A DNA stretch of 64,000 nucleotides, taken from the NCBI RefSeq assembly GCF_001650725.1, contig NZ_LXVX01000002.1, positions 62,001 through 126,000 on the forward strand. The letters run 5' to 3'. Position 1 is the stretch's first letter, and each line of letters starts with the position of its first letter. The position numbers were made by a program, and so were the translations under genes. Below, in pieces: positions 1 through 64,000 of the stretch. Under the pieces are notes generated by a model that worked only from the letters and a program-made list of their open reading frames with translations, did no database searches and was not told where the DNA came from. This DNA is from Sphingobium sp. TCM1 (GTDB taxonomy: Bacteria; Pseudomonadota; Alphaproteobacteria; Sphingomonadales; Sphingomonadaceae).

Positions 1-2
1 GC

Positions 3-455
3 GCTTCGCTCACGGCCGAGGAACGGCAGTTCGTCGCGAATGTCCGGACCCTGCCCGTCTACCGGATGCTTGAATGGGGCGTGCGCCAGGATGTGGTCGA
101 CTCCGTCATCGGCGATACCGACGAGCTGGTCGCCCTGACCCTTGCCTATCAGATGCTGAACGATCTCACCCGCAGCATAGATTTTGCCGTCTCCAATGCC
201 GAGCGCGGCACCAGCGCGGCGGGCGCCGCCGATGGGGCCAGCGCCAATGTCTGCCAGACCCGCATCCTCACCAAGGGCATCGAGCAGCTCCGCGACCTGC
301 GCGAAGAAGTGCTCCGCCAGCGTGCTCAGATGCGGCAATCCTATATGGCGGCGCTCTCCCAGGCGAACCTCTCGACGGGCTATGCCGGCCTCATCCGCCA
401 GCGCGATCGGGATGCGCGTGACGCCGCCGGCACCGCTGCCAGCCGCAACCGCTGA
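3..455 (+). CDS. traH: TraH, F-type conjugation protein (C-terminal part, 5' end outside window)
   Basis: This is the last ~150 residues of a conjugal-transfer TraH protein; the frame is open from base 3, so the start lies left of the window. F-type TraH is a periplasmic protein of about 450 residues needed for pilus assembly and mating-pair formation. The visible part has the family's 'LPVYRMLEWG' segment near its start, a predicted amphipathic helical stretch with two Cys-containing turns, and a basic C-terminus. traG starts 13 bases after the stop, the usual F-type order traH-traG. The family call rests on that order plus the conserved segment; no search was run. Confidence 0.8.
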   Translation, partial: ASLTAEERQFVANVRTLPVYRMLEWGVRQDVVDSVIGDTDELVALTLAYQMLNDLTRSIDFAVSNAERGTSAAGAADGASANVCQTRILTKGIEQLRDLREEVLRQRAQMRQSYMAALSQANLSTGYAGLIRQRDRDARDAAGTAASRNR

Positions 456-468
456 AGGAGCAGCCGCC

Positions 469-3400
469 ATGCGCCGTCTGTCCCGCTTGCCCGCGCTGCT
501 TGGCAGTCTCGCCAGCTTGTTCGTTGCCTCTCCTGCCCTCGCGCTGGAGACGAGCTTCCACACCTATGACGGCTTTGCCGAGACGGTAGATGCGTTTCGC
601 CTTGTCTCGATGATCTTTGCCGATCCGCGCTACGAGACACTGGTGCTGATCGTAGCGGTCGTCGGGTTGGCGCTGGGCGCGGTGCTCGCCATGGTCCGCG
701 GCACCGGCATGGGGCTGGTTGCCTTCGGTCTTCAGATGCTGGTTGGCATCGGCCTGTTCGTCGGCCTCGTCGCGACGAACGGCACTGTTCATGTCTATGA
801 CCGGGTGCGCAACGCCTATCAGCCGGTCGGCGACGTCCCCAATCTCATCGTGCTGGTGGCGGGCGTCACCAACATGATGGAGCGCGCACTCGCCGAGACG
901 ATCGACGACAATACGCTCGACCCACATGCCAAGCTCGAGTTCGGCGCGGGCGGCCATGCCTTCGACCTGTTCCTCAATGCCGTGAGCCCGCGCGGCCCGA
1001 TGACCGATGCCTTCCTCGATGCGACGATCAAGGATTATGTCCGCCAATGCTATCCGGTCGCCCGTGTCTCGCCAGCCTATGGCGTCGATGACGACCAGCT
1101 TTTCCACACCAGCACCGACCTCCCCGCATCTTTCGCAGCCATGGCTGGACCGGCAACGTTCAGCACCGTCTTCACCGCCTCGGACAAAGGCGGCACGACG
1201 GTCAGCTGCAGCGAAGCCTGGACCCATATCGCGGACCGGCTGTCCGACCCGGCGATCTTCGAAGGCTATTCCTCTCAGGTCTGCCAGCGCACCGGCTATG
1301 ACATCGCCAAGGCCGACCAGCTCGCGCGCTGCCGCAGCAACCTCGCCGAGATGGGCGACATGATGCTGGGGACGCCGCTCACTGCCCAGACTTTCTTCAC
1401 CAATATCCTGCTCGGGAGCAGCGTGGGCGATGTGCTGTTCGAGGACAGCCCGGCGACCGCCGCCCGCGTCATGGCCAATCGCGCCGTGGTGGCGGGCGGT
1501 CTTGCCACCATGTCGACCGCCAATGAATGGATGCCCACGATCCGGGCAACGGTGTTCGGAATCATGCTGTTCATGATGCCGATCGCGCTGCTGTTCATTC
1601 TCACCCCCATCAACCTGCGGGTCGCAAGCTTCGCACTGGGGCTCTTCGTATTCGTGGCACTTTGGGGCGTGATCGACGCAGGGATCCATCAGCTCACCCT
1701 TGGCCGCGCGATGGCGGTCCTGGCCGAGATGCGCTCTAGCCATGTGGCGGCCACGACCTGGATGCTTGCCCCCTCCTCCGCGATGAAGGCGCTCGCGATC
1801 TTCGGCAGCTTCCGCACGGCGGCGGCCGGCCTCGCCGGCGCGTTCGTGTTCACGGTGTTCCGCTTCTCGGGCAATGTATTCTCCTCCTTCACCGGCGGGT
1901 CGCTCGGCGTCCAGGCGCAGGGATCGGCTGCGGCGACCGCCATCTCAACCTCCGAGGGCTTTGCCTCGGCGCTGGAGGCGCAGGCCTCCGCCATGGGCAC
2001 GGGCGCACGCCGATCGGCGACCTCCAGCTTCGGGGATTTTGGTGAGCGCTCGACCTTCGGCACCAACCGCAGCTTCGCCGCCGCGGGCGCGGTTGGCGCG
2101 GCCCATGGTGGTGGAGCCCCCGGCAGCGCCGCAATGGGTCTGGGAGCGACAGACGCAGCGCGCGAACTGGGCGGCCTTGCGCCCGCACTGCATGGGCGCG
2201 ACCTCAATGATCCTGCAACCGCGAGCGCCGTGCGCGCCGCTGCCGCGACCGGCGCGATCCACAATTTTGCGGAGAAGGACGCGCTGCGCAGTCTGGGCAC
2301 CAGCTATTTCGGGGAAGGCGAAGCGGGCGAGAAGGCGTTCGGCGCCTTCACCCAAGGCCTCGTCCAGTGGCGGGCTTTCGGCGACACCCGCGCCTATGGC
2401 ATGATGATGCAGGCGGCGACGCGGCATTTCGAGCGCGGCGGTTATTCACCGGAAGACGCAGCGCTCAAGGCAAGCGGACTGATCGCACAAGCCAGTGCCG
2501 ATCCCACTTTCGCCAAGCTGATCGCTAACAGCTATGCGCAAGAGGAGATGCTGCGCAATGACCTGACGGCCGCGCAGGTTCAGGTCGGGGCGATGGAAGG
2601 CCGCCGCGATTATGCGGGTGACCGGGTCGCCCAGGTGGAACGGGGCAATGTCGCGACCGAGCAGGCCCATCGCACTGGCGGCAATGAAGGTCAGCGCGAA
2701 GCTGCCGCGATGCTTGGCCTCCCCGTTGACGATATGAGCCGCCGCATCGCCTTCATCAATGCCCTCTCCGGTGAAGCGCGCTCCTCCACTATCACGCAAC
2801 TCTCCCGCGCAACAGGACGTAATGAGGCCCAGGTGACCAAGGCTCTCGAAACCTATCGGGCCGCGACCGACCTTGGTACGGCGGACGGGGCAACGGCTGA
2901 AGCAGCGCGGGAAGGTACCAGCGTTTATGGGCGGACCCGGGAAGCCGCCGGCTATGACTTTGCCGAGCGTTCGGGGAAGCTCGACGCGCAGAAAGAGGTC
3001 GGGCACGACGGCACGCGCAGTGCTGCCCGGACCGGCGAGCAGCGGCGGCAGTCAGAGAATTTCGGCTTCGCGCAAGGCGCCGAGGCTGCCGGCATGTCGA
3101 CTCGGGAAGCAGCCCGTCTCGACAGCTTCATTCGAACATTGGCCGATGCGAGCGGCAACCAGCTCGACATGGCGGAAGGTGGCGCCGACGGCATCGCCGA
3201 CCGGGCGCTAAACGCCAGGATGACCAGCATCGTCGAGCGCGAGCGCCTGTCCCGCATGCAGGGCCTGCTCCGGGCCAATGGCATCGAGATGACCAAGCGC
3301 CAGATCGCCATGGATCAGAATGGCGACTTCAGGATTAACCTCACCCCAGCAACGGCGGCCCAGATGTGGCAGGCAGGCCTTCTCAACGAAAGCCAGCTCG

Positions 3401-4200
3401 GTGCAGTCGCCAATGGCGGCCATGCCCGCTTCAGCCTCGCGCACAATGATCTTCTTGTCTCCAGCAGCGCAGGATTTGAGAAGTCTGCCCGCAACGACAC
3501 CAGCACGCGGTTCGAAGCGGGCAAGCAGGCCGGGCCCGACACGATCGAGCATTTCATGGGCGGTGGTGCTGAAGGTCGCGCCGCCATGGCGAACTGGCTC
3601 AAGGGCGGGTTCGAGATGGATCGCAAGGGCAATTGGCGCCTGAAGCCCCAGGTCGCGGACACGATCCAGCGGGATGTGCAGGCGATCATGGGGCAAACGG
3701 GCTGGGAGCGGTCGATCGGTCGAACAGCGCAGGACCAAAACGCATTCTCTATCGGTGTGAAGGGGGAGATCGGCGGAGGCGCAGGCGCCGGGGCTAACCG
3801 AATTTCGAAACCTGACCGGGGCACTGCGTTTGGCCGTGCGACTGGATCTTTGGGGATTTCAAGCCAGGAAGGTGGTTCAACTAATGAAACTGCCAACGCG
3901 CATCTAAATATCGTGAACTACGAGGTCCGGCAGGCCTTGGCCAATTCAGAGGTGGCTGCAGCGCGATCCATCAACCCAGCTGAGGTGTTTGCCAACCGAT
4001 TGTCGGAGGAAATACTCGGGTCGGACGGACTTAGGAATCGATATATTGGTCAGGCCGACAGCGCGCGCGGAACCGCTGATCTGACCGCTCCTCTGACCTC
4101 ACTCGAACAGAGTTCGCTATTAAGTAGCGGACGATTTTCGACTGATTTGCGGTCGGGGCCGTTCGATGGCGACCCTCAATTCAAGAAGGGTGCCGATTGA
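469..4200 (+). CDS. traG: TraG, F-type mating-pair stabilisation / pilus assembly membrane protein
   Basis: A 1243-residue TraG-family protein. In F, the TraG N-terminal half serves pilus assembly and the C-terminal half mating-pair stabilisation and entry exclusion. The ATG at 469 is chosen because AAGGAG lies 8 bases upstream and a signal-like segment follows (residues 1-24, ending SPALA). Hydrophobic segments lie near 50-72, 78-98, 362-412 and 440-465, the TraG_N topology; the rest is long, Ala/Gly-rich and soluble-looking. F TraG is about 940 residues, so this one has an extended tail. From about 3790 the base composition becomes less GC-rich than the body of the gene, so the last ~140 residues may have a separate history. 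Confidence 0.85.
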   Translation: MRRLSRLPALLGSLASLFVASPALALETSFHTYDGFAETVDAFRLVSMIFADPRYETLVLIVAVVGLALGAVLAMVRGTGMGLVAFGLQMLVGIGLFVGLVATNGTVHVYDRVRNAYQPVGDVPNLIVLVAGVTNMMERALAETIDDNTLDPHAKLEFGAGGHAFDLFLNAVSPRGPMTDAFLDATIKDYVRQCYPVARVSPAYGVDDDQLFHTSTDLPASFAAMAGPATFSTVFTASDKGGTTVSCSEAWTHIADRLSDPAIFEGYSSQVCQRTGYDIAKADQLARCRSNLAEMGDMMLGTPLTAQTFFTNILLGSSVGDVLFEDSPATAARVMANRAVVAGGLATMSTANEWMPTIRATVFGIMLFMMPIALLFILTPINLRVASFALGLFVFVALWGVIDAGIHQLTLGRAMAVLAEMRSSHVAATTWMLAPSSAMKALAIFGSFRTAAAGLAGAFVFTVFRFSGNVFSSFTGGSLGVQAQGSAAATAISTSEGFASALEAQASAMGTGARRSATSSFGDFGERSTFGTNRSFAAAGAVGAAHGGGAPGSAAMGLGATDAARELGGLAPALHGRDLNDPATASAVRAAAATGAIHNFAEKDALRSLGTSYFGEGEAGEKAFGAFTQGLVQWRAFGDTRAYGMMMQAATRHFERGGYSPEDAALKASGLIAQASADPTFAKLIANSYAQEEMLRNDLTAAQVQVGAMEGRRDYAGDRVAQVERGNVATEQAHRTGGNEGQREAAAMLGLPVDDMSRRIAFINALSGEARSSTITQLSRATGRNEAQVTKALETYRAATDLGTADGATAEAAREGTSVYGRTREAAGYDFAERSGKLDAQKEVGHDGTRSAARTGEQRRQSENFGFAQGAEAAGMSTREAARLDSFIRTLADASGNQLDMAEGGADGIADRALNARMTSIVERERLSRMQGLLRANGIEMTKRQIAMDQNGDFRINLTPATAAQMWQAGLLNESQLGAVANGGHARFSLAHNDLLVSSSAGFEKSARNDTSTRFEAGKQAGPDTIEHFMGGGAEGRAAMANWLKGGFEMDRKGNWRLKPQVADTIQRDVQAIMGQTGWERSIGRTAQDQNAFSIGVKGEIGGGAGAGANRISKPDRGTAFGRATGSLGISSQEGGSTNETANAHLNIVNYEVRQALANSEVAAARSINPAEVFANRLSEEILGSDGLRNRYIGQADSARGTADLTAPLTSLEQSSLLSSGRFSTDLRSGPFDGDPQFKKGAD

Positions 4201-4624
4201 TGTAGCCCGGATTTAGAGGGTTCAAGGTGCTGCCGATCCAAAGCGCCCCTGACGCCGGGTCGAACGGATCAAATTCGCGAAGCACCCCAGATGGACCGTA
4301 TCGATCGCGAGCTAATAAATCTTCCGCATCAAATTCACCTTTTTCCTGGGTTGGCAACGAAGCTAACCACTGCCGAAGAAATCCAAATGAGAGAACGAAC
4401 GCCACAAGGGGTGGAAAGAACAAGACGTTCATATATCCCCCGGCAGCAGAACGATAAACCTCAGCCAATGTGTCCAGCTTGAGGGCTGCGAGCATGCCCA
4501 GCCAATAAATAGGCACACCGCTCCACCAGAGCTTCGCGTACCAACGTCGCCAAAGCCAATCCGTGAGACGAAGTTCGTCGGCGTTCCGATCCGCATTATC
4601 GGGTTCAAAGGTTGCGGCCTTCAT
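4181..4624 (-). CDS. Small membrane protein of unknown function next to traG
   Basis: A 147-residue protein I do not recognise. It overlaps the traG end tail-to-tail by 20 bases. Two hydrophobic segments lie around residues 35-55 and 65-85, separated by an 'AAGGYMN' turn, then a soluble acidic tail with a repeated Asp-Pro-Phe-Asp-Pro pattern near 115-125. The ATG at 4624 is preferred; a TTG one codon upstream is possible, and a GAAGAGGAA Shine-Dalgarno-like stretch precedes both. Lower GC than the flanking chromosomal genes supports membership of the conjugative element. A role as an exclusion or accessory mating protein is only a guess from position. Confidence 0.6.
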   Translation of the reverse strand: MKAATFEPDNADRNADELRLTDWLWRRWYAKLWWSGVPIYWLGMLAALKLDTLAEVYRSAAGGYMNVLFFPPLVAFVLSFGFLRQWLASLPTQEKGEFDAEDLLARDRYGPSGVLREFDPFDPASGALWIGSTLNPLNPGYINRHPS

Positions 4625-4838
4625 CAATTCCTCTTCGCCGAACGTACCATCTTGGAGCCCTGCAGAAAATAGCTAGCCCCCCGATAATACAGCACGGCGC
4701 AGGCTCACTGATATCCATCTTAGCGACGATCGCGTGGAGAGGGATCTCGAAGCCGGCGTTTCGCCCGATTGCTAATATCGAACCTGCAACAAAAATTGTC
4801 TGAAAAACCCTCTTGATAAACGTCCAATAATGTCCCAA
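4605..4838 (-). CDS. Possible 77-residue membrane peptide, TTG start
   Basis: This short frame overlaps the start of the next minus-strand gene by about 20 bases, as in translational coupling. It has two hydrophobic stretches (about residues 12-26 and 48-60) split by a short polar loop, and a basic Arg-rich tail. The only start in frame near the 5' end is TTG, and no strong Shine-Dalgarno sequence is visible. It lies just downstream of the AT-rich spacer that ends the conjugation module. Function unknown; it may be non-coding. Confidence 0.35.
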   Translation of the reverse strand: MGHYWTFIKRVFQTIFVAGSILAIGRNAGFEIPLHAIVAKMDISEPAPCCIIGGLAIFCRAPRWYVRRRGIDEGRNL

Positions 4839-4974
4839 TAAATTCCAAATTGAATTCTAGAAATAAATACTCACAATTGCTGTTTTGATGCTGTTTTTCT
4901 AGAAACGGTTTTTCTTATTTGTTTAATTTTTCAACTGGATGCGGCTTAAGTACGAACTCTGTCTCCCCGACCAC
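4839..4974. other. AT-rich junction between conjugation module and chromosome
   Basis: About 136 bases, much richer in A+T than anything else in the window. It separates the tra genes from the type II secretion operon, whose last gene gspO ends at 4975. No tRNA gene or obvious attachment-site repeat is visible, so it cannot be called an integration junction with confidence. It probably holds the promoter for the two small minus-strand membrane genes. Confidence 0.5.
4855..4905. promoter_or_regulatory. Pair of TTCTAGAA palindromes, possible operator
   Basis: The nonamer TTCTAGAAA occurs at 4855-4863 and again at 4897-4905, exactly 42 bases apart (about four helical turns) and in the same orientation. 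Each contains the 8-base palindrome TTCTAGAA. The first copy is 17 bases upstream of the TTG start of the small minus-strand ORF. Two identical spaced palindromes in a promoter-sized AT-rich gap look like binding sites for a dimeric repressor. No regulator gene is in view. Confidence 0.4.
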
Positions 4975-5718
4975 TCACATCATCAGGCGCGAAGCGACCA
5001 GCCAGCCGGGCAGCGCTGCGCCGGCCAGGAAAGTGCCGAGCGGTACGCGCGCCGTGGCCTGCCGCGCCCGCCCCGACACCAGCATGACCGCCAGTCCGAC
5101 CGACGACGCGATCAGAAGGATGAAGGGCAGCGCCTGCCATCCGAACCAGGCGCCCAGCGCGCCCAGCAGCTTGGCGTCGCCCAGCCCCAGGCCGTCCCGC
5201 CCCCGCAGCGCCCGATAGCCGAGCGCGATGGCCAGCAACAGGCCATAGCCGATCGCCGCACCGATGATCCGGTCGGCCAGAATCACGTCGGTCGACCAGA
5301 GTCCCAGCGTCAGGCCCAAAAAGGCGAGCGGCATCGTCAGCGCATCGGGGAGCCAGAAATGGCGCCAATCGAGAATCGCCAGGGTCAGCAGCACCCAGCC
5401 GCCGCACATCCAGCCGATCCCGCCCGGATCCGGCCTGAAACCCAATGCCAAAGCTCCGATTATCGCACAGCCCGCCTCCACCCGCCCATGCAGCGGATCG
5501 ATCCGCGCGCCGCAGGTCCGGCAGCGGCCGCCGCTCAGCAGCGCACTGACCATCGGTACCAGATCGCTGGCAGTCAGCGTCCGGCCGCACCCGTCACAGG
5601 CGGAGCGCCCGCGCATGACACTGCGCCCCTGCGGCCAGCGCAGGATCAGGGTCGCCAGGAAACTGCCGATGATCGCGCCGGCCAGCGCGCCGATCAACGC
5701 CGCTACCGGCTGGATCAC
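4975..5718 (-). CDS. gspO: Type II secretion prepilin peptidase GspO
   Basis: Inner-membrane aspartyl protease and N-methyltransferase that cleaves pseudopilins after Gly and methylates the new N-terminal Phe. The 247-residue protein has the cytoplasmic Cys motifs CDGC (41-44) and CRTC (66-69), catalytic Asp117 in an LDWRHFWLPD context, and Asp181 in the GLGDAKLLG (GxGD) motif, among seven or eight hydrophobic segments. Length fits the family. It is the last gene of the gsp operon; its ATG overlaps the gspN stop by 4 bases. It is the enzyme that must process the unusual leaders of gspG, H, I and J. Confidence 0.96.
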   Translation of the reverse strand: MIQPVAALIGALAGAIIGSFLATLILRWPQGRSVMRGRSACDGCGRTLTASDLVPMVSALLSGGRCRTCGARIDPLHGRVEAGCAIIGALALGFRPDPGGIGWMCGGWVLLTLAILDWRHFWLPDALTMPLAFLGLTLGLWSTDVILADRIIGAAIGYGLLLAIALGYRALRGRDGLGLGDAKLLGALGAWFGWQALPFILLIASSVGLAVMLVSGRARQATARVPLGTFLAGAALPGWLVASRLMM

Positions 5719-6437
5719 AGCGTGCCTTCGACCTTCAGCACCTGGGCATTGCCTACGCTGGCGAAACCGGCCTGACCCAGCGCGCCGGTCAGGGCGGGAT
5801 CGGCGGTTTCGACCCGCATTTCCGCAGTATATCGGCCCGATCGCCAGATACGCAGATTGATTTTCTCCAGGCCGGACTGGCTGACCAGCGCCAGGAGCAG
5901 CGCATCGCCGTCACACGCCACCGCGCCCGACAGCCCCTGGCTGAGGTTCAGCCCCGGAAACTGCCCGGCCATGCGCGCGCGGACCCGCCCTTCGGCATGG
6001 CCGCACCGGTCGCCGCGATAATAAGCGCTGACATCGTCCAGCATCAGGCCGCCGACCGGCAGCGGCGCAAAACTGCGGCCCAGGGGCACCGCGCCGGTCA
6101 CGTCGTCCACGCCGACCCGGCCGAAGCCGACCGTCAACGCCCCCTTGATATCGTCGGCCAGCCCCTGGCTTCGGGCGATGTCGAAGCGGGCGCGGCCCAC
6201 CAGCAGAGAGACGGGCGAAAGACCCGCCCGCACGCTGCCCATAGGCATATCGCCGAGCATCAGCTGCTCGATCCGCCCGTTCCACACCGTGCCCCGCACG
6301 TCCCGCGCGGCGACGCCCAGCCGCTCAAGCCCGGCAAGGCCGAGCGCGACGCGCATCGGCAGAAACAGCAGAAGTCCGACGAGCAGGACCAGGATCAGTA
6401 CAATCCGGCTGCGGCGCGACAGATGGAGGCCCATCAT
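5715..6437 (-). CDS. gspN: Type II secretion protein GspN
   Basis: A 240-residue bitopic membrane protein of the GspN family, an accessory component found in only some T2SS. It has a basic N-terminus, one hydrophobic helix at about residues 11-30, then a periplasmic beta-rich domain with the 'GTVWNGRIEQL' segment typical of the family. ATGATG lies at the junction with gspM and the genes overlap by 4 bases. Identity is supported by both position (between gspM and gspO) and sequence pattern. Confidence 0.88.
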   Translation of the reverse strand: MMGLHLSRRSRIVLILVLLVGLLLFLPMRVALGLAGLERLGVAARDVRGTVWNGRIEQLMLGDMPMGSVRAGLSPVSLLVGRARFDIARSQGLADDIKGALTVGFGRVGVDDVTGAVPLGRSFAPLPVGGLMLDDVSAYYRGDRCGHAEGRVRARMAGQFPGLNLSQGLSGAVACDGDALLLALVSQSGLEKINLRIWRSGRYTAEMRVETADPALTGALGQAGFASVGNAQVLKVEGTL

Positions 6438-6922
6438 TGCCCCTCCCCCCGCACCAGCACCGCCTGCACCGACACGCTGCCAACCGTGGGCGACGGGCGC
6501 GCACTCATCGTTTCCACGCGCACGCCCTGCGCCTCGAGCTGCGACAGCCAGGAAAGAAGCGCGATCGGCCGGACCGATGCGATGGCGATGTCCATCCGGT
6601 CATTGCCCTGCGCCTGTGCACGCTCCAGCGTCAGCCCGGCCTCGCCGGCGCCCTGGCCGACAAACTGGTCTAGCGGGGTTGCCGGACCGCTGTTCACAGG
6701 CGTGCGGGGCAGCGCCTTCAACTGCTTCACCGCCGCACGGATGGCGGCATTGCGATCGGTCGCTTCGGCCATGGAGTCTCGCGCGCTCCTCTGCGCGCGA
6801 TCGAGCGGCATGGCGACCCCGAACCACAGGATCACCCCGGCCAGCAGCACGAACATGACGCCCAGCAGATAGTGTTCGCGGGCGGAACGCTCCGCCCAGT
6901 AAGTGGCTATTCGTTCCATCAT
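6434..6922 (-). CDS. gspM: Type II secretion assembly protein GspM
   Basis: A 162-residue inner-membrane protein of the assembly platform that partners GspL. A short cytoplasmic N-terminus containing 'WAERSAREH' precedes one hydrophobic helix (about 18-38) and a periplasmic ferredoxin-like domain, the standard GspM layout. It overlaps gspL and gspN by 4 bases each, so translation is probably coupled. GspM proteins diverge strongly, so gene order carries much of the call. Confidence 0.9.
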   Translation of the reverse strand: MMERIATYWAERSAREHYLLGVMFVLLAGVILWFGVAMPLDRAQRSARDSMAEATDRNAAIRAAVKQLKALPRTPVNSGPATPLDQFVGQGAGEAGLTLERAQAQGNDRMDIAIASVRPIALLSWLSQLEAQGVRVETMSARPSPTVGSVSVQAVLVRGEGQ

Positions 6923-8037
6923 GACCGCACCGTGATGTCCGCCAGCGTCCGCCCGCCCGGATCCTGCGACGGCGTGGCCGTGATCGTGAAGCCGGACGCC
7001 TGCAACGCCAGCAAGACTATGTTGATGTCATCCGACCTGGCCGCCGCCAGCGTCGCGCGAACCATGCCGTCGGGGTCACGCGACAGGCTGGTCAGCGCGA
7101 CGCCCGGCGCGTCCTGCATTGCGGCGAGAAGGCCCGAAACCGGCGCGGTGAAGGCGCGGCCCCCTGCACCGCGCGCGGCCAGCCTCGCTTCCATCTCGAC
7201 CTGCGCCTGCGCGGCATCGGTGGCGTTGGGCAGTACCTGCTGCGCCAGGGCCAGGCTTTCCCCGTCGAGCCTGCTCGCCTCCATATGCTGGCGGGCGATC
7301 GTGACGAGCGCGATCAGCAGGCTGACCAGCAGGAGCAGCCCGCTCCACAGCGCGATGCGACCGATCGCCATGCGGTCGACCGCACGCCGCACCCGCTTGG
7401 CAAACTCGCCCTGTCGCAGATCGAGCGGCGGCGCATCGAGCGCGGCGATCGCGCGGCCCTCGATCGCCCCCGGATCGGCGTCTACGATGGGCGCATCGCC
7501 GATCAGTTCGGGCAAGGCCATGTCGGCGGGCAGCGCCATGTCCACGCCGCGCAGCATTGCGTTCCCGCCCACCACGCCACGGGTCAGCCCCTTGTCCGGC
7601 TCCGGCAACAGCAGTGGCGCAGGGACGATGATGTCCGGGTCCAGGCCATGATGCTGCGCCCAGAGCAACCAGTGCTGCATGTCGGCGCGGCTGGCGACCG
7701 CCACCACATGCGGCCGCGCCGGATCGTCATTCTCGTCGGTCGCGGCGAACAGCTGGTCGGCCGGCAGCAGTCCTGCCGCCAGCGCGGTCAGTCGCGATGC
7801 CGCCCGCCCCTGCCGCGCGGGCAGGTCGGGATGGGCTATCCAGTGCAACGTCACCAGCGCGGCCGGCGGCACCAGCAGCACGCGAGCCTGCTCCGGCAGC
7901 GCGGCGATCCCGCACGCAGCGAGCCAGTTTGCGCCTTCGCCCGTCCGGACCGGCGCGCCATCCACCACCCGCGTCCAGCGCGCGGGCGCGGTTTCCGCCT
8001 CGGGCAGAAAGACGATCAGGGCATCGCGGCTGCTCAT
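6919..8037 (-). CDS. gspL: Type II secretion assembly protein GspL
   Basis: A 372-residue GspL, which recruits the ATPase GspE to the inner membrane. The cytoplasmic actin-like region (about 1-235) begins MSSRDALIVFLPEAE, a single transmembrane helix lies near 250-272, and a periplasmic domain follows. The ATG at 8037 is chosen over an upstream in-frame start because it overlaps the gspK stop in an ATGA junction and gives the family N-terminus. It overlaps gspM by 4 bases. Confidence 0.92.
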   Translation of the reverse strand: MSSRDALIVFLPEAETAPARWTRVVDGAPVRTGEGANWLAACGIAALPEQARVLLVPPAALVTLHWIAHPDLPARQGRAASRLTALAAGLLPADQLFAATDENDDPARPHVVAVASRADMQHWLLWAQHHGLDPDIIVPAPLLLPEPDKGLTRGVVGGNAMLRGVDMALPADMALPELIGDAPIVDADPGAIEGRAIAALDAPPLDLRQGEFAKRVRRAVDRMAIGRIALWSGLLLLVSLLIALVTIARQHMEASRLDGESLALAQQVLPNATDAAQAQVEMEARLAARGAGGRAFTAPVSGLLAAMQDAPGVALTSLSRDPDGMVRATLAAARSDDINIVLLALQASGFTITATPSQDPGGRTLADITVRS

Positions 8038-9023
8038 GCACCTGCCCCCCAACTGCGCCGCACCAATATCGCCGGGCTTTGCCGCGCGTCGATCAGCGCC
8101 CGCTCCACCAGTTGCGTTCCCCCGACATCCACAGAAACCTCTACTCCGAAAAATCCTGTCGTCATTTTGACCTGTTCCGACACTTCGGTCATCGGCGACA
8201 GGCCGGCGAGCGAAGGCAAGGCCCAGAATTGCACCGTCCCGCCGTAGCCGTCCGCAGGCCGCTGCGCCAGCAATTGCCGTGCCTGCGCGACGCTCATTTC
8301 CCCTGGCAACAGCATGGCGACGAGCGGCGCCTGATCGGGCAGCAGCGTATTGATGTTGATCGGCGACAAATCCGTGACCGGCAGCGCGCATATCCAGGGT
8401 TTGACCAGATCATAGATGGCGGGCGTGATCCCCGCCACCGCCCGCAACTCGCTGGGATCGACCATCATGCGGTTCGCCACGCGATAGGGACGCTCGGCCT
8501 GCGCATAAAGATCATCCTCCGCTCCGCCCGGCTGCGGCACGGCATCGCTGTCAATCCAGTCGGCAAGACTGGCGGACGCCGCCTGCGCCTGCCGCGCGTC
8601 GACGCCCAGCGCCTGGAGCAGCGCCTGGAACTGGGTGACGCCGATGGGGCGGACCTGAAGCGCGGCCTCATTCTCGCCGCTAACCACGCTGTTGAGGTTG
8701 AAGCAGTTGCTGCCGTCGGTGACGCGCGCGGTCGCAACGCCGCCGGGCACCGGGATCGCCTGCGGCGCGCCCATCCATCCCCCCGCCAGCGTCATCTTCG
8801 TGGGATTGGACGCGACCAGATCGCCGATCCGCAGCCGGGCGATCTCGGTCCCCGCATCGGCATAGGCCCGCGCTTGGTCGACCGCGCCGCCATTGCCCGT
8901 CATGCGCGTGGCCAGCGCCAGCCGCTCCAGCGCGCCGGCGGCGACCACCGCCATCACCGCCACCAGCAGCAGCACGGTCAGCAGCGCTGCGCCCGCCTCG
9001 GCTTTCCTGCGGGGATCAGGCAC
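8034..9023 (-). CDS. gspK: Minor pseudopilin GspK
   Basis: The 329-residue large minor pseudopilin that caps the pseudopilus tip with GspI and GspJ. The leader is short and ordinary (MPDPRRKAEAG, cleavage before Ala) and is followed by a hydrophobic helix; the +5 Glu typical of other pseudopilins is absent, as is normal for GspK. A large globular domain with 'DWIDSDAVPQPGGAED' and 'NINTLLP' motifs follows, both family hallmarks. It overlaps gspJ by 8 bases and gspL by 4. Unlike gspG, H and J it shows no reiterated leader. Confidence 0.94.
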   Translation of the reverse strand: MPDPRRKAEAGAALLTVLLLVAVMAVVAAGALERLALATRMTGNGGAVDQARAYADAGTEIARLRIGDLVASNPTKMTLAGGWMGAPQAIPVPGGVATARVTDGSNCFNLNSVVSGENEAALQVRPIGVTQFQALLQALGVDARQAQAASASLADWIDSDAVPQPGGAEDDLYAQAERPYRVANRMMVDPSELRAVAGITPAIYDLVKPWICALPVTDLSPININTLLPDQAPLVAMLLPGEMSVAQARQLLAQRPADGYGGTVQFWALPSLAGLSPMTEVSEQVKMTTGFFGVEVSVDVGGTQLVERALIDARQSPAILVRRSWGAGA

Positions 9024-9756
9024 CGCCCGCTCCTGCCGTTTCGGCGGGCTTTTCCGCCGGACCGGGCGCGACGAGGAACTGCAGCGTCACCGCCGGCTCG
9101 CCGGTGCGCGTCACGCTCATCTCCACCGCTTTCGGCAGCAGGTCGGGCTGAGTCGGCGTCCAGTCTTCGCGCCATTCGCCCTGGGCGTCGCGAAACCGCA
9201 GCGTCACCGCCTCGACATTCTCCAGCAGCGCGGCGGGATCATCGCCCGCCGCCCCATCCAGTTGCGCGTAGGTCCGCCGCTCCAGCCGCCCCTGGCGCAC
9301 CCAATATTCGACTTTCTGCAAGGAAGGACGCGGCAGATCGCCCAGATTGTCCCAGCCGCCGCGAACGAACTGCATCACCGGCTGGCCTTCGCCACCGTCA
9401 TGCGCCCAGAAAGCCGGCGCAAGCGTCCCCGCCTCGGTCCGGGTGATGCGTGGCACCGCCTGACCCAGATCGCCGGCCAGCGCCCCGCCGGCACGCTGCA
9501 CCGCCGCCATGTCGTCCAACCGCGCCTTGACCTGCGCCTGCGCGGACACGCTGTTGCCCAGCAGCAGTACGCCGGCCGCCGCCAGCATGGCGAAGATCAT
9601 GAACGCGACGAGCAGTTCGATCAGCGTGAAGCCCTGTTGGGCGGAACGGGGGGAAGCCGTGAAGCCCTGTTGGGCGGAACGCGCGGAAGGCGTCTTTTCG
9701 TCGCTTCCGTTCGTTTCCAGCGAAGCCAACGGAACAGGTGACCGGTCGATGCCCAT
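9016..9756 (-). CDS. gspJ: Minor pseudopilin GspJ with duplicated leader motif
   Basis: A 246-residue minor pseudopilin. The ATG at 9756 is chosen because it forms a TGATG junction with the gspI stop. Cleavage is expected at Gly42-Phe43, just before the TLIELL hydrophobic helix, leaving a 204-residue mature protein. The 42-residue leader is long for this family and contains RSAQQGFT twice, 11 residues apart (26-33 and 37-44). Before that lies ASLETNGSDEK, which resembles the REP-derived stretch in the gspG leader. Globular domain and position are typical of GspJ. Confidence 0.92.
   Translation of the reverse strand: MGIDRSPVPLASLETNGSDEKTPSARSAQQGFTASPRSAQQGFTLIELLVAFMIFAMLAAAGVLLLGNSVSAQAQVKARLDDMAAVQRAGGALAGDLGQAVPRITRTEAGTLAPAFWAHDGGEGQPVMQFVRGGWDNLGDLPRPSLQKVEYWVRQGRLERRTYAQLDGAAGDDPAALLENVEAVTLRFRDAQGEWREDWTPTQPDLLPKAVEMSVTRTGEPAVTLQFLVAPGPAEKPAETAGAGGA
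9626..9691 (-). repeat. Two 33-nt tandem units in the gspJ leader
   Basis: Two in-frame copies, 9626-9658 and 9659-9691, both beginning GTGAAGCCCTGTTGGGCGGA on the plus strand. On the coding strand each encodes an 11-residue unit built on RSAQQGFT. The first 24 or so bases of the two copies are identical; the last part differs. The same unit occurs in gspG, gspH and, once clearly, in gspI (from 10093). Confidence 0.9.
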
Positions 9757-10160
9757 CACTCGACCACCCGGATGAAGCTCAAGACCACGGGCGAGGCGCC
9801 CGGCTGGCCGTCGATGGTCAGGTCGACCTGCAACAGACGCTTGTCGTCCGTGGCCCTCACGCTGCGGCTCCAGTGCCAACGCCGACCGCCATTTTCGACC
9901 TCGCCATCCTCCTCGCCGATCGAAGGCGGCGCGGGGTCCGTCTGCGCCTCGACCATCAGGTTGCGCGCGACGATCTGGCCCAGCGCCTTGCTGTCGAGGT
10001 CCGCCGCCGTCCGCAGCGTTACGCCCTGCAAGCGTACCAGTGCCAGCGCGGCCAGGCTGAACACTGCCAGGGCGACCAGCATTTCGAGCAGCGTGAAGCC
10101 GTGTTCGGCGGAAGTCCGTAAGGGGGGCAAACCCGCGTCGCTCTTGTCGCCTCTAGCCAC
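9756..10160 (-). CDS. gspI: Minor pseudopilin GspI
   Basis: A 134-residue minor pseudopilin that nucleates the pseudopilus tip. The start is GTG at 10160, overlapping the gspH stop by 8 bases. Cleavage is expected at Gly21-Phe22 within SAEHGFTLLEM, with Glu at +5 of the mature protein. The leader has one clear copy of the 33-nt unit and, just before it, a segment (DKSDAGLPPLR) that may be a decayed second copy. The mature length of 113 residues is normal for GspI. Confidence 0.92.
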   Translation of the reverse strand: MARGDKSDAGLPPLRTSAEHGFTLLEMLVALAVFSLAALALVRLQGVTLRTAADLDSKALGQIVARNLMVEAQTDPAPPSIGEEDGEVENGGRRWHWSRSVRATDDKRLLQVDLTIDGQPGASPVVLSFIRVVE

Positions 10161-10701
10161 CGACCATGACCTTCCCCGCCATGTCGATGGTCACGGACAC
10201 ACGCTCGCCCTCGCGCGCCAGCGTCACGGTCAGCGGATCAGTGGGAAGGCCGGTGCCGTCAAACGCGATCTGCTGGCGCCCGTCCTTGCCCACCAGTGCG
10301 CGCGTGCCGCTTTTCCAGTTGGCGGTGCCAAAGGGCTTGTCCTCTATCTCCGCCCACTGGCCGCCCTCGCGGCGCTGGAAGCCATAGCCGGAGGCGGACA
10401 CCCAAAGCCCCATGGGGCGTGCGGTGACGACCGCTTCGTCGCGCGCGGCGGCGACGCGCGCGGCGAAGCGGTCGGCATCCTCGATCACCCGGCCACGCGG
10501 GTCGGGGATGGCAAGTATGACGGCAGCCGAAATGAAGCCGATGATCGTCAGCACGACCATCAGTTCCAACAGCGTGAAGCCTTGTTGAGCGGAACGCACC
10601 GCAAGCGTGAAGCTCTGCTGGGCAGAACGTCCCAAAAGCGTGACGCCGCGCCCGCTGGCACGCGAGCGCGTCCCCGCGAAGGCAGCGCCCCGCCGCCCCA
10701 T
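10153..10701 (-). CDS. gspH: Pseudopilin GspH with triplicated leader motif
   Basis: A 182-residue pseudopilin. The ATG at 10701 is chosen since it lies 13 bases after the gspG stop; earlier in-frame starts would overlap gspG. Cleavage is expected at Gly41-Phe42 before TLLELMVV. The leader has three 11-residue units: a degenerate RASGRGVTLLG (14-24), RSAQQSFTLAV (25-35), then the functional RSAQQGFTLLE (36-46). In the middle unit the scissile Gly is replaced by Ser. The mature domain of about 141 residues is ordinary. Confidence 0.92.
   Translation of the reverse strand: MGRRGAAFAGTRSRASGRGVTLLGRSAQQSFTLAVRSAQQGFTLLELMVVLTIIGFISAAVILAIPDPRGRVIEDADRFAARVAAARDEAVVTARPMGLWVSASGYGFQRREGGQWAEIEDKPFGTANWKSGTRALVGKDGRQQIAFDGTGLPTDPLTVTLAREGERVSVTIDMAGKVMVGG
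10571..10669 (-). repeat. Three 33-nt tandem units in the gspH leader
   Basis: Consecutive units at 10571-10603, 10604-10636 and 10637-10669, each beginning AGCGTGA on the plus strand. The first two are clearly alike; the third is decayed but keeps the 11-residue periodicity and a GVTLL core in place of GFTLL. They encode reiterated prepilin leader segments. Confidence 0.85.
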
Positions 10702-10714
10702 GCGTCGCCTCGCT

Positions 10715-11338
10715 TCAGAGTTCGCTGGAGAAGATGTCCGCATTCTCATTCTCGCCACCCGGCTGGCCATCGGCGCCCAGCGAGCTGATGTCGAACGCGC
10801 CCCGGCGCCCCGGCACGTTGTAGAGATAGGCGCGACCCCACGGATCGTCAGGCAGCTTCTTGATATAGCCGCCGCGCCGGTAGCGCTGGGGCTGGGCCAG
10901 CGATGCCGGCGGGTTGAGCAGCGCCTGCAAGCCGTCGCTCGCTGCCGGATAGGTCAGATTGTCGAGCCGATATTGCTCCAGCGCCTGCTCGATGGTCGAA
11001 ATATCAGCCTTGGCCTTCTCGATCCGGGCGGTGTCGGTCGCGGGAATGACGTTGATCGCCACGATCGTCGCCAACAGGCCGATGATGACGATCACGACCA
11101 TCAGTTCGACCAGAGTGAAGCCGTGTTCGGCGGAACGCTTCGAAAATGTGAAGCCGTGTTCGGCGGAACGCCTCGAAGACATGAGGCCGATTTCGGCGGA
11201 ACGCCTCACGCGGGTGAAACCAGCTTCACCGGACCTCTTGTCACCGTTCGTCCTCAGGCTGTCGAAGGGCCTCACTTTCTTATCGAAGAAGGAAAGGGCT
11301 TCGGCAAGCTCGGCCCGAAGGGATTTTCGTTTGAACAT
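10715..11338 (-). CDS. gspG: Major pseudopilin GspG with reiterated leader
   Basis: Major subunit of the T2SS pseudopilus. The ATG at 11338 is chosen because AAGGAG (11345-11350) sits 6 bases upstream; an in-frame TTG at 11353 is less likely. The 207-residue precursor has a 73-residue leader, then Phe74 and the classic TLVELMVVIVIIGLLA helix with Glu78 at +5; the 134-residue mature part with the 'DPWGRAYLY' loop is normal. Leader residues 35-78 consist of four 11-residue units, RSGEAGFTRVR, RSAEIGLMSSR, RSAEHGFTFSK and RSAEHGFTLVE. Residues 23-34 (RPFDSLRTNGDK) are a translated REP-like palindrome. GspG leaders are normally about 6-10 residues. Confidence 0.95.
   Translation of the reverse strand: MFKRKSLRAELAEALSFFDKKVRPFDSLRTNGDKRSGEAGFTRVRRSAEIGLMSSRRSAEHGFTFSKRSAEHGFTLVELMVVIVIIGLLATIVAINVIPATDTARIEKAKADISTIEQALEQYRLDNLTYPAASDGLQALLNPPASLAQPQRYRRGGYIKKLPDDPWGRAYLYNVPGRRGAFDISSLGADGQPGGENENADIFSSEL
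11115..11246 (-). repeat. Four 33-nt tandem units in the gspG leader
   Basis: Units at 11115-11147, 11148-11180, 11181-11213 and 11214-11246. The first two share GTGAAGCCGTGTTCGGCGGA and most of the rest; identity falls with distance from the mature coding region. All are in frame and encode the peptide around the prepilin cleavage site. The decay gradient suggests the copy next to the hydrophobic helix is the one under selection. Confidence 0.93.
11243..11272. repeat. REP-like palindromic element read through by gspG
   Basis: The plus strand contains CCGTTCGTCCTCAGGCTGTC followed by GAAGGGCC. This closely matches a widespread proteobacterial intergenic palindrome of the CCGTTCGTCCTGAGC type, which ends TGTCGAAGGGC. 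Here it is in frame inside the gspG leader and yields RPFDSLRTNG, a peptide commonly seen where this element is translated. The family match is from memory. Confidence 0.7.
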
Positions 11339-11349
11339 ATTCAACTCCT

Positions 11350-12567
11350 TCAAGCCCCGGTCAGGCTTTGCAGCTGCAAGATCGGCAGCAGGATGGACAG
11401 GATGATGACGGCGACGATGCCGCCCATCAGTATGATGATCACCGGCTCCAGCATCGCAAGCGCTGTGGAGGTGAAGCTGTCAAATTCGCGCTCCAGATAG
11501 TCGGCGGCGCGTTCCAGCATCGTATCGAGCCGCCCCGCGCTTTCGCCGCTCGCCGCCAGATAGACAAGCAGGGGCGGAAAGACGCCCGCCCGGCGCAGCG
11601 CCGCCGACAGGCTGCCACCGCCCCGGATCGCCTCGACAATCTCGTCCGACGCCTTGCGCAGAACGCGATTATGCACGGTGTTGGCAGTCAGCGACAGGCC
11701 TTCCATCAACGGCAGGCGGCTCGCCACCATGGTGGAAAGCGTCCGCGCCATTCGCGCGGCATGTAAGTCGCGAATCAACCGCCCCAGCAGGGGCAGGCCC
11801 AGCAGCATCGCATCGAAACGATAGCGGAAACTCTCGACCTTCATCGCGCGCCAGAACCCGGCTCCGGCCAGCAGCAGCAGGATCAGCAGCAGCCACCAAT
11901 AGCCGGCGAGGAAAGCCGACACGCCCATCACCAGCCGAGTCAGCAACGGCAGTTCCTGGCCGACAGTATCGAACTGCTCGACCACCTTGGGCACGACGAA
12001 GATCATCAGCGCGGCCACCACGCAGACGGCAAAGGCCGCCAGGACGGAGGGATAGGCGATGGCGGTCAGCACCTTGGACCGAATCACCGCCTGCCGTTCC
12101 ATCAGGTCGGACAGGCGCTCCATGATCGTCGGCAGGCTGCCAGAGCTTTCGCCGGCCGAGATCATCGCCCGATAGAGGGGCGGAAAGCTCTTCGGCTCCG
12201 CGCCCAGCGCATCGGCCAGCCGCCGCCCCTCCAGCACGCCCGAATGCACCTTGCCCACGATCGCGCGGACATGGGCCTGTTCGCTCTGGCGGCCAATCGT
12301 CCGCAGCGATTCCTCCAGCGGGCTGACCTGGATCAGCGTCGACAGCTGGCGGGTGAAGAGAGTCAGTTCCTTGGCGCTGAGGCGCGGCGCCCGCAGCGAC
12401 AGGCCCGCGCGCTTGCGCGCCGCCTCGACCGCGCCCGGCTCCAGCCGCACGACGAACAGCTTGCGCGCGTCCAGCCTGGCGCGCGCATCGTCGATCGTCT
12501 CGGCCCTGATCGCTCCCTTGCGCTCCTTGCCCGCCGGGTCGATCGCTACATAGTCGAAATCAGCCAT
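11350..12567 (-). CDS. gspF: Type II secretion inner-membrane platform protein GspF
   Basis: The polytopic centre of the T2SS inner-membrane platform, 405 residues, normal length. Two repeated cytoplasmic GspF domains (about 70-190 and 270-390) with conserved 'LYRAMISAGE' and 'LLVYLAASGE' segments surround three transmembrane helices near 170-195, 215-240 and 375-400. The ATG at 12567 overlaps the gspE stop by 8 bases. gspG follows closely. Confidence 0.96.
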   Translation of the reverse strand: MADFDYVAIDPAGKERKGAIRAETIDDARARLDARKLFVVRLEPGAVEAARKRAGLSLRAPRLSAKELTLFTRQLSTLIQVSPLEESLRTIGRQSEQAHVRAIVGKVHSGVLEGRRLADALGAEPKSFPPLYRAMISAGESSGSLPTIMERLSDLMERQAVIRSKVLTAIAYPSVLAAFAVCVVAALMIFVVPKVVEQFDTVGQELPLLTRLVMGVSAFLAGYWWLLLILLLLAGAGFWRAMKVESFRYRFDAMLLGLPLLGRLIRDLHAARMARTLSTMVASRLPLMEGLSLTANTVHNRVLRKASDEIVEAIRGGGSLSAALRRAGVFPPLLVYLAASGESAGRLDTMLERAADYLEREFDSFTSTALAMLEPVIIILMGGIVAVIILSILLPILQLQSLTGA

Positions 12568-14101
12568 CGGTGATGGTTTCCACCTCGGTCGCGTCGCGGC
12601 GCGACACGCGGATGGCTTCTTCCGCCGTGGTCTGGCCGTCGCGCACCAGCGCGCGCGCCGCCGACCCCAGGTTCGGCGCGTTCAGGAAGGCATGGCGCGC
12701 GATCAGCGATTCATCGCCACCGTCGTTGATCAGGCGGCGGATCGTGTCGTCGACGCGGATGGCCTCGAATACGCCGATCCGCCCCTTGTAGCCGGTGCCG
12801 CTGCACTGGTCGCAGCCACGCGCCCTGTAGATGATGGTGCCCGGATCGAAGCCCAGCAGCGCACTGGCCGACTTGTCCGCCTGCACCGGCTCGCGACAAT
12901 GCTGGCAGAGGCGGCGCACCAGCCGCTGCGCGATCACCGCGCGCAAGGTGGACGCCAGCAGGAATGGCTCGACCCGCATGTCCCGCATCCGGGTAATCGC
13001 GCCGACGGCATCATTGGTATGCACGGTGGACAGCACCAGATGCCCCGTCAGCGACGCCTGCACCGCGATCTCGGCCGTCTCCCGGTCGCGGATTTCGCCG
13101 ACCATCACCACGTCCGGGTCCTGGCGCAGGATGGCGCGGAGCCCCGCCGCGAAGGTCAGGCCGACCTTGGCGTTGACCTGCGTCTGGCCGACACCCTCGA
13201 TCGCATATTCGACCGGGTCTTCCACCGTCAGGATATTGCGCGACCCATCGTTCAGCTGGCGCAGGCCCGCATAGAGCGTCGTCGTCTTGCCCGAACCGGT
13301 CGGACCGGTGACCAGGATGATGCCGTTCGGCTCGCTCAACCCTTCGCGGAAGATGCGATCGGGCGCGCCGGTCATGCCCAGCAGATCCAGGTTCATGCCC
13401 GCATTCTCCTTGTCGAGAATACGCAGCACCACCCGTTCGCCCGCCCGGCTCGGCAGGGTCGAAACACGCACGTCGAGCAGCTTCCCGCCCAGGGTCAGGC
13501 CGATGCGTCCGTCCTGCGGCACACGCCGCTCGGCAATGTCCAGCCGCGCCATCACCTTGATGCGGCTGACCACCACCGGCGCAACGTGCGGCGGCATCCG
13601 CAGCGTCTCGCGCAGCACACCGTCGATCCGCATCCGCACGACCAGACCCGTCTCATAGGGCTCGATATGAATGTCCGACACGCCCTGCCGCGCGGCCTCG
13701 GCGATGATGCCGTTGATCAGGCGGATGGCCGGGGCATCGTCCGCGCTGTCGAGCAGGTCGTCGGCGGTCGGAATATCGGCGGCCAATATGTCCAGTTCGT
13801 CCGCGCCGACCTCCAGCGATCCCGCCATCGCCGCCGCGCTGCCTTCCATCGCATAATGGTCGGACAGGTGGCGGTCGAACTGCGCAGCCTCGACGAAACG
13901 CACGTCGAAACTGCGCGCCAGATGCCGCCGCACTTCCAGCAGGACACGCGGGTCGCTGCCCTCGCGCACTGCGATGGTCAGCCGGTCGTCCTCGGGCGGC
14001 AGCAGCACGACGCCATGCTTGCGCGCGAAGCTGTAGGGAATGTCGATCGGACGCGGCGGGATGACCGGGGAAATAACTTCGCCCTGATCCGTGTCGCTCA
14101 C
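12560..14101 (-). CDS. gspE: Type II secretion ATPase GspE
   Basis: Cytoplasmic hexameric ATPase that powers secretion. The 513-residue protein has an N1E-like N-terminal domain that binds GspL, then the catalytic domain: Walker A GPTGSGKT (266-273), Asp box around 290-299, Walker B DPDVVMVGEIRD (328-339), His box TVHTNDA (359-365), and a zinc-binding Cys4 with CQHC (399-402) and CDQC (430-433). All key residues are present. The start is GTG, overlapping the gspD stop in a GTGA junction. Confidence 0.97.
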   Translation of the reverse strand: MSDTDQGEVISPVIPPRPIDIPYSFARKHGVVLLPPEDDRLTIAVREGSDPRVLLEVRRHLARSFDVRFVEAAQFDRHLSDHYAMEGSAAAMAGSLEVGADELDILAADIPTADDLLDSADDAPAIRLINGIIAEAARQGVSDIHIEPYETGLVVRMRIDGVLRETLRMPPHVAPVVVSRIKVMARLDIAERRVPQDGRIGLTLGGKLLDVRVSTLPSRAGERVVLRILDKENAGMNLDLLGMTGAPDRIFREGLSEPNGIILVTGPTGSGKTTTLYAGLRQLNDGSRNILTVEDPVEYAIEGVGQTQVNAKVGLTFAAGLRAILRQDPDVVMVGEIRDRETAEIAVQASLTGHLVLSTVHTNDAVGAITRMRDMRVEPFLLASTLRAVIAQRLVRRLCQHCREPVQADKSASALLGFDPGTIIYRARGCDQCSGTGYKGRIGVFEAIRVDDTIRRLINDGGDESLIARHAFLNAPNLGSAARALVRDGQTTAEEAIRVSRRDATEVETITDG

Positions 14102-16314
14102 TTCTTTTCTCCGCCTGGCGGTATCTCGACCGGCCGCACGACGCCGCTCGACTGGCGGACAGTCGGCTCGATGACCTGCGGCGCCGTGGCGGCCGGCTGC
14201 ACCACCGCATCGCCCGGCAGTGGCGCGGCGATCGGCGGGGCGGCGCCCATATAGTCGCGCACCAGTTCGTCGATCGTCGGCTCCGCATCGGGATCGCGCT
14301 GCAACTGCATCCCGCGAATATAGCCATAGCGCTGCTGCGTCAGCTTCTGCGCATCCTCCTTGGACCGCAGTATCGTGGGCCGGATGAAGACCATGAGGTT
14401 GGTCTTGGTCCGGCTCTTGCTGCGCGACTTGAACAATTCGCCAAGGCCGGGAATGTCCGACAGCAGCGGGATGCGCTCGATCGTCTTGCGCTCATTATCG
14501 TCCAGCAGCCCGCCCAGCGCGAGGATTTCGCCATCGTCGACCGTCACGGTCGTCTCGATCTCGCGCTTGTTGATGATGAGGTCGCTGTTGCTGTTCGAAA
14601 CCGGCCCGGCGACGCTCGACACTTCCTGCTTCAGGAACAGCTTGATCGCGCCGCCCGTATTGATCTGCGGCTTCACCTCCAGCTTGATGCCGACATCCTG
14701 CCGCTGCACGGTCCGGAACTGATTGTCGAAATTCTGGCTCAGCGCCTCGCCGGTCGTGATCGGCACCTGCTGGCCCACAAGGATCGAAGCCTTCTGGTTA
14801 TCCAGCGTCATGACGGACGGCGTGGACAGCAGGTTGCTTTCCGTGTCGGACTTTACCGCATTGATGATGGCGCCGAAAATGCCGTTGCCGCCGATGCTGC
14901 CGCCCAGCCCCGCGATCGCGCCGGTCGCGCTTTGCAGACTGCTGACCGCCGCCTGCTGGAGCGTGCTGGCGAGATCGCTGTTGGTCTGCGTCTCGGTCGT
15001 CGTGGTGGAGCCGTCGGCCGCCACCACCGTCGTTTTGGTCGTGCCCAGCCGGTCGGCCGCCACCGCCCCCGCCAGTGTCAGCAGATTGGGCGAGGCGTTG
15101 CTGTAATTGGTCGCGGCAAAGCCGGTCGACGTGCTGCCGATCAGGAACTGGACGCCCAGCTTCTTGGCGGCGGCGTCGCTGATCTCGACGATGATCGCTT
15201 CCACCAGCACCTGCTCGCGACGGGTGTCGATCTGGCGGATCGTCTCGCCCAGCATCCGCTGCACGTCGCTGTTGGCGGCGACGATGATGGCGTTGGCGCC
15301 TTCATAGCGGGTGACGATCGCCGGGCCACGCGTCGAAATGCCGCTGCCGGATGATGACGATGAGGAGGAGGATGGCGCCGCCACCGCGACCGCCGCCTGC
15401 GATGCGGGTGCAGCCCCCTGCCCGCCCGCCGCCGGGGTGGACGCCGTCACCGGCTGGCTGCTCGACTGGCCGATCAGTTGCTGCAACACCGGCAGCAGCT
15501 TTTCCGCGTCGGCATGTTCCAGCCAGTAGACGCGGATTTCGGTTCCGCTCGCAGCCTGCCGGTCCAGTTCGCGCGCCATGTTGGCCAGCCGCGCGACGGT
15601 GTTGGCGTCACCCCGGATCGCCACCGCATTGCTGCTGTCGATCGGCACCACCGTCGCGGCGGCGGGCGCGGCATTCTCGCCGCTGCCGCCGCTGCCGACC
15701 AGCGCCTGGAGCGAGGTCGCGATCTCGCGCGCGCCGGCATTTCTGAGCGTCACCATCTGCGTCGCTGCCGTATCGCGATCGATCCGGGCGATCACCTGGC
15801 GGATGCGCGCGATATTGTCGGCATAGTCGGCCACGACCACGCTGTTGCCGGCCCGGTTGGCCGTGACCGACCCGTCCTTGCTGACCAGGGGGCGCAGCGT
15901 TTCCAGCGCGCTCGCCGCGTCGATCGAGCGCAGGCGGAAAACTTCGGTGACGAAGCTGTTGCGGTTCGCAGCCCTGCCTACGCCGCTCGGCTGGCCCGCC
16001 GCGCCGTCCGCCGGCTGGATGCGATAGGCGCCGCCCGGCGCCGGCACCGCGACCAGGCCATTGGCGCGCAGGGTCGACAGGAAAATCTCGAAATATTCGG
16101 ATCGGCTCAACGGCCGGTCGGTCACGACCGACACCTTCCCCTGCACCCGATTGTCGATGATGAAGGTGCGGCCGGTGACGCGCGCCGCATCCTGGATGAA
16201 GGCTCGGATGTCGGCGTCACGCACGTTGAGCGTCTGTTGCGCCAGCACGGGCGTGGCGATGGGCGCAGCAAGGGCAAGGGCCATGGCGGCAGAGAGGAGG
16301 AGTTTTCGGGTCAT
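14098..16314 (-). CDS. gspD: Type II secretion outer-membrane secretin GspD
   Basis: Outer-membrane channel of the T2SS, 738 residues. It has a signal peptide (1-25, ending VLAQ), N0 to N3 periplasmic domains (about 28-360) with a Ser/Gly-rich linker in N3 (near 315-325), then the secretin beta-barrel core with VPITTGE, DVGIKLEVKPQI and 'GGLL' motifs (about 500-640). A C-terminal Pro/Ala-rich extension follows. No pilotin gene (gspS) is visible. The ATG overlaps gspC by 4 bases. Confidence 0.96.
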   Translation of the reverse strand: MTRKLLLSAAMALALAAPIATPVLAQQTLNVRDADIRAFIQDAARVTGRTFIIDNRVQGKVSVVTDRPLSRSEYFEIFLSTLRANGLVAVPAPGGAYRIQPADGAAGQPSGVGRAANRNSFVTEVFRLRSIDAASALETLRPLVSKDGSVTANRAGNSVVVADYADNIARIRQVIARIDRDTAATQMVTLRNAGAREIATSLQALVGSGGSGENAAPAAATVVPIDSSNAVAIRGDANTVARLANMARELDRQAASGTEIRVYWLEHADAEKLLPVLQQLIGQSSSQPVTASTPAAGGQGAAPASQAAVAVAAPSSSSSSSSGSGISTRGPAIVTRYEGANAIIVAANSDVQRMLGETIRQIDTRREQVLVEAIIVEISDAAAKKLGVQFLIGSTSTGFAATNYSNASPNLLTLAGAVAADRLGTTKTTVVAADGSTTTTETQTNSDLASTLQQAAVSSLQSATGAIAGLGGSIGGNGIFGAIINAVKSDTESNLLSTPSVMTLDNQKASILVGQQVPITTGEALSQNFDNQFRTVQRQDVGIKLEVKPQINTGGAIKLFLKQEVSSVAGPVSNSNSDLIINKREIETTVTVDDGEILALGGLLDDNERKTIERIPLLSDIPGLGELFKSRSKSRTKTNLMVFIRPTILRSKEDAQKLTQQRYGYIRGMQLQRDPDAEPTIDELVRDYMGAAPPIAAPLPGDAVVQPAATAPQVIEPTVRQSSGVVRPVEIPPGGEKK

Positions 16315-17153
16315 TGGCCTTGCACTATGATGTTGACGGAGGCGACGGCGGCGCCGCGCTCGACGGTCAGGGCAAGCCGCGCGCCAGGCGCGATCCTGCT
16401 CTGGATATTCTGCATGGTGGCGACGGGCTGGCCATCGACCTGGGTCACGATGTCGCCCGGCTTGAAACCGGCATTGGCGAAGGCCGGTCCCCTGGACAGG
16501 ACGGCCAGTCCGGTCACGCGGCCATTCTGCATCCGGGGGACAAAGCCGATGTCGCGCTTCAGGCTGTCGGCCGTGGGCGCATCCACGCCGGGAGGCGCGG
16601 GCGGTGGCGGCGCGGCGCTCTGCCAGCCTTCGCCCGATGCCGGGACAGGCGTCGCTGCGGAGGGCGCAGGGATCGACTGGTCGAGGAAGACCTGCTCCGC
16701 CGCGCCGCCCCGGTCGATCGTCACATGGTCGAAGGCAACCGCCTTCAACACCACGCCGGGCAATATCTCGTCGCCGACCGCAAAGCTGTTCTGCACGCCG
16801 TCGGGTGTCGCGATGATCGCCGATCCCAGTCCCGATCCTTCATTGAGGCGGATGCCGTAGACGGTCAGCGCCAGCGAAGTGACGACGACGCCGCCCGCCT
16901 GCTGCGGCGCATCGGACCGGAAAAAGGGATCGAAACTGGCGAACAGGGCCGTCCGCGCGCTGGACGAAAGAAGCTGTGCCTGCCGGCCTTCCCAAAGGCC
17001 GAAACTGCCGACCGGCGTCAACAGCACCCAGATGAACCGCACGACCTGCAACGCCAGCAGCGCAAGCAACGCGCGCTCTCCCAGCTTCAGCCAGTCGATC
17101 GACGGCACGCCTGTTTTCAGGCCCCGGACTTTGTCGCCAAACGGCACGCGCAT
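16311..17153 (-). CDS. gspC: Type II secretion inner-membrane protein GspC, first gene of the operon
   Basis: A 280-residue protein linking the inner-membrane platform to the secretin. A cytoplasmic N-terminus is followed by a single transmembrane helix near 30-50, the HR domain (about 85-150) and, after a Pro/Ala-rich linker, a C-terminal PDZ domain (about 200-275) with 'GLAVLSRGPAFANAGFKPGDIV'-type features. The ATG at 17153 has a GGGGGCGA stretch upstream. It leads the gspCDEFGHIJKLMNO run and lies about 60 bases downstream of a three-half-site Pho box, implying phosphate control. Confidence 0.93.
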   Translation of the reverse strand: MRVPFGDKVRGLKTGVPSIDWLKLGERALLALLALQVVRFIWVLLTPVGSFGLWEGRQAQLLSSSARTALFASFDPFFRSDAPQQAGGVVVTSLALTVYGIRLNEGSGLGSAIIATPDGVQNSFAVGDEILPGVVLKAVAFDHVTIDRGGAAEQVFLDQSIPAPSAATPVPASGEGWQSAAPPPPAPPGVDAPTADSLKRDIGFVPRMQNGRVTGLAVLSRGPAFANAGFKPGDIVTQVDGQPVATMQNIQSRIAPGARLALTVERGAAVASVNIIVQGQ

Positions 17154-17213
17154 GATATTGGATCGCCCCCTCGAAGTCCCGCCTGCCTGCTAGGCACATC
17201 TTCTTACTCTGAA

Positions 17214-17242
17214 ATGACACTTATGTGACCATAATATGACAG
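17214..17242 (-). promoter_or_regulatory. PhoB-type Pho box upstream of gspC
   Basis: Read on the minus strand, three 7-base half-sites occur with exact 11-base period: CTGTCAT (17242-17236), TGGTCAC (17231-17225) and GTGTCAT (17220-17214), separated by AT-rich 4-base spacers. This is the PhoB box architecture (direct CTGTCAT-like repeats, 4-base spacers). The orientation points toward gspC, whose ATG is about 60 bases downstream. Only a weak -10 (GAAGAT, near 17198-17203) follows, as is common for PhoB-activated promoters. Confidence 0.75.
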
Positions 17243-17264
17243 GCAGGACGACAAGGAAGGATGC

Positions 17265-17292
17265 TTGCATTTCGTGCCGTCAACGATAGCTA
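17265..17292 (+). promoter_or_regulatory. Possible promoter for the oxygenase gene
   Basis: TTGCAT at 17265-17270 and TAGCTA at 17287-17292 with a 16-base spacer, 48 bases before the ATG at 17340. It is a modest match to a sigma-70 promoter. It lies back to back with the gspC Pho box. Confidence 0.35.
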
Positions 17293-17339
17293 GGCGGCGA
17301 ATTGTGCCAGAGGCGCGCCGCATTCATGCGAGGTCCGTC

Positions 17340-17990
17340 ATGTCCGATATTTCCGATCATCCCAGGGCCGCCGATGCCGATCCGGCGTGGATCGCGGGGC
17401 ATCCCCGCGTGCAGAAGCTGCCCAGCCGCGACCTCACCCTGTTCATCCAGCGCCAGTTCCTCTCGGCGGAGGAATGCGCCGCGCTGGTCGATCGGATCGA
17501 AGCGGACCGCCGTCCCTCGACGATCGCTGACGCCAATGGCGACGGCTATTTCCGCACGAGCGAAACCTGCGACCTCGACCCGGCCGATGCCTTCGTCGCC
17601 GCGATCGACGCCAAGCTGGCCGCGTTCGCCGGCGTAGACCCGATTTTCGGCGAACCGATCCAGGGCCAGCGCTACGCCGTCGGGCAGGAGTTCAAGGCCC
17701 ATACGGACTATTTCGACCCCAAGGGCGCGGACTTCGCCAGATATTGCTCGGTGGCGGGCAATCGCACCTGGACGCTGATGGTCTATCTCAACCAACCGGC
17801 GGCCGGCGGCGCGACGCGCTTCCCCAAGGTCGGCAAGACGGTCCAGCCCGAAACCGGCAAGCTGCTCGCCTGGAACAACCGGATCGCGCCGGGCGAGCCC
17901 AATCCCGCCAGCCTGCACCACGGCATGAAGGTGCGCAGCGGCGTCAAGCATGTCATCACCAAATGGTATCGGGAAAAGCCCTGGGGCTGA
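17340..17990 (+). CDS. 2-oxoglutarate/Fe(II)-dependent prolyl 4-hydroxylase-like oxygenase
   Basis: A 216-residue soluble P4Hc-family dioxygenase. The iron ligands are His121 and Asp123 (in KAHTDYF) and a distal His near 193 (SLHHG); Lys203 in SGVKHVITKW would bind 2-oxoglutarate. The family hydroxylates peptidyl proline or free amino acids; the substrate cannot be read here. The ATG at 17340 is preferred over an in-frame start 75 bases upstream because it gives the expected N-terminus. It is transcribed divergently from gspC, so its expression could be linked to the Pho site, though box orientation favours gspC. Confidence 0.85.
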   Translation: MSDISDHPRAADADPAWIAGHPRVQKLPSRDLTLFIQRQFLSAEECAALVDRIEADRRPSTIADANGDGYFRTSETCDLDPADAFVAAIDAKLAAFAGVDPIFGEPIQGQRYAVGQEFKAHTDYFDPKGADFARYCSVAGNRTWTLMVYLNQPAAGGATRFPKVGKTVQPETGKLLAWNNRIAPGEPNPASLHHGMKVRSGVKHVITKWYREKPWG

Positions 17991-17996
17991 ATGGGA

Positions 17997-19427
17997 TCAG
18001 GTCCAGAATTTGCGGACGTCGGCCAGTTCGGCATGGGCTTCGGCCGCGTCGGCCAGCAGCTTCTTCCTGTCCCGCAGACCCAGGGGGGTGGTCGGCGCGA
18101 GGCCGTGATGGGCCAGCAATGGCGGGGCCGTCGCCAGATCATTGAGATCGCCCAGATGCTTCTGCAACCGCTCCAGCGCGGTTACAAATTTGCGATGGCG
18201 CCGTTTTTGTCCACCCTTTGGAAATAGATCGGCCAGAAATTCCGTACCATAGCGAAGTTTCTTCGCATTTTTTCGAACTTCGTGCCGGGCGGCGTCCGGC
18301 AGATTTTCCATGTGCCGTCCGCCCTTCACCACCCGCTTGCGCAACCGCCGCAGCCGCGCTGCGGCCAGATCGGCTGCCGGTCTTTCCGCTTCCCCGCCAC
18401 ACCCCGCGCCCAGCGCCAGCCATTCGACCAGGTCGAGCAACAATATCCGCACCCGCGCGGAATGAAGCCATTGCCCGACACGGACATGCGCCGCCTGCCG
18501 CGCCACCTCCAGCATATTCCTCGCCGCCTCATCCTCGATCCGCTCGGCCAGCACGTCCAGATCGCGCGCTTCCCCCAGCATCCCCGCCAGCCAGCGCAAT
18601 TCCCCCTGAAATCGGAGCAGGTCGGTTTCCAGCAGGACCGGCTTGAACAAGGCCAGCGCCGTGCGCAGGCGCCTGACCGCGACCCGCGCCTGATGCAGCG
18701 CCCGGGGATCATATTGCTCCAGCAGCAGCGTCTCGTTCAGGCGATAGTGGCGCAGGCACGCCTGAGCGATGTGCAGGAAGGCTTCGCCCGCCCGCATCAT
18801 GGGGTCGAGCCGCACGGGTTCGGCCCGGTAGGCATCGGGTATCGCGTCGCGCAGCTGATAGCCGCGATCGGACTTGCTGAGTATACCGGGCCGCACCGGC
18901 ACTTCGCCGTCGATCCGCCGGGCGATGCCGAACAGGACGGCGGGCGGCCCCGCCATCAGTTCCAGTTCGATCTCGCACAGCGCCGCCTCGCGCTCGCCCG
19001 CGCGCACGATGCCCCGGTCCAGCACCAGTTCGACCCGCGCCTCGCCTTCCGCCAGGATCCAGCGGGTCCGCTCGACATCCACCTCGAATGCGGGCGCGAC
19101 CTGGCCCACGGCGTCGCCCAGCAGCACCGCCACCGGCGTGCGATCATCAAGCACGGGTACGCTGCCCCGCACCGGCATTTCCCATTCCCGCCGCGCGAAG
19201 AGGCCGGCAGCCGTCCCGCCATCGGCCTTCACCGTCTGGATGCGCCGCTTGCCATCTTTGCGGATACGCAGGCTCATGCCGCGCTCCGCCAGCTTGCCAT
19301 CGGGCGTGTCGAAATAAACGGAGTGCAGCCGGGACACATCCTCCCGCTCCGGCAGGCCGCCCCAGCGGGACAAGGCTTCCGCCGACACCTCCGACAGGTC
19401 GAGCTTCAGTTCGATTTCGCGTCCCAT
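17997..19427 (-). CDS. CYTH and CHAD domain protein
   Basis: A 476-residue protein. The N-terminal CYTH domain (about 1-200) starts with the defining ELKLDL, a variant of ExExK, and has a basic/acidic tunnel pattern ('YFDTPDGKLAERGMSLRIRK'). The C-terminal CHAD domain (about 230-470) is all helical and rich in conserved His and Arg ('RVAVRRLRTALALFKP'). CYTH enzymes act on triphosphates, and CHAD domains bind polyphosphate; such fusions are linked to polyphosphate biology, which fits the phosphate-related neighbourhood. The ATG at 19427 is chosen since MGREIELKL is the family start. Confidence 0.9.
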   Translation of the reverse strand: MGREIELKLDLSEVSAEALSRWGGLPEREDVSRLHSVYFDTPDGKLAERGMSLRIRKDGKRRIQTVKADGGTAAGLFARREWEMPVRGSVPVLDDRTPVAVLLGDAVGQVAPAFEVDVERTRWILAEGEARVELVLDRGIVRAGEREAALCEIELELMAGPPAVLFGIARRIDGEVPVRPGILSKSDRGYQLRDAIPDAYRAEPVRLDPMMRAGEAFLHIAQACLRHYRLNETLLLEQYDPRALHQARVAVRRLRTALALFKPVLLETDLLRFQGELRWLAGMLGEARDLDVLAERIEDEAARNMLEVARQAAHVRVGQWLHSARVRILLLDLVEWLALGAGCGGEAERPAADLAAARLRRLRKRVVKGGRHMENLPDAARHEVRKNAKKLRYGTEFLADLFPKGGQKRRHRKFVTALERLQKHLGDLNDLATAPPLLAHHGLAPTTPLGLRDRKKLLADAAEAHAELADVRKFWT

Positions 19428-19508
19428 GCGTCTCTCCGTCCATGACCGGGGCGAGCGCCGGGCTTGTAGCATGATGCGGGACGGAGGAACATCTATCCGG
19501 AATCGCAA

Positions 19509-19537
19509 CGGCCGACCTGTCGAGGACAGGCCGGCCG
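19509..19537. repeat. Inverted repeat downstream of the TonB-receptor gene
   Basis: A twelve-base-pair stem (CGGCCG, one A-C mismatch, then CCTGTC) with a GAG loop pairs to GACAGG and CGGCCG. It lies between the receptor stop and the next minus-strand gene. No T run follows, so it may stabilise RNA rather than terminate. Confidence 0.55.
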
Positions 19538-19547
19538 CGGCTGGCAA

Positions 19548-19565
19548 GAGGGTGTCGCCACCCTC
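19548..19565 (-). terminator. Hairpin at the end of the TonB-receptor transcript
   Basis: GAGGGTG and CACCCTC form a 7-base-pair stem with a 4-base loop, 12 bases after the receptor stop codon. Only a short TT follows on the minus strand, so it is a weak intrinsic terminator candidate. Confidence 0.5.
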
Positions 19566-19577
19566 CTTATCGGGTCG

Positions 19578-22286
19578 TCAGAAGGCCACGGTCAGCGACG
19601 CCGCGATGGTCGTGCCGATCTTGTAGCGGTTATAGAAGACCTTGTTGCCGCCGGCTTCCTGGAACTCCTGGAACTTGCGGCCGGTGATGTTGCGGGCCTC
19701 GAACTTGAACTCGCTGTTGATGCCGCCCGGCAGGGTGACGCCCTGGCGCGCGACGAAGTCCAGCGTCAGGCCCGGCTTTTCCTTGATGTCGGGCTGAAGG
19801 TTCGGACCGCGGCTGGTGACGCGCGGGCTGGCATAGGTCAGCAGCAGGGTCTGCTGCGACAGGCGATCGGTATCCTCCAGCCCCAGTTGCAGGTTGACCA
19901 GATGGTCCGACTGGCCCGTCAGCGGCACGCCGTCCAGGAAATAGTCTGAAGCGGCGGGCAGGTCGCCCGTGGTGTAGCTATAGGGGATCGTGGTGTCCCC
20001 GTCGCTCACCTTCAGCTTGGACTGGGTGTAGGTATAGTTGCCGATCAGCGCGATCCGGCGGCTCTGAAAGAAGGACGAGTCCGACCAGCCGTCGAGCGGG
20101 ATATATTTCTGGGCCTCCAGTTCGAACCCGTAAAGTGTGGCTTCCGGTGCGTTGGCGAAGCTGGTCGTCACCGCATAGGTATCGGTGATGGTGGTGTAGG
20201 TTTCGATCGGGTTCTCGATCTTCTTATAGAAGGCCGCCGCCGTCAGCCGCTCATCACGCCCCATATACCATTCGGCGCGAATGTCCGCATTCCACAGCTG
20301 ACTGTCCTGCAAATAGGGGTTGCCGCGGTAGAAACGGTTGGATTCGGTGTCGAGATAGGGCTGGGCGATGAGTTCGCGGAACTGTGGCCGGGCGATCGTC
20401 TTCGACCCGCTGGCCCGGAACTGCAACCCCTTCGCCGCCTCGACGGTCACCGTCACGGCCGGCAGCCAGTAATCCTTCCTGATCTCGTTGAACGGAGTGA
20501 CGCCCGTATTGTAGACGTCCAAGCCAGTCACCGACTGTTCGCCCTTTTCGTAGCGGACGCCGGCATTGATGGTCACGCCCGGAATGACCTCCGCCTGGAA
20601 CTGGCCATAGCCGGCGTGGACGCGCAGCGCGGCGTCATAGACCGGATAATTGCCCGAAAATTCCAGAAGGCTGATGTCATAATATTGGATCGACACGTCC
20701 GACAGCAGATAGTCGGGACGCAGTTGCTGCACCGGGATCGACAGGTTGGTCGCGTCATAGTGCAGTTCGTAGCGGGACGAGGTACGCTTGGTGTCGGTGA
20801 AGGCATAGCCCGCCGTCAGCGTCACGTCGGGCGAGACCTTGTAGCTGAGGTCAGCCCCGGCCGACCAAAGATCCTCGTTCAGGTCGCTGAAGGTGATCGA
20901 CGCGTCACCGCGCTGGCGGTTGAGCGCATTGACGAAACGGTCGCCAACCGGATCGGTCGCCGTGTCGACATTGCTGCGGACATAGACGAACTCGCGCTCA
21001 TAGGGCGCCTCGCGCTGCGAATTGGCATAGCCGCCACGCATGTCGAGGCTCAGCGCATCGCTCAGCTTGAACTCGCCGACCAGTTGGGTGTCGATCAGCT
21101 GACGCTCATACCAGGCGGTATTCTGGTTCAGATAATCGGCGCCCTGGATCTGGCCGTCATTCTGCCCGATCGCCAGCGCGCTGCGCTTCAGCGTGTCGCG
21201 GATATAGAGGTTGGTCCAGCGCAGCTTCTGGTCGCCCAGTTCCAGGCCCACGCCCAGCAGGCCGTTCACCGTCACCTCATTGTCGGTGCTCACCTGCTGG
21301 AAATTCTTGCCCGCTCCGGCCGCCACGTCGAGCGAAGCCTGCTGGAGCGTGTCGCGGGTGCGCCACTTGTTGCTGTAGGATGCGGTGGCGATGATGCCCA
21401 TGCGCCCGTCGCTGCCGACGTCGAACGCCGTGCCGCCATTCAGCGACGCTGAGAAGTTGAAGGGCAGGCTGTTGGTCCGCTGCACCACCGACGTGTTGCT
21501 GTTCTGGAACGACATCGCGATCGCGCGCAGGTCCGCCCGTTCCATGTTGGAAAAGGCCATGCCGCTGCCGATGGCATTCTTCAGCAGGTTCGGAACGTCA
21601 CGCGTGCCATCATCGAAGCCGGTCCAGTCGGACTTGCTGCCATAATGGGTGTAGCCCAGCTGGCCCGATGTCTCGGTGTTGGCCGAGCTGCCCATGCCGA
21701 TTTCCAGATAGCTTTCCGTCGGGATCGCCTTGGTCGTCAGGTTGATGACGCCGCCGCCGAATTCGCCGGGGAAATTGGCCGAAAAGCTTTTCTGCACCAG
21801 GGTCGACGCGATGACACTGGTCGGGAAGAGATCGAGCGGCACGACGCGCTTGAGCGGTTCGGGGCTGGGCAACGGCGAACCGTTGAGCAGCGCGAGCGAA
21901 TAGCGATCGCCCAGGCCGCGGACATAGACATAGCCGCCCGACACGACCGACAGGCCGGTGACGCGCTGGAGCGAACCGGCGATGTCGCCCTCGCCCGTGC
22001 GCTTGATGTCGGCGGCAGACAGGACGTTCACCACCTGCGGCGCCGCCTGCGAGATGTTGGCGGTGCGACGGCCGGTGACGACGATGTCGGCGCCGGGGAT
22101 CGACACATCGACATTGCCCGACTGGGCATCGGCTTCCTCGGCCGCGCTGGGCGTGCCGCTGGGCGTCGTAGGCGCGACGGCGCCGCCCGCCTGGCCGGCA
22201 GTCGTGTCGGTCTGCGCCATGGCGGCAGGCGCCGACAGGGCAGTGGAAATCAGGAGCAGGCGCGCCAGGGTCAGCGGCTTCGACAT
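19578..22286 (-). CDS. TonB-dependent outer-membrane receptor
   Basis: A 902-residue receptor. It has a signal peptide (1-24, ending AMAQ), a Pro/Thr/Ala-rich linker, a TonB-box-like DIVVTGRR (about 68-75), the plug domain (to about 190) with 'YVYVRGLGDRYSLALLNG' and 'FPGEFGGGVINLTTK', then a beta-barrel ending in the C-terminal Phe typical of outer-membrane proteins. It imports an unidentified ligand using TonB energy. The start is 89 bases after the stop of the PT-repeat lipoprotein gene, so the two are probably co-transcribed from an upstream Pho-like promoter. Substrate unknown. Confidence 0.9.
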   Translation of the reverse strand: MSKPLTLARLLLISTALSAPAAMAQTDTTAGQAGGAVAPTTPSGTPSAAEEADAQSGNVDVSIPGADIVVTGRRTANISQAAPQVVNVLSAADIKRTGEGDIAGSLQRVTGLSVVSGGYVYVRGLGDRYSLALLNGSPLPSPEPLKRVVPLDLFPTSVIASTLVQKSFSANFPGEFGGGVINLTTKAIPTESYLEIGMGSSANTETSGQLGYTHYGSKSDWTGFDDGTRDVPNLLKNAIGSGMAFSNMERADLRAIAMSFQNSNTSVVQRTNSLPFNFSASLNGGTAFDVGSDGRMGIIATASYSNKWRTRDTLQQASLDVAAGAGKNFQQVSTDNEVTVNGLLGVGLELGDQKLRWTNLYIRDTLKRSALAIGQNDGQIQGADYLNQNTAWYERQLIDTQLVGEFKLSDALSLDMRGGYANSQREAPYEREFVYVRSNVDTATDPVGDRFVNALNRQRGDASITFSDLNEDLWSAGADLSYKVSPDVTLTAGYAFTDTKRTSSRYELHYDATNLSIPVQQLRPDYLLSDVSIQYYDISLLEFSGNYPVYDAALRVHAGYGQFQAEVIPGVTINAGVRYEKGEQSVTGLDVYNTGVTPFNEIRKDYWLPAVTVTVEAAKGLQFRASGSKTIARPQFRELIAQPYLDTESNRFYRGNPYLQDSQLWNADIRAEWYMGRDERLTAAAFYKKIENPIETYTTITDTYAVTTSFANAPEATLYGFELEAQKYIPLDGWSDSSFFQSRRIALIGNYTYTQSKLKVSDGDTTIPYSYTTGDLPAASDYFLDGVPLTGQSDHLVNLQLGLEDTDRLSQQTLLLTYASPRVTSRGPNLQPDIKEKPGLTLDFVARQGVTLPGGINSEFKFEARNITGRKFQEFQEAGGNKVFYNRYKIGTTIAASLTVAF

Positions 22287-22375
22287 GCGATGGTCCCCCT
22301 TGGGATTATTCAGAGCAAAGAAGGCGGGGAAGCGTCGGTCAACGCTCCCCCGCCCCTGTTAAGGTCAGGTGCCGA

Positions 22376-23965
22376 TCAGGTGGTCGGGATGGCGGTGCAG
22401 TTCTTGCTGCTCGTGCCGAAGCTCGCCGTCACGGAGTTGCAGGTCCAGCCGGCATACCAGGTGTCGCTGCTGTCCTTGACCGCGCCGACATAGGCCGTGG
22501 TGGCGAAGTTGCTGTCGACCGTCTTGGGATCGGTGGCCACCAGGGCGGTTTCGGTCGCGCCGTTGATGAACAGGCTGGTCAGCGACGGCGTGTAGCTGAT
22601 CGTGCTGTTCGGGCCGGCTTCGAAGATCGACTTTACGACGTCGGCGGTCACGCCGTTATTGCCCTTGTACGGGGTCGCCGCCAGGCACTGCATCGCCACC
22701 GAGATGTAGCGCGGCTTGCCCGCATCCTGCAACGCGGTGTCGGCGTCACGCACGGTCGTGGCGCTGTCGATGCGCAGACAGGTCTGGGTCGGGCTGACGA
22801 TCAGGCCGTTGACCAGCGTCAGGTCAGCGCCGCCGCGCAGCAGCATGGCCGAACCGTTGCTGCCCGTGGTCGAGCGGTTGATCCAGGTGAAGTTGGCGAC
22901 CTTCACATATTGGCGGGGCAACGCGTCCTCGCCATTGTTCGACGCCGAACCACCGTTCGAGTCGGTTTCCATGAAGCTGTCGCCGATATTGTTGCCGTCG
23001 CGATGCGCGCCGATTACATATTGGATGGTGCCGCGATAGCCGACGTCGGTGTCGAGATTGTCATCCTCGTTGCCGGTCAGGACCAGGTAGCGCGGGTGGA
23101 CGGAGCCGCCGAAAATCTCGATGCCATCGTCCGAGCTGTTGTGGACCTGGATATGGTCGAGCACGGTGCCGGTACCGACGCCCGAGGGGGTCAGGCCCTG
23201 CAACTCGCTCGAACCCGACAGGACGAAGCCCGAATAGCGGATCTGGACATAGGACATGCGGCCCGAGCTGTCGGCGTCGTTTGCGCCGCCATAGAGCGCG
23301 CCGCTGGCGCCTTCGGTGTCGCGTTCGCACGCCGTGGTGCCGGGCGCGGCCGCAGGCGCGGCGCAGTCGGTGATCTTGGCGCGGCCGAGCAGCACGACGC
23401 CGCCCCACTGGCCCGACGACTGGTCGGTCGAGGTTCCGAGCACATTTTCACGGCTGGTGAAGATGATCGGCTGGCTGGCGGTGCCTACGGCGTTGATCTT
23501 GTTGCCGCGGTTGACGGCAAGGAAGGTATTGCCGGTGCCGGCGAACACGACAACGCCCGGATCGATCGTCAGCGTGACGTTGGTATTGGTGCTCGCGGCA
23601 CCCTGGTCGGTGCCGACATCGACGCGGCCGGGCATGGAATAGATTACGCCGGCAACCTTGGCGATCGCGGTCGAGCTGTTGAAGCGCGCCGGGAAGCCGC
23701 AATTGCGCCAGGTGTTGGAGCCATCCGAAATCGTACCGAGGTCGGTCAACTGGTCGCTGCCGGCAATGGTCGGGCAGCTGGCGGCCGGGGTCACGCTCGT
23801 GGGGGTCGGCGTCGGGGTCGGCGTTGGCGTGGGGGTCGGCGTCGGAGCGGGAATGACGATCGTGCCCTGACCAGGCGACGCGATGTCGTCCGCACCGCAG
23901 GCGCTCAGGCCCACGCAGGCGCAGCTCGCCATCAGGATCGTGTGGATACGGTTAATCTTGGCCAT
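22376..23965 (-). CDS. Secreted or surface lipoprotein with (PT)n linker, beta-helix-like
   Basis: A 529-residue lipoprotein. The signal peptide ends in the lipobox LSAC (cleavage before Cys22-23), with Gly and Ala next, so no inner-membrane Asp retention signal at +2. A (Pro-Thr)n linker near residues 40-57 separates the anchor from a large Gly/Asn/Asp-rich domain with repeated beta-helix-like turns ('GVVLLGRAKI', 'YVQIRYSGF', 'HIQVHNSSDDGIEIFGG'). It pairs with the TonB receptor downstream. In Caulobacter a phosphate-starvation lipoprotein (ElpS) is exported by the T2SS; a Pho-like array upstream here and the adjacent T2SS make this a candidate counterpart, by inference. Confidence 0.8.
   Translation of the reverse strand: MAKINRIHTILMASCACVGLSACGADDIASPGQGTIVIPAPTPTPTPTPTPTPTPTSVTPAASCPTIAGSDQLTDLGTISDGSNTWRNCGFPARFNSSTAIAKVAGVIYSMPGRVDVGTDQGAASTNTNVTLTIDPGVVVFAGTGNTFLAVNRGNKINAVGTASQPIIFTSRENVLGTSTDQSSGQWGGVVLLGRAKITDCAAPAAAPGTTACERDTEGASGALYGGANDADSSGRMSYVQIRYSGFVLSGSSELQGLTPSGVGTGTVLDHIQVHNSSDDGIEIFGGSVHPRYLVLTGNEDDNLDTDVGYRGTIQYVIGAHRDGNNIGDSFMETDSNGGSASNNGEDALPRQYVKVANFTWINRSTTGSNGSAMLLRGGADLTLVNGLIVSPTQTCLRIDSATTVRDADTALQDAGKPRYISVAMQCLAATPYKGNNGVTADVVKSIFEAGPNSTISYTPSLTSLFINGATETALVATDPKTVDSNFATTAYVGAVKDSSDTWYAGWTCNSVTASFGTSSKNCTAIPTT
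23799..23852 (-). repeat. (Pro-Thr)n coding microsatellite in the lipoprotein gene
   Basis: A run of 6-base units (GTCGGC, GTGGGG and similar on the plus strand) encodes alternating Pro-Thr. It forms a low-complexity spacer between lipid anchor and folded domain. Unit number may vary by slippage without a frame change. Confidence 0.85.
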
Positions 23966-24073
23966 GTCGTCTCCGCTCCGGCTGTACCGGGTTGTTGAAG
24001 TGCGGAGCGCAGGGGAAACTCGAATCGGACAACGCCCCCTGTCGCCCTCTGCGGCGGCAGGTAAGGACGGCAG

Positions 24074-24155
24074 ATGACATGATCATTCCGCTTCTGTGAC
24101 ACTGGAGAGACTTTGGAATGACAGTTTGATGAATTATCTTTCATTTTCATGACAG
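24074..24155 (-). promoter_or_regulatory. Degenerate Pho-box-like array upstream of the lipoprotein gene
   Basis: On the plus strand ATGACAT (24074), GTGACAC (24096) and ATGACAG (24118) start exactly 22 bases apart, two PhoB periods, with weaker matches in between (GAGACTT at 24107) and after (ATGAATT at 24129). Another ATGACAG at 24149 is out of phase. Read on the minus strand these are CTGTCAT-type half-sites oriented toward the lipoprotein start about 110-190 bases away. Less perfect than the gspC site. Confidence 0.5.
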
Positions 24156-24224
24156 GCGTCCATGCAAAAGGGCGCCATCCGCGACGGATGACGCCCTCTG
24201 CTCCCTGCACCTATCCGGTGGAAA

Positions 24225-24608
24225 TCAGCGCGATGCGTAACTCGGATTGAGGCGGCCCAGCGCGCGGGCGGCCACGTCGCGCGAGGATTCCTCGGACCCG
24301 TTCGCCAGCACCAGCGTCACTTCCGGCGAGAAGCGTGCGGCGCGATAGGCTTCGCGGGCCTGCGCCATCTTGCCCAGGCCGGCATAGGCGTTACCAAGAT
24401 TGATGAGGCGGGCGGGATCATTCTCGCCATACACCGGCATCGGGGCCAGCCTGTCGAGCGCATCCTCGAACCGTCCCGCGGTCAGCGCCTTGGCGGCCAG
24501 GCTGCCGTCGGTCACGCCGACGACGACCATCTCCTCGGGCGCTGCATGGGCTAGGCCCGGCACCATCCCGGCCAGCGCCAACGCCACCATTCCAGCGACC
24601 TTCTTCAT
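24225..24608 (-). CDS. Small exported TPR-like protein
   Basis: A 127-residue protein with a clear signal peptide (1-23, ending GLAHA-APEE). The remainder is helical with one recognisable tetratricopeptide-like repeat ('ARLINLGNAYAGLGKMAQAREAYRAARF', about 70-97). It probably works in the periplasm. The ATG at 24608 has GAGGAG 7 bases upstream. It lies upstream of the lipoprotein/TonB-receptor pair on the same strand, separated by 259 bases holding the Pho-like array. No specific function can be assigned. Confidence 0.75.
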   Translation of the reverse strand: MKKVAGMVALALAGMVPGLAHAAPEEMVVVGVTDGSLAAKALTAGRFEDALDRLAPMPVYGENDPARLINLGNAYAGLGKMAQAREAYRAARFSPEVTLVLANGSEESSRDVAARALGRLNPSYASR

Positions 24609-24861
24609 GCCCGATCTCCTCAAAAAAACTTCCTAATATAGCTAGGAGTATTTCATTTAGATGACATCGGGGCAAGGCAGGTCACGACCCAGAAAATCGA
24701 TTTTCTTTACAGTAAAATCAACGCTTTAATAATTTTACGCGAGACTGTCATAAAAGCGTAATCGAAATCGCGCGCACAAGGAACCCGATTCGCACGATCC
24801 GACGGCTATCGAGCCGACCTGCCGGTCGCGTCGGTCAGAATCTCACAATGTCGGTAAAGGG
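24609..24861. promoter_or_regulatory. Leader region of the TPR-like gene with palindromes
   Basis: No gene is seen here. It is AT-richer than the surroundings and contains a perfect 16-base palindrome AGAAAATCGATTTTCT (24691-24706), immediately followed by a TTTAC-A-GTAAA inverted repeat (24706-24716). A third inverted repeat, TCCTA-N7-TAGGA, lies at 24631-24647. CTGTCAT followed 4 bases later by GCGTAAT (24745-24762) resembles a Pho box on the plus strand but faces away from the gene. These are candidate operators. Confidence 0.4.
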
Positions 24862-24893
24862 TCCGGAGGCTTCTGTTGCCCGGCGCCTCCGGA
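24862..24893 (-). terminator. Hairpin downstream of ssrA
   Basis: TCCGGAGGC (24862-24870) and GCCTCCGGA (24885-24893) form a perfect 9-base-pair stem around a 14-base loop. Its position, just past the tmRNA coding piece, suggests it terminates or delimits the ssrA precursor. No long T run follows. The loop holds the second copy of a 13-base repeat also found at the ssrA 3' end. Confidence 0.55.
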
Positions 24894-24904
24894 GGCCGCT
24901 GAAT

Positions 24905-25218
24905 TCCCTTCTGTTGCCCGGTGGGTTCAACCGCGCTATTTTAGAGTAATGTCAGGCCGTGAGGCCCTCAATTACGCTGCAATGGCGAGTGCTTCGTTAT
25001 CGTTGGCACTTGTGAGTTTTGCACAGTTTAACGGCTTACACGGGCCGGGTGAAAACATCGCCTTTGAACACACGTCGATCCTAGTTCGGCCCCGTCAGAC
25101 ACCCCGCCCGGCCTTGCGGACCGGAACGGGACATGTGGTGGAGCCGCCGGGTACTGCCCCCGGGTCCGCTGCGTCTATTACTCGACACAATTTATCACCA
25201 TAGCCGGGCGAACCCGGC
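24905..25218 (-). ncRNA. ssrA: tmRNA, circularly permuted two-piece form
   Basis: Rescues stalled ribosomes by trans-translation. The minus strand carries, in order, the acceptor piece (about 25218-25136, with a T-arm-like segment and genomically encoded CCA at its end), a 42-base intervening segment, then the coding piece beginning GGGGCCGAACTAG at 25093. GGGGCCG pairs with CGGCTCC of the acceptor piece to make the acceptor stem. The tag frame (25007-24972) reads ANDNEALAIAA then TAA, typical of sphingomonads. The permuted order is standard for alphaproteobacteria. Outer ends are estimated from the hairpin GCCGGG-TTCG-CCCGGC and the end of the conserved core. Confidence 0.93.
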
Positions 25219-25224
25219 ACTGCC

Positions 25225-25253
25225 CATATGGGCTCAAGCAGATGGTTTTTCAA
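25225..25253 (-). promoter_or_regulatory. Candidate ssrA promoter
   Basis: On the minus strand TTGAAA (25253-25248), a 17-base spacer, then CATATG (25230-25225). This places transcription start near 25218, at the base of the first tmRNA hairpin. The -35 is good and the -10 modest. Confidence 0.5.
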
Positions 25254-25272
25254 GTCATCCTGGTGAAAGGCG

Positions 25273-25785
25273 TCAAGCCGCGATCAGGTTGACCGCGCTC
25301 GGCCTGGCGACCGGCAGCCCGCCCGCGCCTGCCTGCGCCAGCAATTCCTCCTTGCGGGCGGCCATCAAGTCGCGCAGCGCGACCAGGTCGACATCGGTCC
25401 TGCGGCACTGGGCGAACATGCCCTCCGACGGCATTTCCTCCTCATGGACATGATGCTTGATCTCCTCCGAAAGCACCTTGACCTTGGCGTCGTAGAAATC
25501 ATCGTCCGGCGATCCCGCCTCGATGTCGTTAATCAGCACCTTCGCGCCATCATGCTCGACATAGGCTTCGTCCAGCGTGTCATCCTCGATCTTCCCGCGA
25601 AAGGCCGGATAGAAGATCTCCTCCTCGATCATCGTGTGGATTTTCAGTTCCAGGCAGATTTTGCGCGCGATCTCCTGCTTGCGCGCCGATGCGCTGGCTT
25701 TCTCGAATTTTCCGAACAGATCCTCGACCGTCCGGTGGTCGGCCTTCAACAGGGCAATGGCGTCGGTAAACTGGGCCTTGGGCAT
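25273..25785 (-). CDS. Hemerythrin HHE cation-binding domain protein
   Basis: A 170-residue four-helix-bundle protein that binds a di-iron centre through conserved His and Glu residues. Ligand-like positions are visible in LKADHRTVEDLF, LKIHTMIEEEIFYP, EHDGAKVLIND and HHVHEEE, spaced as in HHE proteins. Related proteins handle oxygen, nitric oxide or iron stress; the exact role is not determinable. The C-terminal 25 residues form an Ala-rich tail. It stands alone between ssrA and a DUF6766 gene. Confidence 0.9.
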   Translation of the reverse strand: MPKAQFTDAIALLKADHRTVEDLFGKFEKASASARKQEIARKICLELKIHTMIEEEIFYPAFRGKIEDDTLDEAYVEHDGAKVLINDIEAGSPDDDFYDAKVKVLSEEIKHHVHEEEMPSEGMFAQCRRTDVDLVALRDLMAARKEELLAQAGAGGLPVARPSAVNLIAA

Positions 25786-25860
25786 GACATCCTCCTCGTC
25801 CGTGGACGGAGGTGGAAGCCCTCAGCACTGGCAAGGTTCCCATGGCTGAAAATCGCGCGT

Positions 25861-26262
25861 CTATTCATAACCTACATCATGGGCGTGGGGCTTGGCATGG
25901 CCCCCGGTCCGCATGTAGCGCTTGTCGATCACACCGATCAAATGCTCGGCCCGATCGCCGCCGACCATCTTCATCAGTTCGTCGACCTTGGCCTCCAGCC
26001 GGTCGTCATTCTCCTTGGAGGCCGGCGATCCGGCGTAGAGGAAATAGGCCAGACCGACGACCTGCCAGATCAGCTGGAGAAATTCCGACTGCCAGTTCTC
26101 GAACGTGTCCCGACCCATCTCGACCAGATAGGCGGCGAGTTCCGGGCCTTGGCCATGGCTGCGCGCTTCGTCGACATAGGCCCACCAGCCGAACAGCCAA
26201 TGCCCCGCGATCGACACGAGGAAAAAGAAGGCCGTGATCCATCCATAGGCATAACGCTTCAT
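25861..26262 (-). CDS. DUF6766 family membrane protein
   Basis: A 133-residue protein with an N-terminal hydrophobic helix (about 8-30), the family's ENWQSEFLQ motif near residue 55, a second helix (about 62-80), then YAGSPASKE and a soluble helical tail ending His-rich. The ATG at 26262 is chosen because it directly precedes the first helix and has an AGGAGC-like sequence upstream. Function of the family is unknown. It is divergent from the NRDE gene. Confidence 0.75.
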   Translation of the reverse strand: MKRYAYGWITAFFFLVSIAGHWLFGWWAYVDEARSHGQGPELAAYLVEMGRDTFENWQSEFLQLIWQVVGLAYFLYAGSPASKENDDRLEAKVDELMKMVGGDRAEHLIGVIDKRYMRTGGHAKPHAHDVGYE

Positions 26263-26345
26263 GATCCTGCTCCTTCGTCTTGCTCGTGGACGCGAAGGCT
26301 GGAACAACGCGCGGACGAGAGGCGGGTTCAGGGAAGGACGGCGGC

Positions 26346-27107
26346 ATGTGCATCATGGCCATGGCATGGAGGGCGCATCGGCGCTGGCAGCTGATCCTGA
26401 TCGGCAACCGCGACGAATATCATGCCCGCCCGGCCGCGCCGATCGCCCGCTGGGCCGGCCGCCCCGGCCTGATCGCCGGGCGCGACCTGCAATCGGGCGG
26501 CACCTGGCTCGGCGTGTCAGAAGCGGGGCGCGCGGCGATCGTGACCAACTTGCGCGGCCATGGCGGCCCGCGATCCGACCGCGCGTCACGCGGGGCGCTG
26601 GTGACGGATCTGCTGGCGGGCGACGGTCGCTATGGCGATGCCGAACAGGCGGCGCTGGAGGATTTCAACCCCTTCAACCTAGTCCTGGTCGATGGCGCCA
26701 GCGCCCATTTCCTAACCAACCGCCCGGCCCCGATGCGGGCAGCACTGACGCCGGGCCTCTACGGCCTTTCCAATGGCGCGCTGGACGCGCCCTGGCCCAA
26801 GACGCTTGCGCTCAAGGAGGGGCTGCTCGGCTGGCTGACCGGCGGCGCGGAGCAGCCAGAGCGCCTGTTCGATGTCCTGCGTCGGGAGGATCTTCCCGAC
26901 GCGGGCATCGCCCCGACCGCTCCTTCCGACGCGCCCGACGAGGCCGCCGCGTCACCTATCTTCATCCGCAACGCCATCTACGGCACGCGATTCAGTACGA
27001 TCGTCGCGATCGACGCCGAAGGCAGGGGAAGGATCATGGAGCGCCGCTTCGACCGACATGGCGCGCAGAACGGGGAGGACGGCATCGCCTTCCGCTGGCC
27101 GGACTGA
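26346..27107 (+). CDS. NRDE (TANGO2-like) family protein
   Basis: A 253-residue protein with the eponymous NRDE motif (residues 21-24, in LIGNRDEY). Cys2 follows the initiator Met, as in N-terminal-nucleophile hydrolases, and 'PFNLVLVDG', 'GLYGLSNG' and 'RFSTIVAID' family segments are present. The biochemical role is unsettled; eukaryotic TANGO2 homologues are tied to lipid or haem handling. The ATG at 26346 is chosen to expose Cys2 and because AAGGA lies upstream. Confidence 0.88.
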   Translation: MCIMAMAWRAHRRWQLILIGNRDEYHARPAAPIARWAGRPGLIAGRDLQSGGTWLGVSEAGRAAIVTNLRGHGGPRSDRASRGALVTDLLAGDGRYGDAEQAALEDFNPFNLVLVDGASAHFLTNRPAPMRAALTPGLYGLSNGALDAPWPKTLALKEGLLGWLTGGAEQPERLFDVLRREDLPDAGIAPTAPSDAPDEAAASPIFIRNAIYGTRFSTIVAIDAEGRGRIMERRFDRHGAQNGEDGIAFRWPD

Positions 27108-27119
27108 GCGCCTGCCGCC

Positions 27120-27356
27120 TCAGCGCAGCGCGGACCGGGGCTGCCGCGCCAGATAGACCGACGAACGCACCACCGGCGTCAGGATCAGCTTGTTCTGCAT
27201 CAACGCGCGTACCCGTTCCGCTCCGTCCGGGTTCAGCATGACGACGCGGGTGCCACCCGCAGGCAGCGCCTCGATCGTGGAAATGGCCAACGCATGGCGC
27301 GTGCAAAGCGCCTGCACATCCGCCGGTTCGGCCTTCAGATTGATCGCGCGGCTCAT
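27120..27356 (-). CDS. Small conserved-looking protein, unknown function
   Basis: A 78-residue basic soluble protein that I do not recognise. It has a predicted alternating helix-strand pattern ('AISTIEALPAGGTRVVML') and a basic C-terminus. The ATG at 27356 overlaps the stop of the preceding small gene in an ATGA junction, which supports translation as a two-gene unit. It is convergent with the NRDE gene, 12 bases away. Confidence 0.6.
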   Translation of the reverse strand: MSRAINLKAEPADVQALCTRHALAISTIEALPAGGTRVVMLNPDGAERVRALMQNKLILTPVVRSSVYLARQPRSALR

Positions 27357-27571
27357 GGGCGGTTTCCTTTCGCGCCATAGGGGAAGGGATCGAAGGCCGT
27401 GCGCCCGGTCGCCATGGCAAGCGAACGATAGGGCAGCCGATGGTCGCGAATACGGTCGGCATAGCCGTTGGCGCGACGGCGAAGCGCAGCGCGCGCATCG
27501 GGACAGGCGCAATATTGCGCACGCAGCAGCGCTTCCTGCTCCGAATAGAGAAGATGATTGAGATCGCCCAT
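27353..27571 (-). CDS. Small Arg-rich protein upstream partner
   Basis: A 72-residue protein with a predicted helical N-terminal half (LLYSEQEALLRAQY), two Cys near residues 21-23 and a basic, Pro/Gly-rich tail. AGGAG lies 7 bases before the ATG at 27571. It is translationally coupled to the next small gene by a 4-base overlap. No family recognised; the good ribosome site and coupling make it more than a chance frame. Confidence 0.6.
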   Translation of the reverse strand: MGDLNHLLYSEQEALLRAQYCACPDARAALRRRANGYADRIRDHRLPYRSLAMATGRTAFDPFPYGAKGNRP

Positions 27572-27756
27572 GAGAGACGCTCCTTGCTGGCAAGCGGGAG
27601 CACGATGGTCTCTCGGTCACGCGAAGGCTTGCGGGCGGGGTTCGCGGCGATGCACCAGCCCTAGCAGAAGGGATCGCCATCTGTCGCGATAATTCTCGTC
27701 CTCATCGCAAAGCCACGCTTCCCCTCGCCGGCCCTCGCCATTATAGCCCTGATCCC

Positions 27757-28347
27757 ATGATCCTCGTCATCGACAATTATGACAGCTTCACCTGGAACCT
27801 GGTCCATTATCTGATGGAACTGGGAGCGAAGGTGGAGGTCGTCCGCAACGACGCCATTTCGGCGGGTCAGGCACTTTCGACCGGCGCAAAGGCCTTCCTG
27901 TTGTCGCCCGGCCCCTGCACGCCCAATGAAGCGGGCGTCAGCCTCGACCTGGTTGCTGCCTGCGCCGATGCGGGCGCGCCGCTGCTGGGCGTGTGCCTGG
28001 GCCATCAGGCGATCGGCCAGCATTTCGGCGGCAAGGTCGTGCGCGGCGGGCTGATGCACGGCAAGACGTCGCCCGTCAGCCATGACGGCACGGGCCTTTT
28101 CAAGGGACTTCCCTCGCCGTTCACGGCCACGCGCTACCATTCGCTGATCGTCGAGGACATACCCGAAACCTTGCGCATCAACGCGATCAGCGAGGACGGA
28201 TCGGTCATGGGCTTCCGCCACGCGACCCTGCCGATCCATTCGGTGCAGTTTCACCCGGAAAGCATCGCCACCGAACATGGGCATGAGATGCTGGCGAACT
28301 TCATGGCGATCGCCGGCCTGCCGGTGCGGGAGCGAGAAGCGGCCTGA
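27757..28347 (+). CDS. trpG: Anthranilate synthase component II (glutamine amidotransferase)
   Basis: A 196-residue class I glutamine amidotransferase that supplies ammonia to TrpE for anthranilate synthesis in the tryptophan pathway. The catalytic triad is visible: Cys80 in GVCLGHQ, His166 and Glu168 in FHPES. A PabA role in folate synthesis is possible in bacteria that share one subunit. trpE is not in this window. trpD begins 162 bases downstream, a gap with no convincing ORF. Confidence 0.95.
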
Positions 28348-28509
28348 CCGCTGCCCTGTTACAGCCAGCCGGCCCGCCGATGAGGGCGCACATGCTTGTC
28401 GAATATGATCCAGACGGGACATCATATTTCGGGACGTGCAGGAAAAGTGCGGGCTCTCGCACGAACGCCCTCTCGACTCCGTCACCTCCCCCCGACTAAG
28501 GCTGCGCCG

Positions 28510-29502
28510 ATGACCAGCCTGCCCGATCCTTCCGTGCCGCTCCCGCCCGAGGCCGCCGCAACGGCCTTCGACCTGCTGTTCGACGCCGACCTGCCCGAAG
28601 CGGAGATTGCCGCCTTCCTCGTCACCATGGCCAGGCGAGGCGAAACCGCGACCGAGATTGCCGCCGCCGCCCGCGCGATGCGCGCGCGCATGATCCCGGT
28701 CGGCGCCCCCGCAGGGGCGATCGATGTCTGTGGCACCGGAGGCGACGGGCACCATACGCTGAATGTTTCCACGGCTGTCTCGCTCGTAGTCGCCGCCGCC
28801 GGCGTGCCGGTCGCAAAGCATGGCAACCGCGCCGCCTCTTCCAAGGCCGGTGCCGCCGACACGCTCGAAGCCTTGGGCCTCAACCTCGACAGGGCGGCCG
28901 CGACCGCCGAGGCGACCCTTGCCGATCTCGGCATCTGCTTCCTTTTCGCGCAAAATTATCACCCCGCGCTCAAGCGCCTCGGTCCGATCCGCAAGGCGAT
29001 TGGCGAACGCACCATCTTCAACCTGATGGGGCCGCTCGCCAATCCGGCCAATGTCCGCCGCCAGCTCGTCGGCATCGCCCGCCCCGCCTATGTCCCCATC
29101 TATGCCGAGGCGCTAGCTGAATTGGGCGTCGACCGGGCCATGGTGGTGTCAGGCGATGAAGGACTGGACGAACTCTCGCTGGCCGGCGGCAACGACATGG
29201 CGGAGGTGATGGGGCACGAACTGGTCGCCATGCGTCGCCTGGCCGCCGCCGAGCTTGGCCTCTCCACCCATCCGGTCGAGGCGATCCGCGGCGGTGACGC
29301 CCGCCACAATGCAGCGGCGCTCCGCGCGCTGCTCCAGGGCGAACCGGGGCCATATCGCGACGCCGTGCTGCTGAACGCGGCCGCCGCCCTTGTCGTGGCG
29401 GACGCCGTACCCGACCTTCGCGAAGGCGTGGAGGAGGCCGCCGAAACCATCGATCGCGGCCTTTCCAACGCGCTCCTCAATTGCTGGATTGCCTATTCAT
29501 GA
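28510..29502 (+). CDS. trpD: Anthranilate phosphoribosyltransferase
   Basis: Transfers phosphoribose from PRPP to anthranilate, the second committed step of tryptophan synthesis. The 330-residue protein has the PRPP-binding CGTGGDG motif with the following NVST, the [15 protein letters not shown] segment, and [13 protein letters not shown]. Length is normal. The ATG at 28510 is chosen over an in-frame start 114 bases upstream because the family N-terminus begins here. trpC overlaps its stop by 4 bases. Confidence 0.96.
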
Positions 29503-30290
29503 CCAACAAGCTGATCGAAATCTGCGACTTCAAGCGCGAGGATGTCGCCCGCCGCAAGGCCGCGACCACTGTGGCCGGACTCCACGCTCGCGCCAGCGAG
29601 CAGACGCCGCCGCGCGGCTTTCGCAAGGCGCTGGACGATGCCGCGCGCTCGGGCTTCGGCCTGATCGCGGAGATCAAGAAGGCCAGCCCCTCCAAGGGGC
29701 TGATCCGCGCCGATTTCGACCCGCCAGCCCATGCCCAGGCCTATGCCGCCGGCGGCGCGGCCTGTCTGTCGGTGCTGACCGACGAACCCTATTTCCAGGG
29801 ACATGACGATTATCTGATGGCCGCCCGTTCCGCCTGCGCGCTGCCAGTGCTGCGCAAGGATTTCATCGTCGATCCCTGGCAGGTGCTGGAAAGCCGCTCG
29901 CTCGGCGCCGACGCCATCCTCATCATCGTCGCCGCGCTGGACGACGGCCAGATGCGGGAGATAGAGGACGCCGCGCTGGGCCTCGGCATGGACGCGCTGA
30001 TCGAGGTTCATGACGAAAGCGAGCTTGAACGCGCGCTCAATCTCCGCTCGCGCCTGATCGGCGTCAATAATCGCGACCTGCGCGATTTCAGCGTCGACTT
30101 CGCCCGCACCCATGAACTGGTGGGCAAGGCGCCCGCCGGCTGCACCTTCGTCGCCGAAAGCGGCCTGACCGGCCATGCCGATCTGGCCGCCATGTCCGAC
30201 CATGGGGTGCGCTGCTTCCTGGTCGGCGAAACGCTGATGCGCCAGACCGACGTCGAGGCGGCGACCCGCAACCTGTTGACCGGCGCATGA
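29499..30290 (+). CDS. trpC: Indole-3-glycerol phosphate synthase
   Basis: A 263-residue TIM-barrel enzyme that closes the indole ring. Visible motifs are [10 protein letters not shown] (catalytic Lys), [19 protein letters not shown] with the second catalytic Lys, GVNNRDL and VAESG. It is translated in an ATGA overlap with trpD and overlaps moaC by 4 bases, so expression is linked to molybdenum cofactor genes. Confidence 0.97.
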
Positions 30291-30757
30291 CCGGCCTGAC
30301 GCATCTGGACGCGGATGGCGCGGCGCGCATGGTCGACGTCTCGGCCAAGGCCGTGACCGCGCGCGAGGCGGTCGCCTCCGGCCGGATCGAGATGAGCGGG
30401 GATGCCGCCGCCGCGATCGCGCAAGGCTTGGTCAAGAAGGGGGACGTGCTCGCCGTGGCCCGGGTGGCGGGCATCATGGCCGCCAAGCGGACGGCCGACC
30501 TCATCCCGCTCTGCCATCCGATCGCACTGAGCGCCGTAACGGTCGATTTCGATCTTGACGAGAGCGGCGTCACGGCCACCGCCACCGCCCGTACCGCCGG
30601 CCAGACCGGGGTGGAGATGGAAGCGCTGACCGCCGCTTCGATCGCCTTGCTCACCGTCTACGACATGGCCAAGGCGCTGGACAAGGCCATGGTCATCGGC
30701 AACGTCCGCCTGATCGCCAAGACCGGCGGCAAGTCCGGGGACTGGCACGCGGCATGA
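30287..30757 (+). CDS. moaC: Cyclic pyranopterin monophosphate synthase MoaC
   Basis: Makes cyclic pyranopterin monophosphate with MoaA in molybdenum cofactor synthesis. The 156-residue protein has the family segments [35 protein letters not shown] with catalytic His, and GVEMEALT plus YDMAKALDK. Normal length. ATGA overlaps join it to trpC upstream and moeA downstream. Confidence 0.96.
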
Positions 30758-31935
30758 GTCTGCTGCCCGTCGCCGACGCGCAGGCGCGCCTGTTCGCACT
30801 GGCGCGGCGCCTGCCGATCGAGATGGTTCCGGTCGGCCGGTCGGTCGGCCGCTGGCTGGCGCGGGACATCCTCGCCCTGCGCGATCAGCCCTGGGCCGAC
30901 CTGTCGGCGATGGACGGCTATGCCGTGCGCGCGGCCGAATATCCCGGTCCCTGGCGCGTAGCCGGCGAAAGCGCGGCCGGTGCGGCTCACCTCCCCGCGC
31001 TCTCGCCCGGCGAAGCGGTCCGCATCTTCACGGGCGCGCCGCTGCCCCCTGGCGCCGACGCCATATTGATGCAGGAAAATGCGACCCGCGATGGCGACCT
31101 GCTGCGCGCCAGCGCAGATCCGCTGCCCGCCGGCCGCCACGTTCGCCCCGCCGCTTCGGATTTCGCCCGCGACACTGTCCTGCTCCGGGCCGGAACGCGC
31201 ATCGGCCCGGCCCAGATCGCCCTTGCGGTGCTGGCGGGCCATGGCGATCTGCCGGTCCATGCCAGGCCCAGGGTCGCGCTGCTGTCCACCGGCAACGAAC
31301 TTGTGCCTCCCGGCGCGCCGACGCCGCCGGGCTTCCTGCCGTCCTCCAACGCGCCCATGCTGGCGGCGATGCTGGCGGACGTGCCTTGCGACGTGATCGA
31401 CCTCGGCATCATAGCCGACGATCTCGACGCCATGGTGGCTGCGCTGGAACAGGCCCGCGAGGCCGACATCATCGTCTCGACCGGCGGCGCGTCGGTCGGC
31501 GACCATGATCTCGTCCGTCCCGCCTTCGCCAAGGCTGGCGGCACACTCGATTTCTGGAAGATCAGGATGCGTCCCGGCAAGCCGCTGATGGCCGGTCGGC
31601 TTGGCGGTTCGCTGTTCCTCGGCTTGCCCGGCAACCCCGTATCGGCTTTCGTCACCGGCACATTGTTCCTGCTGCCGCTGATCCGTCACCTCGGCGGGGC
31701 GGCCGATCCTCTGCCGCCCGTCGGCAAATCGCGGCTTGCATCCCCCCTGCCGGCCACGGGTGATCGCGACGACTATCTCCGCGCCTGGCGCAGCAGGGAC
31801 GGAGCCGTATCCGTCACGTCGCAGGACAGCGCCGCCACCGCCGCCATGGCGCAGGCCGACTGCCTGATCCTGCGCCCGGCAGGATCGCCGCCAGCCCTGC
31901 CCGGCGACCGCGTGACCGTGCTTCCACTCGCGTGA
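30754..31935 (+). CDS. moeA: Molybdopterin molybdenumtransferase MoeA
   Basis: Inserts molybdate into adenylylated molybdopterin. The 393-residue protein has the MoeA N-terminal domains (AMDGYAV motif near 50, [13 protein letters not shown] near 128), the MoCF-binding domain ([21 protein letters not shown]) and a C-terminal domain. It ends the trpD-trpC-moaC-moeA run; a strong hairpin follows the stop. Confidence 0.95.
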
Positions 31936-31944
31936 CGGACAGAA

Positions 31945-31969
31945 AAAGGGGCCGCGGAACGGCCCCTTT
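31945..31969. terminator. Bidirectional intrinsic terminator after moeA
   Basis: AAAGGGGCCG and CGGCCCCTTT form a perfect 10-base-pair stem with a 5-base loop, 9 bases past the moeA stop. It lies between moeA and a convergent small gene and can end both transcripts. Confidence 0.85.
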
Positions 31970-31989
31970 CTGCTGATCTGTCGGCTTGG

Positions 31990-32145
31990 TCAGCGTTGCT
32001 GCTTGTTGCCCGGCGCCTTGTCCTGGCGGCGTTCGTCGCCCATCTGGTCCTGCCGGTTTTCCTGCTGATGCTGACGGTCGCTCTGACCACCGCCGCCTTG
32101 CTGGTCGCGGCGCTGGGACTTGTCCTGATCATTCTGGTTGGCCAT
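31990..32145 (-). CDS. 51-residue Gln/Arg/Asp-rich small protein
   Basis: Almost entirely hydrophilic and low complexity (Gln, Asp, Arg, Asn, Lys, with one GGGG run), so probably disordered. The ATG at 32145 has GGAGAG 6 bases upstream, and a terminator follows the stop, which together support a real gene. It resembles the small stress-type hydrophilic proteins annotated in alphaproteobacteria, but I cannot assign a family. It is convergent with moeA and divergent from lexA. Confidence 0.6.
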
Positions 32146-32235
32146 TGTCACTCTCCTATACCCTCTGTGGAGGGTGGCATTGAAACCCCCGGACCACGAC
32201 GCGCGTTCCGCGAAATGCGACCGGCCGTTCGGCGC

Positions 32236-32264
32236 TTGACTAATCCCCATGTGTTTCCTATGCG
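32236..32264 (+). promoter_or_regulatory. Candidate lexA promoter
   Basis: TTGACT at 32236-32241, a 17-base spacer and TATGCG at 32259-32264. The -10 abuts the LexA box, so bound LexA would block RNA polymerase. This is the usual layout for an autorepressed lexA gene. Confidence 0.55.
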
Positions 32265-32278
32265 TTCCTCATACGTTC
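32264..32278 (+). promoter_or_regulatory. LexA box (GTTC-N7-GTTC)
   Basis: GTTC at 32264-32267 and again at 32275-32278 with a 7-base spacer, 18 bases before the lexA ATG. This direct repeat is the alphaproteobacterial LexA recognition sequence and implies autoregulation in the SOS response. Confidence 0.85.
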
Positions 32279-32295
32279 CACGGAGGACCGCAGCG

Positions 32296-32979
32296 ATGTT
32301 GACGCCCAAGCAGCAGGAATTGCTGAGCTTCATTCAGACCCGGCTGGAGGAGGGCGGCGTGTCCCCCTCTTTCGAGGAGATGAAGGATGCGCTCGACCTG
32401 CGTTCCAAGTCCGGCATCCACCGCCTCATCAACGCATTGGAAGAACGCGGCTTCATCCGTCGCCTGCCCAACCGCGCTCGCGCGCTGGAGGTCCTCAAGC
32501 TGCCCGACGCCATGCACCGCCCCCCCGCGCCGGTGATGGCGCCTGCGGTCGCGCCGCAGCCCAGGGTGGCGCCTGCCCTGCCAATCGCCGCCAATGACGT
32601 GATCGAAATCCCCCTGCACGGTCGCATCGCGGCCGGCGTTCCGATCGAGGCGATGGAGGGACAGGCCATGCTCTCCGTCCCTGCCGCGCTGCTCGGCGCG
32701 GGCGATCATTATGCGCTGGAAGTATCTGGCGATTCGATGGTCGAAGCCGGCATCCTCGACGGCGACTTCGCCCTGATCCAGCGCACGGATGTCGCGCGCG
32801 AGGGACAGATCGTCGTCGCCCTGATCGACGATGCGGAAGCGACGCTCAAATATTTCCGGCGCGAAGGCAGCCGGGTCCGGCTCGATCCCGCCAACTCGGC
32901 ATATGAACCGCAGATCTATGATCCGCGTCAGGTCCGTATCCAGGGCAAACTCGCCGGTCTGCTGCGCCGCTATAACTGA
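32296..32979 (+). CDS. lexA: SOS repressor LexA
   Basis: A 227-residue repressor and latent protease. An N-terminal winged-helix DNA-binding domain (1-65) is followed by a Pro/Ala-rich linker and an S24-type C-terminal domain: self-cleavage site Ala113-Gly114 (in IAAGVPIE), catalytic Ser147 in SGDSMVE and Lys185. Damage-activated RecA triggers cleavage. The ATG at 32296 is preferred by the LexA box spacing, an upstream GGAGG and the [11 protein letters not shown]-terminus. It overlaps comEC tail-to-tail by 10 bases. Confidence 0.96.
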
Positions 32980-35120
32980 GATTTTCCGGACCTCGGGCGC
33001 ACGATCCAGGGATGGGCGTCGCCCGGTCGATGGACGGTGTGAACTTCGCCATCTTGCAGGCTGATGGACAGGCCGCCGGTGCGCGCCAGCAACCGGCGGT
33101 CAATCTTCAACCAGCGCGGACGGCACCAGCGCGGCAGGCCCCGATCGCTGATGACGATATCCGCCGCCGCGCAATCCCGTGAAAAGTCGCGCCGCGCGAT
33201 CAGCATGTCGCTGCGGGTCAGGAGCAACCGCCAGTCTCGACCCGTCCCGTCCTTCAACCCGACTGCGCAAAGGTCCGCCGAACAGCGCGCCTGCGGCAGC
33301 GCCGCGATGGCTTCCAGCTCACCGTCATGGCCCGCACTTTCCGACAGCACGTCGCGGACATAGTCTCCCGCCCCGGCGCGCAGGGTCGCCATGCCCTTCT
33401 CCGTCCGCACCGCCACATGCCGTCCGTCGCCCGTGACCAGGACATCCGGCGGTGACGCCATCAGGGTCGCCGCCATGCCGATGCCCAGCGGCGCCAGCCC
33501 CAGCCACCTGATTCCCGTCCGCCACAACAGGCACCACAGCAACCCGACGACGGTCATGCCGAACAGGGTGGCGCCCATGGCCGGCGCCACCATGGTCGCC
33601 ATCGGACTGGCGGCCACGCTGTGGGCCAGAAGCAGGAGCAGGTTGAGCGCTTGTTCCGTCACCCACCAGGCCGGAGCCCCCAGTCCCACCAGGTCCAGCG
33701 CCAACGCCAAGGCCTCCAGCGGCATGACCAGGAAGGTGGTGAGCGGGATCGCGATCAGGTTGGCGAAGGCGCCCAACAGGCCCGCCTTTTGAAAATGAAA
33801 CAGCGCGATCGGCATCAGCACCAGTTCGACGGCGACGCCGGTCGCCAGCGTCACCGCCAGAAGACGGCCGCCTTTGCGAATCATCCCTTCATCACGCGCC
33901 GCGGCAAAGGCGCGAAAGCGCGGATGCTCGGCCAGCGCCACCAATGCCGTCACTGCGGCGAAACTCATCTGGAAACTCGGCCCGACCAGCGCCTCGGGCC
34001 AGAACAGAAGCACGACCAGCGCGCCGGCCGCCACCAGCCGCAAGGTGATCGCATCGCGCCCCATCGCCAGCCCGCCCAGAACCAGCAGTGCGGCGACACA
34101 GGATCTGACCGTCGGCACCTCGGCCCCTGTCAGCAAGGTGTAACCGATCCCCGCCAGCGCCCCGCCGGTCGCAGCGATCAGCATCAGCGGCCAGCCCAGC
34201 ACAGCGCGCCGGCTGAGCGCCATGACGCGCATCAGCAGGAAGATCACGGCACCGATCAGCGCGGTGACGTGCAGCCCACTGATCGACAGCAGATGAGCCA
34301 GGCCGCTCCGCCGCATCGCCTCCGCATCGGCCTCACTGATGGCGCCCTGATCCCCGGTCGCCAGCGCAGCGGCGATCCCCTCGACCGGCCCGTCCACGCG
34401 CTCCACGATATGGCCGAACAATCGCGCCCTCAGCGACGGCGATGCAGTCGACGGACGCAAGACTTCCACAGGCTTGAGCGCCCTGCCGGTTGCGCCAATC
34501 CCCTGAAAATAGGCGCGTGCGGCAAAATCATAGCCGCCCGGCACGGATGGCGGCGCCGGCGGCATCAACCGCACGCGAAACCGGATGCGCGCGCCAGCGC
34601 CCAGGCCGGCAGGCACGTCCGCATCCGCGATGTTGACCCTGACCGTCGCAGGCAGGCCCGGCGCGGCGACCGGCCGGAGCATGACGCGCACGATAGCCTG
34701 CGACGGCACGCGGCGCTCGGACAGCACGTCCCCGGTCAGTTCGACGAATGTCGCCCGGCCGAGCGGCGGCTGCCCCAGCAGGCTCGCCTTCCCCCAGACC
34801 AGCAGACAGCCCATGCACGCCAGGATCGCGCCCGCCACGATCATCCGCCGCAACCGCCCTCCCGCCGGCAACATGGTCCCCGTACAGGCCATCGCCAGCG
34901 CCGCGCAGCAGAAGGCGAGCCAGCCCATCGCGTGCGGCAGCAGGAACCAGGCCGCAATGCCGCAGCCCGCCCCCACCGGCACCCATAATCCGATCTGCTC
35001 GCGCTCGCACTCCAGCCGGCTTTCGACGGCTTCCAGCGCCGCCCGCGCCCACGCCCACGGCCCCGCACCAAGGGAGGTTTGTCGTGGCTCAAAAGCCGTG
35101 CTAGGGGGCGGCGCATTCAT
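32970..35120 (-). CDS. comEC: ComEC/Rec2 family DNA-uptake channel protein
   Basis: A 716-residue polytopic membrane protein, the inner-membrane channel for single-stranded DNA in natural transformation. It has two to three N-terminal helices, a soluble OB-like region (about 120-230), then the competence domain with [16 protein letters not shown] (about 285) and some ten helices. The metallo-beta-lactamase domain of longer homologues is missing; a ~140-residue soluble C-terminal remnant-like region is present instead. The ATG at 35120 is only 28 bases from the gltX start, so the divergent promoters lie within one another's 5' ends. Confidence 0.88.
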
Positions 35121-35148
35121 GGGTCAGCTAAGGCGAATGTCAAAGAAT

Positions 35149-36591
35149 ATGACGGCAAGTGCAACGGGAATGAACAAGCAGGTGGTGACCCGTTTCGCCC
35201 CGTCGCCCACGGGATACCTGCATATTGGCGGCGCCCGCACCGCGCTGTTCAACTGGCTGTTCGCGCGTCACCATGGCGGCAAGTTCCTGCTGCGCGTCGA
35301 GGATACCGATCGTGCGCGTTCGACCGAGGCGGCCGTGGCCGCGATCTTCGACGGCCTCGAATGGCTGGGCCTGGCCGGTGACGAGCCGGCCGTGTTCCAG
35401 TTCGAACGCACCCCCCGCCATGCCGAGGTCGCCAGCCAACTGCTCGATGCCGGCCATGCCTATAAATGCTACGCGACGCCCGAGGAGCTGGCATCCTTGC
35501 GCGAACAGCAGCGCGCGGCCAGGCAGCCGATGCGCTATGACGGCCGCTGGCGCGATCGCGATCCGGCCGAAGCGCCCGAAGGCGCGCCCTTCGTCATCCG
35601 CATCAAGGCGCCGCGCGACGGCGAAACGGTGATCGAGGATGCGGTGCAGGGCCGCGTCGTCGTCCAGAATGCGGAACTGGACGACATGATCCTGCTGCGG
35701 TCGGATGGCACCCCCACCTATATGCTCGCCGTCGTGGTCGACGATCATGACATGGGCGTGACGCACGTCATCCGGGGCGACGACCATCTCAACAACGCCT
35801 TCCGCCAGTTGACGATCATCAAGGCCATGGGCTGGGACGAGCCGGTCTACGCCCATATCCCCCTGATCCACGGATCGGACGGTGCGAAACTGTCCAAGCG
35901 CCACGGCGCGCTGGGTGTCGATGCCTATCGCGACGAAATGGGGATGCTGCCCGAAGCGGTGCTGAACTATCTGCTGCGCCTGGGCTGGGGACATGGCGAC
36001 GAGGAGATCATCTCGATCGCCCGCGCGATCGACCTGTTCGACATCGGCGGCGTCGGCCGATCGCCATCGCGCTTCGACATCAAGAAGCTGGAAAATCTCA
36101 ACGGCCATTATCTGCGCGAAGCGGATGATTCGCGGCTGGCCGGGCTGGTCGCGCCGCGGGTCGAGGCGCGGCTCGGAAAGGTTTTGAGCGAAAACCAGTT
36201 GGGCATTTTGACCCAGGCGATGCCTTCGCTGAAGCCGCGGGCCAAAACCCTTAATGAAATTGCGGAGGGAGCAGAATTTCTGTTCAAAAATTGCCCGCTC
36301 GATTTTGACGAAAAGGCAATTGCTCTGCTAGACGACTCCGCGCGCGCGCTGCTGACCAAGACAGCCGACGCTCTCCAGCCCGTCCAGTCCTGGACGGTTG
36401 AAGCGATCGAAGAAGCGATACGCCGCGTGGCGGAGGATGCTGGCCTGGGCCTCGGCAAGGTGGCGCAACCGCTGCGTGCGGCGCTCACCGGCCGCACGGT
36501 CTCGCCGGGTATTTTCGATGTCCTCTTCCTTCTGGGGAAAGAGGAGAGCTTGGAACGGCTGGCCGGTGCAGGGCACGCAACGGCTGGTTGA
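35149..36591 (+). CDS. gltX: Glutamate-tRNA ligase
   Basis: Class I aminoacyl-tRNA synthetase charging tRNA-Glu (and possibly tRNA-Gln in bacteria that use transamidation). The 480-residue protein has the HIGH-type motif in GYLHIGGAR and the KMSKS-type motif AKLSKRHG, followed by the anticodon-binding domain. Several in-frame ATGs exist (35119, 35137, 35149, 35170); 35149 is chosen as giving the usual N-terminus, but no Shine-Dalgarno site is decisive. gltA starts 20 bases after its stop. Confidence 0.95.
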
Positions 36592-36611
36592 TGGCACTCA
36601 AGGAGAAAAAC

Positions 36612-37898
36612 ATGTCGGATAATAAAGCCAATTTGACCATTGGGGGAGCGAGCAACGACTATGCCATCATGGATGGCACCGTTGGGCCGCAGGTCATCGA
36701 CGTTCGCAAGCTCTACGCCCAGACCGGCATGTTCACCTATGACCCGGGCTTCACCTCGACCGCCAGCTGCGAATCCGGCCTGACCTATATCGACGGCGAC
36801 GAAGGCGTCCTGCTGCATCGCGGCTATCCGATCGGCCAGCTCGCCGAACAGTCCAGCTTCATGGAAGTCAGCTACCTGCTGCTGAACGGCGAACTGCCCT
36901 CCAAGCAGGAACTGGACGACTTCACCCGCACGATCACGCGCCACACGATGGTGCATGAACAGCTGACCACCTTCTATCGCGGCTTCCGTCGCGACGCGCA
37001 TCCGATGGCGATCATGTGCGGCGTCGTCGGCGCGCTGTCGGCCTTCTATCACGATTCCACCGACATCAACGATCCGTTGCAGCGCAAGATCGCCAGCCAC
37101 CGCCTGATCGCCAAGATGCCGACCATTGCGGCGATGGCGTATAAATATTCGGTGGGTCAGCCCTTCGTCTATCCGCGCAACGACCTCAGCTACACCGCCA
37201 ATTTCCTGCGCATGACTTTCTCGGTCCCCGCCGAGGAATATGAGCCCGATCCGGTGATCGTGGACGCGATGGACAAGATCTTCATCCTCCACGCGGACCA
37301 TGAGCAGAACGCCTCGACCTCGACCGTCCGCCTTGCCGGTTCGTCGGGCGCCAACCCGTTCGCCTGCATCGCGGCCGGCATCGCTTGCCTCTGGGGTCCG
37401 GCCCATGGCGGCGCGAACGAAGCCGCGCTCAACATGCTGCGCGAAATCGGCACCGTCGATCGCATCCCGGAATATATCGCCCGCGCCAAGAACAAGGACG
37501 ACCCGTTCCGCCTGATGGGCTTCGGGCACCGCGTCTACAAGAATTACGACCCGCGCGCGACCGTCATGCAGAAGACCGCGAAGGACGTTCTGGAAAAGCT
37601 CGGCGTCAACGATCCGATCTTCGATGTGGCGAAGGAACTGGAACAGATCGCGCTCAACGATCCCTATTTCGTCGAAAAGAAGCTCTACCCGAATGTCGAC
37701 TTCTATTCGGGCGTGATCCTCTCGGCCATCGGCTTCCCGACCGAAATGTTCACCGTGCTTTTCGCCCTGGCCCGCACCGTGGGCTGGGTCGCGCAGTGGA
37801 ACGAGATGATTTCGGATCCGGCGCAGAAGATTGGCCGTCCGCGTCAGCTCTACACCGGCCCGACGCAGCGCGACTATGTTTCGGTCGACAAGCGCTGA
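36612..37898 (+). CDS. gltA: Citrate synthase
   Basis: Condenses acetyl-CoA and oxaloacetate in the first step of the TCA cycle. The 428-residue type II (hexameric, NADH-sensitive class) enzyme has [10 protein letters not shown] with a catalytic His, [24 protein letters not shown] and the catalytic Asp region near 'NVDFYSG'. Start ATG at 36612 with AGGAGA 6 bases upstream. It may be co-transcribed with gltX; a clear terminator follows. Confidence 0.97.
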
Positions 37899-37926
37899 TC
37901 GACGAGACCAGCATTGGAAAGAAGAG

Positions 37927-37953
37927 CGGCGCCCTCCCAAGGGGCGCCGTTTT
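37927..37953 (+). terminator. Intrinsic terminator after gltA
   Basis: CGGCGCCC and GGGCGCCG form an 8-base-pair GC-only stem with a 7-base loop, followed by TTTT (37950-37953), 29 bases past the gltA stop. Confidence 0.88.
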
Positions 37954-38004
37954 CCGTTTCGGCTCCGTTAAGCGGGGCGTGACCGGCGAGCCGAAGGAAG
38001 GCTG

Positions 38005-39384
38005 CTATTCCATCGCCGGCAACGACAGGATGAAGCGCGCGCCTTCGCCCGGCTCGCCGTCGATGTGGATGTCGCCGCCCATCGCGCGCGCAAGCCGCCG
38101 CGAAATATAGAGGCCAAGCCCGCTACCGCCCGCATCATCGCGGCCGAGCCGCTCGAACTTGTCGAAAATGCGTTCGCGATCGGCCATGGCGATGCCCGGC
38201 CCCTGGTCGATCACCATGATGCACGCTTCGCCATGCTGCTGTTCGGTCACGATCCGCACCAGACTGCCCTCCGGCGCATAGCGCAGGGCGTTGCCGACCA
38301 GATTGACCAGTATCTGAAGTACGCGCCGAAATTCGCCGATCGCGTTGACGGCGCAGTCGGTCTCCGGCGCGACGATGGCGATCCCGCGGTCGAGCGCCTT
38401 GACCCCCAGCAACCCGGCGGCGCGACGGCCCAGATCGGCCAGGTCGACCTCTTCGGCGACGACGCTGAAATCGGGACGATCGATCGCCTGAAGGTCGGCC
38501 AGATCGTCGACCAGCGCCATCAGGTGACGCCCAGCCGAAGCGATGTCCTGCGCATAATCCGCATAATCCGGGCGCAGCGGCCCTTCCATCTGGGCGCCGA
38601 TCGTGTCGGCATTGGCGATGATCCTGCCCAGCGGCTGACGCAGCGACCGGTCGAGCCGCTTGCTGAAATCTGCGGGATAGAGGCTGATGGCGGGGTCGGC
38701 CCGGAACGGCGCGACCACAATATGCTCCATCGGCAAGGCAGCGCCCCGATAGCCGATCAGTTGCCCCGCCATGTCGAACAGCGGAAACCCCGAAAGGCGG
38801 AACAATCGGTCGCCATTGCCGACCAGCGCGGCGATCTGGCCGCTAAAGGCGCGCCGCTGCGTCAGGCCGCGCAGCATCGCCATATCGCCTTCCTCGTCGG
38901 GCTTAAGGTCGAAATAGCCGGAAAAGCGCGTGCCGGGCACCGGCGCATCGGGCGGCAGCGCGCCTTGCCGGTCATCGCCGGCCAGCGTCATCTGAAAGCG
39001 CAGTTGCGTGTCGATTTGCCAGATCCAGCCGTCGGCAAGAGCGGCAATGTCGGAATCGCGCGCCGCCGGATCGGGCGACAGCGTCGCGGCCGGACGCTCA
39101 TGCCAGTCGATGATGGCCAGATGCACGGCCTCGCCCTCCGGCCGCGCGCGCACCCACATGTCGATGTCGCCCCGCTCCGCTGCTGCCACCACAGGCCGGG
39201 ACACGGCCACGCCCAGCCGCCGCGACAGGCGCGCCACCGCCGCGATCTGGGGCAGCGCGATCGGCGTGCCGAGATCACCGCCCGCTTCGCGCTGCAACGC
39301 GAGCAGAGGTCCGTCCGCGCTCAACAGGCAACCGTCGGGGGCCAGCGCAGCCCGAAGCACGCCGGGATGGGCGGGACTGTTCAC
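38005..39384 (-). CDS. Histidine-kinase-like protein lacking the phospho-acceptor His
   Basis: A 459-residue protein with a PAS-like sensory region (about 60-220), a dimerisation helix and a C-terminal HATPase_c domain. The ATPase motifs look intact: N box VNLVGNALRYAP, G1 DQGPGIA, G2 GGSGLGLYISRRLARAMGGD. However, the H box usually reading SHELRTPL reads DRSLRQPL; Arg246 (CGG, 38647-38649) replaces the phosphorylated His. No transmembrane helix is seen. The start is GTG at 39384, overlapping the DUF2336 stop by 4 bases. It may act as an ATP-binding scaffold, regulator or phosphatase rather than a kinase. Confidence 0.85.
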   Translation of the reverse strand: MNSPAHPGVLRAALAPDGCLLSADGPLLALQREAGGDLGTPIALPQIAAVARLSRRLGVAVSRPVVAAAERGDIDMWVRARPEGEAVHLAIIDWHERPAATLSPDPAARDSDIAALADGWIWQIDTQLRFQMTLAGDDRQGALPPDAPVPGTRFSGYFDLKPDEEGDMAMLRGLTQRRAFSGQIAALVGNGDRLFRLSGFPLFDMAGQLIGYRGAALPMEHIVVAPFRADPAISLYPADFSKRLDRSLRQPLGRIIANADTIGAQMEGPLRPDYADYAQDIASAGRHLMALVDDLADLQAIDRPDFSVVAEEVDLADLGRRAAGLLGVKALDRGIAIVAPETDCAVNAIGEFRRVLQILVNLVGNALRYAPEGSLVRIVTEQQHGEACIMVIDQGPGIAMADRERIFDKFERLGRDDAGGSGLGLYISRRLARAMGGDIHIDGEPGEGARFILSLPAME

Positions 39385-40472
39385 GCGGCCCTGACGCTGA
39401 GAAGATGGTCGAGCTTCGCCCGGAAGGATGCGGGCGTGCGCAGGGCGGCGACCATTGCGTCGGCCTGCACTTCGTCCAATTGCTGATAGCGTTCGGCTTC
39501 CACGATCACCATCGTGTCGGTCAGCCAGGGACGCACCGGCCGCAGCGTCAGCAGCAGATGGCGATAGTCTCCGTCCGACCCACCCAAGGAGCGGCACAAC
39601 GCCGCGAGTTGCGGCAAGGGCGCCATCACCAATATGTCCACCACCTGGATCATGGTCAGGCGCAGGCGTCGGGCGGCCAGCGCCGCAAACAGCAGAAAAC
39701 GCCGTCCGCCCAGCGCCGCGCCCAGCAAGTCCGGCGCATCGGCCCGCTCCTCCATCCGCCGGACCAGGCGCTCCGCCTCCATCAGCGGGCTGACGCTTTC
39801 ATCATGATCGGCCAGCACCGCCCATCCGGCGCGCTCGAACGCCGCCAACATCACGTCGGCGCGATCGGGCGCGGCGCGGCGCGCCACCTCCGCCAGGCAG
39901 GCGGAACTGGTCCACACCATTTCCGTGAAAAATTCCCTGGGCACGTCCGGGCGTATCGGCCAGTCTTCACCGCCCCGCGTCATCCAACGGCTTTCCGCCA
40001 AGGCCAGAGCGGCCAGGGCGTCGCCGGGCGCCGGGTCTACCGCCTGACCATCCGCCTCGACCGGCTCGCCGATGTCCGCGTCTCTCTGTCCCAACTGCCG
40101 CAGCATCAGGCTGACCGCGCCGCGTAGCCGCATATGCGCCAGCAGCGCAGGGCTGAGCAGCGCCGGCTGGTCGCAGATCATCCGCCAGCAAAGCGGATCG
40201 GGTGAAAGCGCCAATATCCCGGCAATCTCGGGAAACTGATCGAGCGCGACACGCAACGCGGTTTCGATCGCGGTCAGGCATCCGCCCAGATGCCGCCTTG
40301 TCTCGGCGATCAACGCATCATGATGCGGCTGCGCGGCGGGAAAGAGGAAGGCAAGGTCGATGGCGTGCGCAACCGGCATGGCGGACATGCCCGCCATGAC
40401 TCGCGCCATAGGCCAGCTGTCCGCCACGGTCGATCCGGCAAGGGACAAATGGGCGCTCATGCGGTGCAGCAT
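39381..40472 (-). CDS. DUF2336 family protein
   Basis: A 363-residue, largely helical and soluble protein of the alphaproteobacterial DUF2336 family, whose function is not established. Several Arg/Glu-rich helices ('SPLMEAERLVRRMEE') and a C-terminal region with 'LSVRAA' end are visible. The ATG at 40472 is used; Met at 40460 is an alternative. It is translationally coupled (GTGA) to the kinase-like gene, so the two products probably act together. Confidence 0.75.
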   Translation of the reverse strand: MLHRMSAHLSLAGSTVADSWPMARVMAGMSAMPVAHAIDLAFLFPAAQPHHDALIAETRRHLGGCLTAIETALRVALDQFPEIAGILALSPDPLCWRMICDQPALLSPALLAHMRLRGAVSLMLRQLGQRDADIGEPVEADGQAVDPAPGDALAALALAESRWMTRGGEDWPIRPDVPREFFTEMVWTSSACLAEVARRAAPDRADVMLAAFERAGWAVLADHDESVSPLMEAERLVRRMEERADAPDLLGAALGGRRFLLFAALAARRLRLTMIQVVDILVMAPLPQLAALCRSLGGSDGDYRHLLLTLRPVRPWLTDTMVIVEAERYQQLDEVQADAMVAALRTPASFRAKLDHLLSVRAA

Positions 40473-40494
40473 AATCCCACGTCGTTAAAATGCA

Positions 40495-41682
40495 CTAAAC
40501 CTTGGGATCGAATTCGGACGATCGACGCAGCAGGATCATCGCACCCATGGACAGGATCGCGCCCAGCGTGGCGACCCGGAAACCATCGTCCAGCAGGCCG
40601 ACGGCGCCGGTCAGGATCAGCAGCAGCAGGGCAGTACCGGGGGTCAGGATCATCCACGGCCTGGCATGGCCCGTCAGACGCCACCGATCCGCGACCATGA
40701 TGATGCCCAGCAGCAGGGCCAGGTCCATCGCTTCCGTGCTGCTGCCGGCCACGATCAACGCCGCCAGGGCCATCAGGGGCGTGACGAAGGCCAGCCATTT
40801 CCGTGGCGGCGCCCGCAGCGCGAGTTCATCGAGCCGATCGGCGGTTTCCGCCAGCAACAGCGCGACCAGCAGCAACGCGAAGCTCGTCAGGGTCCAGCCC
40901 AGTTCTACCGGCACCAGCGCGATCGCGCCCAGCGTCATGGCGCCGATCCGCACCTGCGTAGCGGGCACCTGCATCCGCATCAGCGCCGGGCCGACCATCC
41001 GTGCGAGCGGCGCCAGCAGGAAATGCTCGATGCCACCACGCGCCACACCCCTTGCCGCACCCGCCGATGTCACGGCCTGCGCGACCAGATCGGCCTGCTC
41101 CTGGCTTTCGACCAGCGCGACCCGCCCTTCCAGCAGATCATCCTGCGGCACGGTGACGCGACGGGCGCCATCCTGCACGGCGGCACGCACCAGCGTCAGC
41201 GCCAGATCCCAGTCGCCGATCATGTCGAGCGTGCCGAACAGCAAGGACGGGCTTAGGCGGGCGATGCCGGCCCAGCGCTGCCCCGCGTCGATTCGCTCGA
41301 ACGGCGCGCTGGCCCGGCTGTCGTCCGTGACGAGCAGCATGTTGCCATCGGCCGCGCCAAGACTGTCGACATGGGCCTGCGCGATGATCGCCCCGTCGGC
41401 CATCAGCAACACGTCCGAATCACGGGGGGCGTCGCGGACCATCGTCACCATGTCGCGAATCAGGGAAACGGCGATGCCGTCGGCGCTCAGCCGGTCGACC
41501 GCCTGCGACAAGGCGGGCGTGATGACGCTGACCATGATCAAAATGCGGTCGGCGCCCGCCCGGATCGCCTGTCGCGCCTGATATTCGACCAGCGTCTGGC
41601 CCGCGAAATGCAGGCTCGCGCGGAGACCGGCCGGCAAATCGACCGTCATCCTGCTGGCGCTCAGAATAGCCGCAAAGCTCAT
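40495..41682 (-). CDS. Membrane protein with nucleotidyltransferase-like N-terminal domain
   Basis: A 395-residue protein. The first ~215 residues resemble a sugar-nucleotidyltransferase (GT-A) fold: a start-like 'RASLHFAGQTLVEYQARQAIRAGADRILIMV' pattern, a mid-domain 'DVLLMADGAI', and a later 'DWDLALTLVRAA'. The Gly-rich NTP-binding loop is not clearly conserved. Five or six hydrophobic helices occupy about 245-390. The architecture recalls nucleotidyltransferase-CDP-alcohol phosphatidyltransferase fusions, but the full CDP-alcohol motif (DGxxAR...GxxxDxxxD) is absent, so no enzyme activity is claimed. Confidence 0.6.
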   Translation of the reverse strand: MSFAAILSASRMTVDLPAGLRASLHFAGQTLVEYQARQAIRAGADRILIMVSVITPALSQAVDRLSADGIAVSLIRDMVTMVRDAPRDSDVLLMADGAIIAQAHVDSLGAADGNMLLVTDDSRASAPFERIDAGQRWAGIARLSPSLLFGTLDMIGDWDLALTLVRAAVQDGARRVTVPQDDLLEGRVALVESQEQADLVAQAVTSAGAARGVARGGIEHFLLAPLARMVGPALMRMQVPATQVRIGAMTLGAIALVPVELGWTLTSFALLLVALLLAETADRLDELALRAPPRKWLAFVTPLMALAALIVAGSSTEAMDLALLLGIIMVADRWRLTGHARPWMILTPGTALLLLILTGAVGLLDDGFRVATLGAILSMGAMILLRRSSEFDPKV

Positions 41683-41771
41683 ATTGTTACGCGATCGACC
41701 CGTTCATGATGTGGCCGACCTTTTCGCAAGGTGGACGGCAGGACGCAAGCAGCCCGTGCGCCCTGGTGCTG

Positions 41772-42074
41772 CTAGTCCTGTTCCAGCGCAGCCAGCGCCG
41801 CGCTCAGCCGCCGCAACACCCTTGGATCGCCCGGCGCGGCATCGGCGGCTTCATCGGCCAGCGCCATCAGCGATGTCAGGCCAAAGCTGGCCGCCAGTCC
41901 CTTGAGCCGCCAGGCGGCAAGATGCCAGTTCGCATCACAGCGCGCCCGACCGAGCAGGTCGATCTGGCGTGCGGCGCTTTCCATGAAGGCGACACGCAGG
42001 TCGGCAATCAATATGTGATCGTCGCCGACGGCGGCGGCCAAGGCGGCGTCAAGGGCGCCAGGATCATAGGACAT
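41772..42074 (-). CDS. Hpt-like protein lacking the phospho-acceptor His
   Basis: A 100-residue helical protein resembling histidine phosphotransfer domains, which normally carry phosphate between kinase and response regulator. The HxLKG motif position reads AWRLKGLAASFG: Trp55 (codon 41910-41912) stands where the His should be. His51 is four residues away but not in the motif. The ATG at 42074 gives the domain N-terminus. It is divergent from the large coiled-coil gene. Confidence 0.7.
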   Translation of the reverse strand: MSYDPGALDAALAAAVGDDHILIADLRVAFMESAARQIDLLGRARCDANWHLAAWRLKGLAASFGLTSLMALADEAADAAPGDPRVLRRLSAALAALEQD

Positions 42075-42154
42075 GGCGACCAACGCTATCGGGCTTGCGT
42101 TAAGTTTTGGTAACGAGGCATTTGCCTTCGCGGAAAAGATGCTAGGATGGCCGC

Positions 42155-44827
42155 ATGACAGGGGGCAGCACAATCGTCGAGTTCTGGCGCGACGAACGCA
42201 TCGCGACGAACAATCCAGCGCAGGCGGACGATATCTTGCATTTGAAACAACCCGTTCTCGACCTCGACGAGGATGATTCGAGCGCCGGCATCACGGAAAA
42301 CTGGGTGAAGCGCACACGCATGGTCCTGGGTCTGGTCGCCCTTGCATGGATGGCGTTCACCCTCTGGGCCTTGATCGTTTCGGGCGACCTGCGTGACGGC
42401 CCGGCCGCCTGGCCCGGCGCGGTCGCAACCCTGGCCGTTCCCCTGATTCTGCTCGGCACCCTTTACCTGCTGCTGATGCGCAGCAGCCGGTCGGAATCGC
42501 GCCGCTATCTGGATACCGCCAGGGCGCTCAGGATTGAAGCCGACCTGCTGGAAATGCGCCTCAGCCGCATCACCGCGCAGTTGGAGGCGGCGCGCCAGAC
42601 GATGCAGGACCAGGCCGAGTTGCTGGACAGTTATGGCGCGGCCGCCAGCAGTAATATGGAAGCGTCGGCGGAACTGATCGCCGGCCGCGCGCAGACGACT
42701 GCGGATCGCGCCGAAGCCGCCGAGCGGGCGGGTGTCGCACTGGTTTCGCGCATGGACGCGCTGATCGCCGCCATTCCCGAACTGGAAGACCGCACCGGCC
42801 GCATGGCTGCGCAGATCATGGACAATGGCCATGCCCTGGCCGAACGCATCGACACGCTGGAAGCGCGGCTGCACGCGCTTACCGAAGTATCGGACGAGGC
42901 GCGCGCGCGCACGCTGGCGGCAACCAAGAGCCTTGCCAGCCAGTTGGGCCACTTGCAGGAGGCGACCCGCGCTGCGTCCGACGAAGTCACTGGCATGGCG
43001 GACATCGCCGCCGGTCGGATAGAAGCCACCGCGCTCGGCGCACGGCAGGCTATGGATCGCAGCCGTCAGGATCTGGAAGCCCATTCCTCCGCGCTCGCCG
43101 CATTGATCGAGGCGGCCCAGGCCGGCGTGACCAGCACCAGTGACACGGTCCGCGCAGCGCTGCTCCGCGATCTGGATGCCGCGCAGAGTCAGATGGACGC
43201 GCGCCTGGACCGGTTGCTGGGGACGGTGCGGGAAACGATGGCCAGCACCGACGACGGCCTGTCGCGCCGTGCCGATACGCTCCAGGCGCTGGTCGCGGCG
43301 GCGCAGGCCGGGATCGGCCGGACCAGCGATGAACTGACCAGCCGGCTCGCGCAGGACATGGACGCAATCGAAGCCGATTTGCGCCGCCGTCTCGATGCGG
43401 CGCTGAATCAGGCGGAGGAAGCTCTTGCCCTGACCGACGGACGCCTCGGCAGCCAGTCCGAAGCGCTCGAACAGATTATCGCCCGCTCGCGCGCGCATCT
43501 GGACTCGATCGGGACCGATACGGTGGCCGGCCTGTCCGACACGATCGCCGACGTAGAAAGCCGCCTGCACCAGATCAATGATCTGATGGAGGGCCAGCGC
43601 GCCTTGATATCCGGCCTGCACGGCGGCCTGCTCGACACGGTGTCGGCGACCGAGGATCGCTTCGCCGCACTGGAAGACAGCGCCTTGGCGCGCAGCGAGC
43701 GCCTGACCCAGGCGCTGTCGCGACTGGCGGCCGAAACGCAGCGCATCGACAATGCCTTGGCCGCCGGCGGCATGACGGCGGAAAAGCTGATCGGCAGCGC
43801 GGAAACACTGCTGGTCGCCCTGGATTCGAGCGTTCGCGAACTGGACGAGACCTATCCCGCCGCGCTCGATCGCTTCGACGGCCGTCTGGAGCAGAGCCGG
43901 GCCTTACTCGGCAGCGCCACGCCCGAAATGGAGCATCTCGAAGCGATTTCGCAGGCCCTGGTCGGCCGCGCCGAGGAAGCGGAATCCATGCTGCGCGGCC
44001 AGGGAAGCCGCCTGACCGAATGGCTCGAAAGCACGCAGGGCGGGCTGGAGGCCAATCGCGAACTGGTCGACCGGCTGCGCGCGGCGCTCGACGCCGCACA
44101 TCAGGACGCGAGCCGCATCACGGAGGGCGCCGGCCCGCTGCTGGTGACAGCTCTGCTGCGCGTCAAGGACACCGCCGAACAGGCTGCTGAGCGGGCGCGC
44201 CAGGCACTGGGCCGCGCCATTCCCGACGCTGCCCGGCAACTGGCCGACGCCAGCGAACAGGCGATGCAGGCGGCGATCGGCGAGACGACGACGGCCCAGA
44301 TCGAGCAGGTCGCCCGCGTGGCCGAGGAGGCGGTCAAGGCCGCCCATCAGGCTTCCGAACGGCTGACGCGCCAGTTGCTGACCATTGCCGATACCAGCGC
44401 GAGCCTGGAGCAGCGGATCGAGCAGGCGCAACAGGCATCGGAGGATCGCGATCGGGACCATTTCGCCCGCCGCTCCGCCCTGCTGATCGAATCGCTCAAC
44501 AGCACCGCCATCGACGTCGCCAAGATCCTGTCCAACGACGTCACCGACTCGGCATGGTCCGCTTATCTCAAGGGCGACCGGGGCGTGTTCACCCGCCGCG
44601 CCGTCAAGCTGCTCGATGCCGGCGAATCACGGGAAATCGCGCTTCATTATGATAATGACGCCGAATTTCGCGATCATGTGAACCGCTATATCCATGATTT
44701 CGAGGCGATGTTGCGGATCATCCTGTCGGCGCGGGATGGCAATGCGCTGGGCGTTGCCATCCTCTCGTCCGACATGGGCAAGCTCTATGTCGCGCTGGCC
44801 CAGGCGATCGAGCGACTGCGGCAGTAA
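42155..44827 (+). CDS. Large coiled-coil membrane protein, TipN-like polarity factor candidate
   Basis: An 890-residue protein with two N-terminal transmembrane helices (about 56-76 and 90-108), then a heptad-rich, Ala/Glu/Arg/Leu-dominated coiled coil from ~115 to ~780 and a conserved-looking C-terminal domain of ~120 residues ('YLKGDRGVFTRRAVKLLD', 'HYDNDAEFRDHVNRYIHDFE'). Length and layout match Caulobacter TipN (about 890 residues), a birth-scar marker that directs new-pole assembly. The ATG at 42155 has AGGATGG upstream. Similarity is by architecture only; no search was run. Confidence 0.55.
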   Translation: MTGGSTIVEFWRDERIATNNPAQADDILHLKQPVLDLDEDDSSAGITENWVKRTRMVLGLVALAWMAFTLWALIVSGDLRDGPAAWPGAVATLAVPLILLGTLYLLLMRSSRSESRRYLDTARALRIEADLLEMRLSRITAQLEAARQTMQDQAELLDSYGAAASSNMEASAELIAGRAQTTADRAEAAERAGVALVSRMDALIAAIPELEDRTGRMAAQIMDNGHALAERIDTLEARLHALTEVSDEARARTLAATKSLASQLGHLQEATRAASDEVTGMADIAAGRIEATALGARQAMDRSRQDLEAHSSALAALIEAAQAGVTSTSDTVRAALLRDLDAAQSQMDARLDRLLGTVRETMASTDDGLSRRADTLQALVAAAQAGIGRTSDELTSRLAQDMDAIEADLRRRLDAALNQAEEALALTDGRLGSQSEALEQIIARSRAHLDSIGTDTVAGLSDTIADVESRLHQINDLMEGQRALISGLHGGLLDTVSATEDRFAALEDSALARSERLTQALSRLAAETQRIDNALAAGGMTAEKLIGSAETLLVALDSSVRELDETYPAALDRFDGRLEQSRALLGSATPEMEHLEAISQALVGRAEEAESMLRGQGSRLTEWLESTQGGLEANRELVDRLRAALDAAHQDASRITEGAGPLLVTALLRVKDTAEQAAERARQALGRAIPDAARQLADASEQAMQAAIGETTTAQIEQVARVAEEAVKAAHQASERLTRQLLTIADTSASLEQRIEQAQQASEDRDRDHFARRSALLIESLNSTAIDVAKILSNDVTDSAWSAYLKGDRGVFTRRAVKLLDAGESREIALHYDNDAEFRDHVNRYIHDFEAMLRIILSARDGNALGVAILSSDMGKLYVALAQAIERLRQ

Positions 44828-44839
44828 AGCGCCCGTCGC

Positions 44840-45301
44840 TCAGCCGATAGCCTTGCGGAAAAAGACGACACGTTCGGTTTCAGCGAAGCCAAGTGCAGCA
44901 TGGAAGGCGTGGCTGGATTCATGCGCGATGTTGGCGTCGGACGCCATTTCCGTGCAGCCATGCGTCTGTCCCCACGCCTTGGCGGCATCGGCCAGCGCAC
45001 GGCCGATCCCGCTTCGACGCATCGACGGTTCGACGAAAATCCCCTCCAGGAAAAGGACCGGACTGCTTTCGCATCCGTTGACATAATCATGCCGCAGCGC
45101 TGCTTCGGCAAAACCGATGACGTCCCCTTGCTGGTCCAGTGCCAGGAACGCGGCCTGCGCGTCCTTGCCCTTCAACTGGGCGAGAATATCGTCGCGATGC
45201 TCGGAAAGTGATGCGTCAGGCCAAAGTTCGGCGCGCATCAACGCCCAGCGCTCGACATGGGACGGACCTGCAGGAACAATGCGGACCGTGGCGTCGCTCA
45301 T
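44840..45301 (-). CDS. AAC(6')-like GNAT N-acetyltransferase
   Basis: A 153-residue GNAT enzyme whose segments match aminoglycoside 6'-N-acetyltransferases: WALMRAELWPD, SEHRDDI, DYVNGCESSPVLFLEGIFVEPSMRRSGIGRAL (acetyl-CoA loop RRSGIG), GCTEMASD, and HAALGFAETERVVFFRK. Chromosomal homologues often have other or unknown substrates, so resistance is not assumed. It overlaps the DUF1467 stop (TGATG) and ends the nuo-birA-coaX-rnj run. Confidence 0.88.
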   Translation of the reverse strand: MSDATVRIVPAGPSHVERWALMRAELWPDASLSEHRDDILAQLKGKDAQAAFLALDQQGDVIGFAEAALRHDYVNGCESSPVLFLEGIFVEPSMRRSGIGRALADAAKAWGQTHGCTEMASDANIAHESSHAFHAALGFAETERVVFFRKAIG

Positions 45302-45567
45302 CAGGATGCGCGATAGCCGGGTAGCATGTCGACGGTCAGCCAACCCTGGACATAATTGGCATAATAAAGCCCGAAAAGCAGCAATGACAGCAGGGTCGCG
45401 CGAAGGGCGACCCTGCCCGGCCGGAAATTGCTGGGCGCGCTGTCCGCCTGCCCCTTCAGCAGCACCTCCCCCGTTTCATCGGGCGTCCGAATGCCGAAGG
45501 GCAGCATGATGAAGGCGCTGACGACCCACATCAGGAAATAAATGGCAAAGATCGCGTACCAGTTCAT
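45301..45567 (-). CDS. DUF1467 family membrane protein
   Basis: An 88-residue inner-membrane protein with two hydrophobic helices (about 5-25 and 55-78) and the family segment MLPFGIRTPDE. Function unknown, but it is commonly found near rnj or proS in alphaproteobacteria, as here. It follows rnj by 9 bases. Confidence 0.85.
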   Translation of the reverse strand: MNWYAIFAIYFLMWVVSAFIMLPFGIRTPDETGEVLLKGQADSAPSNFRPGRVALRATLLSLLLFGLYYANYVQGWLTVDMLPGYRAS

Positions 45568-45576
45568 GCCATCAGA

Positions 45577-47214
45577 TTAAGCGCGGATCAGCAGAACGTC
45601 CACTACCGGTTTCTTGCCCGTCCAGCGGGTCGCGGTGCGACGCACGGCCAGGCGCACCCGCTCACGCAGCGCCTCCTCCTCCTGCGAGCCCTTCGGGACG
45701 ACCGCCGCAGCTTCCTCCGCCGCCTCGGCCAGGAATGCCGCCTTGTCCTCCTCCACCGGAACGCCTTGCGTCCGCAGCGCGGGATCGCCGATCAGCTTGC
45801 CCTTGCGGTCGAGCGCCACAGCGACGCTGATCTGGCCATGGAGGCCCAGCTTGCGCCGCTCGTTCATGGTCGATCCGTCAGCGGGCAGGATGACGTCACC
45901 GTCCAGCACCAGCCGCCCGGTATCCTCGCGTCCGATAATCTCCGGCGCGCCGGGTGCAAGACGCAGCAGGTCGCCGTTGGACTGTACCGGCGCGTGGCGG
46001 ATTCCGCTCGAAAGCCCCAGCCGCGCCTGTTCGGCCATATGGCGACGCTCGCCATGGACGGGCAACAGGATTTCGGGGCGAATCCAGCGATACATGGCTT
46101 CCAGTTCCGGTCGACCCGGATGGCCCGACACATGCACCTCCGCCTGGCGATCCGTCACCATCAGCACGCCGGCCGTCGCCAGCGCATTCTGGATGCGGCC
46201 GATCGCGATTTCGTTGCCGGGGATCTGCTTGGAGGAGAACACCACCAGGTCGCCCTCCGCCAGCTTGATCGGATGGCTGTCGAACGCGATGCGGGCCAAG
46301 GCCGCGCGCGCCTCGCCCTGCCCGCCCGTAGCGATGATCATCACCTCGTTGCGGGGCAGCGCCATCGCATCGTCCCAGTCGATCGTCGGCGGGAAATCCT
46401 TGAGATAGCCCGCGGCCTTCGCCGTGCTGATGATGCGGTCGAGCGAGCGCCCGGCGACGCACAGCTTGCGCCCGGTCGCCGCCGCGACCTCGCCCAGCGT
46501 CTGCACGCGCGCGGCGTTCGACGCGAAGGTCGTCACCAGCACACGGCCCTTGGCCCCGGTGATCGTCTGCATCAGCCCCTCGCGCACATCGCCTTCGGAA
46601 CCGCTGGCCTTGTCATTGAAGACATTGGTGCTGTCGCATACCAGCGCCAGCACGCCAGCGTCGCCGATCTCGGTCAGTTCCTCCGGCGTCGACGGCTGCC
46701 CCAGCAAGGGCCGCTCATCCAGCTTCCAGTCTCCGGTATGGAAGATGCGGCCATAGGGCGTGTCGATCAGGACGGCATTGCCCTCCGGGATCGAGTGCGC
46801 CAGCGGCACGTAACGGAAACCGAACGGTCCGAGATGGAAGCTGCCCTCATTCTCGATGACGTTGAGCTGGACGTCCTTGGTCAGGCCTTCCTCTTCCAGC
46901 TTCAGCCGGATCAGCCCTGCGGTGAAGGGCGTCGCGTAAAGCGGCACGCCAAGGTCGGCGGCCAGATAGGGAATGGCGCCGATATGGTCTTCATGCCCGT
47001 GCGTCAGCACGATTCCGAGCAGGTCGTCGCGCCGCTCCTCGATGAAGCTGAGATCCGGCAGGATCAATTCCACGCCCGGATAGGCCGGGTCGGCAAAGGT
47101 CAGGCCAAGGTCGACCATCACCCATTTGCCCTGGCAACCGTAGAGATTCACGTTCATGCCGATCTCGCCCGACCCACCCAGGGCCAGGAAGAGCAGCTCA
47201 TCCTTGGGTATCAT
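45577..47214 (-). CDS. rnj: Ribonuclease J
   Basis: A 545-residue metallo-beta-lactamase/beta-CASP nuclease with endo- and 5'-exonuclease activities in RNA maturation and decay. The zinc motif HxHxDH is visible as [10 protein letters not shown] (His72, His74, Asp76, His77), with beta-CASP segments 'GTDGSEGD'-like and 'SGHPGRPE', and a C-terminal domain. Normal length. It overlaps coaX by 4 bases. The position after birA-coaX is the usual one in alphaproteobacteria. Confidence 0.95.
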
Positions 47215-47993
47215 TCTGTTTTCAAACTCCGTTCGTACAACAGCGCCAACCCCTGAATGGTCAGGTCCGGCGCGATCGCATCGAAAATATCGCTATTGTC
47301 ATTGAAGAGGACCGCGAGGCCCCCCGTCGAAATCACCTTGGCAGGACGGCCGATCTCCGCGCGGATGCGCGCGACCAGACCTTCCATCATCGCCACATAG
47401 CCCCAGAAGACGCCGATTTGCATCGCATCGACGGTACTGCGCCCGATCACCGACCGGCTTTCGGGCGGCTCGATCGCGATCTTGGGCAGCTTCGCCGCAG
47501 CGGCGACCAGGGCGTCCAGCGACAGGTTGATGCCCGGCGCGATGATACCGCCCTTGTAGGCGCCGCTATAATCGACCACGTCGAATGTCGTCGCGGTGCC
47601 GAAATCGATGACGATCAGGTCATCCTGGTAGAGATGGTGGGCCGCGATGGCATTTACAACCCGGTCCGCCCCGACCGACGCCGGCTCGGCCACGTCCAGC
47701 TCGATGCCCCACTCCACCGGCGCCTGTCCGGCCACCAACGCCTCGGTCTTGAAATATTTGTCGGCCAGGACTTGGAGATTATGCAGCGCGCGCGGCACCA
47801 CGGTCGCGATGATGACGGCGTCGACATCCGTCATCGCATAGCCTTCCAGCTGAAGCAGTTGATGCAGCCAGACGGCATATTCGTCGGCGGTGCGGCGGGG
47901 ATCCGTCGCGATGCGCCATCGCGCACGAATGTCCCGCCCTTCCAGCAAGGCGAAAACGACATTGGTATTGCCCGCGTCGATCGCGAGAAGCAT
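47211..47993 (-). CDS. coaX: Type III pantothenate kinase
   Basis: Phosphorylates pantothenate in the first step of coenzyme A synthesis; type III enzymes use the ASKHA fold. The 260-residue protein has DAGNTN (6-11) for phosphate binding, GADRVVNA with the catalytic Asp, and [10 protein letters not shown]. Length is normal. Overlaps rnj by 4 bases; the start is 13 bases after the birA stop. Confidence 0.95.
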
Positions 47994-48006
47994 TGGCTCC
48001 GCCCCT

Positions 48007-48714
48007 TCAGGTCAGAATGATGTCGCCGGCGTGAATGGCACGGCTCTGCCCATTCGCCAAGCGAAGGATCAGCATCCCCTGTCGATCGAGCGTGTCGAAC
48101 GCCCCCTCCACGACCTCCCCGTCGGGCTGGATCACGCGCATCGGCGTGCCGCCTGGATGGGCATTGAGCAGCCAATGGGTCCGGACGGGTTCAAGCCCCT
48201 GCGCCCGCCAGATGGACAGCCAGTGGGCAAAAAGCTGCGCCAGCCGTTCGAGCAGCGGGCCGGCCTCCGCATCGACCGCGCCCTGATCGACCAGGCTGGT
48301 CACGGGACGGTCAAGCCCGGTCGGATAATGGGTGACGTTGATGCCGATGCCAATGACGATGGCGTCGCCGACCCTCTCCAGCAGGATGCCGGCGATCTTG
48401 GCGCCGTCGACCAATATGTCGTTAGGCCATTTGATCCGGGCCTGGCCCGCGCACAGCGGCGCGACCAGCGCATGGACGGCATTGGCGGCGACCAGCGCCA
48501 ATGTGTGCGCCATCGGATCGCTCGCCACCGTCCGCACGAAGGTGGAGCAATAGAGATTGCCGGTCGGGCTTTCCCAGGCGCGGCCCATGCGCCCCCTGCC
48601 CCCGGTCTGGCGGCCGGCGCGCAGCCAGCCGCCTTCGGGCATTCCCTGCTCCGCCAACGCCAGCATGTCGGCGTTGGTGGAGCCGGTTTCCTCGACGAAG
48701 CGGAGGAAGGTCAG
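48007..48714 (-). CDS. birA: Biotin-acetyl-CoA-carboxylase ligase BirA, probable CTG start
   Basis: Biotin-protein ligase without a DNA-binding domain. The frame contains [10 protein letters not shown], the biotin-binding [10 protein letters not shown] and KWPNDI, all in order. The first ATG (48666) would cut off the essential GSTN motif. No ATG, GTG or TTG lies between that motif and the upstream stop region; the codon CTG at 48714-48712 overlaps the nuoN stop as CTGA, the same geometry as ATGA couplings elsewhere here. This gives a 235-residue protein beginning (M)[16 protein letters not shown]. Confidence 0.85.
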
Positions 48715-50147
48715 AAGAGCGACGCCGCAGCGGCGGCGCTCGCCTGATCCAATAGGGGGTTGAGCAGATAACCCAGCACGATCACGACGGCGCAGGCCGT
48801 CAGGATGACGTTCTCGACCGGGCCGCCCTTGGCTTCATACGGCGCCGCCGGCTCATCGAAATAGATCGTCTTGATGATCTTCAGATAATAGAAGGCGCCG
48901 ATCACCGACATGGCGATACCGAACGCCGCCAGCAGCGTCAGGTTCGCTGCAACTGCGGCATCGAACACCAGGAACTTCGCCCAGAAGCCGAACAGCGGCG
49001 GGATACCGGCCATCGAGAACATGAAGATCGCGAAAGCGGCGGCGAGGCCCTTGCGCGAGCGCGACAGCCCCGCGAGGCTGGCGATCGTTTCGACCGGGCG
49101 TCCTTCGGCATCGCGCATCTGAAGGATGCAGGCGAAAGCGCCCACCGTCATCAGGACGTAGATCGCCATATAGCTCATGGTCGCAGCGACGCCGGCAGGC
49201 GTCCCGGCGGCCAGGCCGATCAGCGCGAAGCCGACATTGTTGATCGACGAATAGGCCATCAGCCGCTTGATATTGGTCTGGCCGATGGCCGCGACGGCAC
49301 CGAACAGGATCGAAGCGAGCGCCACGAAGATCACGATCTGCTGCCAGTCCAGCCCCGCCGGACCCAGCGCCTCGATCGCGACGCGAACGGTCAGCGCAAT
49401 GGCGGCCACCTTCGGCGCACTGCCGAAGAAGGCCGTGACCGGGGTCGGTGCGCCTTCATAGACGTCGGGCGTCCACATATGGAACGGCACCGCGCTGATC
49501 TTGAACGCCAGGCCGCAGAGCAGGAATACCATGCCGAACAGCTCGCCATTCGACAGGCCGTCACCCATCGCGACCGCAATGCCGTCAAACGATGTCGTAC
49601 CGGTGAAGCCGTAGAGCAGCGCCGAACCGTAGAGAAGAATGCCGCTCGCGAGCGAACCCAGCACGAAATATTTGAGGCCGGCTTCCGAAGAACGCTCGTC
49701 CTGCCGCATGAAGCTGGCCAGCACATAGGAGGCGAGGCTGTTCATCTCCAGGCCGACATAGAGGGTCAGCAGGTCGCCCGCCGACACCATCATGCCCATG
49801 CCGATAGCCGCGAAGAGGATCAGCACCGGATATTCGGGGCGCGGATGCCCCCCGACCGAGAAGAAGCGCGGCGCCAGCAGGATCGCTGCGGCCGCTGCGC
49901 CATAGATCAGCGCCTTGGCGAACACGGAAAAAGCGTCGGCGCGGACCAGCCCGTCAAAGGCATCCGGGCCATGCGCCAGCGAACAGGAGAGGCCCGCCCC
50001 TGCCGCGATCAGCGTCAGCACCGACAGCCAGTTGACGACACGGGCCGAGCCGTCGCCGGCATAGGCCGCGACGAGCATCAGGATGAGCCCGCCCGCCGTC
50101 AGGATGAGTTCCGGCAGGACTGCCAGAAGGGAAGCGGAATCAATCAT
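48711..50147 (-). CDS. nuoN: NADH-quinone oxidoreductase subunit N
   Basis: A 478-residue antiporter-like membrane subunit of Complex I that pumps protons. It has about fourteen hydrophobic helices, conserved Lys in the TM7-like segment, and the NuoN core 'AYSSINNVGFALIGL'. Overlaps nuoM in a TGATG junction and birA in a CTGA junction. Confidence 0.97.
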   Translation of the reverse strand: MIDSASLLAVLPELILTAGGLILMLVAAYAGDGSARVVNWLSVLTLIAAGAGLSCSLAHGPDAFDGLVRADAFSVFAKALIYGAAAAAILLAPRFFSVGGHPRPEYPVLILFAAIGMGMMVSAGDLLTLYVGLEMNSLASYVLASFMRQDERSSEAGLKYFVLGSLASGILLYGSALLYGFTGTTSFDGIAVAMGDGLSNGELFGMVFLLCGLAFKISAVPFHMWTPDVYEGAPTPVTAFFGSAPKVAAIALTVRVAIEALGPAGLDWQQIVIFVALASILFGAVAAIGQTNIKRLMAYSSINNVGFALIGLAAGTPAGVAATMSYMAIYVLMTVGAFACILQMRDAEGRPVETIASLAGLSRSRKGLAAAFAIFMFSMAGIPPLFGFWAKFLVFDAAVAANLTLLAAFGIAMSVIGAFYYLKIIKTIYFDEPAAPYEAKGGPVENVILTACAVVIVLGYLLNPLLDQASAAAAASLF

Positions 50148-51718
50148 CAGTGCGCCTCCCCCGACGCTTTTTCATGAGACATTGCAGGTGCTTCTTCATG
50201 GTGGGCCTCGCCTTGCGGCTTGGGCGCACCCATGGTGATCTTCGAATCTCCCGCAGGGGCTGCGGGAGCGAGACGCGCTTCGAGCGCACGGATGTCGGAT
50301 CGCATGGGCGCCAGGAAGCTCTCCGGATAGACGCCCATCCACAGGACTGCGGCGGCGATCGGCGCGAGCAGCCAGATTTCGCGAACCGACAGGTCAGGCA
50401 TCGCGGCGGCATCGGCGTTGACCTGCGTGCCATAGCAGATGCGGCGGTAGAGGTAGAGCATATAGGCCGCGCCCAGGATGATGCCCGTCGTACAGACCAG
50501 CGCCACCCAGCTCGACGCCTGGTAGATGCCCATCAGCGCCAGGAATTCGCCGACGAAGTTGCTGGTGCCCGGCAGGCCGACCGATGCCATGGTGAACAGC
50601 ATGAACAGCACCGCATATTTGGGCATGTTGATGCTCAGGCCGCCATAGCGGGCGATTTCGCGCGTGTGGAGGCGATCATAGATCACGCCCACGCACAGGA
50701 AGAGCGCGCCCGAGACAAGGCCGTGGCCCAGCATGACCATCATCGCGCCCTCGATGCCCGCCTGGTTGAAAGCGAACAGGCCGACGGTGACGATCGCCAT
50801 GTGCGCGACCGACGAATAGGCGATCAGCTTCTTCATGTCCGACTGAACGAGGGCAACGAGGCTGGTATAGACCACCGCGACCATCGACAGACCCCAGACC
50901 AGCGGCGCGAGCTGCGCCGAGGCTTCGGGGAACATCGGCAGCGAGAAGCGGATGAAGCCATAGCCGCCCATCTTCAGCAGCACGCCCGCCAGGATCACGG
51001 AACCCGCCGTCGGTGCCTGAACGTGCGCGTCGGGCAGCCAGGTGTGGACCGGCCACATCGGCATCTTCACCGCGAAGCTGGCGAAGAAGGCCAGCCACAG
51101 CCAGGTCTGGACATGCGGATCGAAATTATAGGCCATCAGCGCCGGAATTTCGGTCGTGCCCGCTTCATGCACCATCCACATCATCGCGATCAGCATCAGG
51201 ACCGAGCCGAGCAGCGTGTAGAGGAAGAATTTGTAAGAAGCGTAGATGCGGTCCGCGCCACCCCAGATGCCGATGATCAGGTACATCGGGATCAGGCCGG
51301 CTTCGAACATAATGTAGAAGAGGTAGAGATCCTGCGCCGTGAAGACGCCGATCATCAGCACCTCCATGAACAGGAAGGCGGCCATATATTCGCCGACGCG
51401 CTTCTCGATCGCCTGCCAGCTGGCGCCGATGCAGATCGGCATCAGGAAGACGGTGAGCGCGATCAGCATCAGGGCGATGCCGTCGATGCCCAGCGCCCAG
51501 GCGAAACGGCCGAAGATCGGCGCATATTCCTGGAACTGCCACTGGGCCGCGCCGCCCGACTGATCGAAATTGACCCACAGGGCGATGCCCAGGACCAGAT
51601 CGACCAGCGTAGCGGTCAGCGCGATCCAGCGCGCGCTGTTGGCGCTCGCGAACAGGCAGGCGATGGCGCCGGCCATCGGCACTGCCATCATCAGGGAAAG
51701 GATGGGGAAGCCGTCCAT
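50147..51718 (-). CDS. nuoM: NADH-quinone oxidoreductase subunit M
   Basis: A 523-residue antiporter-like proton-pumping subunit of Complex I with about fourteen helices. Conserved features include the Glu of [14 protein letters not shown] (first helix bundle), '[14 protein letters not shown]' and '[12 protein letters not shown]'. The last ~35 residues are a polar His/Glu/Ala-rich extension ([18 protein letters not shown]) beyond the usual end. Confidence 0.97.
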
Positions 51719-53784
51719 TATCGTGTCATCGCCCAGGTTGCAGCCGCGGCGAGCCCGATGAGCATCACCAGCGCATAGGTGTAGAGGTAGCCGGACTGAA
51801 GCCGACGGGTAACTTTGTTGCCCTGCACGACCAGAGCAGCCAGGCCATTCGGCCCGAAGCGGTCGATGAAGCCGACGTCACCGAACTTCCAGAAGAAGCG
51901 GCCGATGGCGAAGGCGGGCTTGACGAATAGGAAGTGATACAGCTCGTCGAAATACCACTTGTTCAGCAGGAACTGGTACAGCGCGCCGAAGGTGGCGACG
52001 AAGCGCTGCGGCCAGTCGGTGAACTTGATGTAGCTCAGCCAGGCAATGACCAGGCCGGTCAGCATCACCGTGAACGGACCGAACTTGACCCAGGTCGGCA
52101 CTTCATGCGCGGCGTGCATCAGATGGCTGTCGAACGCCAGGGCGTTCTTCCAGAATTCGATGCCGCCTTCCGAACCGATGAACTGGTCGTGGAAGAGGAA
52201 ACCGGCGAAGACGGCACCCAGGCTCAGCACCACCAGCGGAGTGAGCATGACCCAAGGGCTTTCGTGTGGATGATAGCCCGCCGTGCCGGTCAGTTCCTGG
52301 CTGTGATGACCATGATCGTCATGCGCGTCAGCATGGACGTCATGGCCATGGCCGTCGCCTTCCTCGTCCGCCCCTTCATGATGGCCGTGGACGGCGTGCT
52401 GGATATGCTCCGAAGCGGCCCAGCGCGGCTTGCCGAAGAAGGTCAGGAAGACCAGGCGCCAGCTGTAGAAGCTGGTCAGCAGCGCGGCGAACACACCGAC
52501 GAAATAGGCGCCGATGCCCGCACCGCCCGACGCATAGGCCGCTTCCAGGATGCCGTCCTTCGAGTAGAAGCCGGCGAAGCCGACGCCGACGAGCGGCAGG
52601 CCCACGCCGGTGATGGCCAGCGTGCCCAGGGTCATCGTCCAGAAGGTGATCGGGATCTCCTTCCGCAGCGCGCCATAGTAACGCATGTCCTGCTCATGGT
52701 GCATCGCATGGATGACCGAACCGGCGCCCAGGAACAGCAGCGCCTTGAAAAAGGCGTGGGTGAAGAGGTGGAACATCGCCGCGCCATAGGCGCCGACGCC
52801 GGCGGCAAAGAACATGTAGCCCAGCTGCGAGCAGGTCGAATAGGCAATGACGCGCTTGATGTCGTTCTGCACCGTGCCGACGGTCGCGGCGAACAGGCAG
52901 GTCGCGGCGCCGACATAGGTGACGACGGTCAGCGCCGTTTCCGACGTTTCGAACATGGGCGACAGGCGGCAGACCATGAACACGCCCGCGGTCACCATTG
53001 TGGCTGCATGGATCAGTGCCGACACCGGGGTCGGGCCTTCCATCGCATCCGGCAGCCAGGTGTGGAGGCCAAGCTGCGCCGACTTGCCCATCGCACCGAT
53101 GAACAGCAGCAGGCAGAGCACGGTCATCGTGTCGAAGCGGTGGCCCAGGAAGCCGATGGTCGAACCGGCCATCGACGGCGCGGCGGCCAGGATTTCCGGA
53201 ATCGAAATGGTGTTGAACACCAGATAGGTGCCGAAAATGCCCAGCATGAAGCCGAGGTCGCCGACGCGATTGACGACGAACGCCTTGATCGCGGCCGCAT
53301 TTGCGCTGGGCTTGCGGAACCAGAAGCCGATGAGCAGGTAGGACGCCAGGCCCACGCCTTCCCAGCCGAAGAACATCTGGAGCAGGTTGTTGGCCGTCAC
53401 GAGCATCAGCATCGCGAAGGTGAAGAGCGACAGATAGGCGAAGAAGCGCGGCTGATCCGGCTCCTCGTCCATATAGCCCCAGCTATACAGGTGGACGAGG
53501 CTCGACACGCTGGTGATGACCACCAGCATGACGGCCGTCATCGTGTCGACGCGCAACGCCCACTGGGCATCAAAGCTGCCCGACTGGATCCAGGTGAAGA
53601 CGGGCGCGACATAGGGTTCGGCGTGCCCGGTCAGGAAGCTGATGAAGATCGGCCAGCTCATTGCGCAGGAGGCAAAGAGCGCGCCGGTGGTGACGATCTT
53701 GGCCGGCAGCTTGCCGAGGGCCTTGTTGCCAAGGCCGGCGATGGCAGCAGCCAGCAGCGGGAGAAGGACGATAAGCTGGATCAT
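51718..53784 (-). CDS. nuoL: NADH-quinone oxidoreductase subunit L
   Basis: The 688-residue terminal antiporter-like subunit of Complex I, with the long lateral helix. Conserved segments are '[19 protein letters not shown]', '[31 protein letters not shown]' in the middle and the C-terminal helix region. A His/Asp/Gly-rich insert (about 485-505) sits in a periplasmic or cytoplasmic loop. Overlaps nuoM by one base. Confidence 0.97.
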
Positions 53785-53794
53785 GGGTAGCGGC

Positions 53795-54100
53795 TCAGCC
53801 CTTCATCCGGTTGACATCGTCGACGGCGATGGTGCCGCGACCACGGAAGTAAATGACGAGGATAGCAAGACCGATGGCCGCCTCACCCGCCGCGACGGTC
53901 AGCACGAACATCGAGAAGACCTGCCCCACCAGATCGCCCAGGAAGGCGCTGAAGGCGACGAGGTTGATGTTCACGCTGAGCAGGATCAGTTCGATCGCCA
54001 TCAGGATGATGATGACATTCTTGCGGTTGATGAAGATGCCCAGCACCCCCATCACGAAGAGGATGGCGCTGACCACCATATAATGTTGAAGGCCGATCAC
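53795..54100 (-). CDS. nuoK: NADH-quinone oxidoreductase subunit K (GTG start)
   Basis: A 101-residue Complex I subunit with three helices. The conserved Glu residues in the second and third helices ([10 protein letters not shown] and [11 protein letters not shown]) are present. The start is GTG at 54100, overlapping the nuoJ stop by 4 bases; length and VIGLQHYM N-terminus match the family. Confidence 0.96.
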
Positions 54101-54708
54101 AGCTCCACCCCCTGCCCCACGGGCTGATTGATGTTGCGCACGGCGTCCTGCGGACGACGGCGGTTCTGTTTCGCGACATTCTGGCCACGGACGCCGCCAC
54201 GGGCGCGGTGGGTCAGCACGATGGCGCCGATCATCGCGACCAGCAGGACGATGCCCGCCGCTTCGAACAGGAAGATGTAGCGGGTATAAAGAATGCCGCC
54301 GATCGCCTGAATGTTGCTGAGTTCGGGGTTTGCCGGCGCGGCGCGCTGCGCCAGCTCGATCGGACCCGCGCTCCACAGGCCGATGCCCAGCACGATTTCC
54401 GCCAGCAGCACCGCCGCGATCAGCAGGCCGAAGGGCAGGTAGCTGACGAAGCCCGCGCGCAGTTCGGCGAAGTCGATGTCGAGCATCATGACCACGAACA
54501 GGAACAGCACGGCGACCGCGCCGACATAGACGATGACGAGCAGCATCGCGATGAATTCGGCGCCGAGCAGGACCATCAGGCCGGCCGCGTTGAAGAAGGC
54601 CAGGATCAGCCAGAGAACCGAATGGACCGGGTTGCGCGACAATATCGTGAGCGCGCCGCTGCTCACCACCAGAATGGCGAACAGGTAGAAGGCGATAACG
54701 TGGATCAC
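54097..54708 (-). CDS. nuoJ: NADH-quinone oxidoreductase subunit J (GTG start)
   Basis: A 203-residue Complex I membrane subunit with five helices, with the flexible TM3 segment '[27 protein letters not shown]' intact. The start is GTG at 54708, preceded by AGGGGA; an ATG near it is out of frame. The polar Arg/Gln-rich C-terminal tail is normal for this group. 29 bases separate it from nuoI. Confidence 0.94.
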
Positions 54709-54737
54709 AGGATCATATTCCCCTTGATGCCGGCGGC

Positions 54738-55223
54738 TTAACGATAGGGTGCATCGGCGGCAAGGTTGGCAGCGATCGCACGCTCCCACTTGTCACCATT
54801 TTCCAGGAGCTTGACCTTGTCGTAGATCAGCTCCTCGCGGCTTTCGGTCGCGAATTCGAAATTCGGTCCCTCGACGATGGCATCGACCGGGCAGGCTTCC
54901 TGGCAGAAGCCGCAATAGATGCACTTGGTCATGTCGATGTCGTAGCGCGTCGTGCGGCGGCTGCCATCGTCGCGCGGCTGCGCCTCGATGGTGATCGCCT
55001 GCGCCGGACAGATGGCCTCGCACAGCTTGCACGCAATGCAGCGCTCTTCCCCGTTCGGGTAGCGACGCAATGCATGTTCGCCCCGGAACCGCGGCGAAAT
55101 CGGGTTCTTCTCATAGGGATAATTGATGGTCGCCTTGGGCTTGAAAAAATATTTCAAGGTCAGCCAGTGCGCCTTCACGAACTCCCACAGGGTGAAGGAT
55201 TTGACGTAGTAACCGAGGCTCAT
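54738..55223 (-). CDS. nuoI: NADH-quinone oxidoreductase subunit I
   Basis: A 161-residue ferredoxin-like Complex I subunit with two [4Fe-4S] clusters. Motifs [12 protein letters not shown] and [12 protein letters not shown] are complete. It passes electrons toward cluster N2 in NuoB. Overlaps nuoH by 4 bases. Confidence 0.98.
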
Positions 55224-56269
55224 TGTGCGCCTCCATAGCGCGTCAGCATGAGGAAGCCCGAAACCAGGAAGACGAAGAAGAGCGAGGTCGGCAGGAAGAT
55301 TTTCCAGCCCAGCCGCATCAGCTGGTCATAACGGTAGCGGGGCACCGTCGCCTTCACCCAGGAGAAGACGAAGAAGAAGAACAGGATCTTGGCGAACAGC
55401 CAGATGATGCCCGGCACATAATAGAGCGGCGCCCAGTCCAGCGGCGGCAGATAGCCACCCCAGAACAGGATCGCGTTCAGCGCGCACATCAGGATGACGT
55501 TGGCATATTCGCCCAGCCAGAAGAGCGCGAAGGCCATGGACGAATATTCGGTCTGGTAGCCAGCGACCAGTTCCGACTCCGCTTCGGTCAGGTCGAACGG
55601 CGCGCGCGCAGTTTCCGCCATCGCGGATATCAGGAACATGATCGCCATCGGGAAGAGCAGCGGGTTGAAGCCGTTGCCGTTCAGCAGGCCATAATAGCCC
55701 TTCTGGCTTTCCACGATCGCGGTCAGGTTGAAGCTGCCCGCCCACAGCACGACGCAGATCAGGATGAAGCCGATCGAGACTTCATAAGAGATCATCTGCG
55801 CCGACGCGCGGATCGCCGAGTAGAAGGGATATTTGGAGTTGGACGCCCATCCCGACAGCACGACGCCATAAACGCCGAGCGACGAGATGGCCAGGATGTA
55901 AAGCAGGCCGACATTGATGTTGGCCAGCACCACGCCCACCTGGAACGGGATCACCGCCCAGGCCATCAGCGCCACCGTGAAGGTGATGATCGGCGCGATC
56001 AGGAACAGCGCCCGGTTCGCGGCCGACGGGACGATGGTTTCCTGGAGGAAGACCTTGAGCCCGTCCGCGAAGGACTGGAGCAGGCCGAAGGGCCCGACGA
56101 CGTTGGGGCCACGACGCAGCGCCATCGCCGCCCAGATCTTGCGGTCGGCGTAGATGATCATGGCGACGGCCAGCATGACCGGCAGCGCGATCAGCAGAAT
56201 GCCCACGACAGTGGAAAGCAGCCAGGCGCCTTCGAACGGCAGGCCCAGGCCTTGGAAGAAAGCGGTCAC
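55220..56269 (-). CDS. nuoH: NADH-quinone oxidoreductase subunit H
   Basis: A 349-residue, eight-helix Complex I subunit that forms much of the quinone cavity. Conserved segments are '[26 protein letters not shown]', '[23 protein letters not shown]' and '[24 protein letters not shown]'. Overlaps nuoG and nuoI by 4 bases each. Confidence 0.98.
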
Positions 56270-58272
56270 TCTGCGGCCTCCGCGAAGCTTTCACCATGGA
56301 TCAGCTCGGCCGAGCATTGCTGCATCGTCGGGCTGGCGCGGCAGATCGCGTTGGTGAGGTAGAAATCCTTGATCGGCGAACCCAGTTCGCCGGTGGCGCC
56401 GGTCGGCAGCGACGGCAAGGACCAGCCATAATCGGCCAGCCCCTCCTGCGCGAGCGCCGGAACCGCCTTGCCCATTTCGGCCCGCAGTTGCTCGAAGCTG
56501 TCGAACGGCAGCTTGGCGCCCAGCGCTTCCGAAAGCGCGCGCAGGATCGACCAGTCCTCGCGGGCGTCGCCCGGCGCGAACACCGCCTTTTCGCCGCGCT
56601 GCACACGGCCTTCCAGATTGACGTAGGTGCCCGCCTTTTCGGCATAGCTTGCCCCCGGCAGGATCACGTCCGCCGCGTGCGCGCCCTTGTCGCCATGATG
56701 GCCGACATAGACCTTGAAGCTGTCCTCGAACGCCGAATAATCCACTTCGTCGGCGCCCAGCGAGAAAAGCAGCCTGGGCTTGGCAGCCGCCACCGCCCTG
56801 ATGCCGCCCTGCGTCGCATAGCCCAGCATCAGCCCGCCCATACGCGCGGCCGCGAAGTGGAGGACGTTATAGCCGTTCCAGCCATCCTTGATCAGGCCCA
56901 ACGTCTCGACCAGCGCCAGCGTGTCGCCATGCGCGCCATCCTTGGCCAGCACGCCACCGCCCACGATCATCGCGGGCCGCGCGGCCTTGCCGAACGCCTC
57001 GACCACCGCTTGAGGCAGCTTGGCCAGCAGCGCGGCGTCATTGCCCAGCCATTCGACCTTGTAGGTGAGGTCGAATTCGGGACCGATGCCAAAGACCTTC
57101 GCGCCCTTCTTGATCGCCTTCCGGATGCGGGTGTTCACCAGCGGCGCTTCCCAGCGCAGGTTGGTGCCCACCAGCAGGATCACGTCGGCGGTTTCCAGAT
57201 CGGCCAGCGGGGTGTTGAACACCACCGAAGACAGGCTCGACACGTCATAGGACAGGCCGGTCTGGCGCCCTTCCAGCATCGTGCCGCCCAGCTTTTCGAC
57301 CAGCGCCTTGCCCGCAAACATGGTTTCGCAATCGAGCAGGTCGCCCGCGATGGCCGCGACGCTGCCGCCATGCTGGACCGCCGCGACGGCGGCGAAGGCT
57401 TCCGCCCAGGTCGCCGGGACCAGCTTGCCATCCTTGCGGACATAGGGCTTGTCCAGGCGCTTGCGGACCAGACCGTCGACATTGTGCCGGGTCTTGTCTG
57501 ACGCCCACTCCTCGTTCACGTCATCATTGATGCGCGGCACGGCTCGCAGCACCTGACGGCCACGGCTGTCGAGGCGGATGTTGGTGCCGACCGCGTCCAT
57601 CACGTCGATCGCATGAGTCTTCTTGAGTTCCCACGGACGCGCTTCGAAGGCGTAGGGCTTCGACGTCAGCGCGCCGACCGGGCACAGGTCGACCACATTG
57701 CCCGACAGCTCGCTCTTGGCGGCATGTTCGAGATAGGTGGTGATCTGCATATTCTCGCCGCGATAGATGGCGCCGATTTCCGGCACGCCCGCAACTTCCT
57801 CGGCAAAGCGCACGCAACGCGTGCACTGGATGCAGCGGGTCATGACCGTCTTGACGATCGGACCCATATATTTCTCGGTGACGGCGCGCTTATTCTCCTC
57901 GAAGCGGCTGCCGCCCCGGCCATAGGCCATGGACTGGTCCTGCAAATCGCACTCGCCGCCCTGATCGCAGATCGGGCAGTCCAGCGGGTGGTTGATGAGC
58001 AGGAACTCCATCACCCCCTCGCGGGCCTTCTTGACCATTTCGCTGTCGGTGCGGATTTCCTGGCCTTCGGTGGCCGGAAGCGCGCAGGACGCCTGCGGCT
58101 TGGGCGGTCCGGGCTTCACCTCGACCAGGCACATGCGGCAATTGCCGGCGATGGAAAGGCGCTCATGATAGCAGAAGCGGGGGATTTCCTTCCCCGCCTG
58201 CTCGCAAGCCTGGAGAACCGTCGCCCCGGCCGGGACTTCCAGTTCTACGCCGTCTACTTTGACCTTCGGCAT
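56266..58272 (-). CDS. nuoG: NADH-quinone oxidoreductase subunit G
   Basis: A 668-residue peripheral-arm subunit. Cys residues for [2Fe-2S] N1b, [4Fe-4S] N4 and N5 are visible near residues 35-80, 97-106 ([16 protein letters not shown] context) and 145-195 ([13 protein letters not shown]). A molybdopterin-oxidoreductase-like domain without cofactor follows. Starts 2 bases after nuoF. Confidence 0.97.
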
Positions 58273-58274
58273 GG

Positions 58275-59609
58275 TTACTCCGCTGCCTCCATGACGGGGG
58301 CGCTACCCTTGTTCTCGTTGATCCGACGCTCGATTTCCGGGCGGAAATGCTTGATCAGCCCCTGGATCGGCCAGGCCGCCGCGTCGCCGAGCGCGCAGAT
58401 GGTGTGGCCTTCAACCTGCTTCGTGACCTGGAACAGCATGTCGATTTCGCTCTGGTCGGCATCGCCGGTGCGCAGACGCTCCATCACCCGCCACATCCAG
58501 CCGGTGCCTTCGCGGCATGGCGTGCACTGGCCGCAGCTCTCATGCTTGTAGAAGTAGGAGAGTCGCGAAATGGCGCGGACGATGTCGGTCGACTTGTCCA
58601 TGACGATGACGGCGGCAGTGCCAAGGCCGGAGCCGAGCGCGCGCAGGCCGTCAAAATCCATCGGCGCGTCCATGATCTCCTTGGCGGGGACCAGAGGCAC
58701 CGACGACCCGCCCGGAATGACCGCCAGCAGATTGTCCCAGCCACCGCGAATGCCGCCGCAATGGCGGTCGATCAGTTCGCGGAACGGGATCGACATCGAT
58801 TCCTCGACGACGCAGGGCTTGTTCACATGACCGCTGATCTGGAACAGCTTGGTGCCGCGATTATTCTCGCGGCCGAAGCCGTTGAACCAGGCCGCGCCAC
58901 GGCGCAGGATCGTTGGCGAAACCGCGATCGATTCCACATTGTTCACGGTGGTCGGGCAACCATAGAGGCCCGCCCCTGCCGGGAAAGGCGGCTTCAGGCG
59001 CGGCTGCCCCTTCTTGCCCTCGATGCTTTCGATCTGCGCGGTTTCCTCGCCGCAGATATAGGCGCCAGCGCCGCGATGGACGAAGACGTCGAAATCATAG
59101 CCCGAACCGCAGGCATTCTTGCCGATGAAGCCCTTTTCATAGGCCTGCTCGACAGCGGCGAAGAGTACCTTCGCCTCGTAGATGAACTCGCCGCGGATAT
59201 AGATGTAGGCGGCGCGCGCGCGCATCGCGAAACCGGCGATCAGCGCGCCTTCGATCAGCTTGTGCGGATCGTGGCGGATGATTTCGCGGTCCTTGCACGA
59301 ACCCGGTTCGGATTCGTCGGCGTTGATGACCAGGAAGCTGGGACGGCCATCCTTGCTTTCCTTGGGCATGAAGCTCCACTTCATGCCGGTCGGGAAGCCG
59401 GCGCCGCCACGGCCGCGCAGGTTCGACGCCTTGATGGTGTCTATGATCGCGTCCTGGCCGATTTCCATCAGCTTCTTCGTATTGTCCCAATCGCCGCGCT
59501 TCATGGCGGCGTCGATGCCCCAATCCTGGAAGCCGTGGACGTTGGTGAAGATGCGGTCCTTATCGGCCAGCGGGCCGACGAAAGGAGCCGGAGCGGGTGC
59601 GTCGGTCAT
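58275..59609 (-). CDS. nuoF: NADH-quinone oxidoreductase subunit F
   Basis: A 444-residue NADH- and FMN-binding subunit where NADH is oxidised. The Gly-rich NADH/FMN region [13 protein letters not shown] and [12 protein letters not shown] is intact, as are the [4Fe-4S] N3 Cys residues ([11 protein letters not shown] and a distal CALGDAAA). The ATG at 59609 overlaps the nuoE stop by 4 bases. The segment usually GEETALLNS reads GEETAQIES, a minor change. Confidence 0.98.
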
Positions 59610-60274
59610 GCCCAATCCCCCCGATAGTCGTGATTTTCCGTGACCATCTCCTTCAGAGTGGTCGGGCCGCCTTCGGGCGCGCTCGTCTGACGGTCGATCT
59701 GCGGGCCGATCTTGGGCTGGCCGCCAGCGGCCAGCGTCTCAAGGACAGCGCTCATGCTGTCATAGGTCAGATCTTCGTAATTATCGTCGTTGATCTGCAC
59801 CATCGGCGCGTTGGCGCAGGCGCCCAGGCATTCGACTTCGGTCAGCGTGAACAGGCCGTCCGGGGTCGTGCCGCCCTTCACCAGCCCCTTGTTCTTGCAC
59901 GCGGCGAACACATCATCCGACCCGCGCAACATGCACGGCGTCGTGCCGCACACCTGCACATGGTAACGGCCAACCGGCGCCAGATTGTACATGGTGTAGA
60001 AGGTCGCGACCTCATAGACGCGCATGTAGGGCATATCGAGCTGACGCCCGATATATTCCATCACCGGCACGGGCAGCCAGCCCTGGGTCTGCGTCTCCGC
60101 ACCGACCTGACGCTGGGCCAGGTCAAGCAGCGGCATCACCGCCGACTGCTGGCGACCGGCGGGATAGCGGGCGATCACTTTCTTGGCCTGTTCGGCATTT
60201 TCGGCGGTCCACTCGAACGCGCCCCAGCGCGCACGGGTTTCGGCCTCGTCCGGGATATGCACTGCGTCAGCCAT
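59606..60274 (-). CDS. nuoE: NADH-quinone oxidoreductase subunit E
   Basis: A 222-residue thioredoxin-like subunit with [2Fe-2S] cluster N1a. The four Cys ligands lie in VCGTTPCML and [10 protein letters not shown]. The Pro/Gly-rich C-terminal tail of about 35 residues (ends DYRGDWA) is longer than in E. coli but common in alphaproteobacteria. Overlaps nuoD by one base. Confidence 0.97.
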
Positions 60275-61509
60275 TAGCGGTCACATTCTCCAAACACGAT
60301 GTCCATGGCGCCCAGGACAGCGGTCGTATCGGCCAGCATGTGGCCCTTCATCATGAAGTCCATCGCCTGCAAGTGCGAGAAGGCGGTCGGGCGGATCTTG
60401 CAGCGATAAGGCTTGTTGCTGCCGTCGCTGACCAGATAGACGCCGAATTCGCCCTTAGGGCTCTCGGTCGCCACATAGACTTCGCCTGCCGGGACATGGA
60501 AGCCCTCGGTGTAGAGCTTGAAGTGATGGATCAGCGCTTCCATCGAGCGCTTCATCTCGCCGCGCTTGGGCGGCACAACCTTGCGGTCGAAGCTCGCGAT
60601 CGGCCCTTCCGGCATTTCGTTGAGGCACTGTTTCATGATGCGCGCGGACTGGCGCACTTCCTCGACGCGGACCATGAACCGGTCATAGCAGTCATATTGC
60701 GTGCCGACCGGGACATCGAATTCCATCCGGTCATACACGTCATAGGGCTGCGCCTTACGGATGTCCCAGGCGATGCCCGAACCGCGCAGCATGGGACCGG
60801 AAAAGCCCCATTTCAGCGCGTCTTCCTTGCTCACGACCGAAATATCGACATTGCGCTGCTTGAAGATGCGGTTGTCGACCACCAGACTCATCGCATCCTC
60901 GAACAGGCGCGGCAGGCGGGTATCGAGCCACTCGGCAATGTCGGTCAGCAGCTTCAGGGGCACGTCCTGATGCACGCCGCCCGGCCGGAAATAGGCCGAG
61001 TGCATACGGGCGCCCGACGCGCGCTCGAAGAAGTTGAGGCAATCCTCGCGGATTTCGAACAGCCACAGGTTCGGCGTCATCGCGCCGACGTCCATGACGT
61101 GCGACCCCAGGTTCAGCATGTGATTGCAGATTCGGGTCAGCTCCGCGAAGAACACACGCAGATATTGCGCGCGCAGCGGCACTTCCAGGTTCAGCAGCTT
61201 TTCGACCGCCAGCACATAGCTATGCTCCATGCCGAGCGGCGAACAATAGTCCAGCCGGTCGAAATAGGGCAGCGCCTGCATATAGGTCTTGTACTCGATC
61301 AGCTTCTCGGTGCCGCGATGCAGCAGGCCGACATGCGGGTCGCAGCGCTCGACGATTTCGCCGTCCAGTTCCATGACCAGTCGCAACACGCCGTGCGCAG
61401 CGGGGTGCTGCGGACCGAAGTTGATCGTGTAGTTCTGGATTTCCGTGTCACCATATGTCGGATCGGCCGCATCGGTGACATGGTCCAGCTTTTCCAGATA
61501 GTCGGACAT
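60274..61509 (-). CDS. nuoD: NADH-quinone oxidoreductase subunit D
   Basis: A 411-residue '49-kDa' subunit that lines the quinone-binding site near cluster N2. Conserved segments are [16 protein letters not shown] (quinone-site His), [18 protein letters not shown] and the C-terminal [22 protein letters not shown]. Overlaps nuoC by one base. Confidence 0.98.
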
Positions 61510-62294
61510 CAGGCCTTACCTTCGGGCTTGGCAGCCCCCTTGCCTTCATCGGTATGGGCGGCCGGCTTGACCGGCGCGTCAGCGGATTTTTCCTCAGCCT
61601 GCTTGTTGGCGGCCTCACCCGCGCCGGTATCGGCCTTCTTCTCCGTCACCTTGGGCGTCGGAGCGGCAGGCGCAGCCGGAACCGCAGCCGCCTTCTCATC
61701 GCCCGGCAGCACATATTGCGCGCCTTCCCATGGGCTCATGAAATCGAAGCTGCGGAAGTCCTGGGCCAGCTTGACCGGTTCGTAGACGACGCGCTTGTCC
61801 TCCTCGGAATAGCGCAGCTCGACATAGCCCGTCAGCGGGAAGTCCTTGCGCTGCGGATGCCCCTTGAAACCATAGTCGGTCAGGATGCGGCGCAGGTCGG
61901 TATTGCCGTCGAACACGACGCCATACATGTCGAACACCTCGCGCTCCAGCCAGCCCGCGACCGGCCACAGGTGCGTGACGGTGGGTACCGGCGTGTCCTC
62001 GTCCGTGGACACTTTCACGCGGACGCGATGGTTCCGCGTGACGCTCAGCAGATGATAGCAGACCTCGAACCGCTCCGGACGATCCGGATAGTCGACGCCG
62101 GCGATTTCCATCAGCTGCTGATAATGGCCCATGTCTCGCAGCAGGGTCATGGCGTTGGCCAGCTCCTCGCGCACGACGGTGAAGCTCAGCTCGTCGGCAT
62201 GGTCGACGGTTTCGACCAGCATCGACCCCAGCAGCGCGCCGATTTCCTCGGCGATGCCTTCGGGGTTCACGATCTTGGGTGCAGAATGGCCCAT
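61509..62294 (-). CDS. nuoC: NADH-quinone oxidoreductase subunit C with Ala/Lys-rich tail
   Basis: A 261-residue '30-kDa' subunit that helps dock NuoD. The catalytic-core motif [37 protein letters not shown] pattern is present (split here: ends at [11 protein letters not shown]). Residues from about 207 onward form a ~55-residue Ala/Pro/Lys/Glu-rich extension not part of the core, likely disordered. ATG at 62294 is one base after the nuoB stop. Confidence 0.96.
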
Positions 62295-62295
62295 A

Positions 62296-62850
62296 TTAAC
62301 GCTCAATCGTCCCGATCCGGCGGATCTTCCGCTGCAACTGCATGATACCGTAGAGCAGCGCCTCGGCGGTCGGGGGGCAACCCGGCACATAGATGTCGAC
62401 CGGCACGATGCGGTCGCAGCCACGGACCACCGAATAGCTGTAGTGATAATAGCCGCCGCCATTGGCGCAGCTGCCCATCGAAATCACATATTTCGGGTTG
62501 GACATCTGGTCATAGACCTTGCGCAGCGCCGGAGCCATCTTGTTGCACAGCGTGCCCGCGACGATCATCACGTCCGACTGGCGCGGAGACGCGCGCGGCG
62601 CGGCGCCGAAGCGCTCCATGTCATAGCGCGGCATGTTGACGTGGATCATCTCCACCGCGCAGCAGGCGAGGCCGAAGGTCATCCACCAGAGCGAGCCGGT
62701 GCGCGCCCACTGGAACAGTTCCTCGGTCGAGGTGACCAGAAAACCCTTGTCGCTGACCTCATTGTTCAGCGCGTTGAAGAAGTCCTGGTCGGGCTGCGTC
62801 CCCACGGGCGGCATGGTGCCGGGCATGGGGCTGGTCAGTTCTACTCCCAA
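62296..62850 (-). CDS. nuoB: NADH-quinone oxidoreductase subunit B (probable TTG start)
   Basis: A 184-residue subunit bearing the terminal [4Fe-4S] cluster N2. The paired Cys in GLACCAVEM plus later Cys in GSCANGG and VPGCPPT are the four ligands. TTG at 62850 is preferred over GTG at 62871: a GGGAG site lies 7 bases upstream and the resulting N-terminus fits the family. It overlaps nuoA by 10 bases. Confidence 0.95.
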
Positions 62851-63215
62851 TCGAGTGCTCCCTTCTTCCACGCATAGACGAGGCCGAGCACCAGCTCCGC
62901 TATGAAGATCATCATCGTCGCCCAGCCGGCCCAGCCGATCTGGTCGAGGCTTACCGCCCAGGGAAAGAGGAACGCCGCTTCAAGATCGAAGATGATGAAG
63001 AGGATCGCGACCAGATAGAAGCGCACGTCGAACTGGCTGCGCGGCTCCTCGAAGGCGGGGAAACCGCACTCATATTCGGAGAGCTTGGCAGGGTCCGGCT
63101 TGTGCGCACCGGTCAGGCGGCCCACCAGCATCGGCAGAAAGACGAATGCGGTGGAAAGCAGCATAGCGATCCCGAGAAAGATCAGGATCGGCAGATATTG
63201 GGCTAGATCGACCAA
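62841..63215 (-). CDS. nuoA: NADH-quinone oxidoreductase subunit A (TTG start), first nuo gene
   Basis: A 124-residue, three-helix Complex I subunit with the conserved [23 protein letters not shown] loop pattern (Cys near residue 50) and [14 protein letters not shown] at 63215 is chosen for the [15 protein letters not shown] start and an AGGGGA site upstream; longer in-frame options lack family support. It heads the nuoA-N operon. Confidence 0.94.
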
Positions 63216-63247
63216 CGGAATCCCCTGGGCGAATGAAATGTGAGGGC

Positions 63248-63276
63248 GCTTTAGGCCCGCTGCATATGCGAAGCAA
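63248..63276 (-). promoter_or_regulatory. nuoA: Possible nuo operon promoter
   Basis: On the minus strand TTGCTT (63276-63271), a 17-base spacer and TAAAGC (63253-63248), 33 bases before the nuoA start. Match quality is modest. The 127-base gap before nuoA has no gene. Confidence 0.35.
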
Positions 63277-63342
63277 GGGGCCAGGGGCGTGAGAATGAAT
63301 CGCAAAAAGACCAAGTGACTGAGCCGCTTGGCGCAAGATGCG

Positions 63343-63999
63343 TCAGCGCAACGCTCCAGCAACCAACTTATGCAATTTGGAATGGATGGCGTCGTTCCCG
63401 GCGATCACTTCCTTGCGCTCGATCGGCTGGTCGCCGCCGCGGAAATCGCTGGCGAACCCCCCCGCCTCGCGAACCAGCAACAGGCCCGCCGCGACGTCCC
63501 AGGGCTGGAGGCCGCTTTCCCAATAGCCGTCGTACCGGCCCGACGCGACATGGGCGAGGTCGAGCGAGGCAGCGCCGAAACGGCGGATGCCCGCGACCGA
63601 GGGCGCCACCGCGCCGAAGATGCGCGTCCATTCCGCCATGTTGCCATGGCCCATGAACGGAATGCCGGTTGCGATCACGCAGTCGGCCAGGTCGCGGCGT
63701 GCCGACACGCGCAACCGCTGGTCATGGCGCCAGGCGCCCCGGCTCTTTTCCGCCCAATAGCTCTCGTCCGTGACGGGCTGGTAGATGAGGCCGGTCGTCA
63801 CTTCGCGCTTCGATCCACCGAACAACGGCTCCTCGACCGCGATCGAGATGGCGAAATGCGGGATGCCGTGCAGGAAGTTGGTCGTGCCGTCGAGCGGATC
63901 GATGATCCAGCGCGGCTTGTTGGGATCGCCGGCGATCTCGCCGCCCTCCTCCAGCAGGAAACCCCAGTCGGGGCGTGCCTTCTGCAATTCCTCGACCAG
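63343..63999 (-). CDS. suhB: Inositol monophosphatase family protein (5' part outside window)
   Basis: At least 219 residues of an inositol-1-monophosphatase/SuhB family phosphatase; the frame is open at the right edge. The metal-binding motif [16 protein letters not shown] and the second motif [21 protein letters not shown] are present. The family dephosphorylates inositol monophosphates or related sugars, and SuhB also affects rRNA transcription in E. coli. The symbol is tentative. It lies upstream of nuoA on the same strand. Confidence 0.85.
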
Positions 64000-64000
64000 C

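Follow-up and report, generated by a model that had tools for sequence, protein, structure and literature searches.

A 33-bp repeat carrying a prepilin cleavage site in the pseudopilin leaders of a Sphingobium type II secretion operon

The window (the whole stretch of 64,000 nucleotides from Sphingobium sp. TCM1 that was analyzed) contains a type II secretion system (T2SS) operon on the minus strand, in which gspD, E, F, G, H, I, J and K were assigned by profile search, with the GspH model falling short of its cut-off by 0.3 bits. The major pseudopilin gene, gspG, lies at 10715..11338 (TIGR01710, E 1.6e-49, 167.4 bits, above cut-off) and starts with an ATG at 11338. A Shine-Dalgarno-like AAGGAG, read directly from the sequence at 11345..11350 (minus strand), overlaps the stop codon of gspF, and the same AAGGAG-ATG layout precedes gspG in the related loci L132 and L121. 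Three minor pseudopilin genes follow on the same strand: gspH (10153..10770; TIGR01708, E 2.5e-22, 79.7 bits against a cut-off of 80; fitting operon position; start codon uncertain), gspI (9756..10160; TIGR01707, E 8.4e-25, 87.2 bits, above cut-off) and gspJ (9016..9879 as the longest open reading frame; TIGR01711, E 4.1e-35, 121.3 bits, above cut-off). The true start of gspJ is likely the ATG that overlaps the gspI stop codon. The operon also includes gspK (8034..9023, minus strand; NF037980, E 2.5e-82), whose putative cleavage site, between AG and AALL, is without GFT. GspG, H, I and J each carry the prepilin motif GFxxxE before a hydrophobic helix, and their genes are the only ones for GFxxxE prepilins detected in the genome (search at E 0.5).

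The leaders of these four genes contain members of a repeat family. The unit is 33 bp long and consists of a 21-nt core, CGTTCCGCCSAACASGGCTTC, and a linker of ca. 12 nt. As originally predicted, the gspG leader is exactly 73 residues long, counted to the Gly that precedes Phe. The same prediction described four 33-nt copies of the cleavage segment at its end; three of these are family units, and the outermost is native. The native part of the leader (11213..11338, minus strand, as are all features of this leader) comprises 42 codons including the old GFT. Within it lies a dispersed REP-like repeat (FDSLRTNG, 11244..11269) with 6 further matches in the genome at 3 mismatches, and it closes with the native cleavage motif RSGEAGFT (11213..11236), which matches the core at fewer than 15 of 21 positions and ends the unit-less leader in relatives. 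Three inserted units follow: RVR-RSAEIGLM (11180..11212; 18/21 to the core), SSR-RSAEHGFT (11147..11179; 21/21) and FSK-RSAEHGFT (11114..11146; 21/21). The third carries the Gly-Phe that adjoins LVELM, and the TIGR02532 match starts there and runs in one stretch, which agrees with the claim that only the last copy adjoins the helix; in each of the four proteins, TIGR02532 gave one match, at the helix-proximal copy. Tandem Repeats Finder (TRF) reported a period of 33 at 11115-11207, and a repeat search of the window returned three copies in gspG, not four.

In L132 and L121, the gspG leader is homologous, unit-less and 40 residues long (MFNLKSVRAELVEAL...GDETSGEAGFT), with LVELM directly after it. 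On this basis, the 73 residues of the window leader are composed of 40 native and 3 x 11 inserted residues. Most of the gradient, which had been read as identity decaying with distance from the helix, is therefore the difference between native and inserted sequence, the leaders of L132 and L121 ending in TSGEAGFT. A second genome of the species (G084, 4 contigs) was aligned over 2600 nt, with 12 substitutions, no gap and 99.5% identity. Its units are identical to those of the window and equal in number, so an assembly error behind the gspG array is unlikely.

A scan of the 64-kb window with the core returned eight matches of 18/21 or better (three in gspG, two in gspH, one in gspI and two in gspJ), all in the sense of the operon; every other site scored 15/21 or less. 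On the minus strand, the gspH leader has two units (RSAQQSFT and RSAQQGFT, 10573..10629; cores at 10609-10629, 18/21, and 10576-10596, 19/21; TRF period 33), the gspI leader has one (TSAEHGFT, 10092..10115; 19/21), and the gspJ leader has two with identical cores (RSAQQGFT twice, 9625..9681; 21/21 twice; TRF period 33). No unit is present in gspK of the window. With a 23-nt motif at up to 3 mismatches, 6 matches were found in the window, compared to 0 expected from shuffles, and the 5.15-Mb genome gave 6, all in this operon. A further repeat, of the AFAGTRS type, lies in the gspH leader at ca. 10640-10690 (minus strand). A loose motif of this type was found in 6/88 gspG, 13/87 gspH, 10/86 gspI and 3/87 gspJ leaders of the genus, and it often finishes in ...ERGFT at the cleavage site.

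Among 94 genomes of the genus, 88 had a close gspG and 83 matched the 23-nt motif one or more times; when all 94 were searched at 3 mismatches, all but two of the matches listed were at a gsp operon. The loci compared were gspG-J of the 88 genomes and one non-orthologous T2SS-like operon, giving 90 loci from which one duplicate was dropped. Sites matching the core at 17/21 or more were counted as units, with the exception of the codon count that was based on a protein motif. Locus L118 (a second gsp copy in one draft genome) was excluded from the counts. The non-orthologous operon, L170, was included in the unit totals, the Gly-Phe register and the covariation and sense-orientation counts, and was left out of the codon, linker, leader-length, substitution, empty-site, tree and co-occurrence counts. 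L111 and L161, which are near-identical to other loci, were left out of the linker-sharing and covariation tests. The 352 parsed leaders contained 305 units (161 terminal and 144 internal; 0-7 per leader), and these counts are lower bounds because two of the four unparsed leaders (gspJ of L002, gspI of L125 and L155, and gspH of L168) carry arrays. Leaders free of units numbered 36/88 for gspG, 42/87 for gspH, 59/86 for gspI and 50/87 for gspJ.

Changes were mapped on a tree of the mature G-J proteins of 84 genomes (quick search, LG model). The presence of units changed at least 23, 23, 13 and 16 times in gspG, H, I and J, respectively, or at least 75 times summed over the four genes; copy number changed at least 35, 34, 18 and 29 times. 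Of the 30 closest genome pairs, which are not independent of one another, 25 differed in their number of units. Under a simple start rule, gspG leaders were 17 to 86 residues long in 60 of the 88 genomes; the rule found no start in 26 and a wrong one in 2 (giving 125). In the originally proposed comparison of related gspG 5' ends, unit number does vary between relatives. In L134 (genome G080), the gspH and gspJ leaders share a long near-identical stretch, made up of a repeat end and two units, as if one leader had been copied from the other. A draft genome, G109, has two gsp regions on different contigs (L117 and L118) with equal unit counts.

In the family, tandem cores (up to 3 mismatches) were found in 24 of 397 sampled genomes and in 11 of 96 genera; each array in the fetched family loci lies before a prepilin helix. 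A sample of 385 genomes from the class, which held 4 other genomes of the family and 380 from other families, had tandem cores in one genome, the window's own, and in 0 of the 380 from other families. The 33-mer with the linker ACGCCCGTGAGG is found in Sphingobium and also in three or more further genera. The non-orthologous T2SS-like operon L170 (genome G032) has four identical units behind a GFT of its own. In the draft genome G255, gsp operons overlap on two contigs (L203 and L204), with four units in one gspG array and at least seven in the other; nine units are present in the gene at the gspJ position, where the contig ends, and one contig starts inside an array. A strain mixture, real variation or an assembly effect may account for the differing arrays of this genome. 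A viral carrier of the unit was rejected on 0 exact core matches in viral_contigs.

The position of the units relative to native sequence was examined in the 161 leaders that have a strong unit. In 72 of them (GFT in 40), a native Gly-Phe precedes the outermost strong unit by 33 nt, and at each of 20 other codon registers Gly-Phe occurred 0 or 1 times in ca. 160 leaders. It is absent from the native slot in the remaining 89, so that the placement of the unit behind a native Gly-Phe is a frequent but not a general rule. For 26 leaders, the array is preceded by 60 nt that match the end of a unit-less leader at 72% identity or more, although these cases are not all independent because both genomes of the window's species are included and the shared stretch is in several of them itself a repeat. 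The cleanest empty site is in gspJ, where L017 reads GAACAAGGTTTTACG, 33 nt and CTG, and L005 and L015 read GAACAAGGTTTTACC and CTC. The mature genes of L017 and L005 are 97% identical, and the 33 nt are inserted directly after GFT. As the comparison shows, an insert of this kind adds 11 codons and ends in a new Gly-Phe-Thr, so the helix keeps its predicted cleavage site and the mature protein would therefore be unchanged. Beside this insert, changes of ACC to ACG and of CTC to CTG (L017 and L006 vs. L005, L015 and L113) mark a candidate copying tract that reaches into the helix; codon tests for such tracts were weak over 20 tests. Native GFT slots read GGCTTCACG in 22/39 cases, compared to 51/188 in array-less leaders, and conversion by the unit could also be the cause of this excess.

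The GFT junction is not obligatory, because units off that junction exist. A unit was found in the gspK start region of 1 of 55 scannable genomes, compared to 48, 44, 26 and 36 of 84 genomes for gspG, H, I and J. That single unit lies in the L121 gspK leader (gspJ/gspK junction, sense position ca. 2594) and is in a different reading frame, LSSVPPYTASRG. Likewise, gspI of L005, L006, L015 and L113 has one or two units in another frame between the arms of a different inverted repeat, and in L005, L006 and L113 the gspH copy of that inverted repeat is free of units. Throughout the 89 operon loci, 322 of 322 core matches are in the sense orientation.

The codons of the units are largely frozen. 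In units chosen by DNA similarity, Arg was CGT in 240/268 cases, Ser was TCC in 269/281 and Ala was GCC in 284/290; the corresponding figures for the mature genes were 324/3761 (9%), 372/2196 and 1922/6286. The Glu, His, Gly and Thr codons of the unit are similarly frozen, and that of Phe more weakly. Because this first set had been chosen by DNA similarity, the codons were recounted in 233 units chosen by the protein motif RSA[EQ]xGF alone, with CGT in 213, TCC in 225 and GCC in 228; none of the 233 scored below 17/21 to the core, and a selection artefact was rejected. The frozen codons, the units in other frames and the uniform sense orientation argue that DNA was copied rather than protein selected. 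Linkers point to exchange between genes: those of different genes in one genome were within 1 nt of each other in 7.2% of 419 pairs, compared to 1.9 +- 0.9% under the null, and 0 of 2000 shuffles reached the observed value. The E or Q type of the core was not shared above chance between the genes of one genome (0.518 vs. 0.581), which disfavors frequent conversion of whole arrays. A genome-level activity factor was rejected, as the clumping of unit-bearing genes per genome (co-occurrence among the four genes) was not significant (P 0.08).

If the arrays had arisen by replication slippage of each gene's own leader, they would be local tandem duplications of the native cleavage segment. Such an origin would account for the exact 33-nt tandem layout and for the frequent differences in copy number between close relatives, and linkers are indeed more alike within one array (0.23 of 219 pairs within 1 nt) than between genes. 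However, both in the window and in numerous relatives the native segment is unlike the units, which match a consensus that is common to four genes and 11 genera and that has frozen otherwise rare codons; comparison with unit-less relatives also reveals a foreign unit placed after native sequence unrelated to it. The native Gly-Phe register, the unit-less relatives, the shared consensus and the frozen codons led to the rejection of native-leader slippage as the sole source, and we consider this explanation unlikely; slippage is plausible as a route of expansion once a unit is present. The original suggestion that leader length evolves freely by slippage accordingly holds for the length, which varies, and fails for the source.

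A transposase-driven element is slightly less likely still. REP sequences are short palindromes that are mobilized by Y1 transposases and occur in many copies between genes across a genome. The unit resembles them in being a short sequence with a predicted hairpin: its 24-nt part is predicted to fold with 7 pairs, at -6.5 kcal/mol for one core type and -7.8 kcal/mol for the other (z-scores -1.6 and -2.7). A REP- or MITE-like element with this hairpin and a GFT-like target would also suit the frequent insertion right after GGCTTCACG-like codons, and the all-sense orientation could reflect a strand-specific, single-strand mechanism. Unlike REP sequences, however, the unit is intragenic and in sense only in the scanned loci, and it is not dispersed over this genome, the six matches being confined to the window operon where many intergenic copies would mark a REP. 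Y1-transposase mobility was rejected because PF01797 had 0 matches in this genome; a control search was positive in 5 of 14 genomes. Pairing covariation was limited to the E/Q pair that distinguishes the two core types, which could stem from one ancestral event; beyond that pair, covariation lends no support to the predicted hairpin as a conserved RNA or DNA structure.

Least probable of all, and very improbable in our estimation, is selection for a role of the extra RSAEHGFT copies in slowing, staging or regulating the maturation or membrane insertion of prepilins. In its favor, the internal copies show a synonymous excess (60 of 139 changes, 0.43, compared to 0.24-0.29 expected without selection), which could result from homogenisation by the functional copy, recent spread or mild protein constraint, and they retain Gly in 141 and Phe in 134 of 144 cases (copies chosen by core similarity). 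Against it, presence changed at least 75 times among 84 genomes, 188 of 348 leaders are without a strong unit, synonymous sites also show strong conservation, if weaker than that of other sites, and the units of gspK and gspI noted above are in other frames.

We regard it as probable, with some confidence, that the unit is an operon-confined, cleavage-site-bearing repeat that has been copied between co-oriented leaders and is tolerated since GspO removes the leader. The more limited statement, that an inserted DNA unit is tolerated in a discarded leader, is firmer and very probably correct. The comparison of related loci shows the unit entering as DNA, with rapid later changes in presence and copy number. 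From established prepilin biology, GspO would be expected to cut the cytoplasmic leader at the helix-proximal Gly-Phe; because the leader would be cut off, in-frame stuffing would be tolerated and the mature pseudopilin left as it was. The copying could proceed during replication or repair, when strands would switch between co-oriented leaders of one operon via the shared junction GGCTTCACG; imported homologous DNA may provide an alternative route for the switching. The switched strand would copy one or more units and then switch back, after which slippage within the array would add and remove units. Strand switching or gene conversion of this type would fit the insertion after Gly-Phe, the sense-only orientation, the confinement to the operon, the sharing of linkers and the preference for GGCTTCACG. 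We put the chance that this is the mechanism of copying at about even.

Several known systems bear a partial likeness to the unit. Bacterial minisatellites (VNTRs) in coding genes are tandem, in frame and variable in copy number. The arrays share the tandem, in-frame copies, the number of which varies between species; unlike minisatellites, the same unit is shared by four non-allelic genes and 11 genera, behind unrelated native sequence. The prepilin leader is a cytoplasmic segment of variable length that is removed after Gly-1 (PMC10191384, PMC6497953). Type IVb pilins and the PilE of S. sanguinis have in common with the present proteins a variable leader length and Gly-1-dependent processing, but the available portions of these two reports mention no repeats, whereas here the length derives from units and other repeats. 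Rickettsia palindromic elements, as described in a review (PMC10969869), are repeats of ca. 150 bp located in frame inside many unrelated genes. They and the unit are alike as repeated DNA in frame within protein-coding genes; the unit differs in being 33 bp long, in occupying the prepilin leaders of one operon type, in bringing its own cleavage motif and in forming tandem arrays. Insertion into unrelated genes is not the pattern of the unit: gsp operons account for all but two of the matches listed, and the arrays of the fetched family loci precede prepilin helices. Judged by titles and the openings of abstracts, no report of repeats in pseudopilin leaders was found among the open-access papers listed.

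For practical purposes, care is needed with the annotated start codons and leader lengths of sphingomonad pseudopilins. The arrays constitute a natural experiment both on the tolerance of prepilins to N-terminal stuffing and on the way in which GspO passes over decoy Gly-Phe sites. The presence changes across the four genes, at least 75 in number and some with unit-less relatives to compare, also provide a dense record for the study of transposase-free DNA copying between the genes of an operon. Tentatively, and with the balance tipped slightly toward doubt, the repeat may be a new kind of selfish DNA: a 33-bp unit whose cleavage-site codons rebuild its own harmless landing place, and which would spread by co-oriented copying, without a transposase, from one disposable leader to another within a secretion operon, and also from genus to genus of the sphingomonads. 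The leader would then serve as a neutral sink in which other repeats gather as well.
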